64,000 bases of DNA from Verrucomicrobiota bacterium (GCA_028293545.1 JAQGOP010000052.1:124001-188000); one strand, 5' to 3'. Shown: positions 1-64,000, counted from the first letter of the stretch. Numbers and translations: made by a program. The notes: a model not told the origin generated them from the letters alone.

Positions 1-1865
1 TAATCGCCATAGCTCCCCTGCCAAGCGTCGGCCACGACGACGGCACCGACCTTCGTCCGGTGCGGATGAGTCGCCGCATAATAGGCCATATAGCCTCCGC
101 GAGAAAAACCCACCAATCCGATCTCGCTCAAATCCAGGGAGGATTCGCTGCGAAGTGAATCGATTGCCGCATCCAATCTCGCCATGAAATACTCTCCCTC
201 CTTGGTCGTCAGAGTCACATCGGGTCGGTTCTCGGCCGGAATATTCATCTGCAGAACGGCAAAGCCTTTTTGCGCCAGAAGCTGGCTGGCATAGGCGGAA
301 CTTGCCATGCCATCTGGGAGAAATTGGGCGGGAGAATATCGGTAAGCTTGAACCACCAGCTTGAGGGTTTGATTCGCTTGCGCCTGAGGAATGATTAAGC
401 CGCCTTCCTCCATTGCCCCGTCGGGATCGATCCAATGGACCGTCCGTGTCGGGTGCACCCTCACACCGGCGAGTACGGGATCCTCGCCGAAGAGTCGCAG
501 AGATTTACTTCCCTGCACGGCCCAAACCATCGGCGGCGTGTTTGCATCCTGTCTCAGTTCAACATTGAACGGCCTTGCGTCGTCTGGAGAGACAGAGTCT
601 TTCGATGCTGTCCTATCTTGCAGCTTCCACCCTCCTTCCTTGCGCGCGAACCGGCGCCAAACACTGGGTCGTTTCAAGAGATTGATATATTCGACGACAA
701 ACTCTTCGCCGGGATTCGTCCAGTGGGCGCGTCCGGTCCAAAGGCGAGGATCCTCCATCCTCGGCGTTTCGATAGAGGCGATTTTGGTCCAGTGGCGCGT
801 TTCCACGTCGTATTCCACGATATACGCAGTTGTGGTCCGCTCCATGTCATCGGTGGAGAGCGGTAATGCGGTGTTGAACAAAATGACTCGCCGGCCGTCG
901 GGTGACCATAGGACGGAGGTGTCGACGATGTTATTAGGGGATGTCGCCGCGCCAACCGGGGCGTCAAGCATCGGCGTCAACTCTCCCGTGCGCAGATCGG
1001 CCAAGATGAATTGATAGTGGCGCACTACCGGTTTGTAATAATGGCTCCACTCCTTTGGAATCTTCCATCCCGTCGGGGCAAAGACCATGACGGCAAATGC
1101 CCCAGTAGGAGCAAACCACGTCCGCGGTGCGCCAAGTTCTGACTGAGCCATGAACTGCGCGTCACCGCCGTGGTAGCGGGAAATAATCCGATTGGTCCTT
1201 CGGGGCGGAGAAAACAGCGAGAACACGGCATCCCCGGAAATCACCGTCGCCGGATATTTTCCAAAGGGGCTTGTGGCTTCTTCGTTGTCCACCGCGTAGA
1301 TGACGCCTTCCGTTCCCGCCTGAATTTCCACCACGTCAGTGTTTGCGCAGGTGAGATTCACAAGGCTGTTGTGGGACACCCTGAACTGATAACCATTCAC
1401 GGGATTATTCCCCGCCGTGCCGAGGAACGTGAGCGTATCGTTGTCGGACCAGCGGATATCGCGAATTCCCACTTCGTCGTCGCCCGGCCGAGTAGAAGCA
1501 ATGGCAATTACAGCTTTCGGACGTGGCGCCTCATTCGTTCCGGAGTCTGAAATTTTCAGCCGAGCGGAAATCACCTCAGTTTCGAATACGAACACTTCAT
1601 AGATCACCTCGTCTTGCTTCAGGCTTCCCCTACGGGTCGCGACAAAGAAATGTCTTCCGTCGGGAGAGAATTTGCCACCGATCGCGCTTTCCGTAGGCTC
1701 GATATAGGCTGGACTCGTTTGCCCGGTCACGAAATACCGCATCTCGATGGACTCGCGCACCGTCCACGGTCGTTCCCGAGTGACGTCGAATGCCACCACG
1801 TCTTTGCTAAACCCACCGATGCCTGACGATGCCAACAGCGCGCAACGCGCCAATTTCTGGAGCAT
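1..1865 (-). CDS. S9-type serine peptidase, partial; possible lasso-peptide isopeptidase (AtxE-like)
   Basis: This gene is missing from the ORF track because it runs off the left edge without a stop, but the minus-strand frame is open for about 621 codons from the ATG at 1865. The stop codon of the upstream receptor gene lies 6 bases before this ATG in the same frame, so translation is probably coupled. The N-terminal two thirds have propeller-like stretches with SPDG motifs (KFSPDGRHFF, WSPDGRRVI). The visible end enters an alpha/beta-hydrolase domain with the nucleophile elbow GFSRGG (Ser near residue 588). The catalytic Asp and His would lie beyond the edge. The family is prolyl-oligopeptidase/S9. 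Position behind ECF sigma, FecR and a FecA-like receptor matches the arrangement known for AtxE-type lasso-peptide isopeptidases; that specific function is an inference. An acyl-peptidase acting on other imported peptides is equally possible. Confidence 0.75.
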   Translation of the reverse strand, partial: MLQKLARCALLASSGIGGFSKDVVAFDVTRERPWTVRESIEMRYFVTGQTSPAYIEPTESAIGGKFSPDGRHFFVATRRGSLKQDEVIYEVFVFETEVISARLKISDSGTNEAPRPKAVIAIASTRPGDDEVGIRDIRWSDNDTLTFLGTAGNNPVNGYQFRVSHNSLVNLTCANTDVVEIQAGTEGVIYAVDNEEATSPFGKYPATVISGDAVFSLFSPPRRTNRIISRYHGGDAQFMAQSELGAPRTWFAPTGAFAVMVFAPTGWKIPKEWSHYYKPVVRHYQFILADLRTGELTPMLDAPVGAATSPNNIVDTSVLWSPDGRRVILFNTALPLSTDDMERTTTAYIVEYDVETRHWTKIASIETPRMEDPRLWTGRAHWTNPGEEFVVEYINLLKRPSVWRRFARKEGGWKLQDRTASKDSVSPDDARPFNVELRQDANTPPMVWAVQGSKSLRLFGEDPVLAGVRVHPTRTVHWIDPDGAMEEGGLIIPQAQANQTLKLVVQAYRYSPAQFLPDGMASSAYASQLLAQKGFAVLQMNIPAENRPDVTLTTKEGEYFMARLDAAIDSLRSESSLDLSEIGLVGFSRGGYMAYYAATHPHRTKVGAVVVADAWQGSYGD

Positions 1866-1871
1866 GGGCGG

Positions 1872-4800
1872 TTAGAATGAGACGTTGGCCTTGAGATAAA
1901 TGACTCCTCCGCGCGGGTCGCCGACGTAGCTATAGAGCCCTTGAGTGTTGCTGACATCGATGGGCGGCCTTTGGTTGAAGATATTCTTGATTCCCAGCGT
2001 AAAATTCCATTCGGGGTGGCGACCAGGGCCGCCTGTGCTGGGCCAGCGATAGCTACCCGCCACATCGAAATAGGCCTGACTCGGGATTCGCTCGCTTCCT
2101 TGGAGCGCGATCAGATTAGGCGCGCCCAATGCGTAGCCATCAAAATAACGCGCCGTCCCGGAGGCGCTGAAGGAACCGGCTTCCCATGCGACCCCCGCAT
2201 TGCCCTTCCACCGCAGGCTGATAAGTTTCCCCGCGTTCTCGATCGGGGGAAGCGACTTCGTTATCTGCTGCCAGTTTTGGGGCTGGCAGGTTGCGTTCGA
2301 CCAAACCGTCAGGTTACCTCGGGCAGTCGTTCGTCGGTACTCAATTCCGATGTCGTAGGCGTCAACCTTCGACTGCGCGACGTTGATCAGCGTCGCATCG
2401 ATCGCCGTGATCGGCCCGACACTGTACCCGCCGCCGGGCGCTCCTCTCGTCACCCGAGAAGGTGCGTAGGAAATAAGGTCGCCGAGGGATTGGGCATCCA
2501 GTCCGAGAATCTGATCAATTTCGTCATTTTTGCGAATGCGCGTATAGTCGACCGAGATCCGCAATCCCGGAACCGCTTTCGGAGTCAAAACCGTGCCAAC
2601 CGACATACTGCGGGAACGCTCGGCTTTGAGATCTGGATTCCCGCCGGCGGTGTGGGTGATGTCGCCCAACACCTCGTTTCCGCGCAATTGATCGGTCAGG
2701 TTGAATTGGCTGCCCGAGATCGCATTCGGAAGGTTGGGAACAAGCTGTGCGGAAGTAGGAGGAAGAAAGCCGGTGCCAACACTCGCCCGCAACATTAGAT
2801 CCGAAACCGGCTTGTAGGCCAAACCGATCGTCGGATTGACCGAAGATAGATCGCGTTCGGTTCTCCGCGCGTTGACGGGCGTGAATGAATCGGACACCCC
2901 ATTACCAACGATACGGTGTTGATCGGCTCTGAGCGCGAGTTGAATTTCGAGACTTTCAACCATGGAAAGACGTTTTTCCTGACTAACCAAAGGGACGCGG
3001 GCCTCCGCATACACGCTCCCGGAGCGTTGGTGTCCCCCATAGTAGGTTTGTGCATAATCGAAGCCGGGGAAGAGAGTCGTGGTTTGTTGTGTGGTATCAA
3101 AATCCTCGTTCCGTAACGTGGCGGCAAAACTGAGGGTCGCGGCACTCATGGCTCCTGGCAGAGCTCCCGAAACGCGCACTGACCCCTCATTCATGCTGCT
3201 CCTAGTCGGGCTGCTGGTCGGCCGACTGAGGAGGTAGGGCGAAAAATCGGGCGTCTGCCCCACGTCCTGAAAGACATTTATCTTACCGCTACTGACCGCA
3301 CTTGCGGCGTTGTTTCCGGTACTGTCAGAGGCACCCAAGCTTGAAGGCGATCGGGTGGTGAGCCGATTTCGGCTATCAAGAAAGTCCATCTCTCCCTTCC
3401 AAGTCCCCGGCAATTGGAAAATTAGTCCGAAGGAAATGCGTTGGGAGATGATTTCGGAGGAGTAATCTTGGTCTGTGCCCCCGACCGGTGTCGTCACTAT
3501 GATGGTCTGATTAAATGGGTTTACCGGAGAGGTAGCCAGGACTACAAAGGTGCTACTCGCTGAGCTGGTGTTGAAGAGGCTCCTATTGGAGCTCCAATTC
3601 CATTCCGCGAACCCTTCGACCTTCGGCGAGAATGTTTGCCGGAGAGAACCGATCAAAGATTTGGTGGTCGTGCCAGCCAAGAGACTTTGCTTTCCGCCGC
3701 CTCCTAAAGACGAAAGCTGGGCGGTAGGCGCAAGTTCCAGATTATACCGGCCCCGGTTTGCCACGAAGGCTGCACCGTTGTCCGTCGACATGCCGCGATA
3801 GCCCTTGGGTACGAAAGTTGCGGCGGAATTCAAGTTTGTCCCCGATTTCAGAACTAATGATTCTGCGGGGTTTAGGCTCCGGATATTCGTCGTGGAACTC
3901 AGAGGCGGCACAACACTTGGCGAACCGACGAGGGCAGGGTTCCTGCCGAAGATTTGCGCTCTTGCACGTTCGATGAGGGTTCTTTGATCCGCGTTGAAAT
4001 CATCGGAATGTGAATATCCCGCAGTGAGCGAGAAGTGCGTCTTGGCGCCGAGGTTCATTCCGGCGAGAAGGGAAATTCGTTCGCGGAAGGCGTCTCCCTT
4101 ATAGGCTGTTTCGAAGCCCGGGCTAAGAGTCACGCCGTTGTAGTCCCTACGCAAAATTACGTTAATGACGCCTCCCGTCGCGCTACCTCCGTAGATACCC
4201 GAGGCCGTCGTCGGAAGCACCTCGATTCTCTCGATGGCGGAAAGAGGAATGGCATTCAAGTCGGGCTGGATTTGCGCGCCTGCAAAAGAGATCGTCGCGG
4301 CGCGGCGACCGTCGATCAGGATTAGGGTCTGATCGGACCCCAAACCCCGGAGGTTGACCAAACTATTGTTCCCGATCTGGACGCCGTTTTGCGTGGTGGT
4401 ATCCGCGCCGGAAGGGGTTGCGGTGAGAGTGTTGCGAAGAAAATCCGCCACGTTGCTGTCGCCGGAACGCTGGATCTGTTCGCGGTTCAAGACGATATAC
4501 GGCTGAGTATCATCGCGGCTGCGCGGCTTATCCATATTAAGCGTCTTCCGCTCAAAGACCTCGAATGTACCGAGTTTAACGATGGAGTTTCCGTTTTCAT
4601 CTACCGCCGTCCGACTGCTTGCCGGGCGGCTTGAGACGTTTTTTTCTGCGATCTCCGGAGATGATTCGCGGCGCAGGGTGAGAATGCCGGACTTCTCGTT
4701 GTGGACGCCGACGAGGGCGGTGCCGTCGAGCATTTGGTCCAGCGCATCGCGGGGTGTAAGGTTGCCTCTCACCTCCTTCGTCGTGATCCCGCGGACCGTG

Positions 4801-4979
4801 CTTGTCGGATAGATAACCTGGACCCCGGACTGTTCTGAATATTGCCGAAGGGTTTTCTCGGCGGGGCCGGCCGGCAGGTTGAAGGACTTGACGGCATCGT
4901 CCGCCGCGCGGACAGACAAACCGAAACAGGCAAACGCGACGAGGATGACGAAGCGACGAAGCAGGAGGAGCGGGGTCAT
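1872..4979 (-). CDS. TonB-dependent receptor with STN signalling domain (FecA-like)
   Basis: This is an outer-membrane active transporter that should also signal to FecR. The ORF track starts at an upstream TTG, but the internal ATG at 4979 gives a proper signal peptide (MTPLLLLRRFVILVAFACFG, cleavage near VRA-ADD) and a protein of 1035 aa. An STN domain follows (FNLPAGPAEKTLRQYSEQSG through GILTLRR), then the plug (NLRGLGSDQTLILIDGRR, AIERIEVLPTTASGIYGGSA) and a long beta-barrel ending in a terminal Phe (KANVSF). The STN domain is the module that contacts a FecR-type anti-sigma factor, and such a gene lies 210 bp upstream. The ligand cannot be read from sequence; the following peptidase suggests a peptide. 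Confidence 0.9.
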   Translation of the reverse strand: MTPLLLLRRFVILVAFACFGLSVRAADDAVKSFNLPAGPAEKTLRQYSEQSGVQVIYPTSTVRGITTKEVRGNLTPRDALDQMLDGTALVGVHNEKSGILTLRRESSPEIAEKNVSSRPASSRTAVDENGNSIVKLGTFEVFERKTLNMDKPRSRDDTQPYIVLNREQIQRSGDSNVADFLRNTLTATPSGADTTTQNGVQIGNNSLVNLRGLGSDQTLILIDGRRAATISFAGAQIQPDLNAIPLSAIERIEVLPTTASGIYGGSATGGVINVILRRDYNGVTLSPGFETAYKGDAFRERISLLAGMNLGAKTHFSLTAGYSHSDDFNADQRTLIERARAQIFGRNPALVGSPSVVPPLSSTTNIRSLNPAESLVLKSGTNLNSAATFVPKGYRGMSTDNGAAFVANRGRYNLELAPTAQLSSLGGGGKQSLLAGTTTKSLIGSLRQTFSPKVEGFAEWNWSSNRSLFNTSSASSTFVVLATSPVNPFNQTIIVTTPVGGTDQDYSSEIISQRISFGLIFQLPGTWKGEMDFLDSRNRLTTRSPSSLGASDSTGNNAASAVSSGKINVFQDVGQTPDFSPYLLSRPTSSPTRSSMNEGSVRVSGALPGAMSAATLSFAATLRNEDFDTTQQTTTLFPGFDYAQTYYGGHQRSGSVYAEARVPLVSQEKRLSMVESLEIQLALRADQHRIVGNGVSDSFTPVNARRTERDLSSVNPTIGLAYKPVSDLMLRASVGTGFLPPTSAQLVPNLPNAISGSQFNLTDQLRGNEVLGDITHTAGGNPDLKAERSRSMSVGTVLTPKAVPGLRISVDYTRIRKNDEIDQILGLDAQSLGDLISYAPSRVTRGAPGGGYSVGPITAIDATLINVAQSKVDAYDIGIEYRRTTARGNLTVWSNATCQPQNWQQITKSLPPIENAGKLISLRWKGNAGVAWEAGSFSASGTARYFDGYALGAPNLIALQGSERIPSQAYFDVAGSYRWPSTGGPGRHPEWNFTLGIKNIFNQRPPIDVSNTQGLYSYVGDPRGGVIYLKANVSF

Positions 4980-5161
4980 GGGTGTCAGGTGGGGTGGTGA
5001 CAAAGGCCGCCGCTGGAGTGCGGGCAGCTTGGTTCCTGACGAAACGAGCCAAGGCGAAAAACCCGTGCAGATTATTTTTCCCAAATGTTACGCGCGGGCA
5101 AGCTGTCGCTGCCCGCTCTCGCCCAGCACTCGGCAAAAAGCATTCTCAACTCGCTGCTTTC

Positions 5162-5187
5162 CGGAGCAGCCGGGCCGCCTGCGCTCC
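5162..5187 (-). repeat. GC-rich palindromic repeat, copy in FecR 3' end/intergenic
   Basis: On the minus strand this reads as a variant of GCAGGCGGCCCGCCTGC flanked by a short GC tail. The same unit recurs at 8489, 52898 and 59059, always just outside or at the end of a coding region. The symmetrical core would form a strong RNA stem. Confidence 0.5.
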
Positions 5188-5189
5188 GA

Positions 5190-6221
5190 TCAGCGTTTTG
5201 CCTGACGCGAAAGGTACAGCGTCTTGCCCTCGCGGCGGACATCGATGCCGAAGGCTGTCTGCAAGGCCTCGGCGATCGCCGTGGGGTCATCGGCGCGGAA
5301 GCGGCCGCTAAGGGCGACGGCGGCGAGCGCCGGATCGGCGAGGACAAATTTCTCGTCACTGTAGCGGTTCACGAGTGTGACGACTTCACTCAAAGGGGCG
5401 CCGGAAAATTCCACCTGCGGATTCCGCCACGCCAGCTGCTCGGTCATCTGCGCGGAGGCGATAGGCAGGACCGGGGCCACGGGAGCGGACGGCATGAGAT
5501 CGACCCGCATCTCCTCCCCGGCCCCAACGAAGGCAATCGTGTGCACGGTGGCGAGGGGCGAAGATTCCTGCAGGGGCTTCGCCGCGATCGTGCCCGGCTG
5601 GTCAACCGCAACCCGGCCTTCGGTAACAAGGAGCGCGGCCTGCGCGGAGCCAAGTTGCACCGAAAACGCGGTTCCGACGGCGCGAAATTCCACGCCGCCG
5701 GCGTCGACGATAAACGGCCGCTCCTTGTTCTTCGCGACGGTGAACAGGGCCTGGCCCTTGAAGAGATGCACGCGCCGGGATTTCTCCGTGTAGTCGAACG
5801 CAAACCTGGCTTCAGCCGGCGCCTCGATGACCGAGCCGTCAGGCAAGGTCTGCTTCATCGGCGCAACGACGACGGCGCGAGAGAGTTCCGGCGGCGTCAG
5901 TGTTCTTGAGCTGGACCACGCGAAAAATCCGGCGATCACGAGGAATGCGGCAGCGCTGCCCTGCCCAATCCGGCGGCGCGTGCGGCGTTTGCTTAAACGC
6001 GCCAGCTCGCGCTTGAAGTCTTCCGCGGCTCCCTGCCGGCGCGGCTCAGCCAGGGCACCAAAGAGCGTCGCGTGCTCGGCAAAGGCGGCGGCGTGGGCCG
6101 GCTCGGCATGCCAGCGCTCAAATTCCCTTTTCTGCGCGGCGGTCAACCCGGCATCGCGGCGGGCGACCCAGCGGGCGGCTTGATCCTCGATCTCCTCGTT
6201 GATGGCGGCGGAGCGGCTCAT
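5190..6221 (-). CDS. FecR-family anti-sigma factor / signal transducer
   Basis: This is an inner-membrane regulator that relays receptor occupancy to the ECF sigma factor. The ORF track extends it into the sigma gene in another frame. The ATG at 6221 overlaps the sigma stop as ATGA and gives 343 aa. The N-terminal cytoplasmic part (RWVARRDAGLTAAQKREFERWHAE) is the FecR_N-type anti-sigma region. A single membrane segment follows near residue 95 (AAAFLVIAGFFAWSS). The periplasmic FecR domain has the usual core (TLPDGSVIEAPAEARFAFDY, FRAVGTAFSV). The C-terminal 55 residues (YSDEKFVLADPALAAVALSG) resemble an STN-like fold. It lies in one operon with the sigma factor and the receptor. Confidence 0.9.
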   Translation of the reverse strand: MSRSAAINEEIEDQAARWVARRDAGLTAAQKREFERWHAEPAHAAAFAEHATLFGALAEPRRQGAAEDFKRELARLSKRRTRRRIGQGSAAAFLVIAGFFAWSSSRTLTPPELSRAVVVAPMKQTLPDGSVIEAPAEARFAFDYTEKSRRVHLFKGQALFTVAKNKERPFIVDAGGVEFRAVGTAFSVQLGSAQAALLVTEGRVAVDQPGTIAAKPLQESSPLATVHTIAFVGAGEEMRVDLMPSAPVAPVLPIASAQMTEQLAWRNPQVEFSGAPLSEVVTLVNRYSDEKFVLADPALAAVALSGRFRADDPTAIAEALQTAFGIDVRREGKTLYLSRQAKR

Positions 6222-6808
6222 GTGCGGGGACTTCTTTCGGCTCTTTCCCGCATGTATTCCCTCAAGGCCCGCAGGCCCCGCGCAATGTGGGACTCCACCG
6301 TGTCGAGCGATAGGTTCAAGTGCGCGGCGATCTCCTTTTGAGGCAGACCCTCGATCCGGCTGAGCAGAAGGACGCGGCGGCATTTGGGGGGAACCGAATC
6401 GAGGGCGAGAGCGAGGAGGCAAAGTTCCTCCCGGGTGATCGTGGATTCGACGACGCCCGGGACATCCTCTATAACGAACGAGACATCGGATTCCGTGCGG
6501 TCGGAGATGGGCGAACTCTGGCGGCGCCGGAGGTGATCGATCGCCAGGTTGCGGGCAACCCGGTAGAGAAAGGATTTGGAGAATTGGACCTGCCGGGTCA
6601 GGGCGGCCTTCCACATCCGGAGATAGGAGTCCTGGACGATGTCGTCGACATCGCGGAGCGAGGGATAGCGGGACCGGATGAAGTTCCGCAGCGAGGTGCC
6701 GTTGGCCTCCACTTCCTTGGTGAGCCACTGGGCGGGCGTGTCCGTCAACGGCGCGGCCACCACGCAGGGCGGCGCGCTCAGTTCGGGCGATGAAACATTG
6801 GCACTCAC
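6218..6808 (-). CDS. ECF RNA polymerase sigma factor (FecI-like)
   Basis: This 196-aa ECF sigma factor has region 2 (DVDDIVQDSYLRMWKAA, FLYRVARNLAIDHLRRR) and region 4 (LPQKEIAAHLNLSLDTVESH). It should direct transcription of the receptor operon and be held by the overlapping FecR gene product. The start is GTG at 6808; no in-frame ATG precedes conserved region 2. The stop overlaps the FecR start by 4 bp, so the two are translationally coupled. No recognisable ECF promoter could be defined upstream. Confidence 0.9.
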   Translation of the reverse strand: MSANVSSPELSAPPCVVAAPLTDTPAQWLTKEVEANGTSLRNFIRSRYPSLRDVDDIVQDSYLRMWKAALTRQVQFSKSFLYRVARNLAIDHLRRRQSSPISDRTESDVSFVIEDVPGVVESTITREELCLLALALDSVPPKCRRVLLLSRIEGLPQKEIAAHLNLSLDTVESHIARGLRALREYMRERAERSPRT

Positions 6809-7118
6809 GGGGCGGGAGGTTCGGGCTGGTCCGGATTAGGCCGGGAGGACGAGAAAAACAAGGCCCGAACCGTCACCGGAAATTAATGTGAAATCGGGTG
6901 CCCGGATTCCGCCGATTCATTCGTTAATACCGGCGCGCGGGCATGAGCCCGGAGGTTATCGGCATTTGCGAGAAAGAAGCGAATCTCGTCGTGTGTCCCG
7001 CACAAGTAAAAGACCACATCCGGGTTCTAAAACCTCGGTTCCCGACGACCACGGCCGGTCCTTTGCCGCTCGTATCGGCTCCCGCAATGCGATTGGTTGC
7101 GCCCAACCCCACCCGACC
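6809..7118. other. divergent intergenic region with a 9-bp inverted repeat
   Basis: This 310-bp gap lies between the sigma gene (minus) and the transglutaminase-like gene (plus). It should hold both promoters, though no clear -35/-10 pair is visible. The 9-bp arms GGTTCGGGC (6818) and GCCCGAACC (6863) form an inverted repeat in the leader of the sigma operon. Several short ORFs here look spurious. Confidence 0.4.
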
Positions 7119-8492
7119 ATGCCCCTGCCCACTCGGAGAAATCTTCGCGCGCTGATCCTGCTCTCGTTCGTCCTGCTCACCGCCAATCTCTACGTCTTTT
7201 TTTCGCGGGATTGGGAGTCGTCCTACGTGCCCGAAAGCTACGCCACGCTCTACTATCCGCTCGACGCCCCCAGCCTGCGCGAGTGGGTCGTGGAGAAAAA
7301 CAACGTGCTCCGGCTCGACCTCGCCTGGAACAAGACACCCGAACAATGGCAGCTCCTCGTCGATGGCAAAGCCGCGCAAACCATGCCCGGCACCGAGCCG
7401 AAGCTTCACATCGCAGGGCCGATTTTCGACGGCTCCGACAGCAAGCCCCTCGACGACTTCAAGCATCGTTACACCCTCAAACCGCTTCCGCTCGGCACCG
7501 GGCCCGACCTCAATTTCACCGTCAACGCCATCGCCGCCGAGTTCTACCGGAAAAACGGCATGCACTTTGCGAACGACATCAACCTCGTCCTCACCGATGT
7601 GCCCGTCGGCAAATTCAAGCGTTACCCGCTGAGCTACTGGGCCGACGATTATCATTACGTCGGCGCCGAGAACCTCGCGGCGGCCGATCGCGTGGTGCGC
7701 GATGACATGCACATCACGGAGGCCGACGACACCCTCACCCGCATCGAAAAAATCATGCGCTACCTCAGCGGAAAACTCGCCGACTCCGGCGGCGTGCCCA
7801 AGGACGATTTCCGCTGGATGAACCCGTGGCTGATGTGCCAGGAGATGATCAACGGCACCGGCAAGGGCTGGTGCACGCAGAACGCGCAGATCTACACCTT
7901 CTTCGCCAACCGCGCCGGGATTCCCACGCGCTTCGTCTTCGGTGCCAACACCCAGCAGGACGTCATCATCTACAACGGACACTCGTGGGCCGAGTCGTGG
8001 GTGAAGGAGCAAGCCCGCTGGACCTACGTCGACATGACGCAGTCGCTCTTCGCCGTGCAGGACAAACACGGCGCGCTGCTCAACACCGCCGACATCCTGA
8101 ATCTCTGCGAGCACGACGCCTTCGATGGAATCACCGCGCGCGTTTTCAAGGACTGGCATTGGAAAGACCTGCCCTTCGAGGCGAAACCGCTCACGCCCGT
8201 GGTCGTGCCGTTCTCGTCGGTCAACTGGCTCGCGAAGCAGGAGTACAGCCGGCAGGCCATTCTCAAGTATCGTCACCCACCCAACGTGGAGGATATCCGC
8301 GGAATCTATTCGATGCTGCTGAAAGACCGCACGTTCGCGTGGACCAATTTTCGGCGCTACCTCTGGGATCCAACCGCGGCGTATTCGCTGCTCCCCACCG
8401 ACGGCGCGCGCACCTATCGCGTCCGCCAATCGCTCTTCGCCGGATTGGTGATCGCGCTCGCGTTGCTCGGCATTGCACTCGGGAGAAAGTAG
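7119..8492 (+). CDS. membrane-anchored transglutaminase-like protein
   Basis: The ATG at 7119 gives 457 aa starting with a short basic segment and a membrane anchor (LILLSFVLLTANLYVFF). The ORF track start is 77 codons too early. A transglutaminase/papain-like core carries the triad: Cys252 in GKGWCTQNAQIYTFFANRAG, His288 in YNGHSWAESW and Asp305 in WTYVDMTQ. A second hydrophobic segment lies at the C-terminus (FAGLVIALALLGIAL), so the catalytic domain is probably periplasmic between two anchors. Family members act as peptidases or cross-linking enzymes; the substrate is unknown. It stands alone, followed by heptad and GC-rich repeats. Confidence 0.8.
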   Translation: MPLPTRRNLRALILLSFVLLTANLYVFFSRDWESSYVPESYATLYYPLDAPSLREWVVEKNNVLRLDLAWNKTPEQWQLLVDGKAAQTMPGTEPKLHIAGPIFDGSDSKPLDDFKHRYTLKPLPLGTGPDLNFTVNAIAAEFYRKNGMHFANDINLVLTDVPVGKFKRYPLSYWADDYHYVGAENLAAADRVVRDDMHITEADDTLTRIEKIMRYLSGKLADSGGVPKDDFRWMNPWLMCQEMINGTGKGWCTQNAQIYTFFANRAGIPTRFVFGANTQQDVIIYNGHSWAESWVKEQARWTYVDMTQSLFAVQDKHGALLNTADILNLCEHDAFDGITARVFKDWHWKDLPFEAKPLTPVVVPFSSVNWLAKQEYSRQAILKYRHPPNVEDIRGIYSMLLKDRTFAWTNFRRYLWDPTAAYSLLPTDGARTYRVRQSLFAGLVIALALLGIALGRK

Positions 8493-8514
8493 CGCAGGCG
8501 GCCCGCCTGCTCCG
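8489..8514 (+). repeat. GC-rich palindromic repeat (GCAGGCGGCCCGCCTGC family)
   Basis: The sequence GCAGGCGGCCCGCCTGC, preceded by GTAGC and followed by TCCG, starts at the stop codon of the transglutaminase-like gene. The same unit recurs at 59059 and, in part, at 5162 and 52898. Confidence 0.6.
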
Positions 8515-8542
8515 AAAGTTCGAAATCCCAAAGTTCAAATTC
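8515..8542 (+). repeat. heptad repeat array (AAANTCC-type)
   Basis: Four consecutive 7-bp units (AAAGTTC, GAAATCC, CAAAGTT, CAAATTC) follow directly after the GC-rich palindrome. They share the 7-bp periodicity of the much larger arrays between the permease genes. Confidence 0.55.
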
Positions 8543-8571
8543 CACTCCCAGCGCAGCCAGACGTGCGCTGC

Positions 8572-9396
8572 TCACGGCTCCCGAAAGATCAGCGGCGTCA
8601 GCTTGCCGTCGGTCACCGCTCCGATTTCCACGTCGGCCATGTACGAAGCGCGGTCGTTCCTGCGCGCCACGGTGTTCGGTTCGATCAGCCTCATGTTCTC
8701 GTCCATGTAGATGATCGTCATGACCGCCCGCGGAGCCTGCGAGACGTTGCGACCGGCGCGATGAAAGGTCCAACCGTAGTGGAAACTCACATCGCCGAAA
8801 TCGAATGGTGAATCCTCGAGCGGGTAATTCTGCTCCTTCATCGACCGGCCAATGCGCTCCTCGCTCTCGTCGCTGATGCCGAGCTCGCGTCCGGCCTCGA
8901 ACTTGTGGCTGCCCTTCGCAAAGGCCAGCGGGCCCATCTCCATCGGCACCGCTTGGAGCGGAATCCACGCGGTGACCGTGTTGGGGTTGCTCAGCGGCCA
9001 GTAATATTGGTCCGCGTGCCACGGCGTCACCCCGCCGCCCGGCTCCTTGTAGAGCGCCTGGTCGTGATACATCCGCACGCCTCCCACCCCGAGCAGCTGC
9101 GCCGCCATGCGCGCGAGCCGCTGGCCCCAGCAGAACTCCTTCACCGTTTCGTTCTTCGTCCAGATATTTCCGACTTGGAGAAAGGCCTTGTTATACGTGT
9201 CGCGCTGCTCGATCGGCAGGTGCATCGTGTTGAGGCGATAAACCTCGGACGTGATGGTGGGGCCGTAGTAGTTCAGCACCGATGCCGGCAGCACGTGCTT
9301 GAGCTTCACGAAGCCATCGCGGCGAAAGCGGGAAATTTCTTCGTCGGCCAGGGAATAAGGCGCGTCGAGCGCTTGTTGGATTGCGGGAGGAGCCAT
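8572..9396 (-). CDS. phytanoyl-CoA dioxygenase-like Fe(II)/2-oxoglutarate oxygenase
   Basis: The ATG at 9396 (MAPPAIQQALD) gives 274 aa; the ORF track extends it into the promoter region. The double-stranded beta-helix fold is indicated by the iron ligands H-x-D in TPWHADQYYW and a distal His in YGWTFHRAGRN, and by a downstream Arg (QAPRAVMTIIY) that would bind 2-oxoglutarate. Members hydroxylate diverse small molecules; the substrate is unknown. The gene is divergent from a LacI-type regulator with a candidate operator between them, and lies in a sugar-utilisation neighbourhood, so a role in processing a sugar or osmolyte derivative is plausible. Confidence 0.85.
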   Translation of the reverse strand: MAPPAIQQALDAPYSLADEEISRFRRDGFVKLKHVLPASVLNYYGPTITSEVYRLNTMHLPIEQRDTYNKAFLQVGNIWTKNETVKEFCWGQRLARMAAQLLGVGGVRMYHDQALYKEPGGGVTPWHADQYYWPLSNPNTVTAWIPLQAVPMEMGPLAFAKGSHKFEAGRELGISDESEERIGRSMKEQNYPLEDSPFDFGDVSFHYGWTFHRAGRNVSQAPRAVMTIIYMDENMRLIEPNTVARRNDRASYMADVEIGAVTDGKLTPLIFREP

Positions 9397-9452
9397 GGGA
9401 TCAGGATCTGAATCTAATGTGTGGCCACAGATCGAAAGCAACGCCCGTGCAT

Positions 9453-9466
9453 TTCTACACGTAGCA
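9453..9466. promoter_or_regulatory. candidate LacI-type operator, site 1
   Basis: TTCTACACGTAGCA matches the palindrome TTCTAC-NN-GTAGAA at all but one defined position. It lies between the divergent oxygenase and LacI genes, 57 bp from the oxygenase start. Confidence 0.55.
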
Positions 9467-9485
9467 TGCCCTGTACAGAACCCGG

Positions 9486-9599
9486 GTAAACCACGCGTGA
9501 ATACGAACCAGGAGGACACCGCCTTCGGTGCCAGCCGCGGTAAAATCCCGAGGCTTGTCCTCGTGATGCGTGTTCGTTCGTACCTATTCGCGGTTAAAA
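9486..9599. repeat. long imperfect inverted repeat upstream of the LacI gene
   Basis: The left arm (TAAACCACGCG, GAATACGAAC, GGAGGACA) pairs with the right arm (TGTCCTCG, GTTCGTTCGTACCTATTC, CGCGGTTAAA) with several bulges. A small perfect hairpin CACCG-CCTT-CGGTG sits just inside the left arm. Its role is unknown; it could fold in the leader of the regulator mRNA. Confidence 0.4.
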
Positions 9600-9661
9600 G
9601 ACTCTGCGTTTTTTCAGGTGAGGCGCTTGCCAACCTCCACGGTTTCGCCCACCGATTTCCC

Positions 9662-10729
9662 ATGAACGAACGCGTGACCCTCCGCGACCTCGCGCGCATC
9701 ACGGGCGTACATTTTACCACGGTGGGACTCGCGCTGCGCAACGACGCCCGGATCAGCGCGGCGACCGCGGCCAAGGTGCAGGCCGCCGCTCGCCAGTATG
9801 GCTACACCGAGGACGCCATGCTCTCCGCCCTCTCCACCTACCGGCATCGGAACTCCCATCGGTTCGCGAGCGTGATTGCCTACATCACGACCTATGATCC
9901 CGACGAGATGCTCAAGACGAACGTGACCGAACGCACGCTGGTCGAGGCCGCCACCGCCTTTGCCTCCTCCCGCAATTTCCAGCTCGAGCTGTTCCAAATC
10001 AACGCCCCCGAGATGACCGCGGAGCGAATGAGCAAGCTCCTCTGGGCGCGCAATATCCAGGGCGTGATCCTTTCGCCGAAACTTCCCGAAGCGGGCCCGA
10101 TGGAAAACCTCGCGTGGGAGCATTTCTCGACGGTGGCCATCGGTTACTCGATCACCGACCTCAATGTCCACCGGGTCTGTGCGCACCAGGCGCACAACAC
10201 CCGGCTGTGCATTTCCAAGCTTCGCGAGCGCGGCTATCGGCGCGTCGGCCTGATCATGGGGCGCGAAGTCTACGAACGCAGCCGCGGGCACGTCCTCGGC
10301 GCGTACCTCTCCGAGCAATGCCTGCACCCCGAGGCCGAGCGCGTATCGCCGCTGTTCCTGCCCCTGGCGGAAATCACCCGGCCCCGGATCCAGCACTGGC
10401 TCCGCGACCAGCGCATCGATGCCTTGGCGCTTTCGAGCCAACCCTTGGAAATCACCGCGATGCTCGCCGAGCTCGGCTACTCGGTCCCGGGCGAAATCGG
10501 GGTGGCGCTGGTCAGCCGCTTCGGGAAAACCGACCACATCGCCGGTGTCGACGAACGCATGCAGGCCCTCGGCGAGGCTGCGGTCGATGCGGTGATCAAC
10601 CTCATCAGCCACAACGAACGCGGCCTGCCGGAGTATCCCCGTTACTCGCTGGTCGAAGGCCGCTGGATCGAGCGCGCCACCGTGCGAGCGATGCCGGCCA
10701 TCTTGGAGCCGATCCGGCAGGCGTCGTAA
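9662..10729 (+). CDS. LacI-family transcriptional regulator
   Basis: The ATG at 9662 places the helix-turn-helix at the N-terminus as the family requires (VTLRDLARITGVHFTTVGLA), giving 355 aa. The ORF track adds 89 spurious residues. A periplasmic-binding-protein-like effector domain follows (QGVILSPKLPEAG, CISKLRERGYRRVGLIMG, HIAGVDERMQALGEAAVDAV). It should bind a sugar or sugar acid. It lies at the edge of a group of oxygenase, MFS transporter, heparinase-like, oxidoreductase and TonB-receptor genes. A shared palindrome in their promoters is the best candidate for its operator. Confidence 0.9.
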   Translation: MNERVTLRDLARITGVHFTTVGLALRNDARISAATAAKVQAAARQYGYTEDAMLSALSTYRHRNSHRFASVIAYITTYDPDEMLKTNVTERTLVEAATAFASSRNFQLELFQINAPEMTAERMSKLLWARNIQGVILSPKLPEAGPMENLAWEHFSTVAIGYSITDLNVHRVCAHQAHNTRLCISKLRERGYRRVGLIMGREVYERSRGHVLGAYLSEQCLHPEAERVSPLFLPLAEITRPRIQHWLRDQRIDALALSSQPLEITAMLAELGYSVPGEIGVALVSRFGKTDHIAGVDERMQALGEAAVDAVINLISHNERGLPEYPRYSLVEGRWIERATVRAMPAILEPIRQAS

Positions 10730-10754
10730 GAAACGCGCTCGGCGACTCGCTCGC

Positions 10755-12170
10755 CTACCCCGCGCTCGCCGCCGCGCGCACCACCGGCGGACGAAATCCC
10801 TTATCGCCGCCGAGTTTTTTCCACTGGATGAACAGCGCGATGAGCGTGACCAGGGTCATGGTCGTGCAGGCGCCGCACAGGATGAAAATATACCGGTAGT
10901 CGCGCACCGTGCCGAGAAACCATCCGCAAAGCGGCGGGCCAATGATCACGCTCATGTAACCGAAAGCCTGGTTGGCGCTCAGGTACTGGCCGTAGAATTC
11001 GCGCGGAAGCAGCCGCGGCGTCAACGCCGCCCCGGCACCCAGGTAAATCGCAATCATGCCCTGGTTGATGCTCCAGAAAACGAGCAGGCTGTTCGAGCCG
11101 TGGATCAGCCAGTAACAGCTGAAGTAGCTCACGCTGATCAGGAACATGCCGACCAAGCCCACGCGGATCGGATGGAAGCGATCGATCAGCGGGCCGATGA
11201 TGAAAAAAATCGGGAGCTGGATGAAAAACGTCCAACTCTTCACGTGGCCAAACTCCGCCAGCGTCAGCCCCAGCGTCGGCGCATAGCCCGGCTGCCCCGC
11301 CTGCGTCGCGAAAAACACGATGAAGCTCAGCGGCGCGAGCGAGCCCCAGAAAAAGAAACTGAGACAATAGAACGTGAGGTAGAAACGATTGGTGTAACAT
11401 TCCGTGAAATATCGCTTCACGGTTTTCCAGCGCTGCCCCGGCTGCTTCGGCGGCGGCGGGTCGTAGTCGCCTTCCTTCACGCGCCAGACGATCAGGTAGA
11501 ATGCGATCGCGTAGAGCAGCCCGATATCGACGTAGACCAGGAAGGTGTGGGCTTGCGATGGACCGAGCACCCAGCGGTTGAACGCAATGCTGCCCAGGGT
11601 GCCGACGACACGAAACAACCCGATGAATTTTCCCATCACTTCCTGCGGGATGACGTCGACGAAGAGGTATTGGTAGACCTGGGTAATGTAGGCGTTGAAG
11701 ATCGTGAAGATGATCACGCAGAGGCCCATCCACGCGATGGTGCAGCCGGCTTGGGTCACGTGCTCGCCGAGGTGCAACGCGGCCAGCGTCCGATAGACAA
11801 ACGCCCCGCACGGCTTGGCGGCGCCAAGCATGGCCAGGCTCAGCACGGCCGGTGGAGTGCACCAAAGTAGAAAAGGCCGGCGCCGGCCGAGCCGGCCCCG
11901 GTGATTGTCGCTGTGCATCCCGATCACCGGGTAAAGGCAGAACGCCAGCAGCGCAGTCGGGCTCGAGAACAAACCGATCAGCGTGTCGCTCGCGCCCTCC
12001 CACCGGAGCTGCAGCGGGATGAGCGCCGCCGGGATGGATTCCAGCAGCTGGAAAAAGAAATCGCCCCACAGCATCCAGAACATCACCTGGAGCAGCGCGC
12101 TCCTGGTATAGGTCAGTGTGCCGACGCGATAGACCTTGGGAGCGGGTGTTTCAGCGGGGCGGGATTCCAC
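10755..12170 (-). CDS. MFS sugar transporter (GPH/sucrose-transporter-like)
   Basis: This polytopic membrane protein has about twelve hydrophobic segments. It carries an RGRLGRRRPF loop after the second helix, as in glycoside-cation symporters and plant-type sucrose transporters. No ATG precedes the first membrane segment; the GTG at 12170 (ESRPAETPAPKVYRVG) is chosen, giving 471 aa, and the ORF track's 105 extra N-terminal residues are low complexity. It is divergent from the heparinase-like gene, with candidate LacI operators between them. A role in importing mono- or disaccharides released from the target polysaccharide is inferred. Confidence 0.8.
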   Translation of the reverse strand: MESRPAETPAPKVYRVGTLTYTRSALLQVMFWMLWGDFFFQLLESIPAALIPLQLRWEGASDTLIGLFSSPTALLAFCLYPVIGMHSDNHRGRLGRRRPFLLWCTPPAVLSLAMLGAAKPCGAFVYRTLAALHLGEHVTQAGCTIAWMGLCVIIFTIFNAYITQVYQYLFVDVIPQEVMGKFIGLFRVVGTLGSIAFNRWVLGPSQAHTFLVYVDIGLLYAIAFYLIVWRVKEGDYDPPPPKQPGQRWKTVKRYFTECYTNRFYLTFYCLSFFFWGSLAPLSFIVFFATQAGQPGYAPTLGLTLAEFGHVKSWTFFIQLPIFFIIGPLIDRFHPIRVGLVGMFLISVSYFSCYWLIHGSNSLLVFWSINQGMIAIYLGAGAALTPRLLPREFYGQYLSANQAFGYMSVIIGPPLCGWFLGTVRDYRYIFILCGACTTMTLVTLIALFIQWKKLGGDKGFRPPVVRAAASAG

Positions 12171-12292
12171 AGGACGGCGTTCGGGAAGAAAACGGACAGG
12201 TAGAAGGGGCGTCCGCGCCAGCGCAACCCTGCGCGCCGTCCGCGGCCCGATATCCTGCCCGCGCGCGCGTTCGGTTCTCAATCGCCCGCATC

Positions 12293-12306
12293 TTCTACCC
12301 GTAGAA
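12293..12306. promoter_or_regulatory. candidate LacI-type operator, site 2 (perfect arms)
   Basis: TTCTACCCGTAGAA has perfect six-base arms around a two-base centre. It lies between the divergent MFS transporter and heparinase-like genes. Confidence 0.65.
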
Positions 12307-12442
12307 CCGCGAGTCTCCGATCCACCCGCGGATTTCGCGAACCGGGGAAACCTTCCGGAGGCCGAATTCGGCGCGAGGAAAAACCCGCCGGTTGATCTCC
12401 CGCGTGCCCTGGTCGGCGCGCATTCGCGATTCCGGAGTTCAC

Positions 12443-12470
12443 GGGAGCTGGGAGGTCGGAGCCTGGAGCT
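12443..12470 (+). repeat. heptad repeat array (GGAGCT-type)
   Basis: Four 7-bp units (GGGAGCT, GGGAGGT, CGGAGCC, TGGAGCT) resemble the array at 16854-16881, which also sits in a gap. Confidence 0.5.
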
Positions 12471-12484
12471 CTCACCGCGTCCCA

Positions 12485-12498
12485 ACCTACGGGTAGAA
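12485..12498. promoter_or_regulatory. candidate LacI-type operator, site 3
   Basis: The 14-mer ending CTACGGGTAGAA matches the palindrome at 12 of 14 positions, counting the free centre. It lies about 100 bp upstream of the heparinase-like start. Confidence 0.55.
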
Positions 12499-12594
12499 AA
12501 GATTTCAATCCATCCGGGTTTGCCGTGCCGCCGGAAAAACCGTTGCTCTCTGCGCGCCGCGAATTTTCGCGGCGCTCCTGCCCCTCATCCTTCC

Positions 12595-14976
12595 ATGCGA
12601 ACCATCCTCCTGAACAGCGCCGAAGCGGTCTTTGCCCCGTTCTTCGATCCGGCCTTGGCCGAATTGGCCGACTGGACGGTCGACGCCCCCGGCGCGCAAG
12701 GGCTCAAGCTCACCCAAAGCTGGGCTTTCGTCATCGTGAACTGGGAACGCTGCGCGCCCGACGGGCTCGTCTTCCGCCTGCACCGCCGCTTCGAACGCCT
12801 CGATTGCGCGCATTACGATCGGCTACTCGTCTGCTTGAATCTGCCCGAGGATAGCGTCGTCCACATGGTCGCCGAAACCGACGCCGGCCCACGCCGCCGC
12901 ACCGGGGAACCCACCGGCCCCACGCGACGCGAGGAATCGCTGCCGCTCGAAGGCGCCAGGCAGATCCACTCCCTCACGATCGAGGTCCGCCACCACGGCC
13001 GCTCCGCCGCGTCGGCCTGGCTGCTCTGGCTCGGTTTCCAGCACACTGAGCGCTTGCCCTATCATCTCGCGCAGTGGAGCGGATACGATGAGCGCTGGGA
13101 CAAATACCTGCAGCCGCTTTCCTTCGAGCCGAGTTTCACGCCGACTTATGGGCTCCTCGTCAACGCCTCGGAGCTCGAGGAAGTGCGCCGCGATTTCGCC
13201 GGCTCGCCGGTCACCGAGGAACTGCGCGCCCTGGCCGAGATCGCGCGGCGCGTGCAGCCGGAAAGCCTGATCGGCGAGGACCTGAAATATTGGAGCACGA
13301 ATGTCCTGCGCCGCGAGCGCGACATCAACAAGATGCTCTCGCTGCACGGCCCGTTTGCCGCGCAGGCCGGCATGCTCTGGCGCGACAAGGAACTCTGCCG
13401 GCTCGCGGCGCGCTTCGCGCTCAGCATGGCGCACTGCGATCATTGGGAGGACGTGTTCTTCGCCCACCTGCGCGGCAGCGCGTGGGACCAGCGCGGATTC
13501 CCGCAGGCCACCGCGACCTGGGATTGCGCGATGATCCTCGACCTCTGCGGCGAATGGTTCACGCCGGTCGGCCGCGACTTGATCCTCCGCCGCATCGCGT
13601 CCGACGCGCACGGCGCGATGTGCCAGGCTTCGTGGTGGTGGGAATACATGTACTACGGGAACCAGCTCGCGTGGATTTCCCCGGCCCGGATCTACGGCCT
13701 CCTGGTCCTCGAGCAGACCATGCCGATGCGCCACGAAAATTACCCGAAGCCACCGACCCGCGTGCGCCCGCACACCGACATCGCCTGGGAAAACCTGCAG
13801 GATAATTTGTCGAAGGCATTGCTGCCGGACGGCGGCTACCTCGAAGGCGTTTCCTATTTCACCTACACCGCGCGCCAGGCGTTCCTCTGCGCCCAGCTCT
13901 ACGCCCGCGCCCGCGGCAAGGATCCCCGGTCGCTCATCGCGCCGGCCCTGCTGCGCACCGACCGGCTGGCGGAAATGCTTTATTCCACCGACGACCGGCA
14001 GGACATGATCCTCGTCGCCGACGCGGTGTTTCCCGTCAGCGAAGGCATCGCCTTCCTCGCCTGGATGATGCCGCAGTCGCACTGGGTCACGGTCTACCGG
14101 AAGTCGGTTCGCCGCGCCGGCGCCGCGCCGATGCTGCTGCCGCTGCGCCTCGATCGCGACATTCCCGCCGAAGGGCCCGAGCTCGCGGCGTTCTGTTCGA
14201 TGCCCGACACCGGCATGATGTGCTCGCTCCGCCGGTGGCGCGGCGAAGACGTGAAAATTTTCATCATGGGCAATCGTTCCGGCGGCGATCACCAGCACGA
14301 GGACAAGGGCCACTTTGTCCTCGAATTTGCCGGCGACAGTTTCGCCTTCGACTTCGGGGTGATGGACTACGCGAACCCGGTGACCGAGCAGATGAAACTC
14401 GCGCAGCGGCACAACATGCTCACGCCGTGGAGCGACGACGAACGGCCGAGGCCGAAAAACCCGATCCACGCCGACATCAAGCCGCGCGGCGCGGGCGACG
14501 CCGTGAAGTTTCAGGCCGCGATCGACCTCGAGGCCGGCTGGGAAGGCTGGTTCAAGCGCTGGCGGCGCACGTGGGATTCGCCGCAGCCCGACTCGCTTGA
14601 AATCATCGACGAATGGGCGGTGGAAAAAGGCCGCGGGGTTGTTTTCCACTGGACAACCCGCCTGCCCATGCGCCTCGAAGGCAATCGCGTCTTCATCGAA
14701 GGCCGCCGTGCGATCGCCGAAATCACCGTGCCCGCCGGCGCCACGGCCGAGCTCGAGCGGCTCCCGCTGCAGGATCCGCGGCGGACGAAATTCGAAATGG
14801 TCTACCACGGCGCCAGCAACCGCGGGGTCGATACGATCGAAGCCGGCCGGGAAAACGGCAGCATCTACGGCTGGGCCCACGGCGAATTCCAGCCGCGGCT
14901 CTCCATCCGCCAGGCCGGTTCCTCGGGCACGCTGCGCGTGGCGGTGAAGCTCTCACTCAAGCCGGCCGCCCCGTGA
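12595..14976 (+). CDS. heparinase II/III-like polysaccharide lyase
   Basis: The ATG at 12595 (MRTILLNSAEAVFAP) gives 793 aa; the ORF track adds 153 residues of intergenic sequence. The first 150 residues look like a beta-sandwich. An alpha-helical toroid follows (RNMLTP-type helices, WWWEYMYYGNQ), then the heparinase II/III C-terminal domain with the hallmark SGGDHQHEDKGHFVLEF. Such enzymes cleave uronic-acid-containing polysaccharides or oligosaccharides by beta-elimination. There is no signal peptide, so a cytoplasmic oligosaccharide-processing role is suggested. The gene end overlaps the convergent AraC gene by 24 bp. Substrate family is not determined. Confidence 0.75.
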   Translation: MRTILLNSAEAVFAPFFDPALAELADWTVDAPGAQGLKLTQSWAFVIVNWERCAPDGLVFRLHRRFERLDCAHYDRLLVCLNLPEDSVVHMVAETDAGPRRRTGEPTGPTRREESLPLEGARQIHSLTIEVRHHGRSAASAWLLWLGFQHTERLPYHLAQWSGYDERWDKYLQPLSFEPSFTPTYGLLVNASELEEVRRDFAGSPVTEELRALAEIARRVQPESLIGEDLKYWSTNVLRRERDINKMLSLHGPFAAQAGMLWRDKELCRLAARFALSMAHCDHWEDVFFAHLRGSAWDQRGFPQATATWDCAMILDLCGEWFTPVGRDLILRRIASDAHGAMCQASWWWEYMYYGNQLAWISPARIYGLLVLEQTMPMRHENYPKPPTRVRPHTDIAWENLQDNLSKALLPDGGYLEGVSYFTYTARQAFLCAQLYARARGKDPRSLIAPALLRTDRLAEMLYSTDDRQDMILVADAVFPVSEGIAFLAWMMPQSHWVTVYRKSVRRAGAAPMLLPLRLDRDIPAEGPELAAFCSMPDTGMMCSLRRWRGEDVKIFIMGNRSGGDHQHEDKGHFVLEFAGDSFAFDFGVMDYANPVTEQMKLAQRHNMLTPWSDDERPRPKNPIHADIKPRGAGDAVKFQAAIDLEAGWEGWFKRWRRTWDSPQPDSLEIIDEWAVEKGRGVVFHWTTRLPMRLEGNRVFIEGRRAIAEITVPAGATAELERLPLQDPRRTKFEMVYHGASNRGVDTIEAGRENGSIYGWAHGEFQPRLSIRQAGSSGTLRVAVKLSLKPAAP

Positions 14977-15789
14977 GTTTCGCTGCCATTGCCCGGGGGT
15001 CAGGCCGGTGATGGCCTTGAACTGGCGGTGGAAAAAATAAACGTCGGTATACCCGAGCGAGTCGGCGATCTGCTGGAGGCTGAGTGACGATTCCTCCATC
15101 AGGCGCCGCGCGCGTTCGATGCGCGCGCGGATGACGAATTGCTGCGGGCCGCAGCCGGCCAGCTGGCGAACCCGGCGCGCGACATGCGCGACCGAGAGCC
15201 CGGCGCGCGCGGCAATTTCGCCGACGCGCCAGACCGCGCTCGGATTTTCCCGCACCGCCAGGAGCACGGCGGCGAGCTTGGCTTCGCCGGACCGCACCGC
15301 GCGCGTCCGGCCCAGCTCCTCGAGTTCCACCAAGGCCAGGCGCAGCGCCAGGTCGCGTCGCAGCATCGCCGTGGCCGATCCGCTCCGCCCGCCCTCCGCC
15401 ACCTGCCGCGCGAGGACCTCGAAGGACGCCAGATCGGAAATCAGCAGCGGCATTGCCGGAAGTTCGACCTGGTCCGCCCGGAGCCGCCGGCCCCCGGAAT
15501 GCAGGAAATCGCAGTGCAGGAAAAAAACCCGCAGGCGATGATTGCGATCATGCGTCGCGGCCAGCGAGGAACCTGGCGGCAAAAGCAGCGCGGTTCCCGG
15601 CACGAGCGCGAATTCCCGGCCGCCGGCAATCGACGCCGATCCGGCGCCATCGAGTACGCACCAGAGGAGGAAATCCGTCAGCTGGTAGGCATTGAGCTGC
15701 CAGTCGGGTTCGCACCGGACGATCCCCGGCGTAAGATTGATCCGCACCTGTCCGGAGGCCGAAAGGGCGGAAAGCGTGGTTTTGGCCAT
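14953..15789 (-). CDS. AraC-family transcriptional regulator
   Basis: It has an N-terminal cupin-like sensing domain (GTALLLPPGSSLAATHDRNH) and a C-terminal double helix-turn-helix (VGEIAARAGLSVAHVARRVR, LSLQQIADSLGYTDVYFFHR) ending in the AraC signature FKAITGLTPGQWQR. The ATG at 15789 gives 278 aa; an alternative ATG at 15825 would add 12 hydrophobic residues and sits in AT-rich promoter-like DNA. It is divergent from the second oxygenase gene, 71 bp apart, and probably controls it or itself. The effector is unknown. Confidence 0.85.
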   Translation of the reverse strand: MAKTTLSALSASGQVRINLTPGIVRCEPDWQLNAYQLTDFLLWCVLDGAGSASIAGGREFALVPGTALLLPPGSSLAATHDRNHRLRVFFLHCDFLHSGGRRLRADQVELPAMPLLISDLASFEVLARQVAEGGRSGSATAMLRRDLALRLALVELEELGRTRAVRSGEAKLAAVLLAVRENPSAVWRVGEIAARAGLSVAHVARRVRQLAGCGPQQFVIRARIERARRLMEESSLSLQQIADSLGYTDVYFFHRQFKAITGLTPGQWQRNSRGGRLE

Positions 15790-15860
15790 GAGCGATAAGT
15801 ACAAAAATAAATTACCTCCGTCCATTTCGTAGTGAACCGGGGTCTGCTATTTTATGCGCC

Positions 15861-16775
15861 ATGAGCACAAAAGCTGCCCACTACTATCCCACCCTGCCCG
15901 GCCATCCTGACGCAGCCATGATCGCGCGCTTCCGTCGCGACGGCTATCTCGCGTTCGAGCAAGTCCTGACGCCGCAGGAAATCAAGGACGCGTCGGAAGG
16001 CATCAACCTGCTGGTGAAGAAATACGCCTTCAACTCCGAGCTCACCGAGCACGTTGGCCAGAGCGCCTACGCGAAGTCGCTCAAGAACGGCCGCGGCCAG
16101 CTCTTCAAGAGCAAGGTCTCGGATTTCCATTTCCAACTCGAGGGCGGCTACGAGCCCAGCCCGGATCGCCTCGACGAAATGGCCGACCACATCCGCAAGT
16201 TTCAGTCCTACGCGACCGAGCTCCCCATCTACGATTACATCGCGAACCACCATCCCCGCCTGAAGGCCCTGATGGAAGCCGTGCTCGGCGAGAACTGCCG
16301 CCTGTATTCGAGCATGGCGCTCTGCAAACCCGCCGCCATCGGCGGGGAGAAACCGTGGCATCAGGACCTCGCTTATTTTGCCGTCAATCGCTTCGACGGC
16401 ATGTGCGGCCTCTGGATCGCGCTCGACGAAGCGACAATCGACAACGGCTGCATGCACGTGATTCCCGGCGGGCATCTCGCGGGTCCGCGCAAGCACTACT
16501 GGTCCAAGGTCGATTGCGAGATCACCACGCAGGAAGTCGACGAATCCAAAGCCGTCGCGGTGGAGCTCAAGCCTGGTGGCCTTATGATTTTCGACGGCAT
16601 GCTGCCGCACGAGACGCCGGCGAACACCTCTGCGAAACGTCGTCGCGCCCTGCAGTTTCACTATCAAAGCGCCGCGACGCAGGTCGTCCCGCGCCCGGAA
16701 TACGAAAGCAAATTCTCCGGCCCGGACGGTTTGTTCGCCGGCTGCGACTACTCCCTCGTCCAGAAGGACGAGTAA
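15861..16775 (+). CDS. phytanoyl-CoA dioxygenase-like Fe(II)/2-oxoglutarate oxygenase
   Basis: This 304-aa protein carries the iron-binding H-x-D in KPWHQDLAYF, a distal His in GMLPHETPANTS and the 2-oxoglutarate-type Arg in RRRALQFHY, so the fold looks complete. It is only distantly similar to the first oxygenase at 8572. The start ATG is the first in frame and lies 71 bp from the divergent AraC gene. The substrate is unknown; the setting in a sugar-utilisation locus suggests oxidation of a sugar-linked or methylated compound. Confidence 0.85.
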   Translation: MSTKAAHYYPTLPGHPDAAMIARFRRDGYLAFEQVLTPQEIKDASEGINLLVKKYAFNSELTEHVGQSAYAKSLKNGRGQLFKSKVSDFHFQLEGGYEPSPDRLDEMADHIRKFQSYATELPIYDYIANHHPRLKALMEAVLGENCRLYSSMALCKPAAIGGEKPWHQDLAYFAVNRFDGMCGLWIALDEATIDNGCMHVIPGGHLAGPRKHYWSKVDCEITTQEVDESKAVAVELKPGGLMIFDGMLPHETPANTSAKRRRALQFHYQSAATQVVPRPEYESKFSGPDGLFAGCDYSLVQKDE

Positions 16776-16853
16776 TCGGGAGAACCGTCTTCTCGGCCAG
16801 GCGCGGTCGAAGACAACGCGTACCAACCTGGCTGGCGCCACCGGAATTTCACC

Positions 16854-16881
16854 GGAGCTTGGATGTTGGAGCTTGGAGCTT
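16854..16881 (+). repeat. heptad repeat array (GGAGCTT x4)
   Basis: The units GGAGCTT, GGATGTT, GGAGCTT, GGAGCTT are in perfect 7-bp register. They end three bases before the stop codon of the convergent oxidoreductase gene. Confidence 0.65.
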
Positions 16882-16883
16882 TC

Positions 16884-17951
16884 CTACTCCCCCACCCGCA
16901 CCGCCTGTTGCGATTTTGCCGAGGCAATCGTGGCGTCGAACACCCCGTGGATGCGAAGGTTGTCGGCTAGGGTGTTTGAAGGCGCACGGTCTTCCAGGAT
17001 CGCGCGGCTGAGGTCGCGGATCGAGAAAACCATCGTGTCCTGCCAATCCGGCGGAGCGTCGGGCAGCGTGACTGTTTTCAGGTCCTCGGCGCCCACATAC
17101 GAGTGGAGGTGCAGGCCGGGCTTTTCGCCCATCGCGAGGAAAGAGGTGTCGAAGCCCGCCTTGGTCCCGCGGAACTCGATGTTGTGGCGCGCCGGCCCGT
17201 GCTCGCACGCCCGGCGCTCCCAATGGATCGTCAGGCCGCCGTCGCAGATGATCTCGGCGCAGATCCGCCCGTCGACATTCAGGCAGGGCGGCACGCGTTC
17301 GGGCGTGAGCGGGAAATAATTCCCCGTCGTGGCAAACACCGTGCGCGGCCGGAATTTATCCCCGAGGACAAAGCTCAACCAATCGAGATCGTAAGCGCCC
17401 CAATCGAAGGAAATGCCGCCGCCGTTCTTCGCGGGATCGTCGCGCCACGGCGGCAGGGTTGCGCCGGGTTTGCTGGCAGGCGTGACCTGCTCGAAGTGCA
17501 CGCGGTAAAGCTGGCCGAGTGCGCCGTCGGCGACCAGTTGCCGCGCGCGCCGCGCCGTCCCCGCATCGTGGTACCGGGAGGAATTGCACGTGACCTTGAG
17601 ATGCGGCGCGGCTTTTTGCGCGGCGATCACCTCGCGCACCTCGGCTTGGTTCAACATGAACGGCTTTTCTACGCACACGTGTTTTCCCGCGCGAAGCACG
17701 TCAAGCGTCATCGGCCGGTGGAGGAACGGCGGCGTCGCGAGGTAAAACGCGTCGATCTCCGGGTCGCCGAGCAGGGCGTGGTAATCCGCCACGACGCGGG
17801 TGACCCCGAGGGTGGGCGCGAGCTTGTGCGCCGCCTCCAGATTCGGATCGGCCAGGGCGACCGCGACCGAGTCGCGTCCCTCGGTGAAGGCGCGAGCCAT
17901 GTAGTTGGCGATGACTCCTGCGCCGACGACGGCGTAACGAATTTTTTTCAT
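16884..17951 (-). CDS. Gfo/Idh/MocA-family NAD(P)-dependent oxidoreductase
   Basis: The ATG at 17951 (MKKIRYAVVGAGVIANYMAR) gives 355 aa and puts the Rossmann GxGxxA fingerprint at residues 8-15. The conserved EKPFMLN motif supplies the family's catalytic/cofactor Lys, and a YDLDWLSFVLGDKF segment corresponds to the GFO_IDH_MocA C-terminal domain. Members oxidise or epimerise sugars and cyclitols. It is divergent from the TonB receptor at 18201, with two candidate LacI operators between them, so it likely works on the sugar imported by that system. Confidence 0.88.
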   Translation of the reverse strand: MKKIRYAVVGAGVIANYMARAFTEGRDSVAVALADPNLEAAHKLAPTLGVTRVVADYHALLGDPEIDAFYLATPPFLHRPMTLDVLRAGKHVCVEKPFMLNQAEVREVIAAQKAAPHLKVTCNSSRYHDAGTARRARQLVADGALGQLYRVHFEQVTPASKPGATLPPWRDDPAKNGGGISFDWGAYDLDWLSFVLGDKFRPRTVFATTGNYFPLTPERVPPCLNVDGRICAEIICDGGLTIHWERRACEHGPARHNIEFRGTKAGFDTSFLAMGEKPGLHLHSYVGAEDLKTVTLPDAPPDWQDTMVFSIRDLSRAILEDRAPSNTLADNLRIHGVFDATIASAKSQQAVRVGE

Positions 17952-18039
17952 GCGGGGGGTGGAAGCGAAAGCACGCCATCCGTTGGGCCGCCGCCAAATC
18001 GCCTCCAGCAAAAAATCCCGCCGGCAACCCGCCAGTTTC

Positions 18040-18053
18040 TTCTACCTGTATTA
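18040..18053. promoter_or_regulatory. candidate LacI-type operator, site 4
   Basis: TTCTACCTGTATTA keeps the left arm fully and the right arm at four of six positions of the palindrome TTCTAC-NN-GTAGAA. It is 89 bp from the oxidoreductase start. Confidence 0.45.
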
Positions 18054-18119
18054 TTTTGGGGTGAAAGGCGTCGCATTTTTCCGTGCAATTCGCGGCGGGA
18101 CTCGGATTCCCCGTCCGAT

Positions 18120-18133
18120 TCCTACCGGTAGAA
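18120..18133. promoter_or_regulatory. candidate LacI-type operator, site 5
   Basis: TCCTACCGGTAGAA differs from the palindrome at one position and has the central CG usual in LacI-family operators. It lies 68 bp upstream of the TonB-receptor start. Confidence 0.6.
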
Positions 18134-18200
18134 CGAGGCGGTCGTTGCCGCGTGCGGGGGCGTTCCCACGATGCGTCGCGTACCCTTAGAAACCCAAAAT

Positions 18201-20759
18201 ATGAACTACCCATTAAGCTCGTACCATTGCGCCCGGAAGTCGGCCGCCATCGGCCTCGGCGTCCTTCTTGCCCTGTCAGGTTACGGCCAAATTGCGCCTG
18301 CTCCCGCTACGACTGTCCCGGCCGACGATTCGTCCAACGAGTCGGTCGTGAAGATGAACCCGTTCGCCGTTTCCACCAACAAAGACTACGGCTACCGGAA
18401 GATGAGCAGCGTCACTTCGTCGAAGAGCGGCGAACTCATCTCGCAGATGCCGCAGGCGATCGAGGTCATCTCGAGCGAACTGCTCAGCGATTTCGTCGCG
18501 AACCAGGGCAACGCCGCCTTCCGCTATTCGTCCAGCGTGACGGTCAGCGAAAACGAAGTCGGCCAGGCGGATGTCTTCAACCTGCGCGGTTTCGCCCTGC
18601 CGCGTTACTATAACGGCGTCGCGCTCGCCAACGCGCTCAGCCTCGTGCCGGTCAACATCTGGGACAACATCGACCGCATCGAAGTGGTGAAAGGCCCGGT
18701 CGGCTTGTACTACGCCAACTCCACGCCCAATGGCGTCGCAAACTACATCACGAAGAAGCCGCAGTTCATCAATGCCACCACCGTCGACCTCACGTATGGG
18801 TCGTACGCCTTCCAGAAAGTCCTGATCGACGACCAGAAGGTCGTGAACAAATACATCGCGATGCGCGTCATCGCCTCGGGGGCGCAGAAGAATTCCGGTT
18901 ATCATGCCGGCTCACCGACGCGCTACACTTTCATTTCGCCTTCGGTCACGATCCGTCCGTTCAAATCCCTCGAGATCTCGGCGGAGCTTGATTACCTGAA
19001 CGAGCACAACGGCTACCAGGGCGGCGCGAATGCCTGGGCCTATTCGTTCAATCCCCAGTGGCAGCAGGACCTGAAGAATCCCAGCTCGCAGGTCCTCCAG
19101 TATTTCCAAAACACGTTCAACCTCGCGACCCCCGCCGCCGCCCAGGCGTTCATCCAGACCCGCTGGTCGCCGCCGAATTCCGCGGCCGGCGTGGCCCTCG
19201 CCGCGTGGAGCGCCGACATCCTGAAGATCACGGGCAAAGCCCCCTTCCTCTACACCACCCAGCAGGTCGACTGGTCGAAATATTCCCCGCTCGGCAATCG
19301 CCTCGCCCCGCAGAGCAACACGTCCACCTACGGTGGCAACAGCCCGACTTACGAGTTCTCGGTCACGGAAACACCGTGGCCCGAACTTTCGCTGCGCTAC
19401 CATTGGGTGCACGCGGCAACGAACCAGCAGTTCGTGCGGCAGATCATCCAACCCAACACGAATGGGTTCCGGGCCGATGGCCGGGTCAACTCGCTCGACA
19501 CGTCCAACCTCGCGCTGCAGGGCACGAATAATTTCGGTCGCGACGGTTACAACGACACCCAGCAGATCGACCTTCATTTCGAGAAGAGTGTCTGGGGCAT
19601 CAAGAATTCCCTCGGCGTCGGTGCCGAATGGCTGCGCACGTTCGCCGTGAACACCGTCGCGCCGCTGGACTTCACGAAGGCCGGGACGACCACCACGCCC
19701 AACGGCACCGTGCTCACCGGCATCCAGATCTACCAGAACTGGGATCCCTTTGGCGCCGCCGAGGTGCCCAGCATCTACGCGCTGCAAGCCGGCCCCTCGG
19801 TGGTCAACGGCCGTCCGAGCCTCTCGAAGAACCACCAGTACTATGCCAGCTATCGCGCTTCGCTCCTCGATGATCGCATCCACGCCCTCTTCGGCGTGAA
19901 TCGTTACCTGGTCGACCCGAGCGGCCCGTTCAATTCCCCCGTCGGCAAGAGCAACACCACCTATACCTACGGCTTGATCGGCGAAGTGGTGAAAGGCTTC
20001 TCTGTGTTCGCGTCGCGGAGCAGCGCGGTGCAGTTCACCAACCAGCAGAGCGCGACCGGCATCGGCGTGCTGCCGAGCGACAACCCTCACACCCTGAATT
20101 CGGAAACGGACAAGGGCATCGAGGCGGGCATCAAGACCACGTTCCGCGACAACGAGCTCACCGGCACGATTTCGTACTACAACGACGAGCGCAACGGGGT
20201 GGTCGCCGGCGACCAATTGCGGACGCTGACCGATCCGCGAAATTCCGCCGTGACGACGGTGCAGTTCTTCACCAACGGCGGGCTCTATCGTTCGCGCGGC
20301 ATCGACACGGACCTGACGTGGACGCCCAATCGCGATCTCCAGCTGGTGCTCAACTACAACTATTCGATCGAAGCGAAGATCGTGACTGATCCGTCGGTCA
20401 ATCCGACGACTCCCGGCACCCTCGCCTACCAGCGCGAATTCCAGCTGCCGTTGTCCCACTCGCCGAGGAACCGCCTGAACCTCGTCGCGAAATACAACTT
20501 CGCCGACGGCTTCCTCAAGAACCTCAGTGTCGGCGGCGCGGTGCGCTACAGCGACACGTACGAGGTGACCAACAGCGTCTCCTACAATTTGTGGGTGCCC
20601 GACCAGACGATGCTGGACGCCTTTGTCACCTACCGTGCGAAGATCGCTGGCATCCCGATGGATTTTAAGGTCAACGTGACCAACATCACCGACGAGCGGG
20701 ACGACTACTCGTGGGGCGACGGCCGCACCGAGTACGCCTCGGTCACGCTGCACTTCTGA
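18201..20759 (+). CDS. TonB-dependent receptor (siderophore/sugar type)
   Basis: The ATG at 18201 (MNYPLSSYHCARKS) gives 852 aa with a signal peptide (IGLGVLLALSGYGQ). A TonB-box-like stretch follows (VVKMNPFAVSTNKDYGY), the form common in Opitutaceae receptors. The plug domain includes FNLRGFALPRYYNG and RIEVVKGPVGLYYANSTPNG. The barrel ends in YASVTLHF. There is no STN domain, so it does not signal. It is transcribed divergently from the Gfo/Idh/MocA gene and probably imports the oligosaccharide processed by this locus, although the family also contains siderophore receptors. Confidence 0.9.
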   Translation: MNYPLSSYHCARKSAAIGLGVLLALSGYGQIAPAPATTVPADDSSNESVVKMNPFAVSTNKDYGYRKMSSVTSSKSGELISQMPQAIEVISSELLSDFVANQGNAAFRYSSSVTVSENEVGQADVFNLRGFALPRYYNGVALANALSLVPVNIWDNIDRIEVVKGPVGLYYANSTPNGVANYITKKPQFINATTVDLTYGSYAFQKVLIDDQKVVNKYIAMRVIASGAQKNSGYHAGSPTRYTFISPSVTIRPFKSLEISAELDYLNEHNGYQGGANAWAYSFNPQWQQDLKNPSSQVLQYFQNTFNLATPAAAQAFIQTRWSPPNSAAGVALAAWSADILKITGKAPFLYTTQQVDWSKYSPLGNRLAPQSNTSTYGGNSPTYEFSVTETPWPELSLRYHWVHAATNQQFVRQIIQPNTNGFRADGRVNSLDTSNLALQGTNNFGRDGYNDTQQIDLHFEKSVWGIKNSLGVGAEWLRTFAVNTVAPLDFTKAGTTTTPNGTVLTGIQIYQNWDPFGAAEVPSIYALQAGPSVVNGRPSLSKNHQYYASYRASLLDDRIHALFGVNRYLVDPSGPFNSPVGKSNTTYTYGLIGEVVKGFSVFASRSSAVQFTNQQSATGIGVLPSDNPHTLNSETDKGIEAGIKTTFRDNELTGTISYYNDERNGVVAGDQLRTLTDPRNSAVTTVQFFTNGGLYRSRGIDTDLTWTPNRDLQLVLNYNYSIEAKIVTDPSVNPTTPGTLAYQREFQLPLSHSPRNRLNLVAKYNFADGFLKNLSVGGAVRYSDTYEVTNSVSYNLWVPDQTMLDAFVTYRAKIAGIPMDFKVNVTNITDERDDYSWGDGRTEYASVTLHF

Positions 20760-20775
20760 TCGAATCGATTCCCCG

Positions 20776-20804
20776 CACCATGTCACCGATCGGGTGACAT
20801 GGTG
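20776..20804 (+). terminator. strong hairpin after the TonB-receptor gene
   Basis: A 12-bp perfect stem CACCATGTCACC / GGTGACATGGTG encloses a 5-base loop, 17 bp after the receptor stop. There is no clear U tract, so it may be a stability hairpin or a bidirectional terminator shared with the convergent gene. Confidence 0.6.
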
Positions 20805-20824
20805 GCGGGTGTTGTCCCCAACGC

Positions 20825-20897
20825 GTAGGGCGCGGTCTTTGACCCGCCTCCGGCAACGGCGTAGCGCCCCCGAGGCGGGTCGGAGACCGCGCCCTAC
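20825..20897. repeat. inverted repeat GTAGGGCGCGGTC-type
   Basis: Arms GTAGGGCGCGGTCTTTGACC and its near-complement face each other around about 20 bases. The same arms occur at 59122-59185. The preceding TTGTCCCCAACGCG is the complement of a module in the 96-bp repeats at 50749. Confidence 0.65.
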
Positions 20898-21685
20898 TAT
20901 TGCCGCCGATGCGGGAGGTCCCGATCGTTGGCCGGGTACGAAACCACTTCAGGCGTGCCGATGCGCACGTTGCCTTCGGGGAGGTGCGGGTCGATGATGA
21001 CCTCGGACTCACGCTCGACGTGTTCGTCGAAATAAGGCGCACCGCTCGCCAGCATTTTCTGGTACAGCTTGCCCAAGTCGCGGAAATCCGGGGCGCCGAC
21101 ATACATCGTCGTCCGCCAAAGCATCTTGGGTTTTTTCTTCGGATCCGGCGGCGGCGGATACTGCCAGCCGATCACCATGATCACGAGTTTCTCCAAGGCC
21201 GCCTTCTGCCGCCGCTCTTCCAGGCGATGATAACTCTGGTGGCTCGGCCAGACGGAAACCACGTCGCTGTCCGAAAGGTTGTTGATGATCTTGTCCCACA
21301 TCGTGTCCGTGTACGGATTGTTGAGGTAGGTCCGCCCATAAAAAACGGTCACGATCAATTCCGGTTTTTCGCCCTTCTGCACCTCGTGAAAACCCTGCGA
21401 GTCCAGTTGCTTCTTCACCTCAGCCGCCATGTCGCGCGCGTCCACGGTGCGCCATAGGCGCTCCTCACCATCGAGCTGTTTGGCGGAAGCGAGCTGGTAA
21501 CGGCGCGCGCGCCGCGTCATGTCGTTGGAATAACTGCGGTCGTGATCGCGATGATGTTTTTCCGCATCGTCGATTCCCGAGCGAACGCCGATTTCGTAAT
21601 CCTCATCCTCCACTTCCATCTGCGCCCGGCCAGTCGAAGCGACCAGGGCGAGCAACGCAAAGCCAAGACGTAATTGTAGGCGCAT
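20897..21685 (-). CDS. secreted DUF4136-like protein
   Basis: The ATG at 21685 (MRLQLRLGFALLALVASTGRAQ) begins with a signal peptide and gives 262 aa; the ORF track start adds 20 residues before it. The body contains the pattern of DUF4136-type lipoprotein-like domains: a repeated YxW/RTVDARDMAAEVKKQLDSQG helix, ELIVTVFYGR, and a C-terminal stretch with conserved DPH. There is no lipobox Cys. The function is unknown. It stands alone between the receptor gene and the sigma-54 regulator operon. Confidence 0.6.
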   Translation of the reverse strand: MRLQLRLGFALLALVASTGRAQMEVEDEDYEIGVRSGIDDAEKHHRDHDRSYSNDMTRRARRYQLASAKQLDGEERLWRTVDARDMAAEVKKQLDSQGFHEVQKGEKPELIVTVFYGRTYLNNPYTDTMWDKIINNLSDSDVVSVWPSHQSYHRLEERRQKAALEKLVIMVIGWQYPPPPDPKKKPKMLWRTTMYVGAPDFRDLGKLYQKMLASGAPYFDEHVERESEVIIDPHLPEGNVRIGTPEVVSYPANDRDLPHRRQ

Positions 21686-21995
21686 TATCGGAAGCAGGGG
21701 AACGACCGTGGATTCTCGGGGTGCAGCGAAAAGTGGAATTTTCACTGGGCACCGTCAACCCGCAATGCCGCGCGAAAAACCGCCTGTATTCGCGAGGCAG
21801 ATGGGACTGCTGGGCCCCGCGATCCGGCCCATCTGCGGACAAAATTGATGGCGCGCCCAGCGGTTGGGGCCACTCCTGCTTTCGCAGCGAAGGACTCGCT
21901 GATTTCTTCCCACTTTCGGGAAGCGCCGCTCCCAGATGCGGAAGAGAATTCGCCCGGCGAAATTTGACCATAATATTTTAGTCATTGTTTTAAAG

Positions 21996-22009
21996 CGTGT
22001 TACAACACG
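21996..22009. promoter_or_regulatory. palindrome near the sigma-54 promoter
   Basis: CGTGTTACAACACG is symmetric at six of seven positions per half. It sits only 10 bp upstream of the -24 element, too close for a usual enhancer, so it might be a repressor or autoregulation site. A related TGTTGCTCAACA lies upstream of the third sigma-54 promoter. Confidence 0.4.
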
Positions 22010-22018
22010 TCGAATCAG

Positions 22019-22036
22019 TTGGCACGGCGCGTGCAA
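22019..22036 (+). promoter_or_regulatory. sigma-54 promoter of the regulator operon
   Basis: TTGGCACGGCGCGTGCAA has the -24 GG (22021-22022) and -12 GC (22033-22034) separated by exactly 10 bp and matches the TGGCAC...TGCA consensus. It precedes the 88-aa gene, the NtrC-like activator and the kinase. Confidence 0.8.
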
Positions 22037-22061
22037 AAGGAGGCGCACAACTCAAATTCCC

Positions 22062-22328
22062 ATGAAGACCTCCCTCAAGCTCATCGCCCTCCTCATCGCC
22101 GCCGGTTATCCGTGCGTGGCTCTGGCCCAGTCGGCCGGCCTTTCGATTCCTTCCTTCTCTCCTGAAACCGCGGTCAGTGTTTTCGCCACCGCGCTCATCG
22201 GCGTCATCATGGTCGGCGATTACTCGCGCCGCGCCCGGGGTTTCGCCGTGCGCAAAGCTGCGGTGATCGTCGCCCCGGCCGGCGCGTTCCGGGCCCAATC
22301 ATCGAGGTCCGAGTGCCTCGCCGCTTGA
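22062..22328 (+). CDS. small secreted or membrane protein (88 aa)
   Basis: The ATG at 22062 starts a signal peptide (MKTSLKLIALLIAAGYPCVA, cleavage after ALAQ). A second hydrophobic segment follows (AVSVFATALIGVIMVGDYSRR), and the tail is short and basic. No family is recognised. It is the first gene after a sigma-54 promoter and lies directly ahead of the NtrC-type activator. A second 88-aa exported protein heads the third sigma-54 unit at 48237. It could be a sensor accessory or simply a stress-induced small membrane protein. Confidence 0.6.
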   Translation: MKTSLKLIALLIAAGYPCVALAQSAGLSIPSFSPETAVSVFATALIGVIMVGDYSRRARGFAVRKAAVIVAPAGAFRAQSSRSECLAA

Positions 22329-22359
22329 CTCGGGCAGTTCACGCTTCCTCACATTGACC

Positions 22360-23730
22360 ATGGTTGCTTCGGATCCCGCGTCGGCTCGCATTCTCATCGC
22401 TGACGACCAGCCCGATGTCCTGGAGGCCTTGCGCCTGCTCCTGAAGACCGAGGGCTACCAAATCGAAACGGTCAAATCGCCCGCCGCCGTCCTCAAGGCC
22501 GTCGAGTCCCGTGACTTCGCGGTCCTGCTCATGGACCTGAATTATGCGCGCGACACGACCAGCGGCCAGGAAGGCCTCGAGCTCCTGAATAAATTACAGG
22601 CGCTCGATACCACGCTCCCGGTCGTCGTGATGACCGCGTGGGCCAGCGTCGATATCGCCGTCGAGGCGATGCGGCGCGGCGCCCGCGACTTCGTCACGAA
22701 ACCGTGGGACAACCCGCGACTCCTCGCCATCGTCAAGAACCAGATCGCGCTCGGCAGCGCAGTGCGCGCATTCCGCCGGCTCGAGGCGGAGAACCAGCTG
22801 CTCCGCGGCAAGGGCGGCCCCACGCTCATCGCGCAATCGCCGGCGATGCGCCCGGTGCTCGACGTCATCGCCCGCGTCGGCCCCTCCGACGCGAACGTCC
22901 TGATCACCGGCGAAAACGGCACCGGCAAGGGCGTGGTCGCCCAGGCGCTGCACGCGGTTTCGATCCGCGCCGGCAAACCCTTTATTTCCGTCAACATGGG
23001 CGGGCTGCCCGAGGGCGTGTTCGAGAGCGAACTCTTCGGGCACGTGCGCGGGGCGTTCACCGACGCGAAGAGCGACCGCGCCGGGCGCTTCGAACTCGCG
23101 GACGGCGGCACGCTCTTCATGGACGAAATCGGAAACATCCCGATGAGCCAGCAGGCGAAACTGCTGCGCACGATCGAGACCGGGGAGTTCGAACGCGTCG
23201 GGTCCTCGCGGGTCTGCCATGCGAGCGTGCGCCTGATTTCCGCGACGAACTCCGACCTGCCCGCGGAGGTCGCTTCGGGAAAGTTTCGCCAGGATCTTCT
23301 TTTCCGGCTCAACACGATTCACCTTCATCTCCCCCCGCTGCGCGAACGCCGCGAGGACATCGAGCTGCTCGCGCTTCATTTCCTGAAGCAACACGTCGAG
23401 CGCTACCGGAAAGCCATCACCGGTTTCGAGGATGGGGCGATCCAGGCGATGCGCGATTACGCGTGGCCCGGCAACGTCCGCGAACTCGACCATGCGGTGG
23501 AGCGGGCGGTCCTGATGGCGCAGGGCAAAGTGGTGCGCGCGCCGGACCTCGGCCTGAACATGGCGCGCGACGCCGCGCCACGCCTGGACGAAATGAGCAT
23601 CGAGGAAGTCGAGGCATTCCTGATCAAGAAAACACTCGCCCGCTGCGACGGAAACGCCCGTCGCGCCGCCGAGGACCTTGGCCTCAGCCGCAGCGCATTC
23701 TACCGCCGCTTGGAAAAGTACGGGCTTTGA
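22360..23730 (+). CDS. NtrC-family sigma-54-dependent response regulator
   Basis: The ATG at 22360 gives 456 aa; the ORF track uses a TTG two codons earlier. The receiver domain has the acidic pair DD (15-16), phospho-acceptor Asp59 (LLMDLN) and the switch Lys (FVTKPW). The AAA+ domain has Walker A GENGTGKG, the sigma-54-contacting GAFTDA loop (RGAFTDAKSDRAG) and Walker B GTLFMDEIG. A Fis-type helix-turn-helix ends the protein (GNARRAAEDLGLSRSAFYRR). It should activate the sigma-54 promoters seen at 22019, 26362 and 48152. The partner kinase is encoded just downstream. Confidence 0.93.
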   Translation: MVASDPASARILIADDQPDVLEALRLLLKTEGYQIETVKSPAAVLKAVESRDFAVLLMDLNYARDTTSGQEGLELLNKLQALDTTLPVVVMTAWASVDIAVEAMRRGARDFVTKPWDNPRLLAIVKNQIALGSAVRAFRRLEAENQLLRGKGGPTLIAQSPAMRPVLDVIARVGPSDANVLITGENGTGKGVVAQALHAVSIRAGKPFISVNMGGLPEGVFESELFGHVRGAFTDAKSDRAGRFELADGGTLFMDEIGNIPMSQQAKLLRTIETGEFERVGSSRVCHASVRLISATNSDLPAEVASGKFRQDLLFRLNTIHLHLPPLRERREDIELLALHFLKQHVERYRKAITGFEDGAIQAMRDYAWPGNVRELDHAVERAVLMAQGKVVRAPDLGLNMARDAAPRLDEMSIEEVEAFLIKKTLARCDGNARRAAEDLGLSRSAFYRRLEKYGL

Positions 23731-23739
23731 TCAAGACGG

Positions 23740-23917
23740 GGATGGAACCGAAGCGTTTTGCGAATATCGCGCTCGGTTCGGCGGGCGAACTGGTTACCAT
23801 GTGCTGCTTGCAACCGAACTCGGTTATGTTGACCAGCCCGCTTCGATTTCGCCGGCCAGTGGGATCATGCTGCGCGGGCGAATGCTCGGGGGCTTCATCC
23901 AAACCCTCGAAGGCTGA
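23740..23917 (+). pseudogene. fragment of a four-helix-bundle (S23/Avd-like) protein gene
   Basis: Two adjacent reading frames together resemble the C-terminal half of four-helix-bundle proteins. One frame reads RFANIALGSAGEL and the other continues LLATELGYVD and then MLGGFIQTLEG, the usual ending. The frames join around base 23796, so a frameshift is needed. The N-terminal half is missing. These genes typically occur as rRNA intervening-sequence proteins or as small orphan ORFs. Here the remnant sits between the response regulator and its kinase. Confidence 0.6.
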
Positions 23918-23960
23918 CCTCCAGCCCAAAGCTTAGCGCTTGTCGCCCACCGCATTTGCC

Positions 23961-25286
23961 ATGGCAAAAATCTCAAAAAAAATGGCCCACGAGCGCGTGG
24001 TTTTTTTCCAGGCGCTGCTCGGTGGGTTGCCTGCGGTCGTCGTGGCGATGTGCTATCTCTGGCTGGGGAGTGCGGCGCCGAAAGAACAATGGACACTTTC
24101 CCTCCTCGTATTTGGGTTCTGGCTGGGCTTCGCCGCCGCCGTCCAAAACCGCGTGGTGCGGCCGCTGCAGACAATGGCGAACCTCCTTTCGGCCCTGCGC
24201 GAAGGCGACTTTTCCGTCCGCGCCCGCGGCGCGCGGCGCGACGAACCGCTGGGCGACGTGATGTCGGAAATCAACACCCTCAGCCGCACCCTCCAGGACC
24301 AGCGCATGAGCGCGCTCGAGGCCACCGCCCTGCTCCGCACGGTGATGGAGGAAATCGAGGTCGCGATTTTTGCGTTCGATGCCGATGGCCGCCTGCGCCT
24401 CGCCAACCACGCCGGGCAAATCCTGCTGGCCAAACCCGCGGAGCGCATCCTCGGCCGCGACGCCGTCGAACTCGGCCTCGGCGACTGCCTGAACGGTGAA
24501 TCGGCGCGCCTGCTAACGACCACTTTCCCCGGCGGCAGCGGACGCTGGGGCATGCGCCGCAGCCAGTTTCGCGAAGGCGGACGGCCGCATCACCTCGTGG
24601 TCATCGGCGACCTCAGCCGCACGTTGCGCGAGGAGGAGCTGCGCGCCTGGCAGCGGCTCGTGCGCGTGCTCGGCCATGAGCTGAACAACTCGCTCGCTCC
24701 CATCAAGTCGATCGCCGGCAGCCTCGGCAGCCTGCTGCGGCGCCCGCAGCGCGCCCCCGACTGGGAGGAAGACATGCGTTCCGGCCTGGAAATCATTGAA
24801 TCGCGCGCCGACGGCCTGAGCCGGTTCATGCAGGCCTATGCCCGCCTCGCCCGCCTGCCCGCACCGGTCCTCGCGCCGTGCGAAGTCTCCGGGCTGATCC
24901 ACCGCGTCGTCGGCTTGGAAACTCGGCTGCCCGTGGAAATCGTCGAAGGCCCCGCCCTCGCGATCTCGTGCGACTTCGCGCAGATCGAGCAGGTGCTGAT
25001 CAACCTCCTCAAGAACGCCGTCGAAGCCGCCTTGGAAACCGGCGGCGGCGTGCAAATCGGATGGCGCAAGCTTCCCAATCGCGTGGAGATTTACGTCGAG
25101 GACGAAGGCCCCGGCATCGCCAGCGCGAGCAATCTCTTCGTGCCTTTCTTCACCACCAAGCCGGAAGGCTCGGGCATCGGGTTGGTGCTGTGCCGGCAGA
25201 TCGCCGAGAATCACCACGGTTCGCTCACGCTCGAAAATCGCCGCGACACGACCGGCAGCCTGGCCCGGCTGCATCTTCCCGAATAA
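23961..25286 (+). CDS. sensor histidine kinase (NtrY-like)
   Basis: The ATG at 23961 (MAKISKKMAHERVVF) gives 441 aa. Two membrane segments occur in the first 70 residues with almost no periplasmic loop (LLGGLPAVVVAMCYLWLG; LSLLVFGFWLGFAAAV), so it probably senses within the membrane or cytoplasm. A HAMP-like stretch, a PAS-like domain (VMEEIEVAIFAFDADGRLRL) and the HisKA box (VLGHELNNSLAPI, His near residue 235) follow. HATPase motifs are N (NLLKNAVEA), G1 (VEDEGPGI) and G2 (GSGIGLVL). It is the expected partner of the preceding sigma-54 activator and probably responds to envelope stress or a toxic compound. Confidence 0.92.
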   Translation: MAKISKKMAHERVVFFQALLGGLPAVVVAMCYLWLGSAAPKEQWTLSLLVFGFWLGFAAAVQNRVVRPLQTMANLLSALREGDFSVRARGARRDEPLGDVMSEINTLSRTLQDQRMSALEATALLRTVMEEIEVAIFAFDADGRLRLANHAGQILLAKPAERILGRDAVELGLGDCLNGESARLLTTTFPGGSGRWGMRRSQFREGGRPHHLVVIGDLSRTLREEELRAWQRLVRVLGHELNNSLAPIKSIAGSLGSLLRRPQRAPDWEEDMRSGLEIIESRADGLSRFMQAYARLARLPAPVLAPCEVSGLIHRVVGLETRLPVEIVEGPALAISCDFAQIEQVLINLLKNAVEAALETGGGVQIGWRKLPNRVEIYVEDEGPGIASASNLFVPFFTTKPEGSGIGLVLCRQIAENHHGSLTLENRRDTTGSLARLHLPE

Positions 25287-25316
25287 TTCCCCGTCGGAAA
25301 ATTTTCTCCGCCCAGC

Positions 25317-26039
25317 CTAGAGCCCGCGCGAAGCCCCGCCGTCCACGCGCACGGTTTCGCCGGTGACAAAGGACGCTTCGTTCGAGAGGAGAAACGCCAC
25401 GACGTCGGACACTTCGCGATATTGCGCGGGGCGCCGCATCGGGATCTCGCGCTTGATGTTCTTCGGCACGTTCTCCGGGTCATGGTCGAACACCACGCTC
25501 GGCCCGACACAGTTCATGCGGATATTTTTCTCCGCGTAGGTTTTCGCGAACAGCTTCGTGTACCCGGCCAGTGAAGCCCGGATCGTGTCGGCCACCGGGA
25601 AGCGCATGTCCGGCTCGAGCGCGCTGTTGCCGGAAATATTGACGATCGCCCCGCCGCCTTGCGCCACCATCACGGGCACGACGAGCCGGCTCATTCGCAC
25701 CACGCTCAGAAAATACATCTCGAACACCTCGAGCCACTGCGAGTCGGGGATCTCCAGGATTTTTCCGCCTTCCGGATTCCCGGAGTTGTTCACCACCGCG
25801 TCGATTCGCCCGTAACGCTGCATCGTGAGATCCACCAAGCGCTTCAGGTCGGTCTCGCTCGAAACCGAACCCATCATGCCCAACGCGCCCAATTCCTTCG
25901 CGATCGGGCCGATCGCCGAGGAGCGCGACATCACCGCGAGCCGATATCCGCGTTCGCGCAAATTTCGCGCGCAGCTCGCCCCAATCCCGCGACTCGCCGC
26001 GGTAACAATGGCAACCTTGGCTTCGTTCGATTTCGGCAT
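25317..26039 (-). CDS. short-chain dehydrogenase/reductase with altered active site
   Basis: This 240-aa protein has the SDR cofactor fingerprint TAASRGIG, the NNSG motif and a C-terminal GETVRVDGG typical of classical SDRs. The region where the catalytic Tyr-x-x-x-Lys is expected reads PVADTIRASLAGYTK. By alignment with the usual YSASKAALAGFTK, the Tyr is Ala and the Lys is Arg. The Ser before it (NISGNSA) is kept. It may therefore be a non-canonical reductase or a binding protein. It is on the opposite strand between the kinase and the adaptor gene and appears unrelated to the efflux system. Confidence 0.8.
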   Translation of the reverse strand: MPKSNEAKVAIVTAASRGIGASCARNLRERGYRLAVMSRSSAIGPIAKELGALGMMGSVSSETDLKRLVDLTMQRYGRIDAVVNNSGNPEGGKILEIPDSQWLEVFEMYFLSVVRMSRLVVPVMVAQGGGAIVNISGNSALEPDMRFPVADTIRASLAGYTKLFAKTYAEKNIRMNCVGPSVVFDHDPENVPKNIKREIPMRRPAQYREVSDVVAFLLSNEASFVTGETVRVDGGASRGL

Positions 26040-26393
26040 GTCCCGTCGAACGAGCGGGACCCCCTCCGAAAGAGCAACCCCCGAGTTTCCGCCGGAGCTT
26101 CGGAAGTAACCGCCGGAGTTTTTCTGGCGGGGACGCCCGATCCGTTAGCCACCAATTTTCGCTGCTTGCCGCTAATCCGGATACGTTGGGAATCAGCGTT
26201 CACGGGTGGTTAAACTCCGGCTGCAGAGACAACGCGTTCCCTCTGATACTTCCCATTTCCGGGACGGCGGCGTCCCGCGTTCGACCCTAACCGGTGCAGG
26301 GTGAAAGCTATCGATTATTTTTAACCGCTCCATTGCAGCGACTTAAACACGCGTCCCGGCGCTGGCACGGCTCGTGCAATTGTCCGCCCGCCC
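26040..26393. other. intergenic region with sigma-54 promoter and hairpin
   Basis: This 354-bp gap holds the promoter of the SDR gene and the sigma-54 promoter of the adaptor gene. A hairpin with CCGCC/GGCGG arms around AGTTTTTCT lies near 26110-26130, with CGGAGTT heptad-like units beside it. No gene is evident. Confidence 0.45.
26362..26379 (+). promoter_or_regulatory. sigma-54 promoter of the adaptor/efflux operon
   Basis: CTGGCACGGCTCGTGCAA has GG (26364-26365) and GC (26376-26377) 10 bp apart. The preceding ACTTAAACAC and GGCGC align without gaps to the third promoter at 48152. The implied start point is only about 5 bp before the adaptor ATG, so the transcript would be nearly leaderless. 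Confidence 0.8.
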
Positions 26394-27647
26394 ATGGACA
26401 TCCAGCGACCCGACCAGACCAAAGCGAAACGAAAGAAACGCATCCTCATCGCCGTCATTTCGATTGTGGTTCTCGTCGCGATCTCCGTCGCCCTTGCTCG
26501 ACTCAAACCGGCTGCTCCGACCGTCGACAAGAACATCGTCTGGCAGGGCACCGTCCAACGCGGACAGATGCTTCGCCAAGTCCGTGGCCTCGGCACGCTC
26601 GTGCCGGAGGAAATCCGCTGGATCGCCGCGCGCACTTCCGGCCGCGTCGACAAAATCGTCCTCCGCCCCGGTGCCTCCGTCACTCCCGACAGCGTCATCC
26701 TCCTCCTCGCGAATCCCGACGTCGAACAAGCCGCCGCGAGCGCCGATTCGCAGCTGAAGGCCGCCGAAGCCGACCTCGTCGGGACGCGCGTCCAGCTCGA
26801 GAGCGGCATCCTCCTCGCCGAATCCACCGCCGCCAGCGCCCACGCCGATTCCGAACAGGCCAAGCTCAAGGCCGAGGTCAACGAGCAGCTTTTCAAGGAC
26901 GGCCTCGTTTCCGAAATCGACCTCCGCCTTTTCCGCGTCACCGCGCAGCAGCTCGCGACGCGCGACGCCATCGAACAAAAGCGTTATGCCTTCTCCAAGG
27001 ATTCCATTGCCCCGCAGCTCTCGGTCAAGGAAGCGGAAGTCGACCGCCTGCGCGGCCAGGCCAAGCTCCGCCACGACGAACTCGATGCCCTGACCGCCCG
27101 CGCCGGCATGAACGGCGTGCTCCAGCTGCTCCCCGTCGACGTCGGCTCCCAGATCCAACCCGGCATCAATCTCGCCCGCGTCGCCGATCCCGCGCGCCTC
27201 AAGGCGGAAATCCGCGTCGCGGAAACCCAGGCCAAGGATATCCTGATCGGCCAGGTCGCCGAAGTGGACACCCGCAACGGTGTCGTCGGTGGCCACGTTT
27301 CGCGCATCGATCCTTCGGTTCAAAATGGCACCGTCACCGTCGACGTGCTGGTCGACGGCCCTCTCCCGAAAGGCTCGCGCCCCGACCTTTCGGTCGACGG
27401 CACCATCGAGCTCGAGCGCCTCGACAACGTCGTCTATGTCAACCGCCCGGCCTTCGGCCAGGAGAACAGCCAGGTCGGCATCTTTAAGCTCGACCCCGAT
27501 GGTTCGGGCGCGACCCGCGTCCAGGTCAAGTTCGGCCGCAGTTCCGTCAACACCATCGAGGTGATCAGCGGTTTGGTCCCCGGCGACAAAGTCATCCTGT
27601 CGGACCTTTCCCAGTACGACTCCAACGAACGCATCCGGCTGAATTAA
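26394..27647 (+). CDS. HlyD/MacA-like periplasmic adaptor (membrane fusion protein)
   Basis: This 417-aa protein has an N-terminal membrane anchor (RILIAVISIVVLVAISVAL) after a basic cytoplasmic tail. A split biotinyl-lipoyl domain (RTSGRVDKIVLRPGASV ... GMNGVLQLLPVDVGSQIQPG) flanks a helical hairpin (SADSQLKAAEADL to RLRGQAKLRHDELD). Beta-barrel and membrane-proximal domains follow (LVPGDKVILSDLSQ). It should bridge the inner-membrane ABC permeases to the TolC-like factor encoded at 49272. It is the first gene of the efflux array, behind a sigma-54 promoter. Confidence 0.9.
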   Translation: MDIQRPDQTKAKRKKRILIAVISIVVLVAISVALARLKPAAPTVDKNIVWQGTVQRGQMLRQVRGLGTLVPEEIRWIAARTSGRVDKIVLRPGASVTPDSVILLLANPDVEQAAASADSQLKAAEADLVGTRVQLESGILLAESTAASAHADSEQAKLKAEVNEQLFKDGLVSEIDLRLFRVTAQQLATRDAIEQKRYAFSKDSIAPQLSVKEAEVDRLRGQAKLRHDELDALTARAGMNGVLQLLPVDVGSQIQPGINLARVADPARLKAEIRVAETQAKDILIGQVAEVDTRNGVVGGHVSRIDPSVQNGTVTVDVLVDGPLPKGSRPDLSVDGTIELERLDNVVYVNRPAFGQENSQVGIFKLDPDGSGATRVQVKFGRSSVNTIEVISGLVPGDKVILSDLSQYDSNERIRLN

Positions 27648-27943
27648 CGCGCGGATCACAACACGCTGTAACTTTCACCGCCTCCCGCGTGTTTCCAAGC
27701 TCTACCACCATCCACCACCACCGCAATTCGCCCGCCCCAGCGATGACTACCCACCAACCTTTCCGTGATCTCGCTCCTCATCATTCTCACTTCACTTGTA
27801 GTGCTCGTCGCCACCGAACCCGATCGTTCGGAAGAGTGACGACGCTCTGACCGGCAAGCCTTCACCACTCTTTTCCGCCCTGGAGCCCAACGCTCGCCGC
27901 CTTCCCTCCTTTCCCTCCCGTACCCCCAACCCATCCAACTCCC

Positions 27944-28639
27944 ATGTCCGAATCCCTCATCAAGCTCGAAGGCGTCACGAAAGTTTTCCTCACCGACGAA
28001 GTCGAAACCCACGCGTTGTCCGGCATCCACATGGACATCAAGAAGGGCGAGTACGTCTCGATCGCCGGCCCGTCCGGTTGCGGCAAGTCCACGCTGCTCT
28101 CGATCCTCGGCCTGCTCGATTCGCCGACCGACGGCTCGTACGTCCTCAACGGTCGCCCGGTCCAGGGCCTCTCGCTCCCTGAGCGCGCGCGCATCCGCAA
28201 CCGCGAGATCGGTTTCATTTTCCAGTCGTTCAACTTGATCGGCGACCTGACGGTGTTTGAAAACGTCGAGCTCCCGCTCACGTACCGCGGGATGCCCGCC
28301 GCCGAGCGCAAGGCCGCCGCCACCGAAGCCCTGGAGAAAGTCGGCATGGGCCACCGCGCGAAGCACCTTCCCTCCCAGCTCTCCGGCGGTCAGCAGCAGC
28401 GCGTCGCCGTCGCCCGCGCCCTCGCCGGCAAACCCGCGGTGCTCCTCGCCGACGAACCCACCGGTAACCTCGATTCGAAGAACGGCGACTCCGTCATGCA
28501 GCTCCTCGCCGAGCTCCACAAGGGTGGTGCCACGATCGTGATGGTCACCCACGACACGCGTTTCGCGCGTCACGCCGACCGCACCATCCACATCTTCGAC
28601 GGCCGCGTCGTGCAGGAACAAGTCGAGACCGCGCACTGA
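27944..28639 (+). CDS. MacB/LolD-type ABC transporter ATPase
   Basis: This 231-aa nucleotide-binding subunit has Walker [11 protein letters not shown]-loop FQSFNL, signature LSGGQQQR, Walker B VLLADEP with the family's TGNLD, and the H-loop VTHDTRFA. Length and motifs are those of MacB/LolD ATPases, which pair with FtsX-type permeases. It follows the adaptor after 296 bp of non-coding DNA and precedes six permease genes on the same strand, so it probably energises several of them. The 3' gap carries the first inverted heptad element. Confidence 0.93.
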
Positions 28640-28647
28640 ACGCGGCC

Positions 28648-28805
28648 GATTGCGGATACCGGATTGCGGATACCGGAAACCAAAACCGCCAATCTTCAAT
28701 TTCCCCGAGTCGCGAGCCGTCTGCTCCGTAGCTCCATCGCCCCGCGCGACCAAAATTTCCCGCCGAAATAAACTTTCCGGTTTCCGGTATCCGCAATCCG
28801 CAATT
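28648..28805 (+). repeat. inverted heptad-repeat element 1
   Basis: The left arm (28648-28681) is five 7-bp units such as CGGATAC, CGGATTG, CGGAAAC. The right arm (28777-28805) is their complement (CCGGTTTCCGGTATCCGCAA). It starts 8 bp after the ATPase stop and ends 8 bp before the next ATG. Confidence 0.75.
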
Positions 28806-28813
28806 CTCCCCCC

Positions 28814-31354
28814 ATGCTTTCCGACTTCAGATTCGCTTTTCGCACGCTGGGGAAGACTCCCGGCTTCACCGCCGTCGCAGTCATCACCCTCGCGCTGGCG
28901 ATCGGGATCAATTCCGCCGTCGTGGCCCTCCTCAACGGCCTGATCCTCCGGCCCGTCGTCCCGCTCCACCCCGAGCAGGTCGTGAATGTCTTCACTGCCC
29001 GCCAGGACGCGAATCGCGATTACCGCCAGTTTTCCTACGCCGAATTCGAAGCGTTGCGGAACGCCAGGGAGACGTTCACCGAGGTCGCCGCCGTGCAGTA
29101 TTCACTCGCGGGCGTCGGCCGTGACGATGGCGTGCGCCGCAGTTTCGCCTTCTTCACGTCGGATAATTTTTTCCCGATGATGGGCGTCACGCCGGCGCTC
29201 GGCCGTTTCTACAACGCGGAAGAATGCCGGCCCAATGCGAATCACCGGGTGGTGGTCACAAGTTATTCCTACTGGCAGCGCCTGGGCGGAAAGCCCGACT
29301 TCGTCGGCAGCACGTTGCGCGTGAACAACCAGCTCTTCACCGTCATCGGCGTCGCCCCCGAGAATTTTTCCGGAGTGAACGCGATCATCTCGCCGGACCT
29401 CTGGCTGCCGCTCGGGGTTTTCGCGCAGTTCGCGGGCTTCGATTCCCTGGCGATGCCGGATCTTACCAATCCAAAGAATTACACCCTCAATCTCACCGCT
29501 CGGATGGTTCCTGGCCTCACGCTGGCCGGGTTGAACGCGCGGCTTCCGGCCCTGTCGAACCGACTCACCGCGATCCAGCCCGCGGACGCCACCGGTACGC
29601 GGGAGCTGCAGGCGCAGGTTCCTTCGCGTTTCAGCATAAGCACCGAACCAGAAAATGCCTCCACGGGATTTCTGACCGTCGGACTTTTCAGCATGGCCGG
29701 CTGCGTCCTCCTCATCGCGAGCATCAATCTCGCCAACATGCTGCTCGCCCGCGGCGCTGCCCGCTCGAAGGAGATCGCCCTCCGTCTCGCCTTGGGCGCG
29801 ACCCGCTGGCGCGTGATTCGCCAGTTGCTCGCCGAGGGTTTGCTACTCGCCTTCGCCGGCGGCGCGCTCGGGCTGATTATCAGCGTCTGGGCCAACGACC
29901 TCTTGGTCCAATCGATCTCAGGCCTCTTCAGCTCGATGAATTTCTCGCTCGTCATCCACATGCGCCCCGACGCGGTGGTGCTCGCGGCCACGTTCCTTTT
30001 CTGCCTCGTCGCCACGTTGATGTTCTCGCTCGGGCCGGCCCTGCGCTCCTCGCGCGTCGACCTCGTTCACGATCTCAAACAACAGGGCGGCGAACCCACC
30101 GCGAACGGCCGCCTCAACCGATTCTTCGCTCCCCGCCACTGCCTGGTAATGGTGCAGATTGCGCTGTCGCTCACGTTGCTGTTCAGCGCCGGCCTTTTCC
30201 TGCGCGGCGCGATGAAGGCCAGCGGACTCGCTCTCGGATTCGAGCCCGCCGGCAACCTCGTCGTGGAAATGGATTATTCCCTCGGCGCCAGCAAACCGGA
30301 TGCCGCCAAGCAATCCCTCTTCGCCGTCATCGATCGCGCCCGCTCGCTCCCTGGCGTCCAAAGCGTCGGCGTCGGCACGCTGCTGCCGTACGGCAACATC
30401 ACCAACACTTCGCGCGTGATCCCCGCCAATGCCGCGCCGATTGGTGCAAAGGTTGATCCGAAGGCGCCCACTCCCGGCTTCAGCGGACTCTTCGCCGGCA
30501 CGACCGACGGCTACTTTGCGGCCATGGGCATTCCCTTGGTGCGAGGCCGCGACTTCACGCGCAACGAAGCTGCCGACAAAGCCGCGCCGCGCGTTGCGAT
30601 CGTTGATACGCGTCTTGCCCAGCAGCTGTTCCCAAAGGGCGACGCCTTGGGACAACATATCCGCTTCACGCAGCCCCCCGCCGATGGCTCGCCGTCGGAA
30701 ATGGAAATCGTGGGAATCTGTGCCGAACATCGCCACGATCCGATCGCCGCCAGGGAACGCGGCCGGCTCTACGTCCCCTACGCCCAGGCGCCCAACGCCG
30801 ACGTCTTCGTCCACGTCAAGCTTGCCACCCAGGACGCCCTCGCCACCGCGGCCGCCGTGAACCCGCTGCGGGCCGCTCTGCGCTCGCTCGATCCCGAACT
30901 CCCGGTGCTGCAGGTCACGCCCTACACAAATTTGGTGGATAAGAGCATTGGACTCTGGATCGTGCGGATCGGCGCCGTGCTCTTCGGAGTTTTCGGCGCC
31001 ATCGCCCTCCTGCTCGCCGTGGTGGGAGTTTACGGCGTGAAGGCATTCGCCGTTGCGCGTCGTACCCGCGAAATCGGGATTCGCATGGCGCTGGGCGCAT
31101 ATCCCGCCGACGTCTTCTCGTTGGTGATGAAGCAAGGCGTGCAGCAGACCGCTTTGGCGGTCCTGGCCGGCGTGGTCCTCTCGCTCGGCGTAGGGCGCCT
31201 CCTCGCCAACCTGCTCTTCGAAGTGAGCCCGACCGACCCATTCGCGATCCTCGCGAGCGCCGCACTGCTCACCGTCTCCGCCCTTGCCGCCTGCTATATC
31301 CCCGCCCGCCGCGCCATGCGCATCAGCCCGGTGGAGGCACTGCGCGCCGAGTAA
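28814..31354 (+). CDS. ABC transporter permease, double FtsX/MacB type (array member 1)
   Basis: This 846-aa protein has two tandem copies of a MacB-like periplasmic domain plus FtsX permease domain, the architecture of ADOP-type permeases. The first membrane helix lies in FRTLGKTPGFTAVAVITLAL. The first FtsX domain is around residues 290-400 (LARGAARSKEIALRLALGAT). The second lies at the C-terminus (RRTREIGIRMALGAYPADVF), and the protein ends ISPVEALRAE. About eight membrane helices are expected. It has no ATPase domain and must share the ATPase at 27944. The exported substrate is unknown; family members handle macrolides, peptides or lipoproteins. Confidence 0.88.
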   Translation: MLSDFRFAFRTLGKTPGFTAVAVITLALAIGINSAVVALLNGLILRPVVPLHPEQVVNVFTARQDANRDYRQFSYAEFEALRNARETFTEVAAVQYSLAGVGRDDGVRRSFAFFTSDNFFPMMGVTPALGRFYNAEECRPNANHRVVVTSYSYWQRLGGKPDFVGSTLRVNNQLFTVIGVAPENFSGVNAIISPDLWLPLGVFAQFAGFDSLAMPDLTNPKNYTLNLTARMVPGLTLAGLNARLPALSNRLTAIQPADATGTRELQAQVPSRFSISTEPENASTGFLTVGLFSMAGCVLLIASINLANMLLARGAARSKEIALRLALGATRWRVIRQLLAEGLLLAFAGGALGLIISVWANDLLVQSISGLFSSMNFSLVIHMRPDAVVLAATFLFCLVATLMFSLGPALRSSRVDLVHDLKQQGGEPTANGRLNRFFAPRHCLVMVQIALSLTLLFSAGLFLRGAMKASGLALGFEPAGNLVVEMDYSLGASKPDAAKQSLFAVIDRARSLPGVQSVGVGTLLPYGNITNTSRVIPANAAPIGAKVDPKAPTPGFSGLFAGTTDGYFAAMGIPLVRGRDFTRNEAADKAAPRVAIVDTRLAQQLFPKGDALGQHIRFTQPPADGSPSEMEIVGICAEHRHDPIAARERGRLYVPYAQAPNADVFVHVKLATQDALATAAAVNPLRAALRSLDPELPVLQVTPYTNLVDKSIGLWIVRIGAVLFGVFGAIALLLAVVGVYGVKAFAVARRTREIGIRMALGAYPADVFSLVMKQGVQQTALAVLAGVVLSLGVGRLLANLLFEVSPTDPFAILASAALLTVSALAACYIPARRAMRISPVEALRAE

Positions 31355-31355
31355 C

Positions 31356-31496
31356 GGCGGATTTCGGATTGCGAATTGCTGATTGAAAACGACCGAAACC
31401 GACACCTTCGCCCCTCTCTTCCCACCAACGCGACCCTCCCCTCGGATCGACCGCTGAAATTACAATCCGCAATCCGCAATCCGAAATCCGCAATTC
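31356..31496 (+). repeat. inverted heptad-repeat element 2
   Basis: The left arm starts 1 bp after the permease-1 stop (units CGGATTT, CGGATTG, CGAATTG, CTGATTG). The right arm (31463-31496) is the complement (CAATCCG repeats) and ends 8 bp before the permease-2 ATG. GATCGACCGCTGAAAT precedes the right arm, as in elements 3 and 4. Confidence 0.75.
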
Positions 31497-31504
31497 ACAC
31501 CGCC

Positions 31505-34021
31505 ATGTTCCTCCAAAATTTCACCCAGGACGTCCGCATCGGGCTGCGGGTCCTGATCAAGGAAAAGAGCTTCTGCGCCCTCGCCGCCGGTATCCTCGCC
31601 CTCGGCATCTGCGCCGTCACCACCCAGTTCGCCATCGTCAACGGTGTGCTCATCCGCGGGTTTTCCTTTCCCAATGCCGAGCGGCTCGTCGACGTCCTCC
31701 TCGTCGATCCCACGAATTTTACCCCGGCGAATTTCAACTCGCGGATCGCGACGATTGATTTCGATGAACTAAAGACCCAGCAGACCTCGTACGACGCCTT
31801 CGTCGCCTACCTCAACGGCTCCACCGTCAACCTCACCTACAACGGCGTGCCGCAACGCCTCCAGGGCGGCTATATCACCCACGATTTTTTCCGCGCCCTC
31901 GGCGTCACTCCCGCGCTCGGCCGCGACTTCCTGCCGGAAGACGACCGCCCCGGCATTAACAAGAATATCATCCTGAGCGACGCGATCTGGAAAAAAGATT
32001 TCGGCGGCAGCCCGTCCGTCATCGGCCAGGCCGTCCGCGTCAACGGCCGCGCCGGCACCGTCATCGGCGTCATGCCGCCGAGGTTTTCCTTCCCGGGCAA
32101 CGAACAGCTCTGGCTTCCCGTCAACACGGAGTTTCCCTCCCGCCCGCGCAATGACCGCAACGGCAACAGCGTCCAAATCATCGGGCGCCTGAAGCCCGGC
32201 GTGTCGATCGAGCAGGCCAACTCGGAGATGTCGACGCTCGCGCAGCGCTTCGCGAAAGCCTACCCGGAAAACAAACAGTACAGCATGGGGTGGGTCCGCC
32301 CGCTCATCCAATCCTTCACCGGGGTCCAGCTGACGCGCCTGTTGCTCCTCATGCTCGGCTTCTGCGTGGCCGTGCTGCTCATTGCATGTTTCAACGTGAT
32401 GAACATGCAGTTCGCGCGCGCGACGTTGCGCGCCAAGGAACTCGCCATCCGCTCCTCGCTCGGCGCCACCCGCAGCCGCCTCGTCGCGCAGATGCTCACG
32501 GAGAGCCTGCTGCTTTCCGCGATCGGCGCCGTCGTCGGCATCGCGCTCGCGATCTGGGCGACTGACTGGATCGACGCCACGCTCCGCGCCTCGGCCAATC
32601 CGCCGCCGTCCTGGATGGTGTTCAACGTCGACACCCCCGTCCTCGCCTTCGTCGTCGCGATCACGATGGCCTCCGCCCTCGTCTCCGGCTTGCTCCCCGC
32701 CCTGATGGCCTCGCGCTCGAGCGCGGGCGAAGTGCTCAAGGAATCCGGCCGCGGCAACACCGGCCGCGTGGTCGGCCTCGTGAGCCGCACTCTCGTTGTC
32801 CTCCAGATCCTTTTCACCTGCGTGCTCCTCATCATTTCGCTGCTGCAGGTGCAGTCGATCATCCGGCAGCAGCACATCGACTACGGCTACGACACGCACG
32901 GGATCCTCTCCGCGCGCATGGGCCTGATGGAAGGCGACTACGGCACGAACGAGTCGCGCGTGCTCTTTTTCGAGAAACTGCTTCGCGACCTGCGCACCAA
33001 TTCCGCGATCGAGTCCGTCGCGCTGACCAATCGCTTCCAGATGATTTTCTCCGGCAACGGCACGATCGAAATCGAAGGCAAGCAGTACAAGGACGACAAG
33101 GACCGGCCGAATGCGAATTTCGAAAACGTCACCGACGGATATTTCGCCACGCTCGGCCAGCGCCTGCTCGAGGGCCGCGATTTCACGATGGCCGACAACG
33201 ACGTCAAACTGCCGGTCGCCGTGGTCAATGCCACCTTCGCCCATCAACATTTTGGCAATGAAAGCCCGCTCGGCCGCCGTTTCCGCACGGTCGGGAATAA
33301 CGGCACGCTCTTCGATCCCTGGCGCACGATCATCGGCGTCGTGACCGACGTCCGGATGCTTCCGCCGTTCCCGAACCGCAACGACAACTCCGGCTATTAC
33401 GTTCCGTTCACGGCGAGCCTCTACGCTGACGGCAAGCCCGTGATCAACGGCCTCCAGTTCGGCACCGTCATCGTGAAGCAGCGCGGGTCGGTTTTGCCGG
33501 AAGCGTTCGGCCCGGCCCTCCGCGCCGCCGTCAACCGCGTCGATCCGAACCTTCCGCTGTATTTCGTCGCCACGCCCGCCACGAACCTCGCCGGCGTCGT
33601 CACCCAGAACAGCATCGTCGCGCTGATGTTCGGCCTCTTCGGGGGCGTGGCCGTGATCCTGGCGTCCGCGGGACTTTACGGCGTCACCTCGTTCGCGGTG
33701 AACCAGCGCACGCAGGAATTCGGCATCCGCATGGCGCTCGGCGCCGACCAGCGCAGCATCCTCGCGATGGTCATGTGGCAAGGCGCGTGGCAACTCGTGC
33801 TCGGGCTTGCGATCGGACTCGGCGGGCTGGCCTTGGCGATCACGCTCATCGGCGAAACCGATTTGTCCCAAATTCTCGGGCTTTTCCAGACGAGCCCGCG
33901 CGATCCCCTCACTTATATCGCCGTCGGCGCGCTCCTGACCGGCGTGTCATTCATCGCCACCCTGATCCCCGCCCGCCGAGCCACGCGAGTCGACCCGATG
34001 ATCGCGCTGAGAGCAGAATGA
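31505..34021 (+). CDS. ABC transporter permease, double FtsX/MacB type (array member 2)
   Basis: The ATG at 31505 (MFLQNFTQDVRIGLRVLIKE) gives 838 aa; the ORF track reads through the repeat element. The two-fold FtsX/MacB_PCD architecture is present, with the coupling segments ELAIRSSLGATRSRLVAQML and EFGIRMALGADQRSILAMV and the C-terminus VDPMIALRAE. It is the most divergent member at its N-terminus: it lacks the K-(S/T)-PGFT motif of the others and has KEKSFCALAAGILALGICAV in its place. That divergence suggests a different partner or substrate. Confidence 0.87.
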   Translation: MFLQNFTQDVRIGLRVLIKEKSFCALAAGILALGICAVTTQFAIVNGVLIRGFSFPNAERLVDVLLVDPTNFTPANFNSRIATIDFDELKTQQTSYDAFVAYLNGSTVNLTYNGVPQRLQGGYITHDFFRALGVTPALGRDFLPEDDRPGINKNIILSDAIWKKDFGGSPSVIGQAVRVNGRAGTVIGVMPPRFSFPGNEQLWLPVNTEFPSRPRNDRNGNSVQIIGRLKPGVSIEQANSEMSTLAQRFAKAYPENKQYSMGWVRPLIQSFTGVQLTRLLLLMLGFCVAVLLIACFNVMNMQFARATLRAKELAIRSSLGATRSRLVAQMLTESLLLSAIGAVVGIALAIWATDWIDATLRASANPPPSWMVFNVDTPVLAFVVAITMASALVSGLLPALMASRSSAGEVLKESGRGNTGRVVGLVSRTLVVLQILFTCVLLIISLLQVQSIIRQQHIDYGYDTHGILSARMGLMEGDYGTNESRVLFFEKLLRDLRTNSAIESVALTNRFQMIFSGNGTIEIEGKQYKDDKDRPNANFENVTDGYFATLGQRLLEGRDFTMADNDVKLPVAVVNATFAHQHFGNESPLGRRFRTVGNNGTLFDPWRTIIGVVTDVRMLPPFPNRNDNSGYYVPFTASLYADGKPVINGLQFGTVIVKQRGSVLPEAFGPALRAAVNRVDPNLPLYFVATPATNLAGVVTQNSIVALMFGLFGGVAVILASAGLYGVTSFAVNQRTQEFGIRMALGADQRSILAMVMWQGAWQLVLGLAIGLGGLALAITLIGETDLSQILGLFQTSPRDPLTYIAVGALLTGVSFIATLIPARRATRVDPMIALRAE

Positions 34022-34023
34022 GC

Positions 34024-34151
34024 CAATTGCGGATTTCGGATTACGAATTGCGGATTGAAAATCACCAGCGCCGACACCGCCCCAGTTTTTCATCACCTGA
34101 TCGACCGCTGAAATCCCGATCCGCAATCCGCAATTCGCAATCCGCAATTCC
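34024..34151 (+). repeat. inverted heptad-repeat element 3
   Basis: Left-arm units are CGGATTT, CGGATTA, CGAATTG, CGGATTG (34024-34058). The complementary right arm (34119-34151) abuts the permease-3 ATG. The arms enclose about 60 bases. Confidence 0.75.
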
Positions 34152-36566
34152 ATGCCCCTTCTTCGCCTCGCCTTCCGGTCGCTTCGCAAGACTCCCGGCT
34201 TCACGGTTGTCGCCATCCTGACGATTGCCGTCGGCATCGGCGCCAACACCGCGCTCTTTTCGGTTTTCAACCGGCTGGTGCTTCACCCGCTGTCCCTGCC
34301 GAATCCTTCGACGCTCGTCGCGATCTGGACCAACAATCCCGCGCTCAACTTCAACGCGCCCGCCGTGTCCTGGCCTCGCTTCGAGGAGCTTCGCCGCAAC
34401 AACCACGCCTTCAGTTCCGTCGCCGACAGCGCCTTCGATTCGTTCTCGATCACCGGCAACGGCGACCCGGAGCAGCTCACCGGCTTGCGTGTCACCGCGA
34501 ACTTCTTCACCACCCTCGGGATTGCGCCGGCACGTGGCCGCGGCTTTACCCCGGAGGAGGATCTCCCAAACGGTCCCAACGTCTGCATCCTGAGCCACGA
34601 ACTCTGGCAGACCCGTTTCGGCGGACGTGAATCCGTCGTCGGCGAAACCATCCAGCTCAATGGGCTTTCCTGGCAGGTCGTCGGCATTCTCCCTCCTCGC
34701 CTCAGCAATCCCTATTCGCAGACGCAGGTTTTTGTGCCGCGCGTTTTCGAGGTCAATTTCCTCACGCCCGTGCAGGTTCAGAATGGCGCGGGATATTCCC
34801 AACCGATCGCTCGGCTGAAGCCGGGCGTGTCAATCGAGCAGGCCACCGCGGATCTCGCGGCCCTCAGCCAGGGCTACGCCATCCAGTTCGCCACCAAGCT
34901 CGACGCCAACAACACCAGCGTCCCGCGCGATTTCGTCGAGGCCCTGGTCGGGCAGCTGCGACCCACGTTCTACACGCTCCTCGGCGCCGTCGCGTTTGTC
35001 CTTCTCATCGCCTGCGCCAACGTCGCCAGCCTCTTCCTCGGGCGGCTCGCTGCGCGCCACAAGGAAATCGCCCTCCGTCAATCGCTCGGGGCCACGCGCG
35101 GCGACGTTGTCCGCCAGTTTCTCACGGAGAGCCTCGTCTTCTCGGCGATCGCCGGCGGCCTCGGCGTCCTGCTGGCGCTGTGGACGCTCGCCGCCATCCA
35201 GTCGGCGGCCGGCGCGCTCCTGCCGCCGAACACCGTCCTGTCCCTCGACTGGACCGCCCTCGCGTTCACCGCCGCGGTGGCGCTCCTCAGCGGGATCTTC
35301 GTCGGGCTCGCACCCGCGATCCAGGCCTCGAAAACCAACCTCGTGGAAGTCCTCAAGGATGGCTCGCGCGGATCCTCGAGCGCCCAGGGTGGAAATTTCC
35401 GCTCGAGCCTCATCGTGACCGAAGTCGCGCTCTCCGTCGTCCTGCTCGTCGGCTCCGGGCTGCTCCTGATGAGTTTCCTCAAGTTGCAGCGCACGCCCCC
35501 GGGATTTGACGCCAAGGGCGTGGCCGGGGCGTTCGTCGGCATCCCCACCAGCCGGTACAAGACCAACCCCGAGCAAGCCCGCTATTTTTCCGCGGTGCTC
35601 GACCAGCTTCGCCTGGACCCACAGGTCAAGGAAGCCGCCGCCGCCCTCGGGCTTCCCGTCAATGGTTTTGGCTCCCGCTCACCTTACAGTGTCGGTGGCC
35701 GCCCGCTCCTCCCGCTCCCGCAGCGGCCGCTTGCCGGGTTCCAGATCGTGAGCGAGGATTATTTCCGCCTCATGCACATCACGCTGCGCGCAGGCCGCAC
35801 GTTCAGCCCGAACGACCGCGACGGCGCGCCCGGCGTGTGCATCGTGAATGATTCGTTCGCGAAACATATTTTCCCCGGGGAATCCGCGATCGGGAAAGTG
35901 CTGCTGCGCGGCAAGGACGCGGACATCAGAGTTGAAATCGTCGGGATCATCGCCGACGTCAAAAGCAACGGCATCAACGCGCCGGTGCCCGACGAAGTGT
36001 ACTACCCGATGTCGCAACTCGGGCGCCCGGGGATGACGGTGATCGCCCGCACGGACCTCGACGCGAATTCCCTCCAAGCGGCGATCCGCCACGCCGTCGC
36101 CGCCGTCGACAAGGACCAGCCGATCTCGTTTTTCCAAACGCTGGAAACCGCGGTCGCGCAGAGCCTCGGGGCGCAACGCGTGGTCGCGATGCTCACGGCG
36201 ATTTTTGCGGGTGTCGCGCTCGTGCTGGCCGCGGTCGGGCTCTACTCGGTGCTCGCGTATGCCGTGACGCAGCGCACCGCCGAGATCGGGATTCGCATGG
36301 CGCTCGGTTCGCCGCGTGGCGCGGTGACCGCCCTGATCATGCGCAGCGGACTCCGCCTCGTGGCCTTCGGGCTGTTCATTGGTCTCATCGGGGCCGCCGG
36401 CGTGGCGAAACTCATCCAGTCCTTGCTCTTCAACGTCGGCACGCTCGACCCGTTGATCTACGGCGGCGTCGCGCTGCTCTTCGCGTTCGTCGCCACCCTC
36501 GCCTGCCTGTTCCCCGCCCTCCGCGCCAGCCGGATCGATCCGCTGGTCGCGCTGAGAGCAGACTGA
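34152..36566 (+). CDS. ABC transporter permease, double FtsX/MacB type (array member 3)
   Basis: This 804-aa member has the N-terminal FRSLRKTPGFTVVAILTIAV helix. The first FtsX domain includes ARHKEIALRQSLGATRGDVV, the second TAEIGIRMALGSPRGAVTAL, and the end is IDPLVALRAD. The periplasmic MacB-like parts carry the usual GRGFTPEEDLP and NDSFAKHIFPGESAIGK motifs. The start ATG is directly after element 3, leaving almost no space for a ribosome-binding site outside the right arm of the hairpin, so translation may depend on hairpin melting. Confidence 0.88.
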   Translation: MPLLRLAFRSLRKTPGFTVVAILTIAVGIGANTALFSVFNRLVLHPLSLPNPSTLVAIWTNNPALNFNAPAVSWPRFEELRRNNHAFSSVADSAFDSFSITGNGDPEQLTGLRVTANFFTTLGIAPARGRGFTPEEDLPNGPNVCILSHELWQTRFGGRESVVGETIQLNGLSWQVVGILPPRLSNPYSQTQVFVPRVFEVNFLTPVQVQNGAGYSQPIARLKPGVSIEQATADLAALSQGYAIQFATKLDANNTSVPRDFVEALVGQLRPTFYTLLGAVAFVLLIACANVASLFLGRLAARHKEIALRQSLGATRGDVVRQFLTESLVFSAIAGGLGVLLALWTLAAIQSAAGALLPPNTVLSLDWTALAFTAAVALLSGIFVGLAPAIQASKTNLVEVLKDGSRGSSSAQGGNFRSSLIVTEVALSVVLLVGSGLLLMSFLKLQRTPPGFDAKGVAGAFVGIPTSRYKTNPEQARYFSAVLDQLRLDPQVKEAAAALGLPVNGFGSRSPYSVGGRPLLPLPQRPLAGFQIVSEDYFRLMHITLRAGRTFSPNDRDGAPGVCIVNDSFAKHIFPGESAIGKVLLRGKDADIRVEIVGIIADVKSNGINAPVPDEVYYPMSQLGRPGMTVIARTDLDANSLQAAIRHAVAAVDKDQPISFFQTLETAVAQSLGAQRVVAMLTAIFAGVALVLAAVGLYSVLAYAVTQRTAEIGIRMALGSPRGAVTALIMRSGLRLVAFGLFIGLIGAAGVAKLIQSLLFNVGTLDPLIYGGVALLFAFVATLACLFPALRASRIDPLVALRAD

Positions 36567-36568
36567 GC

Positions 36569-36739
36569 CAATTGCGAATTTCAGATTGCGAATTGCGGAT
36601 TGGAATCACCGAGCCCGGTCCCGCGCGCGCCCTTTCTCCTCCTCAAATCTCCCCCCGGATCGACCGCTGATATTCCAATCCGCAATTCGCAATCCGAAAT
36701 CCGCAATTCCCCGGTTTCCGGTATCCGAAATCCGAAATA
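36569..36739 (+). repeat. inverted heptad-repeat element 4
   Basis: Left-arm units are CGAATTT, CAGATTG, CGAATTG, CGGATTG (36569-36605). The right arm (36674-36710) is complementary, and a further block of heptads (CCGGTTT, CCGGTAT, CCGAAAT) extends to 36739, just before the permease-4 ATG. Confidence 0.75.
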
Positions 36740-36747
36740 CCAACACC

Positions 36748-39147
36748 ATGACCGACCTTCGTTTCGCTTTCCGTCAGCTCACGAAATCCCCCGGTTTCAC
36801 CGTCGTCGTCCTGCTCATCCTCGCGCTGGGGATCGGGAGCACCACGGCGATGTTTACGGTCGTGAATTCCGTGCTCCTTCGTCCCGTGGACTATCCGGAC
36901 TCGGACCGCCTCTTCGTGATCAGCGAAACCAAGCTGCCGGAATTCCCGCAATTTTCCGTCTCGCCCGCGAACTACCTCGATTTCGCGAAGGAAACCGAGG
37001 CCTTCGAAGGCGCGTATGCCACCAGCGGCGCCACCTTCAATCTCACGGGCGGCGCCGAACCCGTGCGCGTCGCGGGCCAGCGCGTCACCGGCCGCTACTT
37101 CGAAGTCCTCCGCGTCGCGCCCATGCTCGGCCGCGCATTCGGGCCCCCGGAAGATGCACCGGGCAAGGACAACGTCGTCGTCCTCATGCACGGTTTCTGG
37201 CAGCGGCAGTTCGGCGGTCGTGCCGACCTCATTGACCAAACCATCATGCTCAACGGCAAGGCCTACACGGTGCTGGGCGTCATGCCGCCGAACTTCCGCC
37301 GCGGAAGCCAGAACGACGTGCTCGTGCCGATGGCCTTCTCCGCCGATGAAGCCTCCGGCCGCGGCGGACATTACCTCAACATGGTGGCCCGCCTCAAACC
37401 GGGTGTCACCGCTGAGCAGGCGCGCATCCAGCTCACCACCCTGGCTGCGCGACTCTCGAAACAATACCCCGACTCGAACAAGGGCTGGGGCGTGCTGCTG
37501 CTTTCCATCCTGGACAACAACACCGGCGGCGTGAAACCGACGCTCTACGCGTTGCTCGCCGCTGTGACCTTCCTCCTGCTGATCGGCTGTGCGAACGTCG
37601 CGAACCTGCTCCTCGCCCGCGCTACCGTGCGTCAGCGCGAAATGTCGATCCGCTCCGCGCTCGGCGCGAGTCGCTGGCAGACGATGCGGCTGCTCCTCGG
37701 GGAAAGCCTCGTCCTCGCGCTCTGCGGCGGCGGCGCGGGCATCATCGTAGCGTACTGGGGACTCGACCTGCTCCTCGCCATCGCACCTGACGCCATCCCG
37801 CGCTCCGCGGAGATCCACCTCGATCCCCGCGCGCTCGTTGCGACGGTCGGCATTTCCTGCCTCACCGGGCTCGCCTTCGGCCTCGTCCCCGCGCTGCAGG
37901 CGTCGCGCCCGCGGCTCGCTGACACGCTTGGCGACGGTTCGCGGGGCGCGAGCGAAGGCGGACGCCGGCATTGGTTGCGCAGCGTTCTTGTCGTCACGGA
38001 AATCGCGCTCGCCCTCGTGCTGCTGACGGGTGCCGGCTTGCTCATGCGCAGTTTCACGAAAATGCGCCAGGCCAGTCCCGGCTTCGAATCCGCGGGCGTG
38101 ATCACCGCCGCGATTTCCCTGCCCAAGGAAAAATACAACACGCCCGAAAAGCAGTCGGCCTTCATCGAATCCATCCTCGCGCGCCACGCGGGCCTGCCCG
38201 GCGTGAAATCCGCGTCGGCCACGCACGTCATGCCGTTCGCCGGTAACAACTGGATCCTCGGGCTCGAGATCGAAGGACGCCCCGTGGCGCAGAGCGATCT
38301 GCCTTCGATCAATTATTTTTCGGTCAGCCCGGATTATTTCAAGTCCCTCGGCATCCCCGTGATCCGCGGCCGCGCCTTCACCGCGAAAGACCGCATCGGT
38401 GCGCCGTCGGTGGCCATCGTCAGCCAGTCGTTCGCCGACCGATATTACCCGAAGGAAAATCCGATCGGGAAACGCGTCAGCGTCACGAACGGGCCCCAGG
38501 ATTGGCGGGAAATCGTGGGGGTCGTCGGCGACGTGAAGCACGCCGGGATCGATATTCCCACGCAGCCGCAGGTCTACGATGCGATCCTGCAGCATCCCTT
38601 CCAAAACGTCGCGTTCGCCCTGCAGGCTGCCACCACGGATGCCGCCAGCGCGCTCACCGCGCCATTGCGCCGCGAAGTCTACGCCGTCGATCCGAGCCAG
38701 CCCGTCTACTCGGTCGCGACGCTGGACAGTCTCGTCGCCGACTCGATGGCGCGCGAAAAATTCTCGATGACGCTCTTCGGGATTTTCTCGGCCGTGGCCG
38801 TCACGCTGGCCGCGCTCGGAATTTATAGCGTGATGGCGTACGGGGTGTCGCAGCGCTACCGCGAGTTCGGCATCCGGGTCGCGCTCGGGGCGAAACCCGC
38901 GGACATCCACAACCTGGTGCTCCGCCATGGCAGCCGGCTCGTCGCGCTGGGGGTGGCGATGGGGTTGCTCGGCTCGTTCGCCGCCGCGCGGCTCATCCAG
39001 TCAATGCTCTTTGAAACCAGCGCGAACGATCCGCTGGTGTTCGCCGCCGTTGCCCTCGCGATGACCCTCGTCGCCCTCACCGCCTGCTGGATCCCGGCCC
39101 GCCGCGCCACCAAAGTCGACCCGATGGCGGCGCTGAGAGCAGACTGA
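36748..39147 (+). CDS. ABC transporter permease, double FtsX/MacB type (array member 4)
   Basis: The ATG at 36748 (MTDLRFAFRQLTKSPGFTVV) gives 799 aa and aligns with the starts of members 5-7. The first FtsX segment is EMSIRSALGASRWQTMRLLL, the second EFGIRVALGAKPADIHNLVL, and the end is VDPMAALRAD. The periplasmic motif GRAFTAKDRIGAPSVAIVSQ corresponds to GRxF...VAIVN in the other members. The ORF track start lies 54 codons upstream inside the repeat element. Confidence 0.88.
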   Translation: MTDLRFAFRQLTKSPGFTVVVLLILALGIGSTTAMFTVVNSVLLRPVDYPDSDRLFVISETKLPEFPQFSVSPANYLDFAKETEAFEGAYATSGATFNLTGGAEPVRVAGQRVTGRYFEVLRVAPMLGRAFGPPEDAPGKDNVVVLMHGFWQRQFGGRADLIDQTIMLNGKAYTVLGVMPPNFRRGSQNDVLVPMAFSADEASGRGGHYLNMVARLKPGVTAEQARIQLTTLAARLSKQYPDSNKGWGVLLLSILDNNTGGVKPTLYALLAAVTFLLLIGCANVANLLLARATVRQREMSIRSALGASRWQTMRLLLGESLVLALCGGGAGIIVAYWGLDLLLAIAPDAIPRSAEIHLDPRALVATVGISCLTGLAFGLVPALQASRPRLADTLGDGSRGASEGGRRHWLRSVLVVTEIALALVLLTGAGLLMRSFTKMRQASPGFESAGVITAAISLPKEKYNTPEKQSAFIESILARHAGLPGVKSASATHVMPFAGNNWILGLEIEGRPVAQSDLPSINYFSVSPDYFKSLGIPVIRGRAFTAKDRIGAPSVAIVSQSFADRYYPKENPIGKRVSVTNGPQDWREIVGVVGDVKHAGIDIPTQPQVYDAILQHPFQNVAFALQAATTDAASALTAPLRREVYAVDPSQPVYSVATLDSLVADSMAREKFSMTLFGIFSAVAVTLAALGIYSVMAYGVSQRYREFGIRVALGAKPADIHNLVLRHGSRLVALGVAMGLLGSFAAARLIQSMLFETSANDPLVFAAVALAMTLVALTACWIPARRATKVDPMAALRAD

Positions 39148-39163
39148 TCCAATTGCGAACCTT

Positions 39164-39286
39164 TCAATTGCGGATTGCGGAAACCGGATACCGGAAAGTT
39201 TCGAGCCCCAATCCCTCAAGCCACTCACCCTTCTTCCTTTCGCTGAAATTAACTATCCGGTTTCCGGTATCCGGTTTCCGCAATTT
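39164..39286 (+). repeat. inverted heptad-repeat element 5
   Basis: The left arm (39164-39200) has units CGGATTG, CGGAAAC, CGGATAC, CGGAAAG. The right arm (39250-39286) reads AACTATCCGGTTTCCGGTAT and on, ending 5 bp before the permease-5 ATG. Confidence 0.75.
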
Positions 39287-39291
39287 TCCCA

Positions 39292-41682
39292 ATGCTCACC
39301 GACCTCCGCTTCGCTCTCCGCCAGCTCATCAAGGCACCTGGTTTCACCGCGGCCGCGGTGCTGACACTCGCGGTCGGCATCGGGGCGTGCACTTCGATCT
39401 TCAGCGTGGTCAACAGCGTCCTGATCCAGCCTCTGCCCTACCCGCACTCCGAACGCCTGGTAGTGCTCACCGAGGCCATACGGAAAACCACCCGCACCCA
39501 GATGTCCCCCGCCACATTCGTCGCGCTGCAGGACCAGGCGGAGGGATTCGAGTCGATCGCCGCGTGGGATTTTCGCTCGTATAACATCACCGGCCAAGGC
39601 GACCCGTTCCGGGTGTACGCGCAAAACTCCACCGCGAATTTATTCCGCGTGCTCGGGGTGCAACCGTTGCTGGGCCGAACCTTCCTCCAGGAGGAAGGCG
39701 TCGAGGGAAAAACCAATGTCCTCATCTTAAGCTACAAGCTCTGGAAAGGCCGGTTCGGCAGCCGCGCCGATATCGTCGGGCAAACCCTCCTTCTCGACGA
39801 GCAGCCGTTCACCGTCGTCGGCGTGATGCCCGAGAGCTTTCAGTTCGCCCCCCAATCCGACCTCTTTACCCCCGCGGCGTTCTCCGCCGCCAGTCACGGC
39901 GATTTCAATCGCCACCTGGCCGTGCTGGCCCGGCTCAAGCCCGGGATTTCGCGCGAAGCCGTCTCCGCCGGGCTCGAAGTCGTCAGCAGCAACCTCGCGA
40001 AATCCACGCCGGCGATATATAAGGATGTCTCGGTGAATGTGGTGCCGCTCCTCGAAGCCCGGGTCGGTGGCATCCAGCAGATGTCGTTCTTTTTGCTCGG
40101 CGCGGTCGGATGCCTGCTCCTCATCGCCTGCACGAACATCGCGAATCTCCTGCTGGCGCGCGCCAGCTCCCGCCGGAAGGAGATCGCCGTCCGCACCGCG
40201 CTCGGCGCCAGCCGCTCCCGCATCGTGCGCCAGCTGCTCAGCGAAAGCCTCATGCTCGCGCTGCTCGGCGGCATGCTCGGGTTGCTCCTGGGCCGCTGGG
40301 GCCTCGACGCGATCATCGCGTTCCTTCCCGCCGGGTTTCCGCGGCTGGACGAAATCACGATGGACCGCGGCGTGCTCGGTTTCGCGACCATCCTCACGCT
40401 CGTCACCGGGATGATTTTCGGCTTGGTCCCCGCCCTGCAAGCGAGCCGGGTCGACGTGATCGGCAGCCTGAAAGATGGCGGGCGCGGCAACAGCGCCGGC
40501 GCGGGCGCCAATCGGCTTCGGGCCCTGCTGGTCGTCACCGAGGTCGCCCTCGCCTTCATTCTCCTGACCGGTGCCGGGCTTTTTTTCCGGAGCATGCTCA
40601 AGGCGCAGGACAACGAAGTCGGTTTCGAATCGAAGACGACCTACGGCAACGTGCTGCTTCTCTCCGCCAAGAAATATCCCACGCCCGCCCAGCGCACGGC
40701 CGCCATCGACCAGTTGGTCGAACGGATTTCCGCCGTGCCCGGCGTGGTCGTCGTCACCTTCACCAACCATACCTCCCCGTCCGGGGGCGCGCCGATGGGC
40801 CCGTTCGCGATCGGCGGACGCCCGCCGATCGAGCGGGCCCAGCAGCCCACCTGTTTTTACTACGCGGTCACGCCGGATTATTTTAAGACCTTCCTCATTC
40901 CGGTTCGCCAGGGGCGCACTTTCAACGCCCGCGACGGCGCCAGTGCGCCTCGCGTGGCGTTGATCAATGAGGAACTCGCCCTGAAATATTTCCCGGCGGA
41001 AAATCCCGTCGGGAAACAAATCACCGTATTCACCAACGGCGTCCCGGTTCCGCGCGAGATTGTCGGCGTCGTGGCCAACGTGCGCCAGAGCAGCCTCTTC
41101 CTGCCGATGCAGCCCCAGGTTTACGAGCCGTACGCGCAGGTCCCGGAACTTTCGACGACCCTTACCGTCCGCTCGCCCGGCCCGCTGCAGGTGCGGGCGT
41201 TGATTGCAGCGGTCCATGCGGTGGATCCTGACCTGCCGCTCGACACGATGTATCCCATGGCCGGCGGGCTCAACCAGAGCCTCGCCGCGTACCGCATTGC
41301 AATCGTCCTGTTCGGGGTATTTTCCGTCGTGGCGCTCTTTCTCGCGGTCCTGGGCATTTACGGCGTGATGGCTTACAACGTCACGCAGCGCACGAGTGAG
41401 ATCGGCATTCGCATGGCTTTGGGCGCCCAGCGCGCCGACGTCCTCAAGCTCATTCTTTCGCACGGCGCGCGCCAGGTCGTGCTCGGGCTGGCAATCGGGC
41501 TCGCTGGCTCGCTGGCCGTCGCGCGCCTGCTGGCGTCGATGCTCTACGAAACGAGTCCCGGCGATCCCTTCACCCTCGCGTGCATCATCGCGATCCTCTC
41601 CTCCGCCGCCCTCCTCGCCACCTGGCTCCCCGCGCTCCGCGCCAGCCGGGTGGATCCGCTGGTGGCCCTGCGGGCCGAGTGA
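39292..41682 (+). CDS. ABC transporter permease, double FtsX/MacB type (array member 5)
   Basis: This 796-aa protein begins MLTDLRFALRQLIKAPGFTA. The coupling segments are EIAVRTALGASRSRIVRQLL and EIGIRMALGAQRADVLKLIL, and the end is VDPLVALRAE. The N-terminal 15 residues nearly match member 6, which suggests a recent duplication. A cluster of about four hydrophobic helices lies in each half, with two large periplasmic domains between. Confidence 0.88.
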   Translation: MLTDLRFALRQLIKAPGFTAAAVLTLAVGIGACTSIFSVVNSVLIQPLPYPHSERLVVLTEAIRKTTRTQMSPATFVALQDQAEGFESIAAWDFRSYNITGQGDPFRVYAQNSTANLFRVLGVQPLLGRTFLQEEGVEGKTNVLILSYKLWKGRFGSRADIVGQTLLLDEQPFTVVGVMPESFQFAPQSDLFTPAAFSAASHGDFNRHLAVLARLKPGISREAVSAGLEVVSSNLAKSTPAIYKDVSVNVVPLLEARVGGIQQMSFFLLGAVGCLLLIACTNIANLLLARASSRRKEIAVRTALGASRSRIVRQLLSESLMLALLGGMLGLLLGRWGLDAIIAFLPAGFPRLDEITMDRGVLGFATILTLVTGMIFGLVPALQASRVDVIGSLKDGGRGNSAGAGANRLRALLVVTEVALAFILLTGAGLFFRSMLKAQDNEVGFESKTTYGNVLLLSAKKYPTPAQRTAAIDQLVERISAVPGVVVVTFTNHTSPSGGAPMGPFAIGGRPPIERAQQPTCFYYAVTPDYFKTFLIPVRQGRTFNARDGASAPRVALINEELALKYFPAENPVGKQITVFTNGVPVPREIVGVVANVRQSSLFLPMQPQVYEPYAQVPELSTTLTVRSPGPLQVRALIAAVHAVDPDLPLDTMYPMAGGLNQSLAAYRIAIVLFGVFSVVALFLAVLGIYGVMAYNVTQRTSEIGIRMALGAQRADVLKLILSHGARQVVLGLAIGLAGSLAVARLLASMLYETSPGDPFTLACIIAILSSAALLATWLPALRASRVDPLVALRAE

Positions 41683-41684
41683 AT

Positions 41685-41820
41685 TGATTGCGGATTGCGG
41701 ATACCGGAAACCGGATAGTTCGAAACCCCGCCGGCCCAACCGAACGAACGCCTCAAAACTCTCACCTCTTCCGTCCGCCAAAATTAACTATCCGGTTTCC
41801 GGTATCCGGTTTCCGCAATT
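41685..41820 (+). repeat. inverted heptad-repeat element 6 (longest perfect stem)
   Basis: GGATACCGGAAACCGGATAG in the left arm (41685-41720) is matched exactly by its complement in the right arm (41785-41820), with further pairing outward. The loop is about 64 bases. It lies 2 bp after one stop codon and 6 bp before the next start. Confidence 0.8.
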
Positions 41821-41826
41821 TCCCCA

Positions 41827-44232
41827 ATGCTCACCGACCTCCGCTTCGCCTTTCGGCAGTTGCTCAAGAACCGCGGGTTCACCTTCGTCGCGGTCATCGC
41901 GCTCGGCATTGGCATCGGCCAGGCCACCACGACGTTCAATGCCTTCAGTGCCATCCTCCTTCGCCCGATTCCTCACGTGCAGGACGAGGATCGCGTCCTT
42001 TACCTCGACCAGGTCCAGCTCAGCAACACGCAGAATACCCTGAGTTTCTCCCTGCCCGACTTCCTCGATGTCCGGGCGCAGGCCCAGACGCTCGAAGGGT
42101 TCACCGCGGTGATGAACCGCACCTATATCCTCGGCGGCGGAACCCAGCCGGAGCGCGTGCTGGGGTCGTCCATTTCGGTCGAAGCCTTCGGCATGCTGGG
42201 CGTGCAGCCTCTTCGTGGCCGGCTCTTCCGTCCCGATGAAGGCCAGCCCGGCGCCGCGCCCGTCGCCCTCCTGAGCGAAGGCCTGTGGAAACGCCGCTTC
42301 GGATCCAGCGAAAGCATCATCGGCCAGGCCACCTCCCTCAACGGCGCCCAAGTGACCGTCATCGGCGTGATGCCCGCCGGTTTTCGGTTTCCCGAAACCT
42401 CCGAAGTCTGGATGCCCTTCATCTACGACCTGAAGGATAACTCCCGCGGCGCGCATTCGTACCCGGTCTACGCGCGCCTCAAACCCGGCGTGAACCTTGA
42501 CCAGGCCCAGGCCGAACTCACGACGATCGCCGCCCGCCTCGCGAAACAGTACGCGGAAACCAACGCCGCCCTCGGCATCACGGCGCGCGTCATCCGCGAC
42601 GAAGCCACGGATGACGTGGCCGTGCTCATGCGCCTCATGCTCGGGGCGGTCCTCTTCGTCCTGCTGATCGCGTGTGCCAACGTCGCGAATCTCCTCCTCG
42701 CGAAATCAGTCACCCGCGCCAACGAGATCGCCATCCGCACCGCGCTCGGCGCCACGCGCGGCCGCATCGTCCGCCAGATCTTGACGGAGAGCCTGCTCCT
42801 CGGCGCGCTTGGCGGCGCAGCCGGGCTGCTGTTCGCGGTCTGGAACAACGCTTACATGCTCACCGCGATCCCCGTCGAGCTGCCGTTCTGGATCAACTTC
42901 GACTTCGACTGGCGCGTGTTCGCATTCACGGCCGTCGCCACGATTGCGTCCGCCCTCGCCTTCGGGCTTTTCCCCGCGCTGCAGGTTTCCCGCAGCACCG
43001 CGCTGGAACTCAAGGAAGGCGGTCGCGGCGGCACCGGCAGCCCGCGCGCTCACCGTCTTCGACAGGTCCTGGTCATCGCCCAAATCGCCCTCGCGCTCGT
43101 CCTGCTCATCGGCGCGGGCCTCATGGTCCGGAGCTTCATCAACCTCCAGTCGATCAATCCCGGCTTCGATCCGCACGGCGTGATCACTTTTCGCGTCGGC
43201 CTGCCGCCCACCCAATATCACGACAAGGCCCAGGTTCGCCGTTTCTTCGACGAACTCGCGCCCAAGCTCGCCACGATTCCCGGCGTCGAGGCCGCCGGCG
43301 CCACCACGATGCTCCCGGGCTCGGGCATGAACGTGAACGCGTTCGCCATCGAGGGGCAGCCCAAGCCCAAGACGCTGATGGAAGCGCCCTTCGTCGTGCA
43401 CCGCACGATCACCCCCGGCTACCTCGAGGCGATGCGCATCACGCTCCTTCGCGGGCGGAATTTCACGGCGGACGATACCGCGGAGAAACCGAAGGTCCTC
43501 CTCGTCGACCAAGGCTTCATCGACCGGTGGTTTCCCGGCAAGGACGTGCTCGGGCAGCGGATCAGCTTTGACGACGATGACGGCAAGCCGATTTGGGTCA
43601 CCATCGTGGGCATCGTGAACACCGTGCCCCAACGCATCGGGACGGACTCGCCCAAGTTCGGCGCGTACAGCCCAGTCGCCCAGGACAACGTCAGCTTTCT
43701 CAGTTTCACCCTGCGCGTGAAAGGCGATCCCACCACCTACCAGGCGGCGATCCAGCGCGCGGTTTCTGCGGTCATGCCGGAAATCCCGATCTACAACGTG
43801 CAGACGATGGACAAGGCGCTGGCGTCATCGTACTGGCAGAAAAAATTCTTCGGGCGCGTGTTTACGGACTACGGGATCGTCGCGCTCTTTCTCGCATCGC
43901 TGGGCATCTATGGCGTGATGGCTTACTCCGTCACGCAACGCACCCAGGAGATCGGCGTGCGCATGGCTCTGGGAGCCCAACCGGAGGACGTCCTTCGCCT
44001 GGTCGGCCGCCAGGGCTTTGTCCTCATCAGCATCGGCATCGTGCTCGGCCTGGTCAGCGCGCTCGGGCTCACGCGCTTCATGGCAGGATTTCTCTACGGG
44101 GTGAGCCCGAGCGACCCGCCGACTTATTTCGCCCTTTCGATCGTGCTCGGCGTCGTCGCCTCCATCGCCTGCTGGCTGCCCGTCCGCCGCGCCACCAAGG
44201 TCGACCCCATGACCGCCCTCCGGTCTGAGTAA
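41827..44232 (+). CDS. ABC transporter permease, double FtsX/MacB type (array member 6)
   Basis: This 801-aa protein begins MLTDLRFAFRQLLKNRGFTF. FtsX segments are EIAIRTALGATRGRIVRQIL and EIGVRMALGAQPEDVLRLVG, and the C-terminus is VDPMTALRSE. Its first helix has IGQATTTFNAFSA where other members have IGANTAIFS. It is the last permease preceded by an inverted heptad element. Confidence 0.88.
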   Translation: MLTDLRFAFRQLLKNRGFTFVAVIALGIGIGQATTTFNAFSAILLRPIPHVQDEDRVLYLDQVQLSNTQNTLSFSLPDFLDVRAQAQTLEGFTAVMNRTYILGGGTQPERVLGSSISVEAFGMLGVQPLRGRLFRPDEGQPGAAPVALLSEGLWKRRFGSSESIIGQATSLNGAQVTVIGVMPAGFRFPETSEVWMPFIYDLKDNSRGAHSYPVYARLKPGVNLDQAQAELTTIAARLAKQYAETNAALGITARVIRDEATDDVAVLMRLMLGAVLFVLLIACANVANLLLAKSVTRANEIAIRTALGATRGRIVRQILTESLLLGALGGAAGLLFAVWNNAYMLTAIPVELPFWINFDFDWRVFAFTAVATIASALAFGLFPALQVSRSTALELKEGGRGGTGSPRAHRLRQVLVIAQIALALVLLIGAGLMVRSFINLQSINPGFDPHGVITFRVGLPPTQYHDKAQVRRFFDELAPKLATIPGVEAAGATTMLPGSGMNVNAFAIEGQPKPKTLMEAPFVVHRTITPGYLEAMRITLLRGRNFTADDTAEKPKVLLVDQGFIDRWFPGKDVLGQRISFDDDDGKPIWVTIVGIVNTVPQRIGTDSPKFGAYSPVAQDNVSFLSFTLRVKGDPTTYQAAIQRAVSAVMPEIPIYNVQTMDKALASSYWQKKFFGRVFTDYGIVALFLASLGIYGVMAYSVTQRTQEIGVRMALGAQPEDVLRLVGRQGFVLISIGIVLGLVSALGLTRFMAGFLYGVSPSDPPTYFALSIVLGVVASIACWLPVRRATKVDPMTALRSE

Positions 44233-44373
44233 GGCCAAACCTTTCCGTCTCATTTCACCTTTCGGGGACGCGATTTAAAGAAATCTGTAACTAAAGCCGC
44301 GTCGTCGGAGTTGTAAGGATCTGCACCGTACCCTCCGCCGGTCCGCACCGTAACTGCCGGATTTTGTTACCGC

Positions 44374-46773
44374 ATGAACGATTTCAAATTCGCCCTTCGC
44401 CAGCTGGCCAAATCCCCTGGCTTCACCGCTGTCGCCATCCTCACCCTCGCGCTCGGCATCGGCGCCAACACCGCGATTTTTTCCCTGGTCCAATCCGTGC
44501 TCCTGCGTCCGCTCCCCTATCCGGAGGCCGATCGCCTCGTCGTGATGTGGGAGGACGAACTCAATTTCCCCAACGCCTCGATCGCCTGGCCCGACCTAAA
44601 GGACTGGCAGCGCGACAACACCGCCTTCCGCGCGCTCGGCGGTTATCGCCGCGACAGCTTCACTTTCACCGGCCACGGCGAGCCGGAGATGCTCACCGGC
44701 GCGCGCACCAACGCCTCGTACTTCGACGTCGTCGGCCTCCCTCCCCTGCTGGGCCGCGTGTTCCACGCCGACGAAGACAAACCCGGTGCACCCGCCCTCG
44801 TCGTTCTCGGGCACAAACTCTGGCAGCGCCGGTTCAACGCCGATCCCCCCGTCATCGGCCAGACGATCATGCTCAACGGCGAGAACTTCACTGTCATCGG
44901 CGTGCTGCCCGCCGAATTCACGTCGCCGTCGCGGGCGGAATTCTGGACCCAGCTCGGCCGCAGCGGCGACACTCCCGGCTGGCAAACGCGCGGGAATCAC
45001 CCGGGCATCTACGCCCTGGGCCGAATGAAGCCCGGCTTTACGGTCCAGACCGCACTCGCGGACCTGAAACGGATTTCCGCGCGCAACGAAAAGGATTTTC
45101 CCGACACCAACACCGGCGTCACCGCCGCGGGCCAGGCGCTGTTTGAAAACGCGGTGGGCAGCTACCGCCAGGGCCTGTGGCTCCTCCTCGGCGCCGTGGG
45201 CCTCGTCCTCCTCATTGCCTGCGCCAATCTCGCGAATCTCCTGCTGGCCCGGAGCGCCACGCGCGAAAACGAATTCGCGCTGCGCGCCGCGCTCGGCGCC
45301 ACGCGCGGACGGATCGTGCGCCAGCTGCTCCTGGAAAGCCTGGTGCTCTCGGTCGCCGGCGCCGCGCTCGGTTTGCTGCTCGCGGTCTGGGCGCGCGCCG
45401 GCATCGCCGCGTTGAGCCCCGCGGACGTGACGCGCTTCCAGCAGGCGGCGATCGACGGTCGCGTGCTCACCGCGACCTGCGTGCTCGCGGTGCTCACCGC
45501 GCTCATCTTCGGCCTCTGGCCCGCCTGGAAATCCTCCTCGCCCGACCTCCGCACCGCGCTCCAGGCCGGCGGCCGCACCGGTTCCGGCAGCCTGCGCGCG
45601 CGGCGCACGCGCGAGTCGCTGATTATCGTCGAAGTCGCGCTCACCCTCGTGCTCCTGGTCGGCGCGGGATTGCTGCTCCAGAGTTTCTCCCGCATGCAGG
45701 CCGCGGAACTCGGCTTCGATTCCCACGGCATCATCACCGCGCGCGTCTCGCTGCCCGAGCGCACGTACGACAAGGCCGAAAAGATCGGCACCTTCCACGA
45801 CCGGCTCCTCGACCGCATCCGGTCCTTGCCGGGCGTGAAGTCCGCAGACATCGCCACGCACTCGCCGCTCAACACCGGCTGGCAGACGAGTTTCCGTCCC
45901 GAGGGCCACCCGCCATGGCCTCCCGGCCAGAATCCGCTCGCCGAGATGAACGTCGTGAGCGACGGCTATTTCAAGACGCTCGGAATTCCGCTGCTGCGCG
46001 GGCGCGCGTTCGGCACCGAGGATAATCCGAAGACCCAGCGTGTCGCGATCATCAACCAGGCTTTCGCCGAGAAGTACTGGCCGAAAGTCGACGCCGTCGG
46101 GCAAAAAATGACGCTCGGCGGGGATGAGCCCACCCTCGTCGTCGGCGTCGTCCCGACCCTGAAACTCTACGGTTACGCCGAGGAGCCCCGGCTCGTGCAG
46201 GCCTACCTCTCCGATCGCCAGGACCCGGGCGATGATTTCCAACTGCTGGTGCGGGCCGACGGGAATTCCGCCGCGGGGCTCACGACCGCGATCCAGCGCG
46301 CCGTGCGCGAAGTGGATCCCGACCAACCGGTGTGGGATGTGCGCACCTTGGACGAACGCATCGATGCGACCTTCAGCCAGCCGCGGCTGTACACCTTCCT
46401 CCTCGCGATCTTCGCCGGGCTCGCACTGCTCCTGGCCTCGGTCGGGCTCTACGGCGTGCTCGCCTACCAAGTGGCGCAGCGCACGCGTGAGTTCGGCATC
46501 CGCCTCGCGCTCGGCGCAGTGCACACGCAGATCGTGCATCTCGTGCTCCGGCACGGACTGCGGTTGTTTGCGCTCGGCGCGGTGCTCGGGCTGGCCGGCG
46601 CCCTCGCGCTGGGACGCATTCTCGGTTCGCTGCTTTATCACACCAACGCGCTCGACCCGCTCGTACTCGGCGGCGTGACCGCCCTCCTTGCCGTGATCGC
46701 CCTCGGCGCGTGCTGGCTGCCCGCGCACCGCGCCACCAAGGTCAACCCGATGGTCGCCCTGCGCGCGGAATAA
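44374..46773 (+). CDS. ABC transporter permease, double FtsX/MacB type (array member 7)
   Basis: This 799-aa member begins MNDFKFALRQLAKSPGFTAV. FtsX segments are EFALRAALGATRGRIVRQLL and EFGIRLALGAVHTQIVHLVL, and the end is VNPMVALRAE. Unlike members 1-6 it is preceded by a 141-bp gap without any heptad element, so it probably joined the array separately or has its own promoter. It is the last gene before the strand switch. Confidence 0.88.
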   Translation: MNDFKFALRQLAKSPGFTAVAILTLALGIGANTAIFSLVQSVLLRPLPYPEADRLVVMWEDELNFPNASIAWPDLKDWQRDNTAFRALGGYRRDSFTFTGHGEPEMLTGARTNASYFDVVGLPPLLGRVFHADEDKPGAPALVVLGHKLWQRRFNADPPVIGQTIMLNGENFTVIGVLPAEFTSPSRAEFWTQLGRSGDTPGWQTRGNHPGIYALGRMKPGFTVQTALADLKRISARNEKDFPDTNTGVTAAGQALFENAVGSYRQGLWLLLGAVGLVLLIACANLANLLLARSATRENEFALRAALGATRGRIVRQLLLESLVLSVAGAALGLLLAVWARAGIAALSPADVTRFQQAAIDGRVLTATCVLAVLTALIFGLWPAWKSSSPDLRTALQAGGRTGSGSLRARRTRESLIIVEVALTLVLLVGAGLLLQSFSRMQAAELGFDSHGIITARVSLPERTYDKAEKIGTFHDRLLDRIRSLPGVKSADIATHSPLNTGWQTSFRPEGHPPWPPGQNPLAEMNVVSDGYFKTLGIPLLRGRAFGTEDNPKTQRVAIINQAFAEKYWPKVDAVGQKMTLGGDEPTLVVGVVPTLKLYGYAEEPRLVQAYLSDRQDPGDDFQLLVRADGNSAAGLTTAIQRAVREVDPDQPVWDVRTLDERIDATFSQPRLYTFLLAIFAGLALLLASVGLYGVLAYQVAQRTREFGIRLALGAVHTQIVHLVLRHGLRLFALGAVLGLAGALALGRILGSLLYHTNALDPLVLGGVTALLAVIALGACWLPAHRATKVNPMVALRAE

Positions 46774-46787
46774 TTCCCGGCGCGATT

Positions 46788-47915
46788 TCAGCCCACCGCC
46801 ACGAACGGCTCGATCGCGCGAAATTTCGGGAGCAGGCACGCCGCATCCCGCTGCGCGCGGTCGCCGAAAAGATAAACCGCGTAGCCGCCAAAACCGCCGC
46901 CACAGTATTTCCAGGCGAGGGGTCGCAGGTTGTCCGGAAGTGCGGCCCTGGCGTCGCCACTCGCGTCGGGATCCCCGGGCAGGGGCTCCATGCCTTCGGG
47001 ACGCTGGACGTGCTGGTACGACTCGCGCACCGCCTCCGCCAGCAACGCGAGGTCGCTTTTCCAAACCGCTTCGCAGGCAACGGCCCCGGCGCGAACAATC
47101 GCGTCGTAGTCCCGGGAGCGCTTCGCGACATCAGGCGTGTCGTGCGGCGTGCCCGTCCAATAAAGCGCCATGCGCCCGCGGAGGAAATCCCCGTTGTGCT
47201 TCAGCTCCAACCCGGGACGCCGGCCACTGCGCCACACGCAAAGCCCCGTTTCGGCGATGATCGCGGGATCCTGCCAGCCGACTCCCAAATCGAATTCCGC
47301 CAAGACGCCGTCGCGACCATTCAACAGCGCCCACGCGCCGCTGCCGCCGAGACCCGCATTGCGTTCATACGGCCAGTCGCGCAGCGAAACCATCGGCGAG
47401 ATCGCACAGTTGACCACATAGGCGCCCTCCCGCGCAAAACGCGGCACGTCGAGCCACCCTCCCGCGAAGTCCACGCGCAACGGCGCCTCCTCCGGCGCGC
47501 GAATCAGCCGGACAATCTGCGTGGTCGAAACCGGCGAAAATTGCGGCGGCGTTTTCGGGAGCACGACATAGCGCGCTCCCACCTGCGCACAGAGATCGCG
47601 CTTCAGCTGGCTGTACTTGTCGTCGTCCGTCACCGCGAGGATATCCGGGCGCAGCCGGAGAAAGTCCGCCTTGAAATCCAGGCCTTCATCCTGGCCGGTC
47701 CCGACCACGACTTCGTCCACCATGTTGAACGCGGCCAGCAGCGCCCGCTTATGATCGTCAGGCAGCGAACTCCGCCGGTGCTTGTGCAGCCAGAGCACTT
47801 CCGCCGACGCGAACGAAACGGTCAGATGCGCTCCCAGCGCGCGCGCCTCCCGGAAAAACTGGATGTGGCCGGCGTGGACAATGTCGTAACAACCCGAAAC
47901 GAAGACTCTGATCAT
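46788..47915 (-). CDS. fusion of HxGH nucleotidyltransferase and GHMP-kinase-like domain
   Basis: The ATG at 47915 (MIRVFVSGCYDIVHAGHIQF) gives 375 aa. Residues 1-140 are a cytidylyl/adenylyltransferase with the HxGH motif HAGH, as in RfaE C-terminal, TagD and related enzymes. The remaining 230 residues carry GHMP-kinase-like signatures: LRVDFAGGWLDVP, the nucleotide loop AGLGGSGAWALL (usually GLGSSAA) and CGGGFGGYAVYLF near the end. The kinase part is shorter than usual. A bifunctional enzyme making an NDP-activated sugar from a free sugar is plausible, by analogy with RfaE, which uses a PfkB kinase. It is on the strand opposite to the efflux array. Confidence 0.75.
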   Translation of the reverse strand: MIRVFVSGCYDIVHAGHIQFFREARALGAHLTVSFASAEVLWLHKHRRSSLPDDHKRALLAAFNMVDEVVVGTGQDEGLDFKADFLRLRPDILAVTDDDKYSQLKRDLCAQVGARYVVLPKTPPQFSPVSTTQIVRLIRAPEEAPLRVDFAGGWLDVPRFAREGAYVVNCAISPMVSLRDWPYERNAGLGGSGAWALLNGRDGVLAEFDLGVGWQDPAIIAETGLCVWRSGRRPGLELKHNGDFLRGRMALYWTGTPHDTPDVAKRSRDYDAIVRAGAVACEAVWKSDLALLAEAVRESYQHVQRPEGMEPLPGDPDASGDARAALPDNLRPLAWKYCGGGFGGYAVYLFGDRAQRDAACLLPKFRAIEPFVAVG

Positions 47916-48115
47916 GAGGGAAGCACCCAGCGTTTTGGTCCACGGGATGAACCGCGAATCAAAACGAACAGCCTCGCGCTGAATCCTTCCCCGCACCTCG
48001 CTCCCCAGCCAGATCACACGGCGCCGGACCCGATGGCCTCGTCCCACTTTCGGGAAGGCAAGGTTCCACAACCGGACAATTTCCGCATGCCGCGTACATT
48101 CGCGTTATTTCTTCC

Positions 48116-48127
48116 TGTTGCTCAACA
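48116..48127. promoter_or_regulatory. small palindrome upstream of sigma-54 promoter 3
   Basis: TGTTGCTCAACA is symmetric at five of six positions per half and lies about 25 bp upstream of the -24 element. Its TGTT core is shared with the palindrome at 21996. Confidence 0.3.
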
Positions 48128-48151
48128 ATAACTTAAATACAGTGCAAGGCG

Positions 48152-48169
48152 CTGGCACGCGCGGTGCTA
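48152..48169 (+). promoter_or_regulatory. sigma-54 promoter of the ATPase/TolC unit
   Basis: CTGGCACGCGCGGTGCTA has GG (48154-48155) and GC (48166-48167) separated by 10 bp. The 30 bases up to TGGCACG align without gaps with the adaptor promoter (ACTTAAAYAC, then GGCGCTGGCACG). The implied leader before the 88-aa gene is about 60 nt. Confidence 0.8.
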
Positions 48170-48236
48170 ACGCCGGTACGACATTGGCCGCCAAAGATTC
48201 ATTGCCTCTCAAAACTCCGTCTCGGACACCCCCACC

Positions 48237-48503
48237 ATGAAACCCTATCTCCTCGTGCTGCTGATGGCCATCCCCTCGGTGATTGCGAACATCCTGTCCG
48301 CAGAAAACCAGTCGTCCTCCGAAACCTCGACGCTCGCCTGCGAATCCGCCGATCTCACCGCCCCGAAGTCCGCTCCCGCCACGACCCCGTGCGATGGGAC
48401 TCCCGCCGCCGCGCCAGCTCCCGTCCCCGCGCCCGCGAGCCACGCGAAACCTGCTCCCTCCGGCGCCGGCCCTTCGCGACCGATCAAGCCGTGGTTCATG
48501 TAA
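48237..48503 (+). CDS. small exported Pro/Ala-rich protein (88 aa)
   Basis: It begins with a signal peptide (MKPYLLVLLMAIPSVIANIL, cleavage near LSA-ENQ). The mature part is rich in Ser, Thr, Pro and Ala, with two Cys (LACESAD, TTPCDG) that could form a disulphide, and ends SRPIKPWFM. No family is recognised. It is the first gene behind the third sigma-54 promoter and precedes the second ATPase by 88 bp. It has the same length as the 22062 protein but no clear sequence similarity. Confidence 0.6.
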   Translation: MKPYLLVLLMAIPSVIANILSAENQSSSETSTLACESADLTAPKSAPATTPCDGTPAAAPAPVPAPASHAKPAPSGAGPSRPIKPWFM

Positions 48504-48591
48504 CGCTCAAATTGCGCCGCAAAAAAATCCCCGCCTTTTCCCCCCAACTTTTCGCCCGCCTGGAAATCCCCCGCTGGAAATTTAACCCCCG

Positions 48592-49257
<666 letters not shown>

Positions 49258-49271
49258 TTTTTTCCCCACCC

Positions 49272-50738
49272 GTGCCCCTACGTCCCTTCCGTTTTTTTGC
49301 GCTTCTCACCGCAGTGCTTCTTCCGCTCGTCGCGCCCGCCCAAAATGTCCTGACGCTGGACGAAGCCATCCGCCTCGCGCTCCTGCACAACCAGCAGGTC
49401 AAGGTGAGTGCCTACGGCCCGAAGATCGAGCGCGCCAATGTCCTCGCCGAATACGGGCGCTTCGATCCGTCGCTCAACTTCAGCCGTTCCTACGCCGAGA
49501 ACGAGGCGCCCGGCGCCATCGTGCCGCCCGCTTCGCGCGCGCTGATCCAGACCGATGACTACGGGGTTTCCGTCGACGGGCTTTCCCCGTGGGGCTTGAA
49601 CTACAGCATCGGCGCGACCGCGGAAAATTACCGCGGCACGTTTAACGGGTTCGGGGACAGCTACGCGACGTTTGCCGGGGTCAGCGTCACCCAGCCTCTC
49701 CTCCGCGGTTTCGGCTTTGGCGCCAATCTCGCCAGCCTCCGCATCGCGAAGGCCAACCGCGGGATTTCCGACTGGCAGCACAAGCAGACCGTCATCGACA
49801 CCGTCACCCGCGTCATTTTCGGCTACAACAATCTCCAGCAGGCCCGGGCCAACCTCCGGATCGCCACGCTGTCCCGCGACCTGGCGGCCCAGCTGCTGGA
49901 CGAAAATGAAAAACGCCATCGCGTGGGGTCGATGTCCGAATCCGACGTCACGACCGCTCGCTCGCGCGTCGCGGACCGCGAGGAATCGATCCTCATCGCC
50001 GATCGGAATTTCCACGACATCGAGAACCAGCTTCGCCTGCTCATCGGCCAAAATGTTTTCGCCGTGAACGGCCCTGAGCTTGTCACCGAGGAGCTGGCGC
50101 CAGCGCCGGACATGATCGTCGATCCCGCTGCCGACCTCAAAATCGCCTACGACATCCGTCCCGACTACCAGGCCCAGCGCCTCGGCGTGACGATCAACCG
50201 CGCCTCCCTAGCCGCGGCGAAGAACCAGCTCCTGCCCCGGGTCGATGTCGTCGGCAGTTACGGCTACGGCGGGCTCGACCCGACATTTCGCACCGCGCGG
50301 CAGCAGCTGCGCGACGAGGATGCGCGCAATTATTCCATCGGGGTGGTGGTACGCGTGCCGCTCACGTTTTCCGAAGGCCGCGGCCGGGCCCGTTCCGCGC
50401 AGCTGACGGTGCGCCAGTCCGAGGCCGACTTGGTGCGCAAGGAACTCGATATCGCGCTGAGCGTGACTGCGGCTGCCGGGCAGATTGAAACCACCAAGCT
50501 GCGCGTGGTGGCCACGCGCCGCGCGCTCGACATGCAGCAGCAGGCGCTGAACGACGAGCAGAAGAAATTGAAGGCCGGCACGAGCAACACGTTTTTCGTT
50601 TCGCAGGAGCAGGGCTTGCTCGCCGCGGCGCAGAACAATTATGCCCGCGCCCTCGCCGACCAGCGCCGCGCGCAGGCCAACTACGACGCCGAAATCGGCC
50701 GGACGCTCGAGCGCAACAATCTCACGGTCGCGAAATAG
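49272..50738 (+). CDS. TolC-like outer-membrane efflux protein
   Basis: The ORF track begins inside the ATPase gene; the GTG at 49272 (PLRPFRFFALLTAVLLPLVA) gives a signal peptide and 488 aa, and an alternative GTG lies at 49254. Two outer-membrane-efflux repeats follow: LTLDEAIRLALLHNQQVKVS begins the first, and DIRPDYQAQRLGVTINRASL begins the second. The second ends in a long helix (LKAGTSNTFFVSQEQGLLAA). It should form the trimeric exit duct joined by the adaptor at 26394. No N-terminal lipobox is seen. Confidence 0.9.
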   Translation: MPLRPFRFFALLTAVLLPLVAPAQNVLTLDEAIRLALLHNQQVKVSAYGPKIERANVLAEYGRFDPSLNFSRSYAENEAPGAIVPPASRALIQTDDYGVSVDGLSPWGLNYSIGATAENYRGTFNGFGDSYATFAGVSVTQPLLRGFGFGANLASLRIAKANRGISDWQHKQTVIDTVTRVIFGYNNLQQARANLRIATLSRDLAAQLLDENEKRHRVGSMSESDVTTARSRVADREESILIADRNFHDIENQLRLLIGQNVFAVNGPELVTEELAPAPDMIVDPAADLKIAYDIRPDYQAQRLGVTINRASLAAAKNQLLPRVDVVGSYGYGGLDPTFRTARQQLRDEDARNYSIGVVVRVPLTFSEGRGRARSAQLTVRQSEADLVRKELDIALSVTAAAGQIETTKLRVVATRRALDMQQQALNDEQKKLKAGTSNTFFVSQEQGLLAAAQNNYARALADQRRAQANYDAEIGRTLERNNLTVAK

Positions 50739-50748
50739 TTCGTCACGA

Positions 50749-50844
50749 GGTGGAGCGACTTCTCCGCAAGGCGCTGTTGGGCTCCGTTCACGTTTAAATG
50801 CGGACGGAGCCGCTCAACGCGTTGGGGACAACGCGCTCCACCTT
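50749..50844 (+). repeat. 96-bp repeat, copy 1
   Basis: It begins GGTGGAGCGACTTCTCCGCA and ends in ACGCGCTCCACC, so its ends are mutually complementary. Inside, GCTCCGT and ACGGAGC form another pairing. Copy 2 begins 130 bp further on. Confidence 0.75.
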
Positions 50845-50878
50845 CCGGAATGAGCGACACGTTCCGTCTCGGCGCAGC

Positions 50879-50974
50879 GGTGGAGCGACTTCTCCGCAAG
50901 GCGCTGTTTAGCTCCGTCCACGTATAAATGCAGACGCAGCCGCTCAGCGCGTTGGGGACAACGCGCTCCACCTT
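50879..50974 (+). repeat. 96-bp repeat, copy 2
   Basis: It is nearly identical to copy 1 with a handful of substitutions clustered around the central loop (CACGTATAAATGCAGACGCA). Both ends keep the complementary GGTGGAGCG/CGCTCCACC. Confidence 0.75.
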
Positions 50975-51104
50975 CGAATTTTCATGGCCGCCAATTGGGT
51001 TTCCGCGCGGGGCGAAAACCTTCTGCTTGCACTCGGCGCGGCGCGCACCTGATAACTTTGCGTGATGGGGCTGCGCGGCGCACCCCGCGCCCTACCCCTC
51101 CTGC

Positions 51105-52052
51105 ATGGCTGCCACGCTTTCCCGGCAAAAACTTCTGCGCGAATGGAAACTCTATTTCTTCGTGCTGCCATCGCTCGTGATGGTCCTGGTCTTTTCCTAC
51201 TTCCCGGCGAGCAGCGCAGTCTACCACAGTTTTTTTGAATGGGCCGGCGGGGACACGAAGCAGCTGATCGGCTTGGATAATTTCCGCCGCGCCTTCCACG
51301 ACCAGGTCCTGCTGGATTCGTTTCTCACGGTCAGCGTCCTGATCATCTTCAACCTCATCCAGATGATCCCCTCGATCCTGCTGGCGGTGCTGATCCACCG
51401 CCTGCGGAGCGACCGGTGGCAGTACATTTATCGTGTGCTGGTGGTCGTGCCGATGATCGTCCCCGGCCTCGTGCGGCTTTTCATCTGGAAGTTTTTCTTC
51501 GACCCCAACCTCGGCGCACTGAATGGGGTGCTGAACTTCACCGGCCTCAAGAATGTGCTCGTGTGGCTCGACCATGTTTTCGGGTGGAACGTATTTTTTG
51601 CCAACGTCCCGATCGGCTGGCTCTCGCAACCCGAGCTGATCCTGCCCTCGTTGTTCCTGTGGGGTTTCCCGTGGATCGGCGCCGTGGGCGTGCTCATCTT
51701 CCTCGCGGGCCTGCAGTCCATCGGGCAGGAAGTCTATGAAGCCGCGGAAATCGACGGCGTCGGCCCGCTCGGGAAGTTCATTTATATCGAGCTGCCGTTG
51801 ATCCTCACGCAGGTCCGCCTGAGCCTGGTGCTGCTGATCGTGGCGACGCTCGGCGGCTATGGCCTCCAGCTCCAGTTGCTCAACGAATACGGCGGACCCG
51901 GCGGACGCGGCATGGTGCCGGGCCTCTGGATGTACAACCGGGCGTTCTATGCCGGCGAATTTGGCTACGCCTGCGCGATCGGCATGATCCTGTTCGCGTT
52001 CATCCTCCTCCTCACGTTCATCAACAACCGCTACGTGCGGATCGACAAATGA
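51105..52052 (+). CDS. sugar ABC transporter permease, MalF/UgpA type
   Basis: This 315-aa inner-membrane protein has six expected helices, starting at LYFFVLPSLVMVLVFSYFPA. The EAA loop that binds the ATPase reads YEAAEIDGVGPLGKFIYIEL. It overlaps the next permease by 4 bp (ATGA), so the two form the usual MalF/MalG pair. No substrate-binding protein or ATPase gene is present on either side. It must rely on subunits encoded elsewhere. Confidence 0.9.
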   Translation: MAATLSRQKLLREWKLYFFVLPSLVMVLVFSYFPASSAVYHSFFEWAGGDTKQLIGLDNFRRAFHDQVLLDSFLTVSVLIIFNLIQMIPSILLAVLIHRLRSDRWQYIYRVLVVVPMIVPGLVRLFIWKFFFDPNLGALNGVLNFTGLKNVLVWLDHVFGWNVFFANVPIGWLSQPELILPSLFLWGFPWIGAVGVLIFLAGLQSIGQEVYEAAEIDGVGPLGKFIYIELPLILTQVRLSLVLLIVATLGGYGLQLQLLNEYGGPGGRGMVPGLWMYNRAFYAGEFGYACAIGMILFAFILLLTFINNRYVRIDK

Positions 52053-52897
52053 GCGCCGTCGCCCCCGCTGTCCGCTCCGACTTCCGCCGCGACTGGTCGA
52101 AGCACATTTTCATCCTGTTCTTCATCCTGATTGAGCTGTTCCCGCTCTACATGATGTTCCAGGTCTCGTTTAAGGATAACTCGACCTTCATCCGCCAGCC
52201 TTGGCTGCCGTCGAGCCCGATTTCGTGGCACTGGGAAAACTGGGCCTTCGCGTTCAAGCTCGTCCTCCCGTACATCGCCAACACCGTCTTCGTCGCCGTG
52301 ACCGGCACGGTGGCCTCGCTCTTCCTCGCGATCCTCGGCGCTTATTTTTTCGCGCGCCACAAGCTGCCGTGCAGCGGCCTCCTCTGGGCCGCGTTCCTCG
52401 CGCTCATGCTCATGCCGGGCGTCGTCAATATCACGCCGCTCTTCATGCTGCTGAAGTCCCTGAAGCTGCTGAACACGCTGTGGGCGCTGGTGCTCGTCGG
52501 GATCGCGGGTGGCCAGGTCTTCAATATTTTTGTGCTGCGCAATTTCATCGAGGACCTGCCGCGGGACCTGTTCGAAGCCGCGGAAGTCGACGGCGCGTCC
52601 CATCTCCAGCAGGTGGTCAACATCGTGATCCCGATGTCGGGCCCGATCATTGGCACGCTCGCGATCCTTTCTTTCCTCGCGATGTGGAATGACTTCCTGC
52701 TCCCGCTGATCGTGCTGCGCGACCAGGATCTCTTCACGCTCGGCGTGGGCTTGATTTACCTCGATGGGGAATACGTGAAGCAGTGGGGCCAGATCATGGC
52801 CGCCTATTTCGTGGCCTCGATCCCGCTGATCGTGGTCTTCCTCTTCACGATGCGCCTCTTCGTGCGCGGCCTGTCCGCCGGCGCGATCAAGGGTTGA
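52049..52897 (+). CDS. sugar ABC transporter permease, MalG/UgpE type
   Basis: This 282-aa second permease of the pair begins with a cytoplasmic tail and FILFFILIELFPLYMMFQVS. The EAA loop is FEAAEVDGASHLQQVVNIVI. The usual MalG C-terminus (FVRGLSAGAIKG) is present, so the gene is complete. It is followed by a GC-rich palindrome and a terminator that serves the opposite strand. The likely cargo is a carbohydrate, but the missing binding protein prevents a better call. Confidence 0.9.
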   Translation: MSAVAPAVRSDFRRDWSKHIFILFFILIELFPLYMMFQVSFKDNSTFIRQPWLPSSPISWHWENWAFAFKLVLPYIANTVFVAVTGTVASLFLAILGAYFFARHKLPCSGLLWAAFLALMLMPGVVNITPLFMLLKSLKLLNTLWALVLVGIAGGQVFNIFVLRNFIEDLPRDLFEAAEVDGASHLQQVVNIVIPMSGPIIGTLAILSFLAMWNDFLLPLIVLRDQDLFTLGVGLIYLDGEYVKQWGQIMAAYFVASIPLIVVFLFTMRLFVRGLSAGAIKG

Positions 52898-52917
52898 GGG
52901 CGGCCCGCCTGCTCCGG
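52898..52917 (+). repeat. GC-rich palindromic repeat, short copy
   Basis: GGGCGGCCCGCCTGCTCCGG is the 3' part of the unit seen at 8489 and begins just after the MalG-type stop codon. Confidence 0.45.
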
Positions 52918-52932
52918 CGCCGGGCATGAAAA

Positions 52933-52958
52933 AGCCGCGCCGTTGGGACGGCGCGGCT
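52933..52958 (-). terminator. rho-independent terminator of the ECF sigma gene
   Basis: A perfect 11-bp stem AGCCGCGCCGT/ACGGCGCGGCT encloses a 4-base loop. On the minus strand it is followed by TTTTTC, so it terminates the sigma gene, whose stop is 24 bp upstream. On the plus strand it may also stop the permease transcript. Confidence 0.85.
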
Positions 52959-52981
52959 CGGAATGATTTCTATCTTCAGCC

Positions 52982-53746
52982 TTAAGCGGTCGCGATGGAC
53001 GGACGGCCGTAGCTCGAGCGGGTCGGGATGAACCAATCGGACGGGGCGGACTCCGGCGCGAATTCCGGGCAGGCCTGGGCGAGCAGCGCGCGGAGGTTTT
53101 CGCGGGCGCGGGCGATGCGGCTCTTGACCGTGCCCACGTTGATGCCGAGCGCCGTGGCGATTTCCTCGTATGAGCGATTCAGGATGTTGCGCAGCGTGAG
53201 AATCTCACGGTGGCGGGCATCGAGCTGGCTCATGCAGGTGTTGATGAGGTTGGAGAACTCACCGGTCGCGGCTTCCTGGGCGGGATCCTGCCCGACGTCG
53301 GCGACGAGGTCGGAGAAGGTGCCGTCGTTTTCCTCACCGAGCGCGCAGTCAAGCGAGAGCGAATCCTGGCGACGGCGGCGGAAGAAGTACCAGTAACGGT
53401 TGCGCGCCAGGTTGACCGCGATGCGGTACAGCCAGGTGGCAAGCGAAGAGTCGCCGCGGAAACGGCCGAGGCCGCGGTGGGCGCGGATAAACGTGTCCTG
53501 GGTGATCTCTTCGGCATCGGCATGATTGCGGAGCAGGCCGAGCGTGACCGTGAAGATCTTGGCGCGATAGCGCTCCATGATCTCGACGAAGGCGGCATCG
53601 TCACCGTTGTTGAAGCGTTCGACGAGCCCCGCATCGATGACGGCTTCAGACGCCGAGTTCGACGGCACTTCGGCCGCCTTGGCGCTGGCCGAACGGCGCT
53701 GCTTGATCGTGTGGGGAGTCCCGAGTCCAGAGGAAGCTGAGTACAT
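52982..53746 (-). CDS. ECF RNA polymerase sigma factor (RpoE-like)
   Basis: This 254-aa protein has an unusual 50-residue N-terminal extension. Region 2 reads ADAEEITQDTFIRAHRGLGR and LATWLYRIAVNLARNRYWYF. Region 4 reads SYEEIATALGINVGTVKSRI. The spacer between the regions is long and acidic (ALGEENDGTFSDLVADVGQD). A short C-terminal tail follows (PSDWFIPTRSSYGRPS). No anti-sigma gene is adjacent, so it may be regulated by other means. A clear terminator follows it. Confidence 0.9.
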   Translation of the reverse strand: MYSASSGLGTPHTIKQRRSASAKAAEVPSNSASEAVIDAGLVERFNNGDDAAFVEIMERYRAKIFTVTLGLLRNHADAEEITQDTFIRAHRGLGRFRGDSSLATWLYRIAVNLARNRYWYFFRRRRQDSLSLDCALGEENDGTFSDLVADVGQDPAQEAATGEFSNLINTCMSQLDARHREILTLRNILNRSYEEIATALGINVGTVKSRIARARENLRALLAQACPEFAPESAPSDWFIPTRSSYGRPSIATA

Positions 53747-54071
53747 GAGAGGAAGAGGAGTTGAAGTTGCGGTTGGTATGGCTGGTTACGCCGAACCTAT
53801 TACCTTGATACGTGCCAACCTCCTTCCCCGATCTCGCAAGTAGCTGCACAAAAGCACTTAGAAAAATATCCAACGATTCTCGAACGCGAAATTTTCCTGG
53901 GATTTCGTGCAAAAAGAGCGACGAGTTTGGGCGTTCTTGCAAAGCGCAGGTGTGGGTCCGGACGTAAATTTTCAGTCGCGAACGGCCGTACGCGGGGAGG
54001 TCTCGATACGAAGCCCCCGAACCTTGCGCTTTTTTGCGGCCCACCTTCCGGGGTTGGCGATTTCGAGAGCC
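53747..54071. other. intergenic region, no gene seen
   Basis: This 325-bp gap should hold the sigma-gene promoter and the tail of the AlkX-like gene. Short ORFs in it have no recognisable features. A TTGGCACG at 53811-53818 on the minus strand lacks the -12 half of a sigma-54 site. Confidence 0.4.
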
Positions 54072-55196
54072 TTACCCTTTCAAGCTTAAGAACGCCGCGA
54101 GCGCTTTGATCGCCGGCGACGCACTGTTCCCGCGACGGACGCTGCGTCCCATGACGCGCAGCTTTTTCGCGACGCGATCCGCCTTCGGGTCCACGTGGCC
54201 GACCAAATCCAAGTCAGCCAGCATCGGCAACGCGTAGTAGCCGCGGGTGCGTTTGTGGGGCGGGGTATAAACCTCCCACGTGTAATCGAAGCCCCACAGC
54301 GCCGAGGTCACGCGGCGATCGTAGATCAACGGATCCAAGGGCGCGAGAAGCAGCGACGCCGCGGGACTCGCGTTTGCGCCGACAGCCGCGTCGAAGATCG
54401 GCACGTCCTCGCGCAAGCAGTACAACATCGGGCAACCCTCGATCTTGACCGGCTGCACCATGTCGTCGACCAGCGGAAGTTCATCCCGCTTCAGCATGAC
54501 CAGCCGCCGCTGGCGCAGCTTCAGGAGCGCCTCCCAGCGCGCCGTTTCCTTCTTCGTTGGCATCGATAATTTCAACACTCCCGCGGGCAGCACGCGCTCG
54601 GGTAAATCGTAATAGCGCCGATTCCCCTCGCCGCGCTGCGCGATCAAGAGGCGCCCGTGAAAAAAAAGTTTCTGCAGCGTGGCCTTCGCCAGCGTCGCCG
54701 AGCCCCACACTTTGCGCGCGGATCGCGGATCGTCGAATGCGTCGGAATTCAACGGTCCGCGCTCCGCGACCGCCGCGAGCAGCGATGGCGCCAGCTTTTG
54801 CTCGCGCGGGGTCAGGCGTCCCGACCAAGCGCCGGTCCGCCGCGTCCGCGCGAGGTTGGCCGCAATCAGGTGCGGCCAGGCGTCGAGGGGAAAAGCCACC
54901 AACGTGTGCGCGGTGGGCAGGTGATGCTCGAACGCCACGCGTGCGTGCGCCGGCAGAGGCTTGTCCGTCCCGTGCAAGTGGCGCATCAAATCGCCCTCGC
55001 GATAACCCGCGACGCGATTGCGCGCGATGAGGTCATGCATGCGCCCGCAGACATTGATCGGGTCGATCTGGATGTATCCGTGATGCGCGAGCGCAGTCGC
55101 CAGGTCCGGAGCCGGCGAATCCAGCAGCAGCGCACGGCGATGAAACCGCCGGGCAGCCGCAGGGGTGACAGGGAGCGGAGGAGGCAGCGTGGACAT
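54072..55196 (-). CDS. winged-helix protein, AlkX/YcaQ-like DNA glycosylase family
   Basis: This 374-aa protein of the HTH_42 family carries YIQIDPINVCGRMHDLIARN near residue 40. The Gln-x-Asp (QID) corresponds to the catalytic QxD of AlkX/YcaQ, a DNA glycosylase that unhooks interstrand cross-links in Escherichia coli. Other family features include HTLVAFPLDAWPHL, KATLQKLFFHGRLLIAQRGE and the C-terminal DPLIYDRRVTSALWGFDYTW with KRTRGYYALPML. A DNA-repair role is therefore likely, though it is from family knowledge. It is on the strand opposite to the membrane-protein gene that follows. Confidence 0.8.
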   Translation of the reverse strand: MSTLPPPLPVTPAAARRFHRRALLLDSPAPDLATALAHHGYIQIDPINVCGRMHDLIARNRVAGYREGDLMRHLHGTDKPLPAHARVAFEHHLPTAHTLVAFPLDAWPHLIAANLARTRRTGAWSGRLTPREQKLAPSLLAAVAERGPLNSDAFDDPRSARKVWGSATLAKATLQKLFFHGRLLIAQRGEGNRRYYDLPERVLPAGVLKLSMPTKKETARWEALLKLRQRRLVMLKRDELPLVDDMVQPVKIEGCPMLYCLREDVPIFDAAVGANASPAASLLLAPLDPLIYDRRVTSALWGFDYTWEVYTPPHKRTRGYYALPMLADLDLVGHVDPKADRVAKKLRVMGRSVRRGNSASPAIKALAAFLSLKG

Positions 55197-55346
55197 TTCG
55201 ACCAGCCGAACCTGCCATGGATTTCCGCGCTGTCCACTCGCACGGCGCCCCGAGGCAGGCCGAAGGGCGGTTAAATTCCGGGATCGGAACCTTTCGCGCT
55301 ACGGCGGGGAATTCCACCATTGGCAGCGTCGGCGTTCGGCGCTTGA

Positions 55347-56984
55347 GTGCGGGCCTTGAGCGTCCGTCATGAATCGCCGCGCAGCTTGTCGCTGACCCCG
55401 CTCTCGATCGCGTTCGCCTTCGCCGTCGCGGGCTTTGCGTGGTGGCGGTTTTCCGACAACACCGCCGACAACGATCTTTGGGGTCATGTGCTCTACGGGC
55501 AGAGGATGCTCGCGCTGGGGCACCTCGAACGGGTCGATCCGTTCAGCTGGACGGCAGGTGCGGCACCGTGGATCAACCATGAAGTCCTCGCCGAGATCGC
55601 CTTGGGCTGGACTCATCGCGTCGCGGGGCCCGTGGGACTGTGGGTCTTTGCCCTCGTGATGTCCGCGGCCACGATCGCCTGCGCTCTTTGGGAAGCCTGG
55701 CGCGAAGACCGCCGACCCGGCAGCGGCTTCGTCGTGCTGGGTTTGTTCGCCGTCTCGACGAACGGCATTGCCCTCGGTTTTTCCGTCAGGCCCCAGCTCT
55801 TCACCATGCTCGCGCTGGTGCTGCTGCTCGCGCAGATGCGGCGACTCGCCGCCGAGCGGCTTTGGCCGCTGCTCACTTTGCCACCGATGTTTTTGGTGTG
55901 GATCAACACCCATGGAGGAGTGCTCGCGGGATTGCTGCTGCTGGTCACCGCCGCGGCGGCCAGCGCGGTCCCGCCGGGGTGGTTGAAGCGCGCAGCCGCG
56001 AATCGCTCTTCCACGATCCCGCGGAATTTCCTGGGGGCTTTCGCGCTCTGCCTGGTCGCATCACTTTTCACGCCGTGGGGTGCGGAAAGCCTGCGCTGGC
56101 TGGTCGCGTCGGTCGGCTATGCGCGCCCGGAGATCACCGAGTGGCGCCCGACGCCGTTCACCCCCGCGTTCGCGACATTCTGGCTGGTAGCGGCGCTCAG
56201 CGTCGCATCGTGGCTGCTAAGCCGGCGCGATCGGCGCACATGGGAAGGCGCGATCCTGGTCGTGCTGCTCGCGATGGCGTGCAAGCACCAGCGACACGTG
56301 CCGCTGTTCTGCCTCGCCAATCTCGTCCTCACGGCACCGCACCTCTTCGAATCGCTGCAACGGCTCCGCGAACCCTCCGCCCGCCTGCTCGATCTGTTTC
56401 GTCGAAGCAGCGTTCGGGCCGGGTGCACCGTCCTGCTCCTCTCGGCCACGGTTGCAGCGCTGATCGCGAGCGGGCGCCCGCCGCGCGAACGCCCGTGGGA
56501 GATCGAAGTCGAGCGCGACCAGTTTCCGTGTGCGGCGCTGGGTTTCCTCAAGGCGCATCCGCTGGACGGCAACCTCCTCGTGTTTTTCGACTGGGGCCAG
56601 CAGGCGATGTGGGAGTTGCCGCGGAACCGCGTCTCCTTCGACGGACGCTTCGATACGGTTTACCCACGCGCGCTGATCGATGCGCACTGGAAATTTTACC
56701 GCGGCGAAACCATCGATCGGTCGGTGCTCGATCTCAACCGCGCCGACTTCGCCCTCCTTCCCACCACTTCCGGAGGGGCGACGCAGTTGCTCTCCCTCGG
56801 CTGGACCGAAATCTACGTCGATCCCCTGGCCACGATTCTCGTCCGACAATTGTCCGCGCAATCGTCGCTCCGCCAACTGGTCCTCCCGATTAAAGCAGGC
56901 CTCCCGGCCGTGAAAGGTCGGGAAATTTTCCCGCGGACTCCATCATCCCTCGCCCACCCGTCGCCAAGTCGTCTGCGGCCTTGA
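55347..56984 (+). CDS. polytopic membrane protein, possibly GT-C-like
   Basis: This 545-aa protein has about ten hydrophobic segments and no ATG near its start; GTG at 55347 is used by the ORF track and TTG at 55356 is an alternative. The first periplasmic loop, DNDLWGHVLYGQRMLALGHL followed by DPFSWTAG and PWINHEVLAEI, resembles loop sequences of GT-C-fold glycosyltransferases and related uncharacterised membrane proteins. The last 150 residues are soluble and look like a periplasmic domain (VFFDWGQQAMWELPRNRVSF). The activity cannot be assigned from sequence alone. Confidence 0.6.
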   Translation: MRALSVRHESPRSLSLTPLSIAFAFAVAGFAWWRFSDNTADNDLWGHVLYGQRMLALGHLERVDPFSWTAGAAPWINHEVLAEIALGWTHRVAGPVGLWVFALVMSAATIACALWEAWREDRRPGSGFVVLGLFAVSTNGIALGFSVRPQLFTMLALVLLLAQMRRLAAERLWPLLTLPPMFLVWINTHGGVLAGLLLLVTAAAASAVPPGWLKRAAANRSSTIPRNFLGAFALCLVASLFTPWGAESLRWLVASVGYARPEITEWRPTPFTPAFATFWLVAALSVASWLLSRRDRRTWEGAILVVLLAMACKHQRHVPLFCLANLVLTAPHLFESLQRLREPSARLLDLFRRSSVRAGCTVLLLSATVAALIASGRPPRERPWEIEVERDQFPCAALGFLKAHPLDGNLLVFFDWGQQAMWELPRNRVSFDGRFDTVYPRALIDAHWKFYRGETIDRSVLDLNRADFALLPTTSGGATQLLSLGWTEIYVDPLATILVRQLSAQSSLRQLVLPIKAGLPAVKGREIFPRTPSSLAHPSPSRLRP

Positions 56985-57197
56985 GCCGGGCGGCCATTCT
57001 CCGGATAGGTCCGCCTCTGTGGCCTCGGCAACCCTGTGGCCCCGGTGACAAAAGTCCGTCGCCGAAAGTGAAGTTGAACCGCCGTTTTCTGCGGCAATAT
57101 TCCGATGGTTTCCGCGTTTCGCAAAATCGCGGAAAGAAACGACCGGATGATTTTTTCCGTGCACCGGCGCGATCGGCCCACGTAATCAGTGCCTTTC

Positions 57198-59033
57198 ATG
57201 ACCGAAGCGCCCGATCTTTCCGAACTCCTGAAGCGTACCTTCGGTTATGGCGCCTTCCGGCCGCTGCAGCGGGAAATCATCGAGGCGACCTTGGATGGAA
57301 AGGACGTTTTCGCGCTGCTCCCCACCGGCGGGGGAAAGTCGCTCTGCTTCCAGCTGCCGGCCCTCGCGCGGAACGGCCTGACGGTCGTGGTTTCTCCCCT
57401 CATCGCATTGATGAAGGACCAGGTCGACGCCCTGCAGGCGAGCGGGGTCGCGGCGACGTTCCTGAATTCCACGCTCGGCGCCGAGGAATCGCGCGCGCGG
57501 CTGCGCGGGCTGCATCGTGGCGAATACAAGCTGCTCTACGCCGCGCCTGAGCGGCTCATGCTCGAGGGCTGGGTGGAAAACCTGAAGGTGTGGAACGTCG
57601 TCTGCATCGCGATCGACGAAGCCCACTGCGTTTCCGAGTGGGGCCACGACTTCCGCCCGGAATACCGCCAGCTCTCGAAACTGCGCACCGCGCTGCCGAA
57701 TGTCCCGCTGATGGCCCTGACCGCGACCGCCACCGAGCGCGTGCGGAACGACATCGTCAACCATCTCCGGCTGCGCGAGCCCGCGACATTTGTCGCGAGT
57801 TTCAACCGGCCCAATCTTACGTACCGCGTCGTGCCCAAGGACGAGCCGCTCAAGCAGGTCATCGCCTTCGTGCGCCAGCGCGAACACGAGAGCGGGATCA
57901 TTTATTGTGCGAGCCGCGCCACCACGGAGCGCGTGGCCGAGTCGCTCGCCGGCCGCGGGTTCCTCGCCCGGCCCTATCACGCGGGCCTCTCCGGCGACGA
58001 ACGCGCCGCTAACCAGGAAGCGTTCCTGCGCGACGATGTTCGCATCATGTGCGCAACGATCGCGTTCGGCATGGGCATCAACAAGCCGAACGTTCGGTGG
58101 ATCATCCACCACGACCTGCCGAAGAACGTCGAAGGCTACTACCAAGAAACCGGGCGGGCCGGGCGCGATGGCCTGCCGGGCGATTGCCTGCTGTTGTTCA
58201 GCGCGGGCGACATCGCGAAGCAGACCCATTTCCTCGACGAGATCACCAACGAGCAGGAGCAGCAGCTCGCCCGCGGGCAGCTCCGCAAAATCGTGCACTA
58301 CGCCGAGAATTCCAGCTGCCGCCGCGCGGAGCTCCTCGGCTATTTCGGGGAAAAATTCCCGCTCGATAACTGCGCTGCCTGCGACAACTGCCTTGAGCCG
58401 CGCGACACTTACGATGGCACCCTCGCCGCGCAGAAATTTTTGTCCTGCGTCTATCGCATCGCGCAGAATAGCCGGTTCAGCGTTGGCATGAACCATATCA
58501 CCGAAGTCCTCACCGGCGCCGACACCGACAAGGTGCGCCGCTGGGGCCATGATCGTCTCACCACCTATGGCATCGGCGCCGAGTTCTCCCGTCCCCAATG
58601 GGCCGCGGTGGGGCGCGAGCTCATGCGGCTGGGATACCTCGCGGTGGCGGAAGGCGAGTTTGCGACACTCGAGCTGACGCCGGAAGGCATGGCGGTCCTG
58701 CGCGCCCGCACGCCGATCACGCTGACGAAACCGATGGACCTGCCGAAGGCGAAGCGCGTGGCGCGTCGCGAGGGCGACATCGAGTGCGACGAAATCCTGT
58801 TCGATCGCCTGCGCACCCTCCGCAAGCGCCTCGCGGACGCGCGAAAGGTTCCCGCCTACATTGTCTTCGGCGACACCACGCTGCGCGCGATGGCGCGCTA
58901 CTACCCGAGCACACCGGACGCGATGGAAGGAATTCCCGGCATGGGCGAAAAGAAACGCGCCGAATTCGCAGAGCCGTTTGCCGCTGAAATCGCGGCGTAT
59001 CTCGCGACCAATTCAAAGCAGTCGTTTAACTAG
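57198..59033 (+). CDS. recQ: ATP-dependent DNA helicase RecQ
   Basis: The ATG at 57198 (MTEAPDLSELLKRTF) gives 611 aa. Motifs in order are GAFRPLQREII, Walker A TGGGKSLCFQLPAL, DEAH box IDEAHCVSEWGHDFRPEYR, ALTATAT and the motif VI region YYQETGRAGRDG. The RQC zinc-binding site has four Cys: Cys in ENSSCRRAELLGYF, then CAACDNC. An HRDC domain ends the protein (FDRLRTLRKRLADARKVPAY, MEGIPGMGEKKRAEF). It is a 3'-5' helicase used in recombinational repair and fork restart. It appears monocistronic. Confidence 0.95.
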   Translation: MTEAPDLSELLKRTFGYGAFRPLQREIIEATLDGKDVFALLPTGGGKSLCFQLPALARNGLTVVVSPLIALMKDQVDALQASGVAATFLNSTLGAEESRARLRGLHRGEYKLLYAAPERLMLEGWVENLKVWNVVCIAIDEAHCVSEWGHDFRPEYRQLSKLRTALPNVPLMALTATATERVRNDIVNHLRLREPATFVASFNRPNLTYRVVPKDEPLKQVIAFVRQREHESGIIYCASRATTERVAESLAGRGFLARPYHAGLSGDERAANQEAFLRDDVRIMCATIAFGMGINKPNVRWIIHHDLPKNVEGYYQETGRAGRDGLPGDCLLLFSAGDIAKQTHFLDEITNEQEQQLARGQLRKIVHYAENSSCRRAELLGYFGEKFPLDNCAACDNCLEPRDTYDGTLAAQKFLSCVYRIAQNSRFSVGMNHITEVLTGADTDKVRRWGHDRLTTYGIGAEFSRPQWAAVGRELMRLGYLAVAEGEFATLELTPEGMAVLRARTPITLTKPMDLPKAKRVARREGDIECDEILFDRLRTLRKRLADARKVPAYIVFGDTTLRAMARYYPSTPDAMEGIPGMGEKKRAEFAEPFAAEIAAYLATNSKQSFN

Positions 59034-59058
59034 GCAGCGCCGGTTTCCGACTCCCCAG

Positions 59059-59080
59059 GTAGCGCAGGCGGCCCGCCTGC
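59059..59080 (+). repeat. GC-rich palindromic repeat (GCAGGCGGCCCGCCTGC family)
   Basis: GTAGCGCAGGCGGCCCGCCT continues to CTGC and matches the copy at 8489. It lies 25 bp after the recQ stop. Confidence 0.6.
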
Positions 59081-59121
59081 TTCTGCCCGAGTAGTGAGTA
59101 GCGAGCATGCCCAAGCACCGC

Positions 59122-59185
59122 GTAGGGCTCGGCCTCCGACCCGCCTCCGGGATCGCATTACGGCGGGTCAAAGACCGCGCCCTAC
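59122..59185. repeat. inverted repeat GTAGGGC-type, second copy
   Basis: GTAGGGCTCGGCCTCCGACC and GGCGGGTCAAAGACCGCGCC are complementary with a few mismatches, and share their sequences with the element at 20825-20897. It lies between the convergent recQ and GH127-like genes. Confidence 0.6.
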
Positions 59186-61099
59186 TTTGAGCCAGACTGC
59201 CATCGGCGACAGGCCGCGGTTATTCCAGGCGTAATAGGGAATCGCGGTGAATCGCGCGGTCGCGCCGTCCTCCACCTCGAGCGTGGTCACGCCGCCCAAT
59301 CGATCCCGGTGCGCCACCGGCGTTATCCTCGCTTTGGCGGACAACGTCACGCTCCCCGGCGCCACCGTGCTGTCCACGCCCTCGACGCAATATAGCACCG
59401 GGCCGCGCTCGAGCGCGACGCAGCCGCGCGCCGCGCCGACACGCGCATCGGCCACCACGCGCTGCACCGGCATCGGAAGATCCAGTTCAACCGTGTCGCC
59501 CGCGCGCCACTCGCGGGAAATCACCGCGTAGCCGTTTTCCAGCGTCGGGGTCACCGCCTTGCCGTCGACGCGCAAAGTCCAGCCCGGCGTCACAGCGCTT
59601 TCGAAAGCGTAGAGGTCAGACGGCACGGGATGCCCGGAGGCCCAGCCGGGAATGCGGACGCGGAGGGAAAAATTCACGGCCTGCCGCGGTGAAATCGTGA
59701 GGCGCACGTTTCCGTTCCAAGGATAGGCCGTGCGCTGCGCGACTTTCACCTTCGTGCCCGCCAGCGCGATCTCGCCTTCACTTTCGGCGAAAAAATTCAC
59801 GTACAGCGATTCGTCCTTCACGGCGTAGAAATATCCCGTGATCGCGGCCGTCGTGCGCATCAGGTTCGGGGGACAACACGCGCAGCCAAACCACGGCGCG
59901 CGCCCGGCGAAGCCATGGTTGAATTTCGATGCGCCGTCGTACACCAGCGGGTTGGGGTAAAAGAAACGGTCGCCCGACAGCGAGGCTCCGCTGATGAACC
60001 CGTTGAAGCACGTCCGCTCGAGCACATCCATGTACTTCGCCTCTCCCGTGAGAAGGAACATGCGATGATTCCACATCATGAACGCGATGGCGGCGCAGGT
60101 TTCGTTGTAGCCGTCGTTCGGGAGCTCGTAGTCCTTCCCGTAGGCCTCGCCGTGGCCCATCGCGCCGACTCCCCCCGTCAGGTAGAGTTTTTTGCCCGCA
60201 GCATTGTCCCAGATCTTCGTGATCGCGCTGACGTAACGCGCGTCGCCCGTGAGCGCCGCGACGTCCGCCATGCCGGCATACATGTAGTTCGCGCGCACCG
60301 CGTGCCCGACCGCCTCAGCCTGGTGAATAACGAGCTCGTGCTGCTGGCTGTATTCCTTTCCGCCGGGACCGCGCGCCTCGAGAAAAACCTGCGCCAGCTC
60401 AATCCAGCGGGCGTCGCCGGTGACGCGGTAGAGTTTTGCCAGGCCCATCTCGATGACTTGGTGACCCGGCGCGATGCGCAGCGTGCGGTCGCCGAAGTCC
60501 TTCCAGAGGAGCTCGGCGCTCCGCAGGCACGCGTCGAGGAGAGAACGTTTCCCGGTGGCTTGGAAATGTGCGACCCCCGCCTCGTAAAGGTGGCCGAGAT
60601 TGTAGATTTCGTGGCTGAGGTCCGGATCGTTCAGCCAGCGTTGCGGGCTGATCCACTCCTGGACCGGTGCATCGGGATGCATCGTCCGGAACGTGTAAAG
60701 ATACCCGTCCGGCTCCTGCGCCGCGGTAATGCGCGCGATCCATTCGTCGAGTTTTCCGTCGAGCACCGGATCCGGCGTGGTGCTGAGCGAATAAGCCGCT
60801 CCCTCGATCACCTTGTAGACGTCCGAGTCGTCGAACGGATAGATCGTCACCGGCTTGTTTTGGAACGTGGCCTCGCCCGCCGCGCGCCGCCGCCGTGTCT
60901 CCGCGGCGAGATCGAAATTTTTCAGGCGCCCCGTTTCCTCGCACTGCCGGAGCGCGAACGGCACGGTGACCGTGCGGTTGGTTTCCTGCCTCGCCTGCCA
61001 GAATCCACCCGTGACACGCACCGCGGTGAATGGCACGGGCTGCACCGGGTAATCCTTGGCGGGCAAAGCGGCGGCGGGGTCGGGGATTCTGGAAATCAC
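59168..61099 (-). CDS. glycoside hydrolase family 127-like beta-L-arabinofuranosidase
   Basis: This 643-aa protein starts at GTG 61099; an in-frame stop lies four codons upstream, so no earlier start is possible. It has the GH127 zinc-thiolate site: Glu and Cys in YNETCAAIA and the two adjacent Cys in CACCPPNL, where the first of the pair is the nucleophile in the characterised enzyme HypBA1. The upstream GEAYGKDYELPND supplies the likely acid/base Glu. An alpha/alpha toroid is followed by beta-sandwich regions. There is no signal peptide, so it should act on imported arabino-oligosaccharides in the cytoplasm. GH127 also includes other activities. Confidence 0.85.
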   Translation of the reverse strand: MISRIPDPAAALPAKDYPVQPVPFTAVRVTGGFWQARQETNRTVTVPFALRQCEETGRLKNFDLAAETRRRRAAGEATFQNKPVTIYPFDDSDVYKVIEGAAYSLSTTPDPVLDGKLDEWIARITAAQEPDGYLYTFRTMHPDAPVQEWISPQRWLNDPDLSHEIYNLGHLYEAGVAHFQATGKRSLLDACLRSAELLWKDFGDRTLRIAPGHQVIEMGLAKLYRVTGDARWIELAQVFLEARGPGGKEYSQQHELVIHQAEAVGHAVRANYMYAGMADVAALTGDARYVSAITKIWDNAAGKKLYLTGGVGAMGHGEAYGKDYELPNDGYNETCAAIAFMMWNHRMFLLTGEAKYMDVLERTCFNGFISGASLSGDRFFYPNPLVYDGASKFNHGFAGRAPWFGCACCPPNLMRTTAAITGYFYAVKDESLYVNFFAESEGEIALAGTKVKVAQRTAYPWNGNVRLTISPRQAVNFSLRVRIPGWASGHPVPSDLYAFESAVTPGWTLRVDGKAVTPTLENGYAVISREWRAGDTVELDLPMPVQRVVADARVGAARGCVALERGPVLYCVEGVDSTVAPGSVTLSAKARITPVAHRDRLGGVTTLEVEDGATARFTAIPYYAWNNRGLSPMAVWLKVGRGL

Positions 61100-61231
61100 G
61101 GATCTTGCTTAAGCACGAAGGGACCCGAATAGACACGCTTCAAACTCCGAGCGGCCGATCCGTAATTCGTCTTCGTTCGCGCCCATGGGTGGTGAAAAAA
61201 GACCGGGTCCCGCTTTGAACCCGGCGTTGAG

Positions 61232-62740
61232 TCAACGCAGGAAGAGTTTGTACGCGACGCTCTCGGTTTCCTCGGAATACCGGTAGCCGAGCGTCTTCAG
61301 GAATTCACGGAACGCCTTCATCTCCCCTGGCGGCACTTGGAGCCCGATGAAAATCCGGCCGTAATCGGCGCCAAGGTTTCGATAGTGGAAGAGGCTGATG
61401 TTCCAGCTGTGCGACATCGAGTTCAGGAATTTCATCAACGCGCCCGAGCGCTCCGGAAATTCGAAATGAAATGCGAGCTCGTTCTGCGCCAGCGCCGAAC
61501 GGCCGCCGACCATGTGCCGGATGTGCGACTTCGCCATGTCGTCCGCCGTCAGGTCGAGCGCCTTGAACCCGTGACGGCTGAAATGGGCGGCGATGCGGCG
61601 GCTCTCCCCTCGTCCGGCCATCTGCACGCCGACGAAGATGTGGGCGGATTTCGAGTCGGCGATCCGATAGCTGAATTCCGTCACGTTCCGGTTGCCGACC
61701 AGCGCGCAGAATTTTCGCAGGCTGCCGGGCCCCTCGGGGATCGTGACGGCGAACAAGCCCTCGCGGTGCTCGCCGACTTCCGCACGTTCCGAGATAAACC
61801 GGAGCCGGTCGAAGTTCAGGTTCGCGCCGCAGGCGACGGCGACGAAGGTCTTGCCCTTGAGCCGGTGGCGGCCGACGTACGCCTTGGCGCCGGCGACCGC
61901 GAGCGCACCCGCGGGCTCGAGCACGGCGCGCGTGTCCTCAAACACATCCTTGATCGCCGCGCAGATGTCGTCCGTGTCCACCCGAATCACTTCATCGAGG
62001 TATTGCCGGCAGAGCCGAAACGTTTCGCGCCCGACCTGCTTGACCGCCACGCCATCCGCAAAAAGTCCCACGCGGTCGAGTTTCACCCGCCGGCCCGCCT
62101 TCAACGACTGGTACATCGCATCGGAATCCCCGGGTTCCACGCCGATCACGCGGATCTTCGGGTTCACGCGCTTCACATACGCCGCGACGCCTGCGGCCAG
62201 GCCGCCGCCCCCGATCGCGACAAAGATCGCGTGCAGCGGGCCCTGGTGCTGCTGGAGGATTTCCATCGCGATCGTGCCCTGCCCGGCAATCACGTCCGGA
62301 TCGTCGAAGGGATGCACAAACGTCAGCCCCTGCGCCTTCTCGAGCCCGCGCGCATGCGCGTAGGCCTCGTCGAAGCTGTCGCCGACCAGCACGACTTCCC
62401 CGCCCCGCGCCTTGACCGCCATGATCTTCACCTGCGGCGTCGTGACCGGCATGACAATCACTGCCCGCCCGCCAAGCCGCTTCGCCGCCAGCGCGACTCC
62501 CTGCGCATGGTTTCCCGCCGAGGCACAGATCACCCCGCGCCGCAGCACCTCGGGGGCGAGGTGCGCCATCTTGTTGTAGGCGCCGCGCAGCTTGAACGAG
62601 AACACGCTCTGCATGTCCTCCCGCTTCAGCAGCAGGGTGTTGTTTAGGCGGGCGGAAAGGTTGGCCGCCTTTTCCAACGGCGTTTCCCGCGCCACATCGT
62701 AGACGCGGGCGGTGAGGATCTTCTTGAGATAGTCGGGCAT
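61232..62740 (-). CDS. ilvA: threonine ammonia-lyase, biosynthetic type
   Basis: This 502-aa PLP enzyme converts threonine to 2-oxobutanoate, the first step towards isoleucine. The ATG at 62740 (MPDYLKKILTARVYDVARET) is preferred to the GTG six codons earlier. The PLP lysine is in SVFSFKLRGAYNKM. SAGNHAQGVALAA and the glycine-rich phosphate loop (VAIGGGGLAAG) follow, and CGANLNFDRLR closes the catalytic domain. Two ACT-like regulatory domains occupy about the last 170 residues, so isoleucine feedback inhibition is expected. There are no other ilv genes nearby. Confidence 0.93.
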   Translation of the reverse strand: MPDYLKKILTARVYDVARETPLEKAANLSARLNNTLLLKREDMQSVFSFKLRGAYNKMAHLAPEVLRRGVICASAGNHAQGVALAAKRLGGRAVIVMPVTTPQVKIMAVKARGGEVVLVGDSFDEAYAHARGLEKAQGLTFVHPFDDPDVIAGQGTIAMEILQQHQGPLHAIFVAIGGGGLAAGVAAYVKRVNPKIRVIGVEPGDSDAMYQSLKAGRRVKLDRVGLFADGVAVKQVGRETFRLCRQYLDEVIRVDTDDICAAIKDVFEDTRAVLEPAGALAVAGAKAYVGRHRLKGKTFVAVACGANLNFDRLRFISERAEVGEHREGLFAVTIPEGPGSLRKFCALVGNRNVTEFSYRIADSKSAHIFVGVQMAGRGESRRIAAHFSRHGFKALDLTADDMAKSHIRHMVGGRSALAQNELAFHFEFPERSGALMKFLNSMSHSWNISLFHYRNLGADYGRIFIGLQVPPGEMKAFREFLKTLGYRYSEETESVAYKLFLR

Positions 62741-62829
62741 GGGCGGGCGGAGGGACACCCCCTCCGAGGGGGTGGATGTGGCAACAATCCGCCGCCCTGT
62801 CCATGCGGAATTTCAGGCCAGAGCCGGCG

Positions 62830-64000
62830 TCAGAATTTCCATTCCACGCTGGCAAACGCCCCCACGCCGTTCGCGGGATAACCATTCACCGGCTCGTACT
62901 GCTCGTCGGCCAGGTTTTCCACGCGGACTTTCACCGCCAGCCGGGCATTCAGCTGCCACGCGGCAAAGAGCCGGACGACGGTGTAATCCTCGGCGTTGAT
63001 CGTCAGGAAGCTCGCGGCGTCGACATCCTGCCGATCCGCCACGTAGGCCACACCGGCGCCCGCGCTGAACCCTTTCCCGAAGGTGTGAAGGAGATCCGCA
63101 TTCAGCGAATGCCGGGGACGACGCAGCAGCCGCGAGTTCGCCGAACGGTTATCCGCCTCGAGGTAGGTGTAGGCGAGGCGTCCCTCCGTCGTCGTCGTCA
63201 AATGCGCCGTGTAGGTCAGTTCCAAGCCCTGCGTGCGGGCACGCTCGACGTTCACGACGGTGCCCGGGAACACCGCGAAGTTGAAGACGACCAGGTCAGT
63301 GTAATCCGTCGAGAACCACGTGGCGCTCAGCGTGCCGCGATTGGCGGAGAGGTAATAATCCACGCCCGCGTCCCAGCCCCGCGCCTTTTCGGGGCGCAGG
63401 CTTGGATTGCCCACGTAGAACGCACTCTTCCCGTAGAGATCCAGGAAGCTCGGCGAGCGGAAAGCCGTGCCGTAACTCGCGCGGAATTTCAGGCTGCGGG
63501 CGGCCGTCAGCCAGGCCGCGGTCGCGCGGCCGGTGGTCGCCTGTCCAAAGGTGTCGAAGTCGTCGCTGCGCAATCCAGCGGTCAGGAAAACGTTTTCCAC
63601 CGGCGTGAATTCATCCTGCACGAAGAACGCCAGCAGCGACTGGCGGCGGTCGATGTCGCCAAATCCGGTGTTGCGCGTGTGGTTTCTTTCCCCGGTAACC
63701 CCGGCCGTGATGCGCTGGCTCTCCAGCCCCGAAAACGTCGTCTGCCAGTCGAGCACGGCGCGGCGGTTGCGCACGTCGGTGACCTGGGTCGGTACGCCCG
63801 GCGTCGGGTTCTCCGAGACAAAATGCCGATCCTGGCCGCCGGCGATCACGTGGGTCCTGATCGTGTCCGTGACGGCCACGTCGGCGAAAAACGTGCCAAG
63901 GACATTGTCCTCGCGGTCTTCGTTGTCGGGATCGTTCGTGTGGCGATCGCCGGGATCGCCGTAGATGCCGCGGAACCAGCGGAGCGTCGCGCCCACTTCG
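62830..64000 (-). CDS. BtuB-like TonB-dependent receptor, partial
   Basis: Only the C-terminal barrel (about 390 aa) is inside the window; the ORF track begins at an internal codon, but the frame is open to the right edge. Typical barrel motifs are present: GRATAAWLTAARSLKFRASY, FRSPSFLDLYG and NPSLRPEKARGWDAG. The protein ends in an aromatic residue (GAFASVEWKF). The pattern resembles the vitamin B12 receptor BtuB and related siderophore receptors. A cobalamin riboswitch, if any, would lie outside the window upstream. Confidence 0.8.
   Translation of the reverse strand, partial: EVGATLRWFRGIYGDPGDRHTNDPDNEDREDNVLGTFFADVAVTDTIRTHVIAGGQDRHFVSENPTPGVPTQVTDVRNRRAVLDWQTTFSGLESQRITAGVTGERNHTRNTGFGDIDRRQSLLAFFVQDEFTPVENVFLTAGLRSDDFDTFGQATTGRATAAWLTAARSLKFRASYGTAFRSPSFLDLYGKSAFYVGNPSLRPEKARGWDAGVDYYLSANRGTLSATWFSTDYTDLVVFNFAVFPGTVVNVERARTQGLELTYTAHLTTTTEGRLAYTYLEADNRSANSRLLRRPRHSLNADLLHTFGKGFSAGAGVAYVADRQDVDAASFLTINAEDYTVVRLFAAWQLNARLAVKVRVENLADEQYEPVNGYPANGVGAFASVEWKF

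Follow-up and report, generated by a model that had tools for sequence, protein, structure and literature searches.

The stretch of DNA analysed here (the window) covers 64,000 nt of contig C23 (G000:C23:124001-188000) in a Verrucomicrobiota assembly of 3.96 Mb and 63 contigs that is 84% complete; the relatives of the source genome are Opitutaceae, among them the same-genus genome G010. At its left end, four genes lie on the minus strand in the order sigma factor, anti-sigma factor, STN-type receptor and peptidase, and all four were found where the sequence-only reading had placed such an operon. The first encodes a FecI-like ECF sigma factor of 196 aa (6808-6218; Pfam Sigma70_r2, 1.9e-12, and Sigma70_r4_2, 1.4e-15; TIGR02937 above cut-off). 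It overlaps the gene for a FecR-like anti-sigma regulator (ORF 6728-5190; Pfam FecR, 2.5e-14), which, judging from a DUF4880-like N-terminus, probably starts at the Met at 6221 to give a protein of 343 aa (5190..6221). The third gene is an ORF of 1070 aa for an STN-type TonB-dependent receptor (TBDR) with Pfam STN, Plug and TonB_dep_Rec domains (1872..5084; likely Met at 4979, with a signal peptide), and only 6 bp separate its stop from the start of an S9 peptidase, which we call P1. The window holds residues 1-621 of P1 (1..1865); the gene runs left beyond the window to C23:123589, and we completed the last 137 residues, from codon 622 onward, from the contig, giving a protein of 758 aa (L002:11589-13865, minus strand, or 11592-13865 without the last 3 nt).

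Annotated lasso-peptide clusters show the very same order on one strand, sigma-FecR-TBDR-peptidase, which takes the observation beyond chance and agrees exactly with the earlier proposal that the operon corresponds to the receptor/isopeptidase half of lasso loci. It had also been proposed that extending the sequence to the left might uncover a precursor and B1/B2 and C genes. The part of the contig read on the left contained no precursor, B or C gene, and none adjoins the operon; the extension yielded instead the end of P1 and, after a gap of 43 bp, a tandem S9 peptidase of 927 aa, P2 (L002:8786-11569, also given as 8789-11569), so that the operon reaches about 3.2 kb past the left coordinate first assigned to it. 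Beyond P2 lie a small unrelated gene and, at a distance of about 1.4 kb, a gene for a secreted thioredoxin-like protein (L002:6232-7419).

Compared alone with solved structures, P1 gave its best full S9-type matches to AtxE2 (5txc, 8.7e-13) and then to 5jrk/5jrl (8.5e-7), which we take to be SpI-IsoP. A profile of the P1 group scored 175 bits with AtxE2 and 135 with SpI-IsoP, against 72 for the next S9 protein. A tblastn search of 72,556 plasmids with P1 returned 10 records, mostly peptidases adjoining lasso cyclase and B2 genes. In seven of the eight records that we opened, the match stood behind a TonB receptor with adjoining lasso C and B2 genes, and six of these seven loci had sigma and FecR genes, or their equivalent, upstream; the eighth record is without annotation. 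The control search with P2 returned 66 records of general S9 peptidases. Against the isopeptidase annotation model NF033523 (cut-off 400), P1 scored only 117 bits, compared with 47 for DPP5, and the lasso-type peptidase of a second module in the same genome, on contig C22, scored 148. Peptidases from lasso clusters also fell below this cut-off (Dyella, 156 and 158; Asticcacaulis M6, 91; Sphingopyxis MC4, 165), and an S9 peptidase from outside the clade, in genome G003, reached 115, about the same as P1; we therefore dropped the NF033523 score as a test of membership.

Phylogeny gave a clearer separation. In a tree of 21 proteins, lasso-type peptidases split from ordinary S9 peptidases with support of 92/95, and in a tree of 28 proteins, 14 isopeptidases split from 14 other S9 peptidases at 100/99, with P1 nested inside the isopeptidase side. 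The full peptidase thus groups with lasso isopeptidases and not with ordinary S9 aminopeptidases, the point on which the sequence-only reading had made itself depend. We conclude that P1 is, as far as its sequence tells, a member of the lasso-isopeptidase (AtxE2/SpI-IsoP) lineage and not an ordinary S9 peptidase, and that P1-type enzymes define an isopeptidase subclade that is missed by the standard annotation model. Identity between P1 and lasso enzymes is low (22-30%), which would leave ample room for a change of substrate.

The C22 module (L027, 3310-10683) comprises an ECF sigma factor, a FecR, an STN receptor and the peptidase, and is likewise an orphan. Both modules of the source genome are intact, with full-length frames over five genes (C23) and four genes (C22). 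Two relatives have decayed: in G010 (L023:8044-11986) the receptor is fragmented and the peptidase has an in-frame stop, and in G135 (L024:8561-13755) an IstB-type insertion disrupts the peptidase; this decay indicates that the module is dispensable. When genomes were scanned for the P1 pattern, just three relatives came up, one of them outside Opitutia, in Dyella monticola; within the class, 384 genomes searched with a profile at E<=1e-40 yielded only the two copies of the source genome. Dyella monticola (L050/L051) carries two lasso clusters head to head, with a single shared ECF sigma factor, two FecR proteins, two receptors and two isopeptidases, in the order B2, C, IsoP-A, TBDR, sigma, FecR, FecR, TBDR, IsoP-B, C, B2 and a precursor-like ORF. 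The latter (L051:15584-15709, minus strand) encodes 41 aa with Thr at -2 and core residues Gly1/Asp9, and is a plausible lasso precursor.

In the 28-protein tree, P1 and the G010 and G135 peptidases formed one group, the C22 peptidase was sister to Dyella IsoP-A (100/99), and the P1 group and the C22 peptidase nested with Dyella IsoP-B and Asticcacaulis M6 (99/98). A topology that kept the lasso-cluster peptidases of the clade together without the Opitutaceae ones was rejected (p 7e-5), as was one that held the four Opitutaceae peptidases together (AU test, p 1e-4), these p-values being indicative given long branches and groups picked after the tree was seen. Rejection of both topologies suggests at least two separate entries of lasso-type peptidases into Opitutaceae.

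The nucleophile Ser588 and His706 of P1 align with S527 and H638 of AtxE2 (the residue at the Ser position is Ala in 5txe), and Ser588, Arg589 and His706 are invariant across the P1 group. AtxE2-type members carry a Glu (AtxE2 index 610) at the end of a loop, ahead of a helix; Glu610 is presumably the triad acid of AtxE2. This column is non-acidic in P1, and the acid is likewise absent from the C22 and G010 peptidases, both Dyella enzymes, Asticcacaulis M6 and Sphingopyxis MC4. The column of Glu684 in P1 holds Glu or Asp in every aligned P1-type member and also in SpI-IsoP, making Glu684 a candidate for an alternative triad acid. The isopeptidase triad has been given as Ser-His-Glu/Asp (PMC9266682). 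Thus, of the catalytic Asp and His that alignment to AtxE2 had been expected to reveal, the His is kept, whereas the acid column of AtxE2-type enzymes is a Glu, is missing in P1 and has a likely substitute in Glu684. The possibility that P1 is a pseudoenzyme through a missing Asp is weakened, since members of the same subclade from lasso clusters also lack it and all retain the acid of the Glu684 column. The S9 hydrolase domain is present in P1 and the propeller match is weak (PD40, 0.026); an AlphaFold model of the part of P1 in the window, from a 4-row alignment, had a pLDDT of 48 and was too poor to use. By eye, the signal peptide is weak in P1 and clear in its relatives, and we predict a periplasmic location for P1.

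The receptor has a different history. Nine TBDRs from lasso clusters formed their own clade (SH-aLRT 99) with the window receptor outside it; the window, C22 and G135 receptors sit in an Opitutaceae clade (100), and matches to the window receptor family at E<=1e-100 occurred in 25 of 252 family genomes. We classify the window receptor, on this tree, as a member of an Opitutaceae-only family. As a whole protein, the receptor matched models for B12, heme and siderophore receptors weakly, with scores far under the cut-offs. For many members of the receptor clade, the next gene encodes a secreted protein of thioredoxin/redoxin fold; Opitutaceae loci with a FecI-FecR-STN receptor followed by a secreted thioredoxin/redoxin-like protein include L136, L141, L144, L145, L146, L151, L153 and L105. 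In the same-genus module of G003, the closest regulator/receptor relative of the window module (identity of 54% for ECF, 55% for FecR and 45% for TBDR), the gene behind the receptor encodes an S9 peptidase that does not belong to the isopeptidase clade. Given these partners, mostly thioredoxin-like or, in G003, non-clade S9 peptidases, the receptor alone is uninformative about lasso peptides.

This separate history suggests that the enzyme is the interchangeable part of the operon, placed behind a resident sensing-receptor cassette. Such an arrangement agrees with the contrast in GC3, which in both modules of the source genome is about 78-79% for sigma and FecR and 63-66% for receptor and peptidase, the latter values lying below those of 28 of the 29 other receptor ORFs in the genome. 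With its receptor outside the lasso clade, the unit is not simply half a lasso locus. The description of the operon as a lasso uptake and cleavage module is therefore borne out by gene order and peptidase lineage, but not by the receptor, and we read the module as a hybrid of a resident sensing receptor and a laterally shared lasso-isopeptidase.

P2 is an S9 peptidase outside the AtxE clade, and is sister to another S9 peptidase of the source genome, on C19. In Polymorphobacter lasso clusters (L160, L161), S9 peptidases that P2 matched in the plasmid search occupy the position of the isopeptidase, which indicates that lasso clusters draw on more than a single S9 lineage. A 17.8-kb Bacteroides finegoldii plasmid (L154) carries a tandem pair of S9/DPP-IV-like peptidases with a lipocalin gene behind them.

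At its completeness of 84%, the source assembly contained no lasso B2 gene above the cut-off of 33 bits (best match 20.6 bits), and no lasso cyclase was found in it (24 bits, cut-off 525). Two weak matches were set aside: a PF13471 transglutaminase-core match on C53 (24.5 bits) was under the cut-off, lay beside restriction/defence-like genes and reached just 15.9 bits against the model for lasso B2, and a cyclase-like match on C8 (24 bits over 37 positions) was not of the asparagine-synthetase-type cyclase. G010 (95% complete) likewise yielded no B2, and there was none above the cut-off in G135 (92% complete) or G003. The same search detected B2 in 12 of 200 Opitutaceae genomes, so the absence of B2 from the source genome, G010 and G135 is informative; eight of the 12 B2-positive genomes, which were probably all covered by the P1 searches, had no P1-like peptidase. 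The earlier suggestion was that the cell may consume a lasso peptide made by itself or by neighbours. With no B2, cyclase or adjoining precursor in a genome 84% complete, production by the cell itself loses ground, and neighbours become the most likely source.

In FecIRA systems, ligand binding at the STN receptor is relayed via FecR to the sigma factor. By homology, we propose that the TonB receptor would bind an extracellular peptide and that its STN domain would signal occupancy via FecR to the ECF sigma factor, switching the operon on; the peptide would enter the periplasm, where P1 would open the macrolactam ring and P2 might then break down the linear product. The substrate would be a lasso or similarly isopeptide-closed peptide from other bacteria, taken as food, read as a cue or destroyed. 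Its origin in other bacteria is the most likely one because lasso biosynthesis was not detected in the source cell. Considering the receptor, the sensing pair, the isopeptidase lineage and the absent biosynthesis genes together, the simplest reading is an orphan, signal-regulated module that imports and linearises foreign lasso (or similarly cross-linked) peptides, and we give it about an even chance of being correct, with both the identity and the source of the substrate putative. Against it stand the receptor clade, the AtxE2 Glu missing from P1, the NF033523 score of 117 against 400, the low identity and the decay in G010 and G135. The substrate requirements of known isopeptidases are strict (PMC9266682), and the window module has no known partner peptide.

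The main rival is that P1 descends from a lasso isopeptidase but now serves as a periplasmic peptidase for other oligopeptides or cyclic peptides, behind a receptor of a promiscuous family. The wide pairing of this family with thioredoxin-like or ordinary S9 enzymes, the low identity of P1 to any lasso enzyme, the second S9 peptidase of another lineage in the same operon and the peptidase of a different clade in G003 all fit generic peptide uptake. However, the peptidases of four modules, two of the source genome and two of its relatives, come from a single narrow clade associated with lasso clusters and were taken from it at least twice by the AU test, which random recruitment of S9 peptidases would not predict, and we consider generic uptake rather unlikely, if a serious contender. 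Uptake of an iron chelate (siderophore or heme), with the peptidase incidental, would account for the FecI-FecR-FecA architecture and the weak B12, heme and siderophore receptor matches; with all of those far beneath their cut-offs, and a peptidase 6 bp downstream whose lineage otherwise comes from lasso loci, we think it most improbable.

It is also very unlikely that the cell makes its own lasso peptide from genes in the missing 16% of the assembly. The 63 contigs and the B2 genes of other Opitutaceae leave some room for this, but in all annotated clusters examined the biosynthesis genes adjoin the isopeptidase, and here both flanks are sequenced; moreover, the C23 and C22 modules are both orphans, and the more complete G010 and G135 likewise lack B2. 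If the module were the functionless, decaying remnant of a lasso cluster since lost, the broken genes of G010 and G135 would be explained, but the intact frames of both source-genome modules, and a receptor not derived from lasso receptors, which speaks against a stripped lasso locus, make that very unlikely as well.

Foreign lasso import and linearisation, if correct, would place these modules in a wider setting. Some Opitutaceae may consume or eavesdrop on their neighbours' lasso peptides, having at least twice taken isopeptidases from lasso producers and set them behind their own sigma/anti-sigma-coupled receptors. The receptor family would then be a general platform for modified peptides with an interchangeable periplasmic opener, an isopeptidase for rings and perhaps a thioredoxin-like protein for disulfides. 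We offer this broader proposal tentatively, as one that could well be wrong. The role of isopeptidase-type lasso peptides has been called enigmatic (PMC9266682), and a 2026 review says of the isopeptidase gene only that it colocalises with lasso clusters, mostly in Alphaproteobacteria (PMC13352647). Our literature search, made largely without subscription papers and thus weak evidence of novelty, found no report of Verrucomicrobiota isopeptidase modules. An orphan receptor and isopeptidase module in this phylum, arisen at least twice, would separate uptake and opening from production, and the idea of lasso peptides as shared or stolen goods is now directly testable.

Among known systems, the isopeptidase-containing lasso clusters of Alphaproteobacteria (AtxE2, SpI-IsoP and BenE type) have gene order, orientation and peptidase clade in common with the window; the window module differs in its lack of a precursor, B2 and cyclase, in its receptor clade and in the non-acidic Glu610 column, with Glu684 as the candidate acid. 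The twin clusters of Dyella monticola contain the closest peptidases outside the class Opitutia, IsoP-A being sister to that of C22 and IsoP-B lying in the P1 subclade, but they include complete biosynthesis genes, a plausible precursor and receptors of the lasso-receptor clade, all of which the window module lacks. Ordinary S9 peptidases (DPP4, DPP5 and AAP type) resemble P1 in the S9 hydrolase domain, and P2 belongs to that broad group, whereas P1 falls outside them at 100/99 and is without their usual catalytic Asp position. Finally, the Opitutaceae FecI-FecR-TBDR modules with a thioredoxin/redoxin-like partner share the receptor family and the regulators with the window; behind the receptor they encode a secreted thioredoxin-fold protein, where the window has an S9 peptidase.
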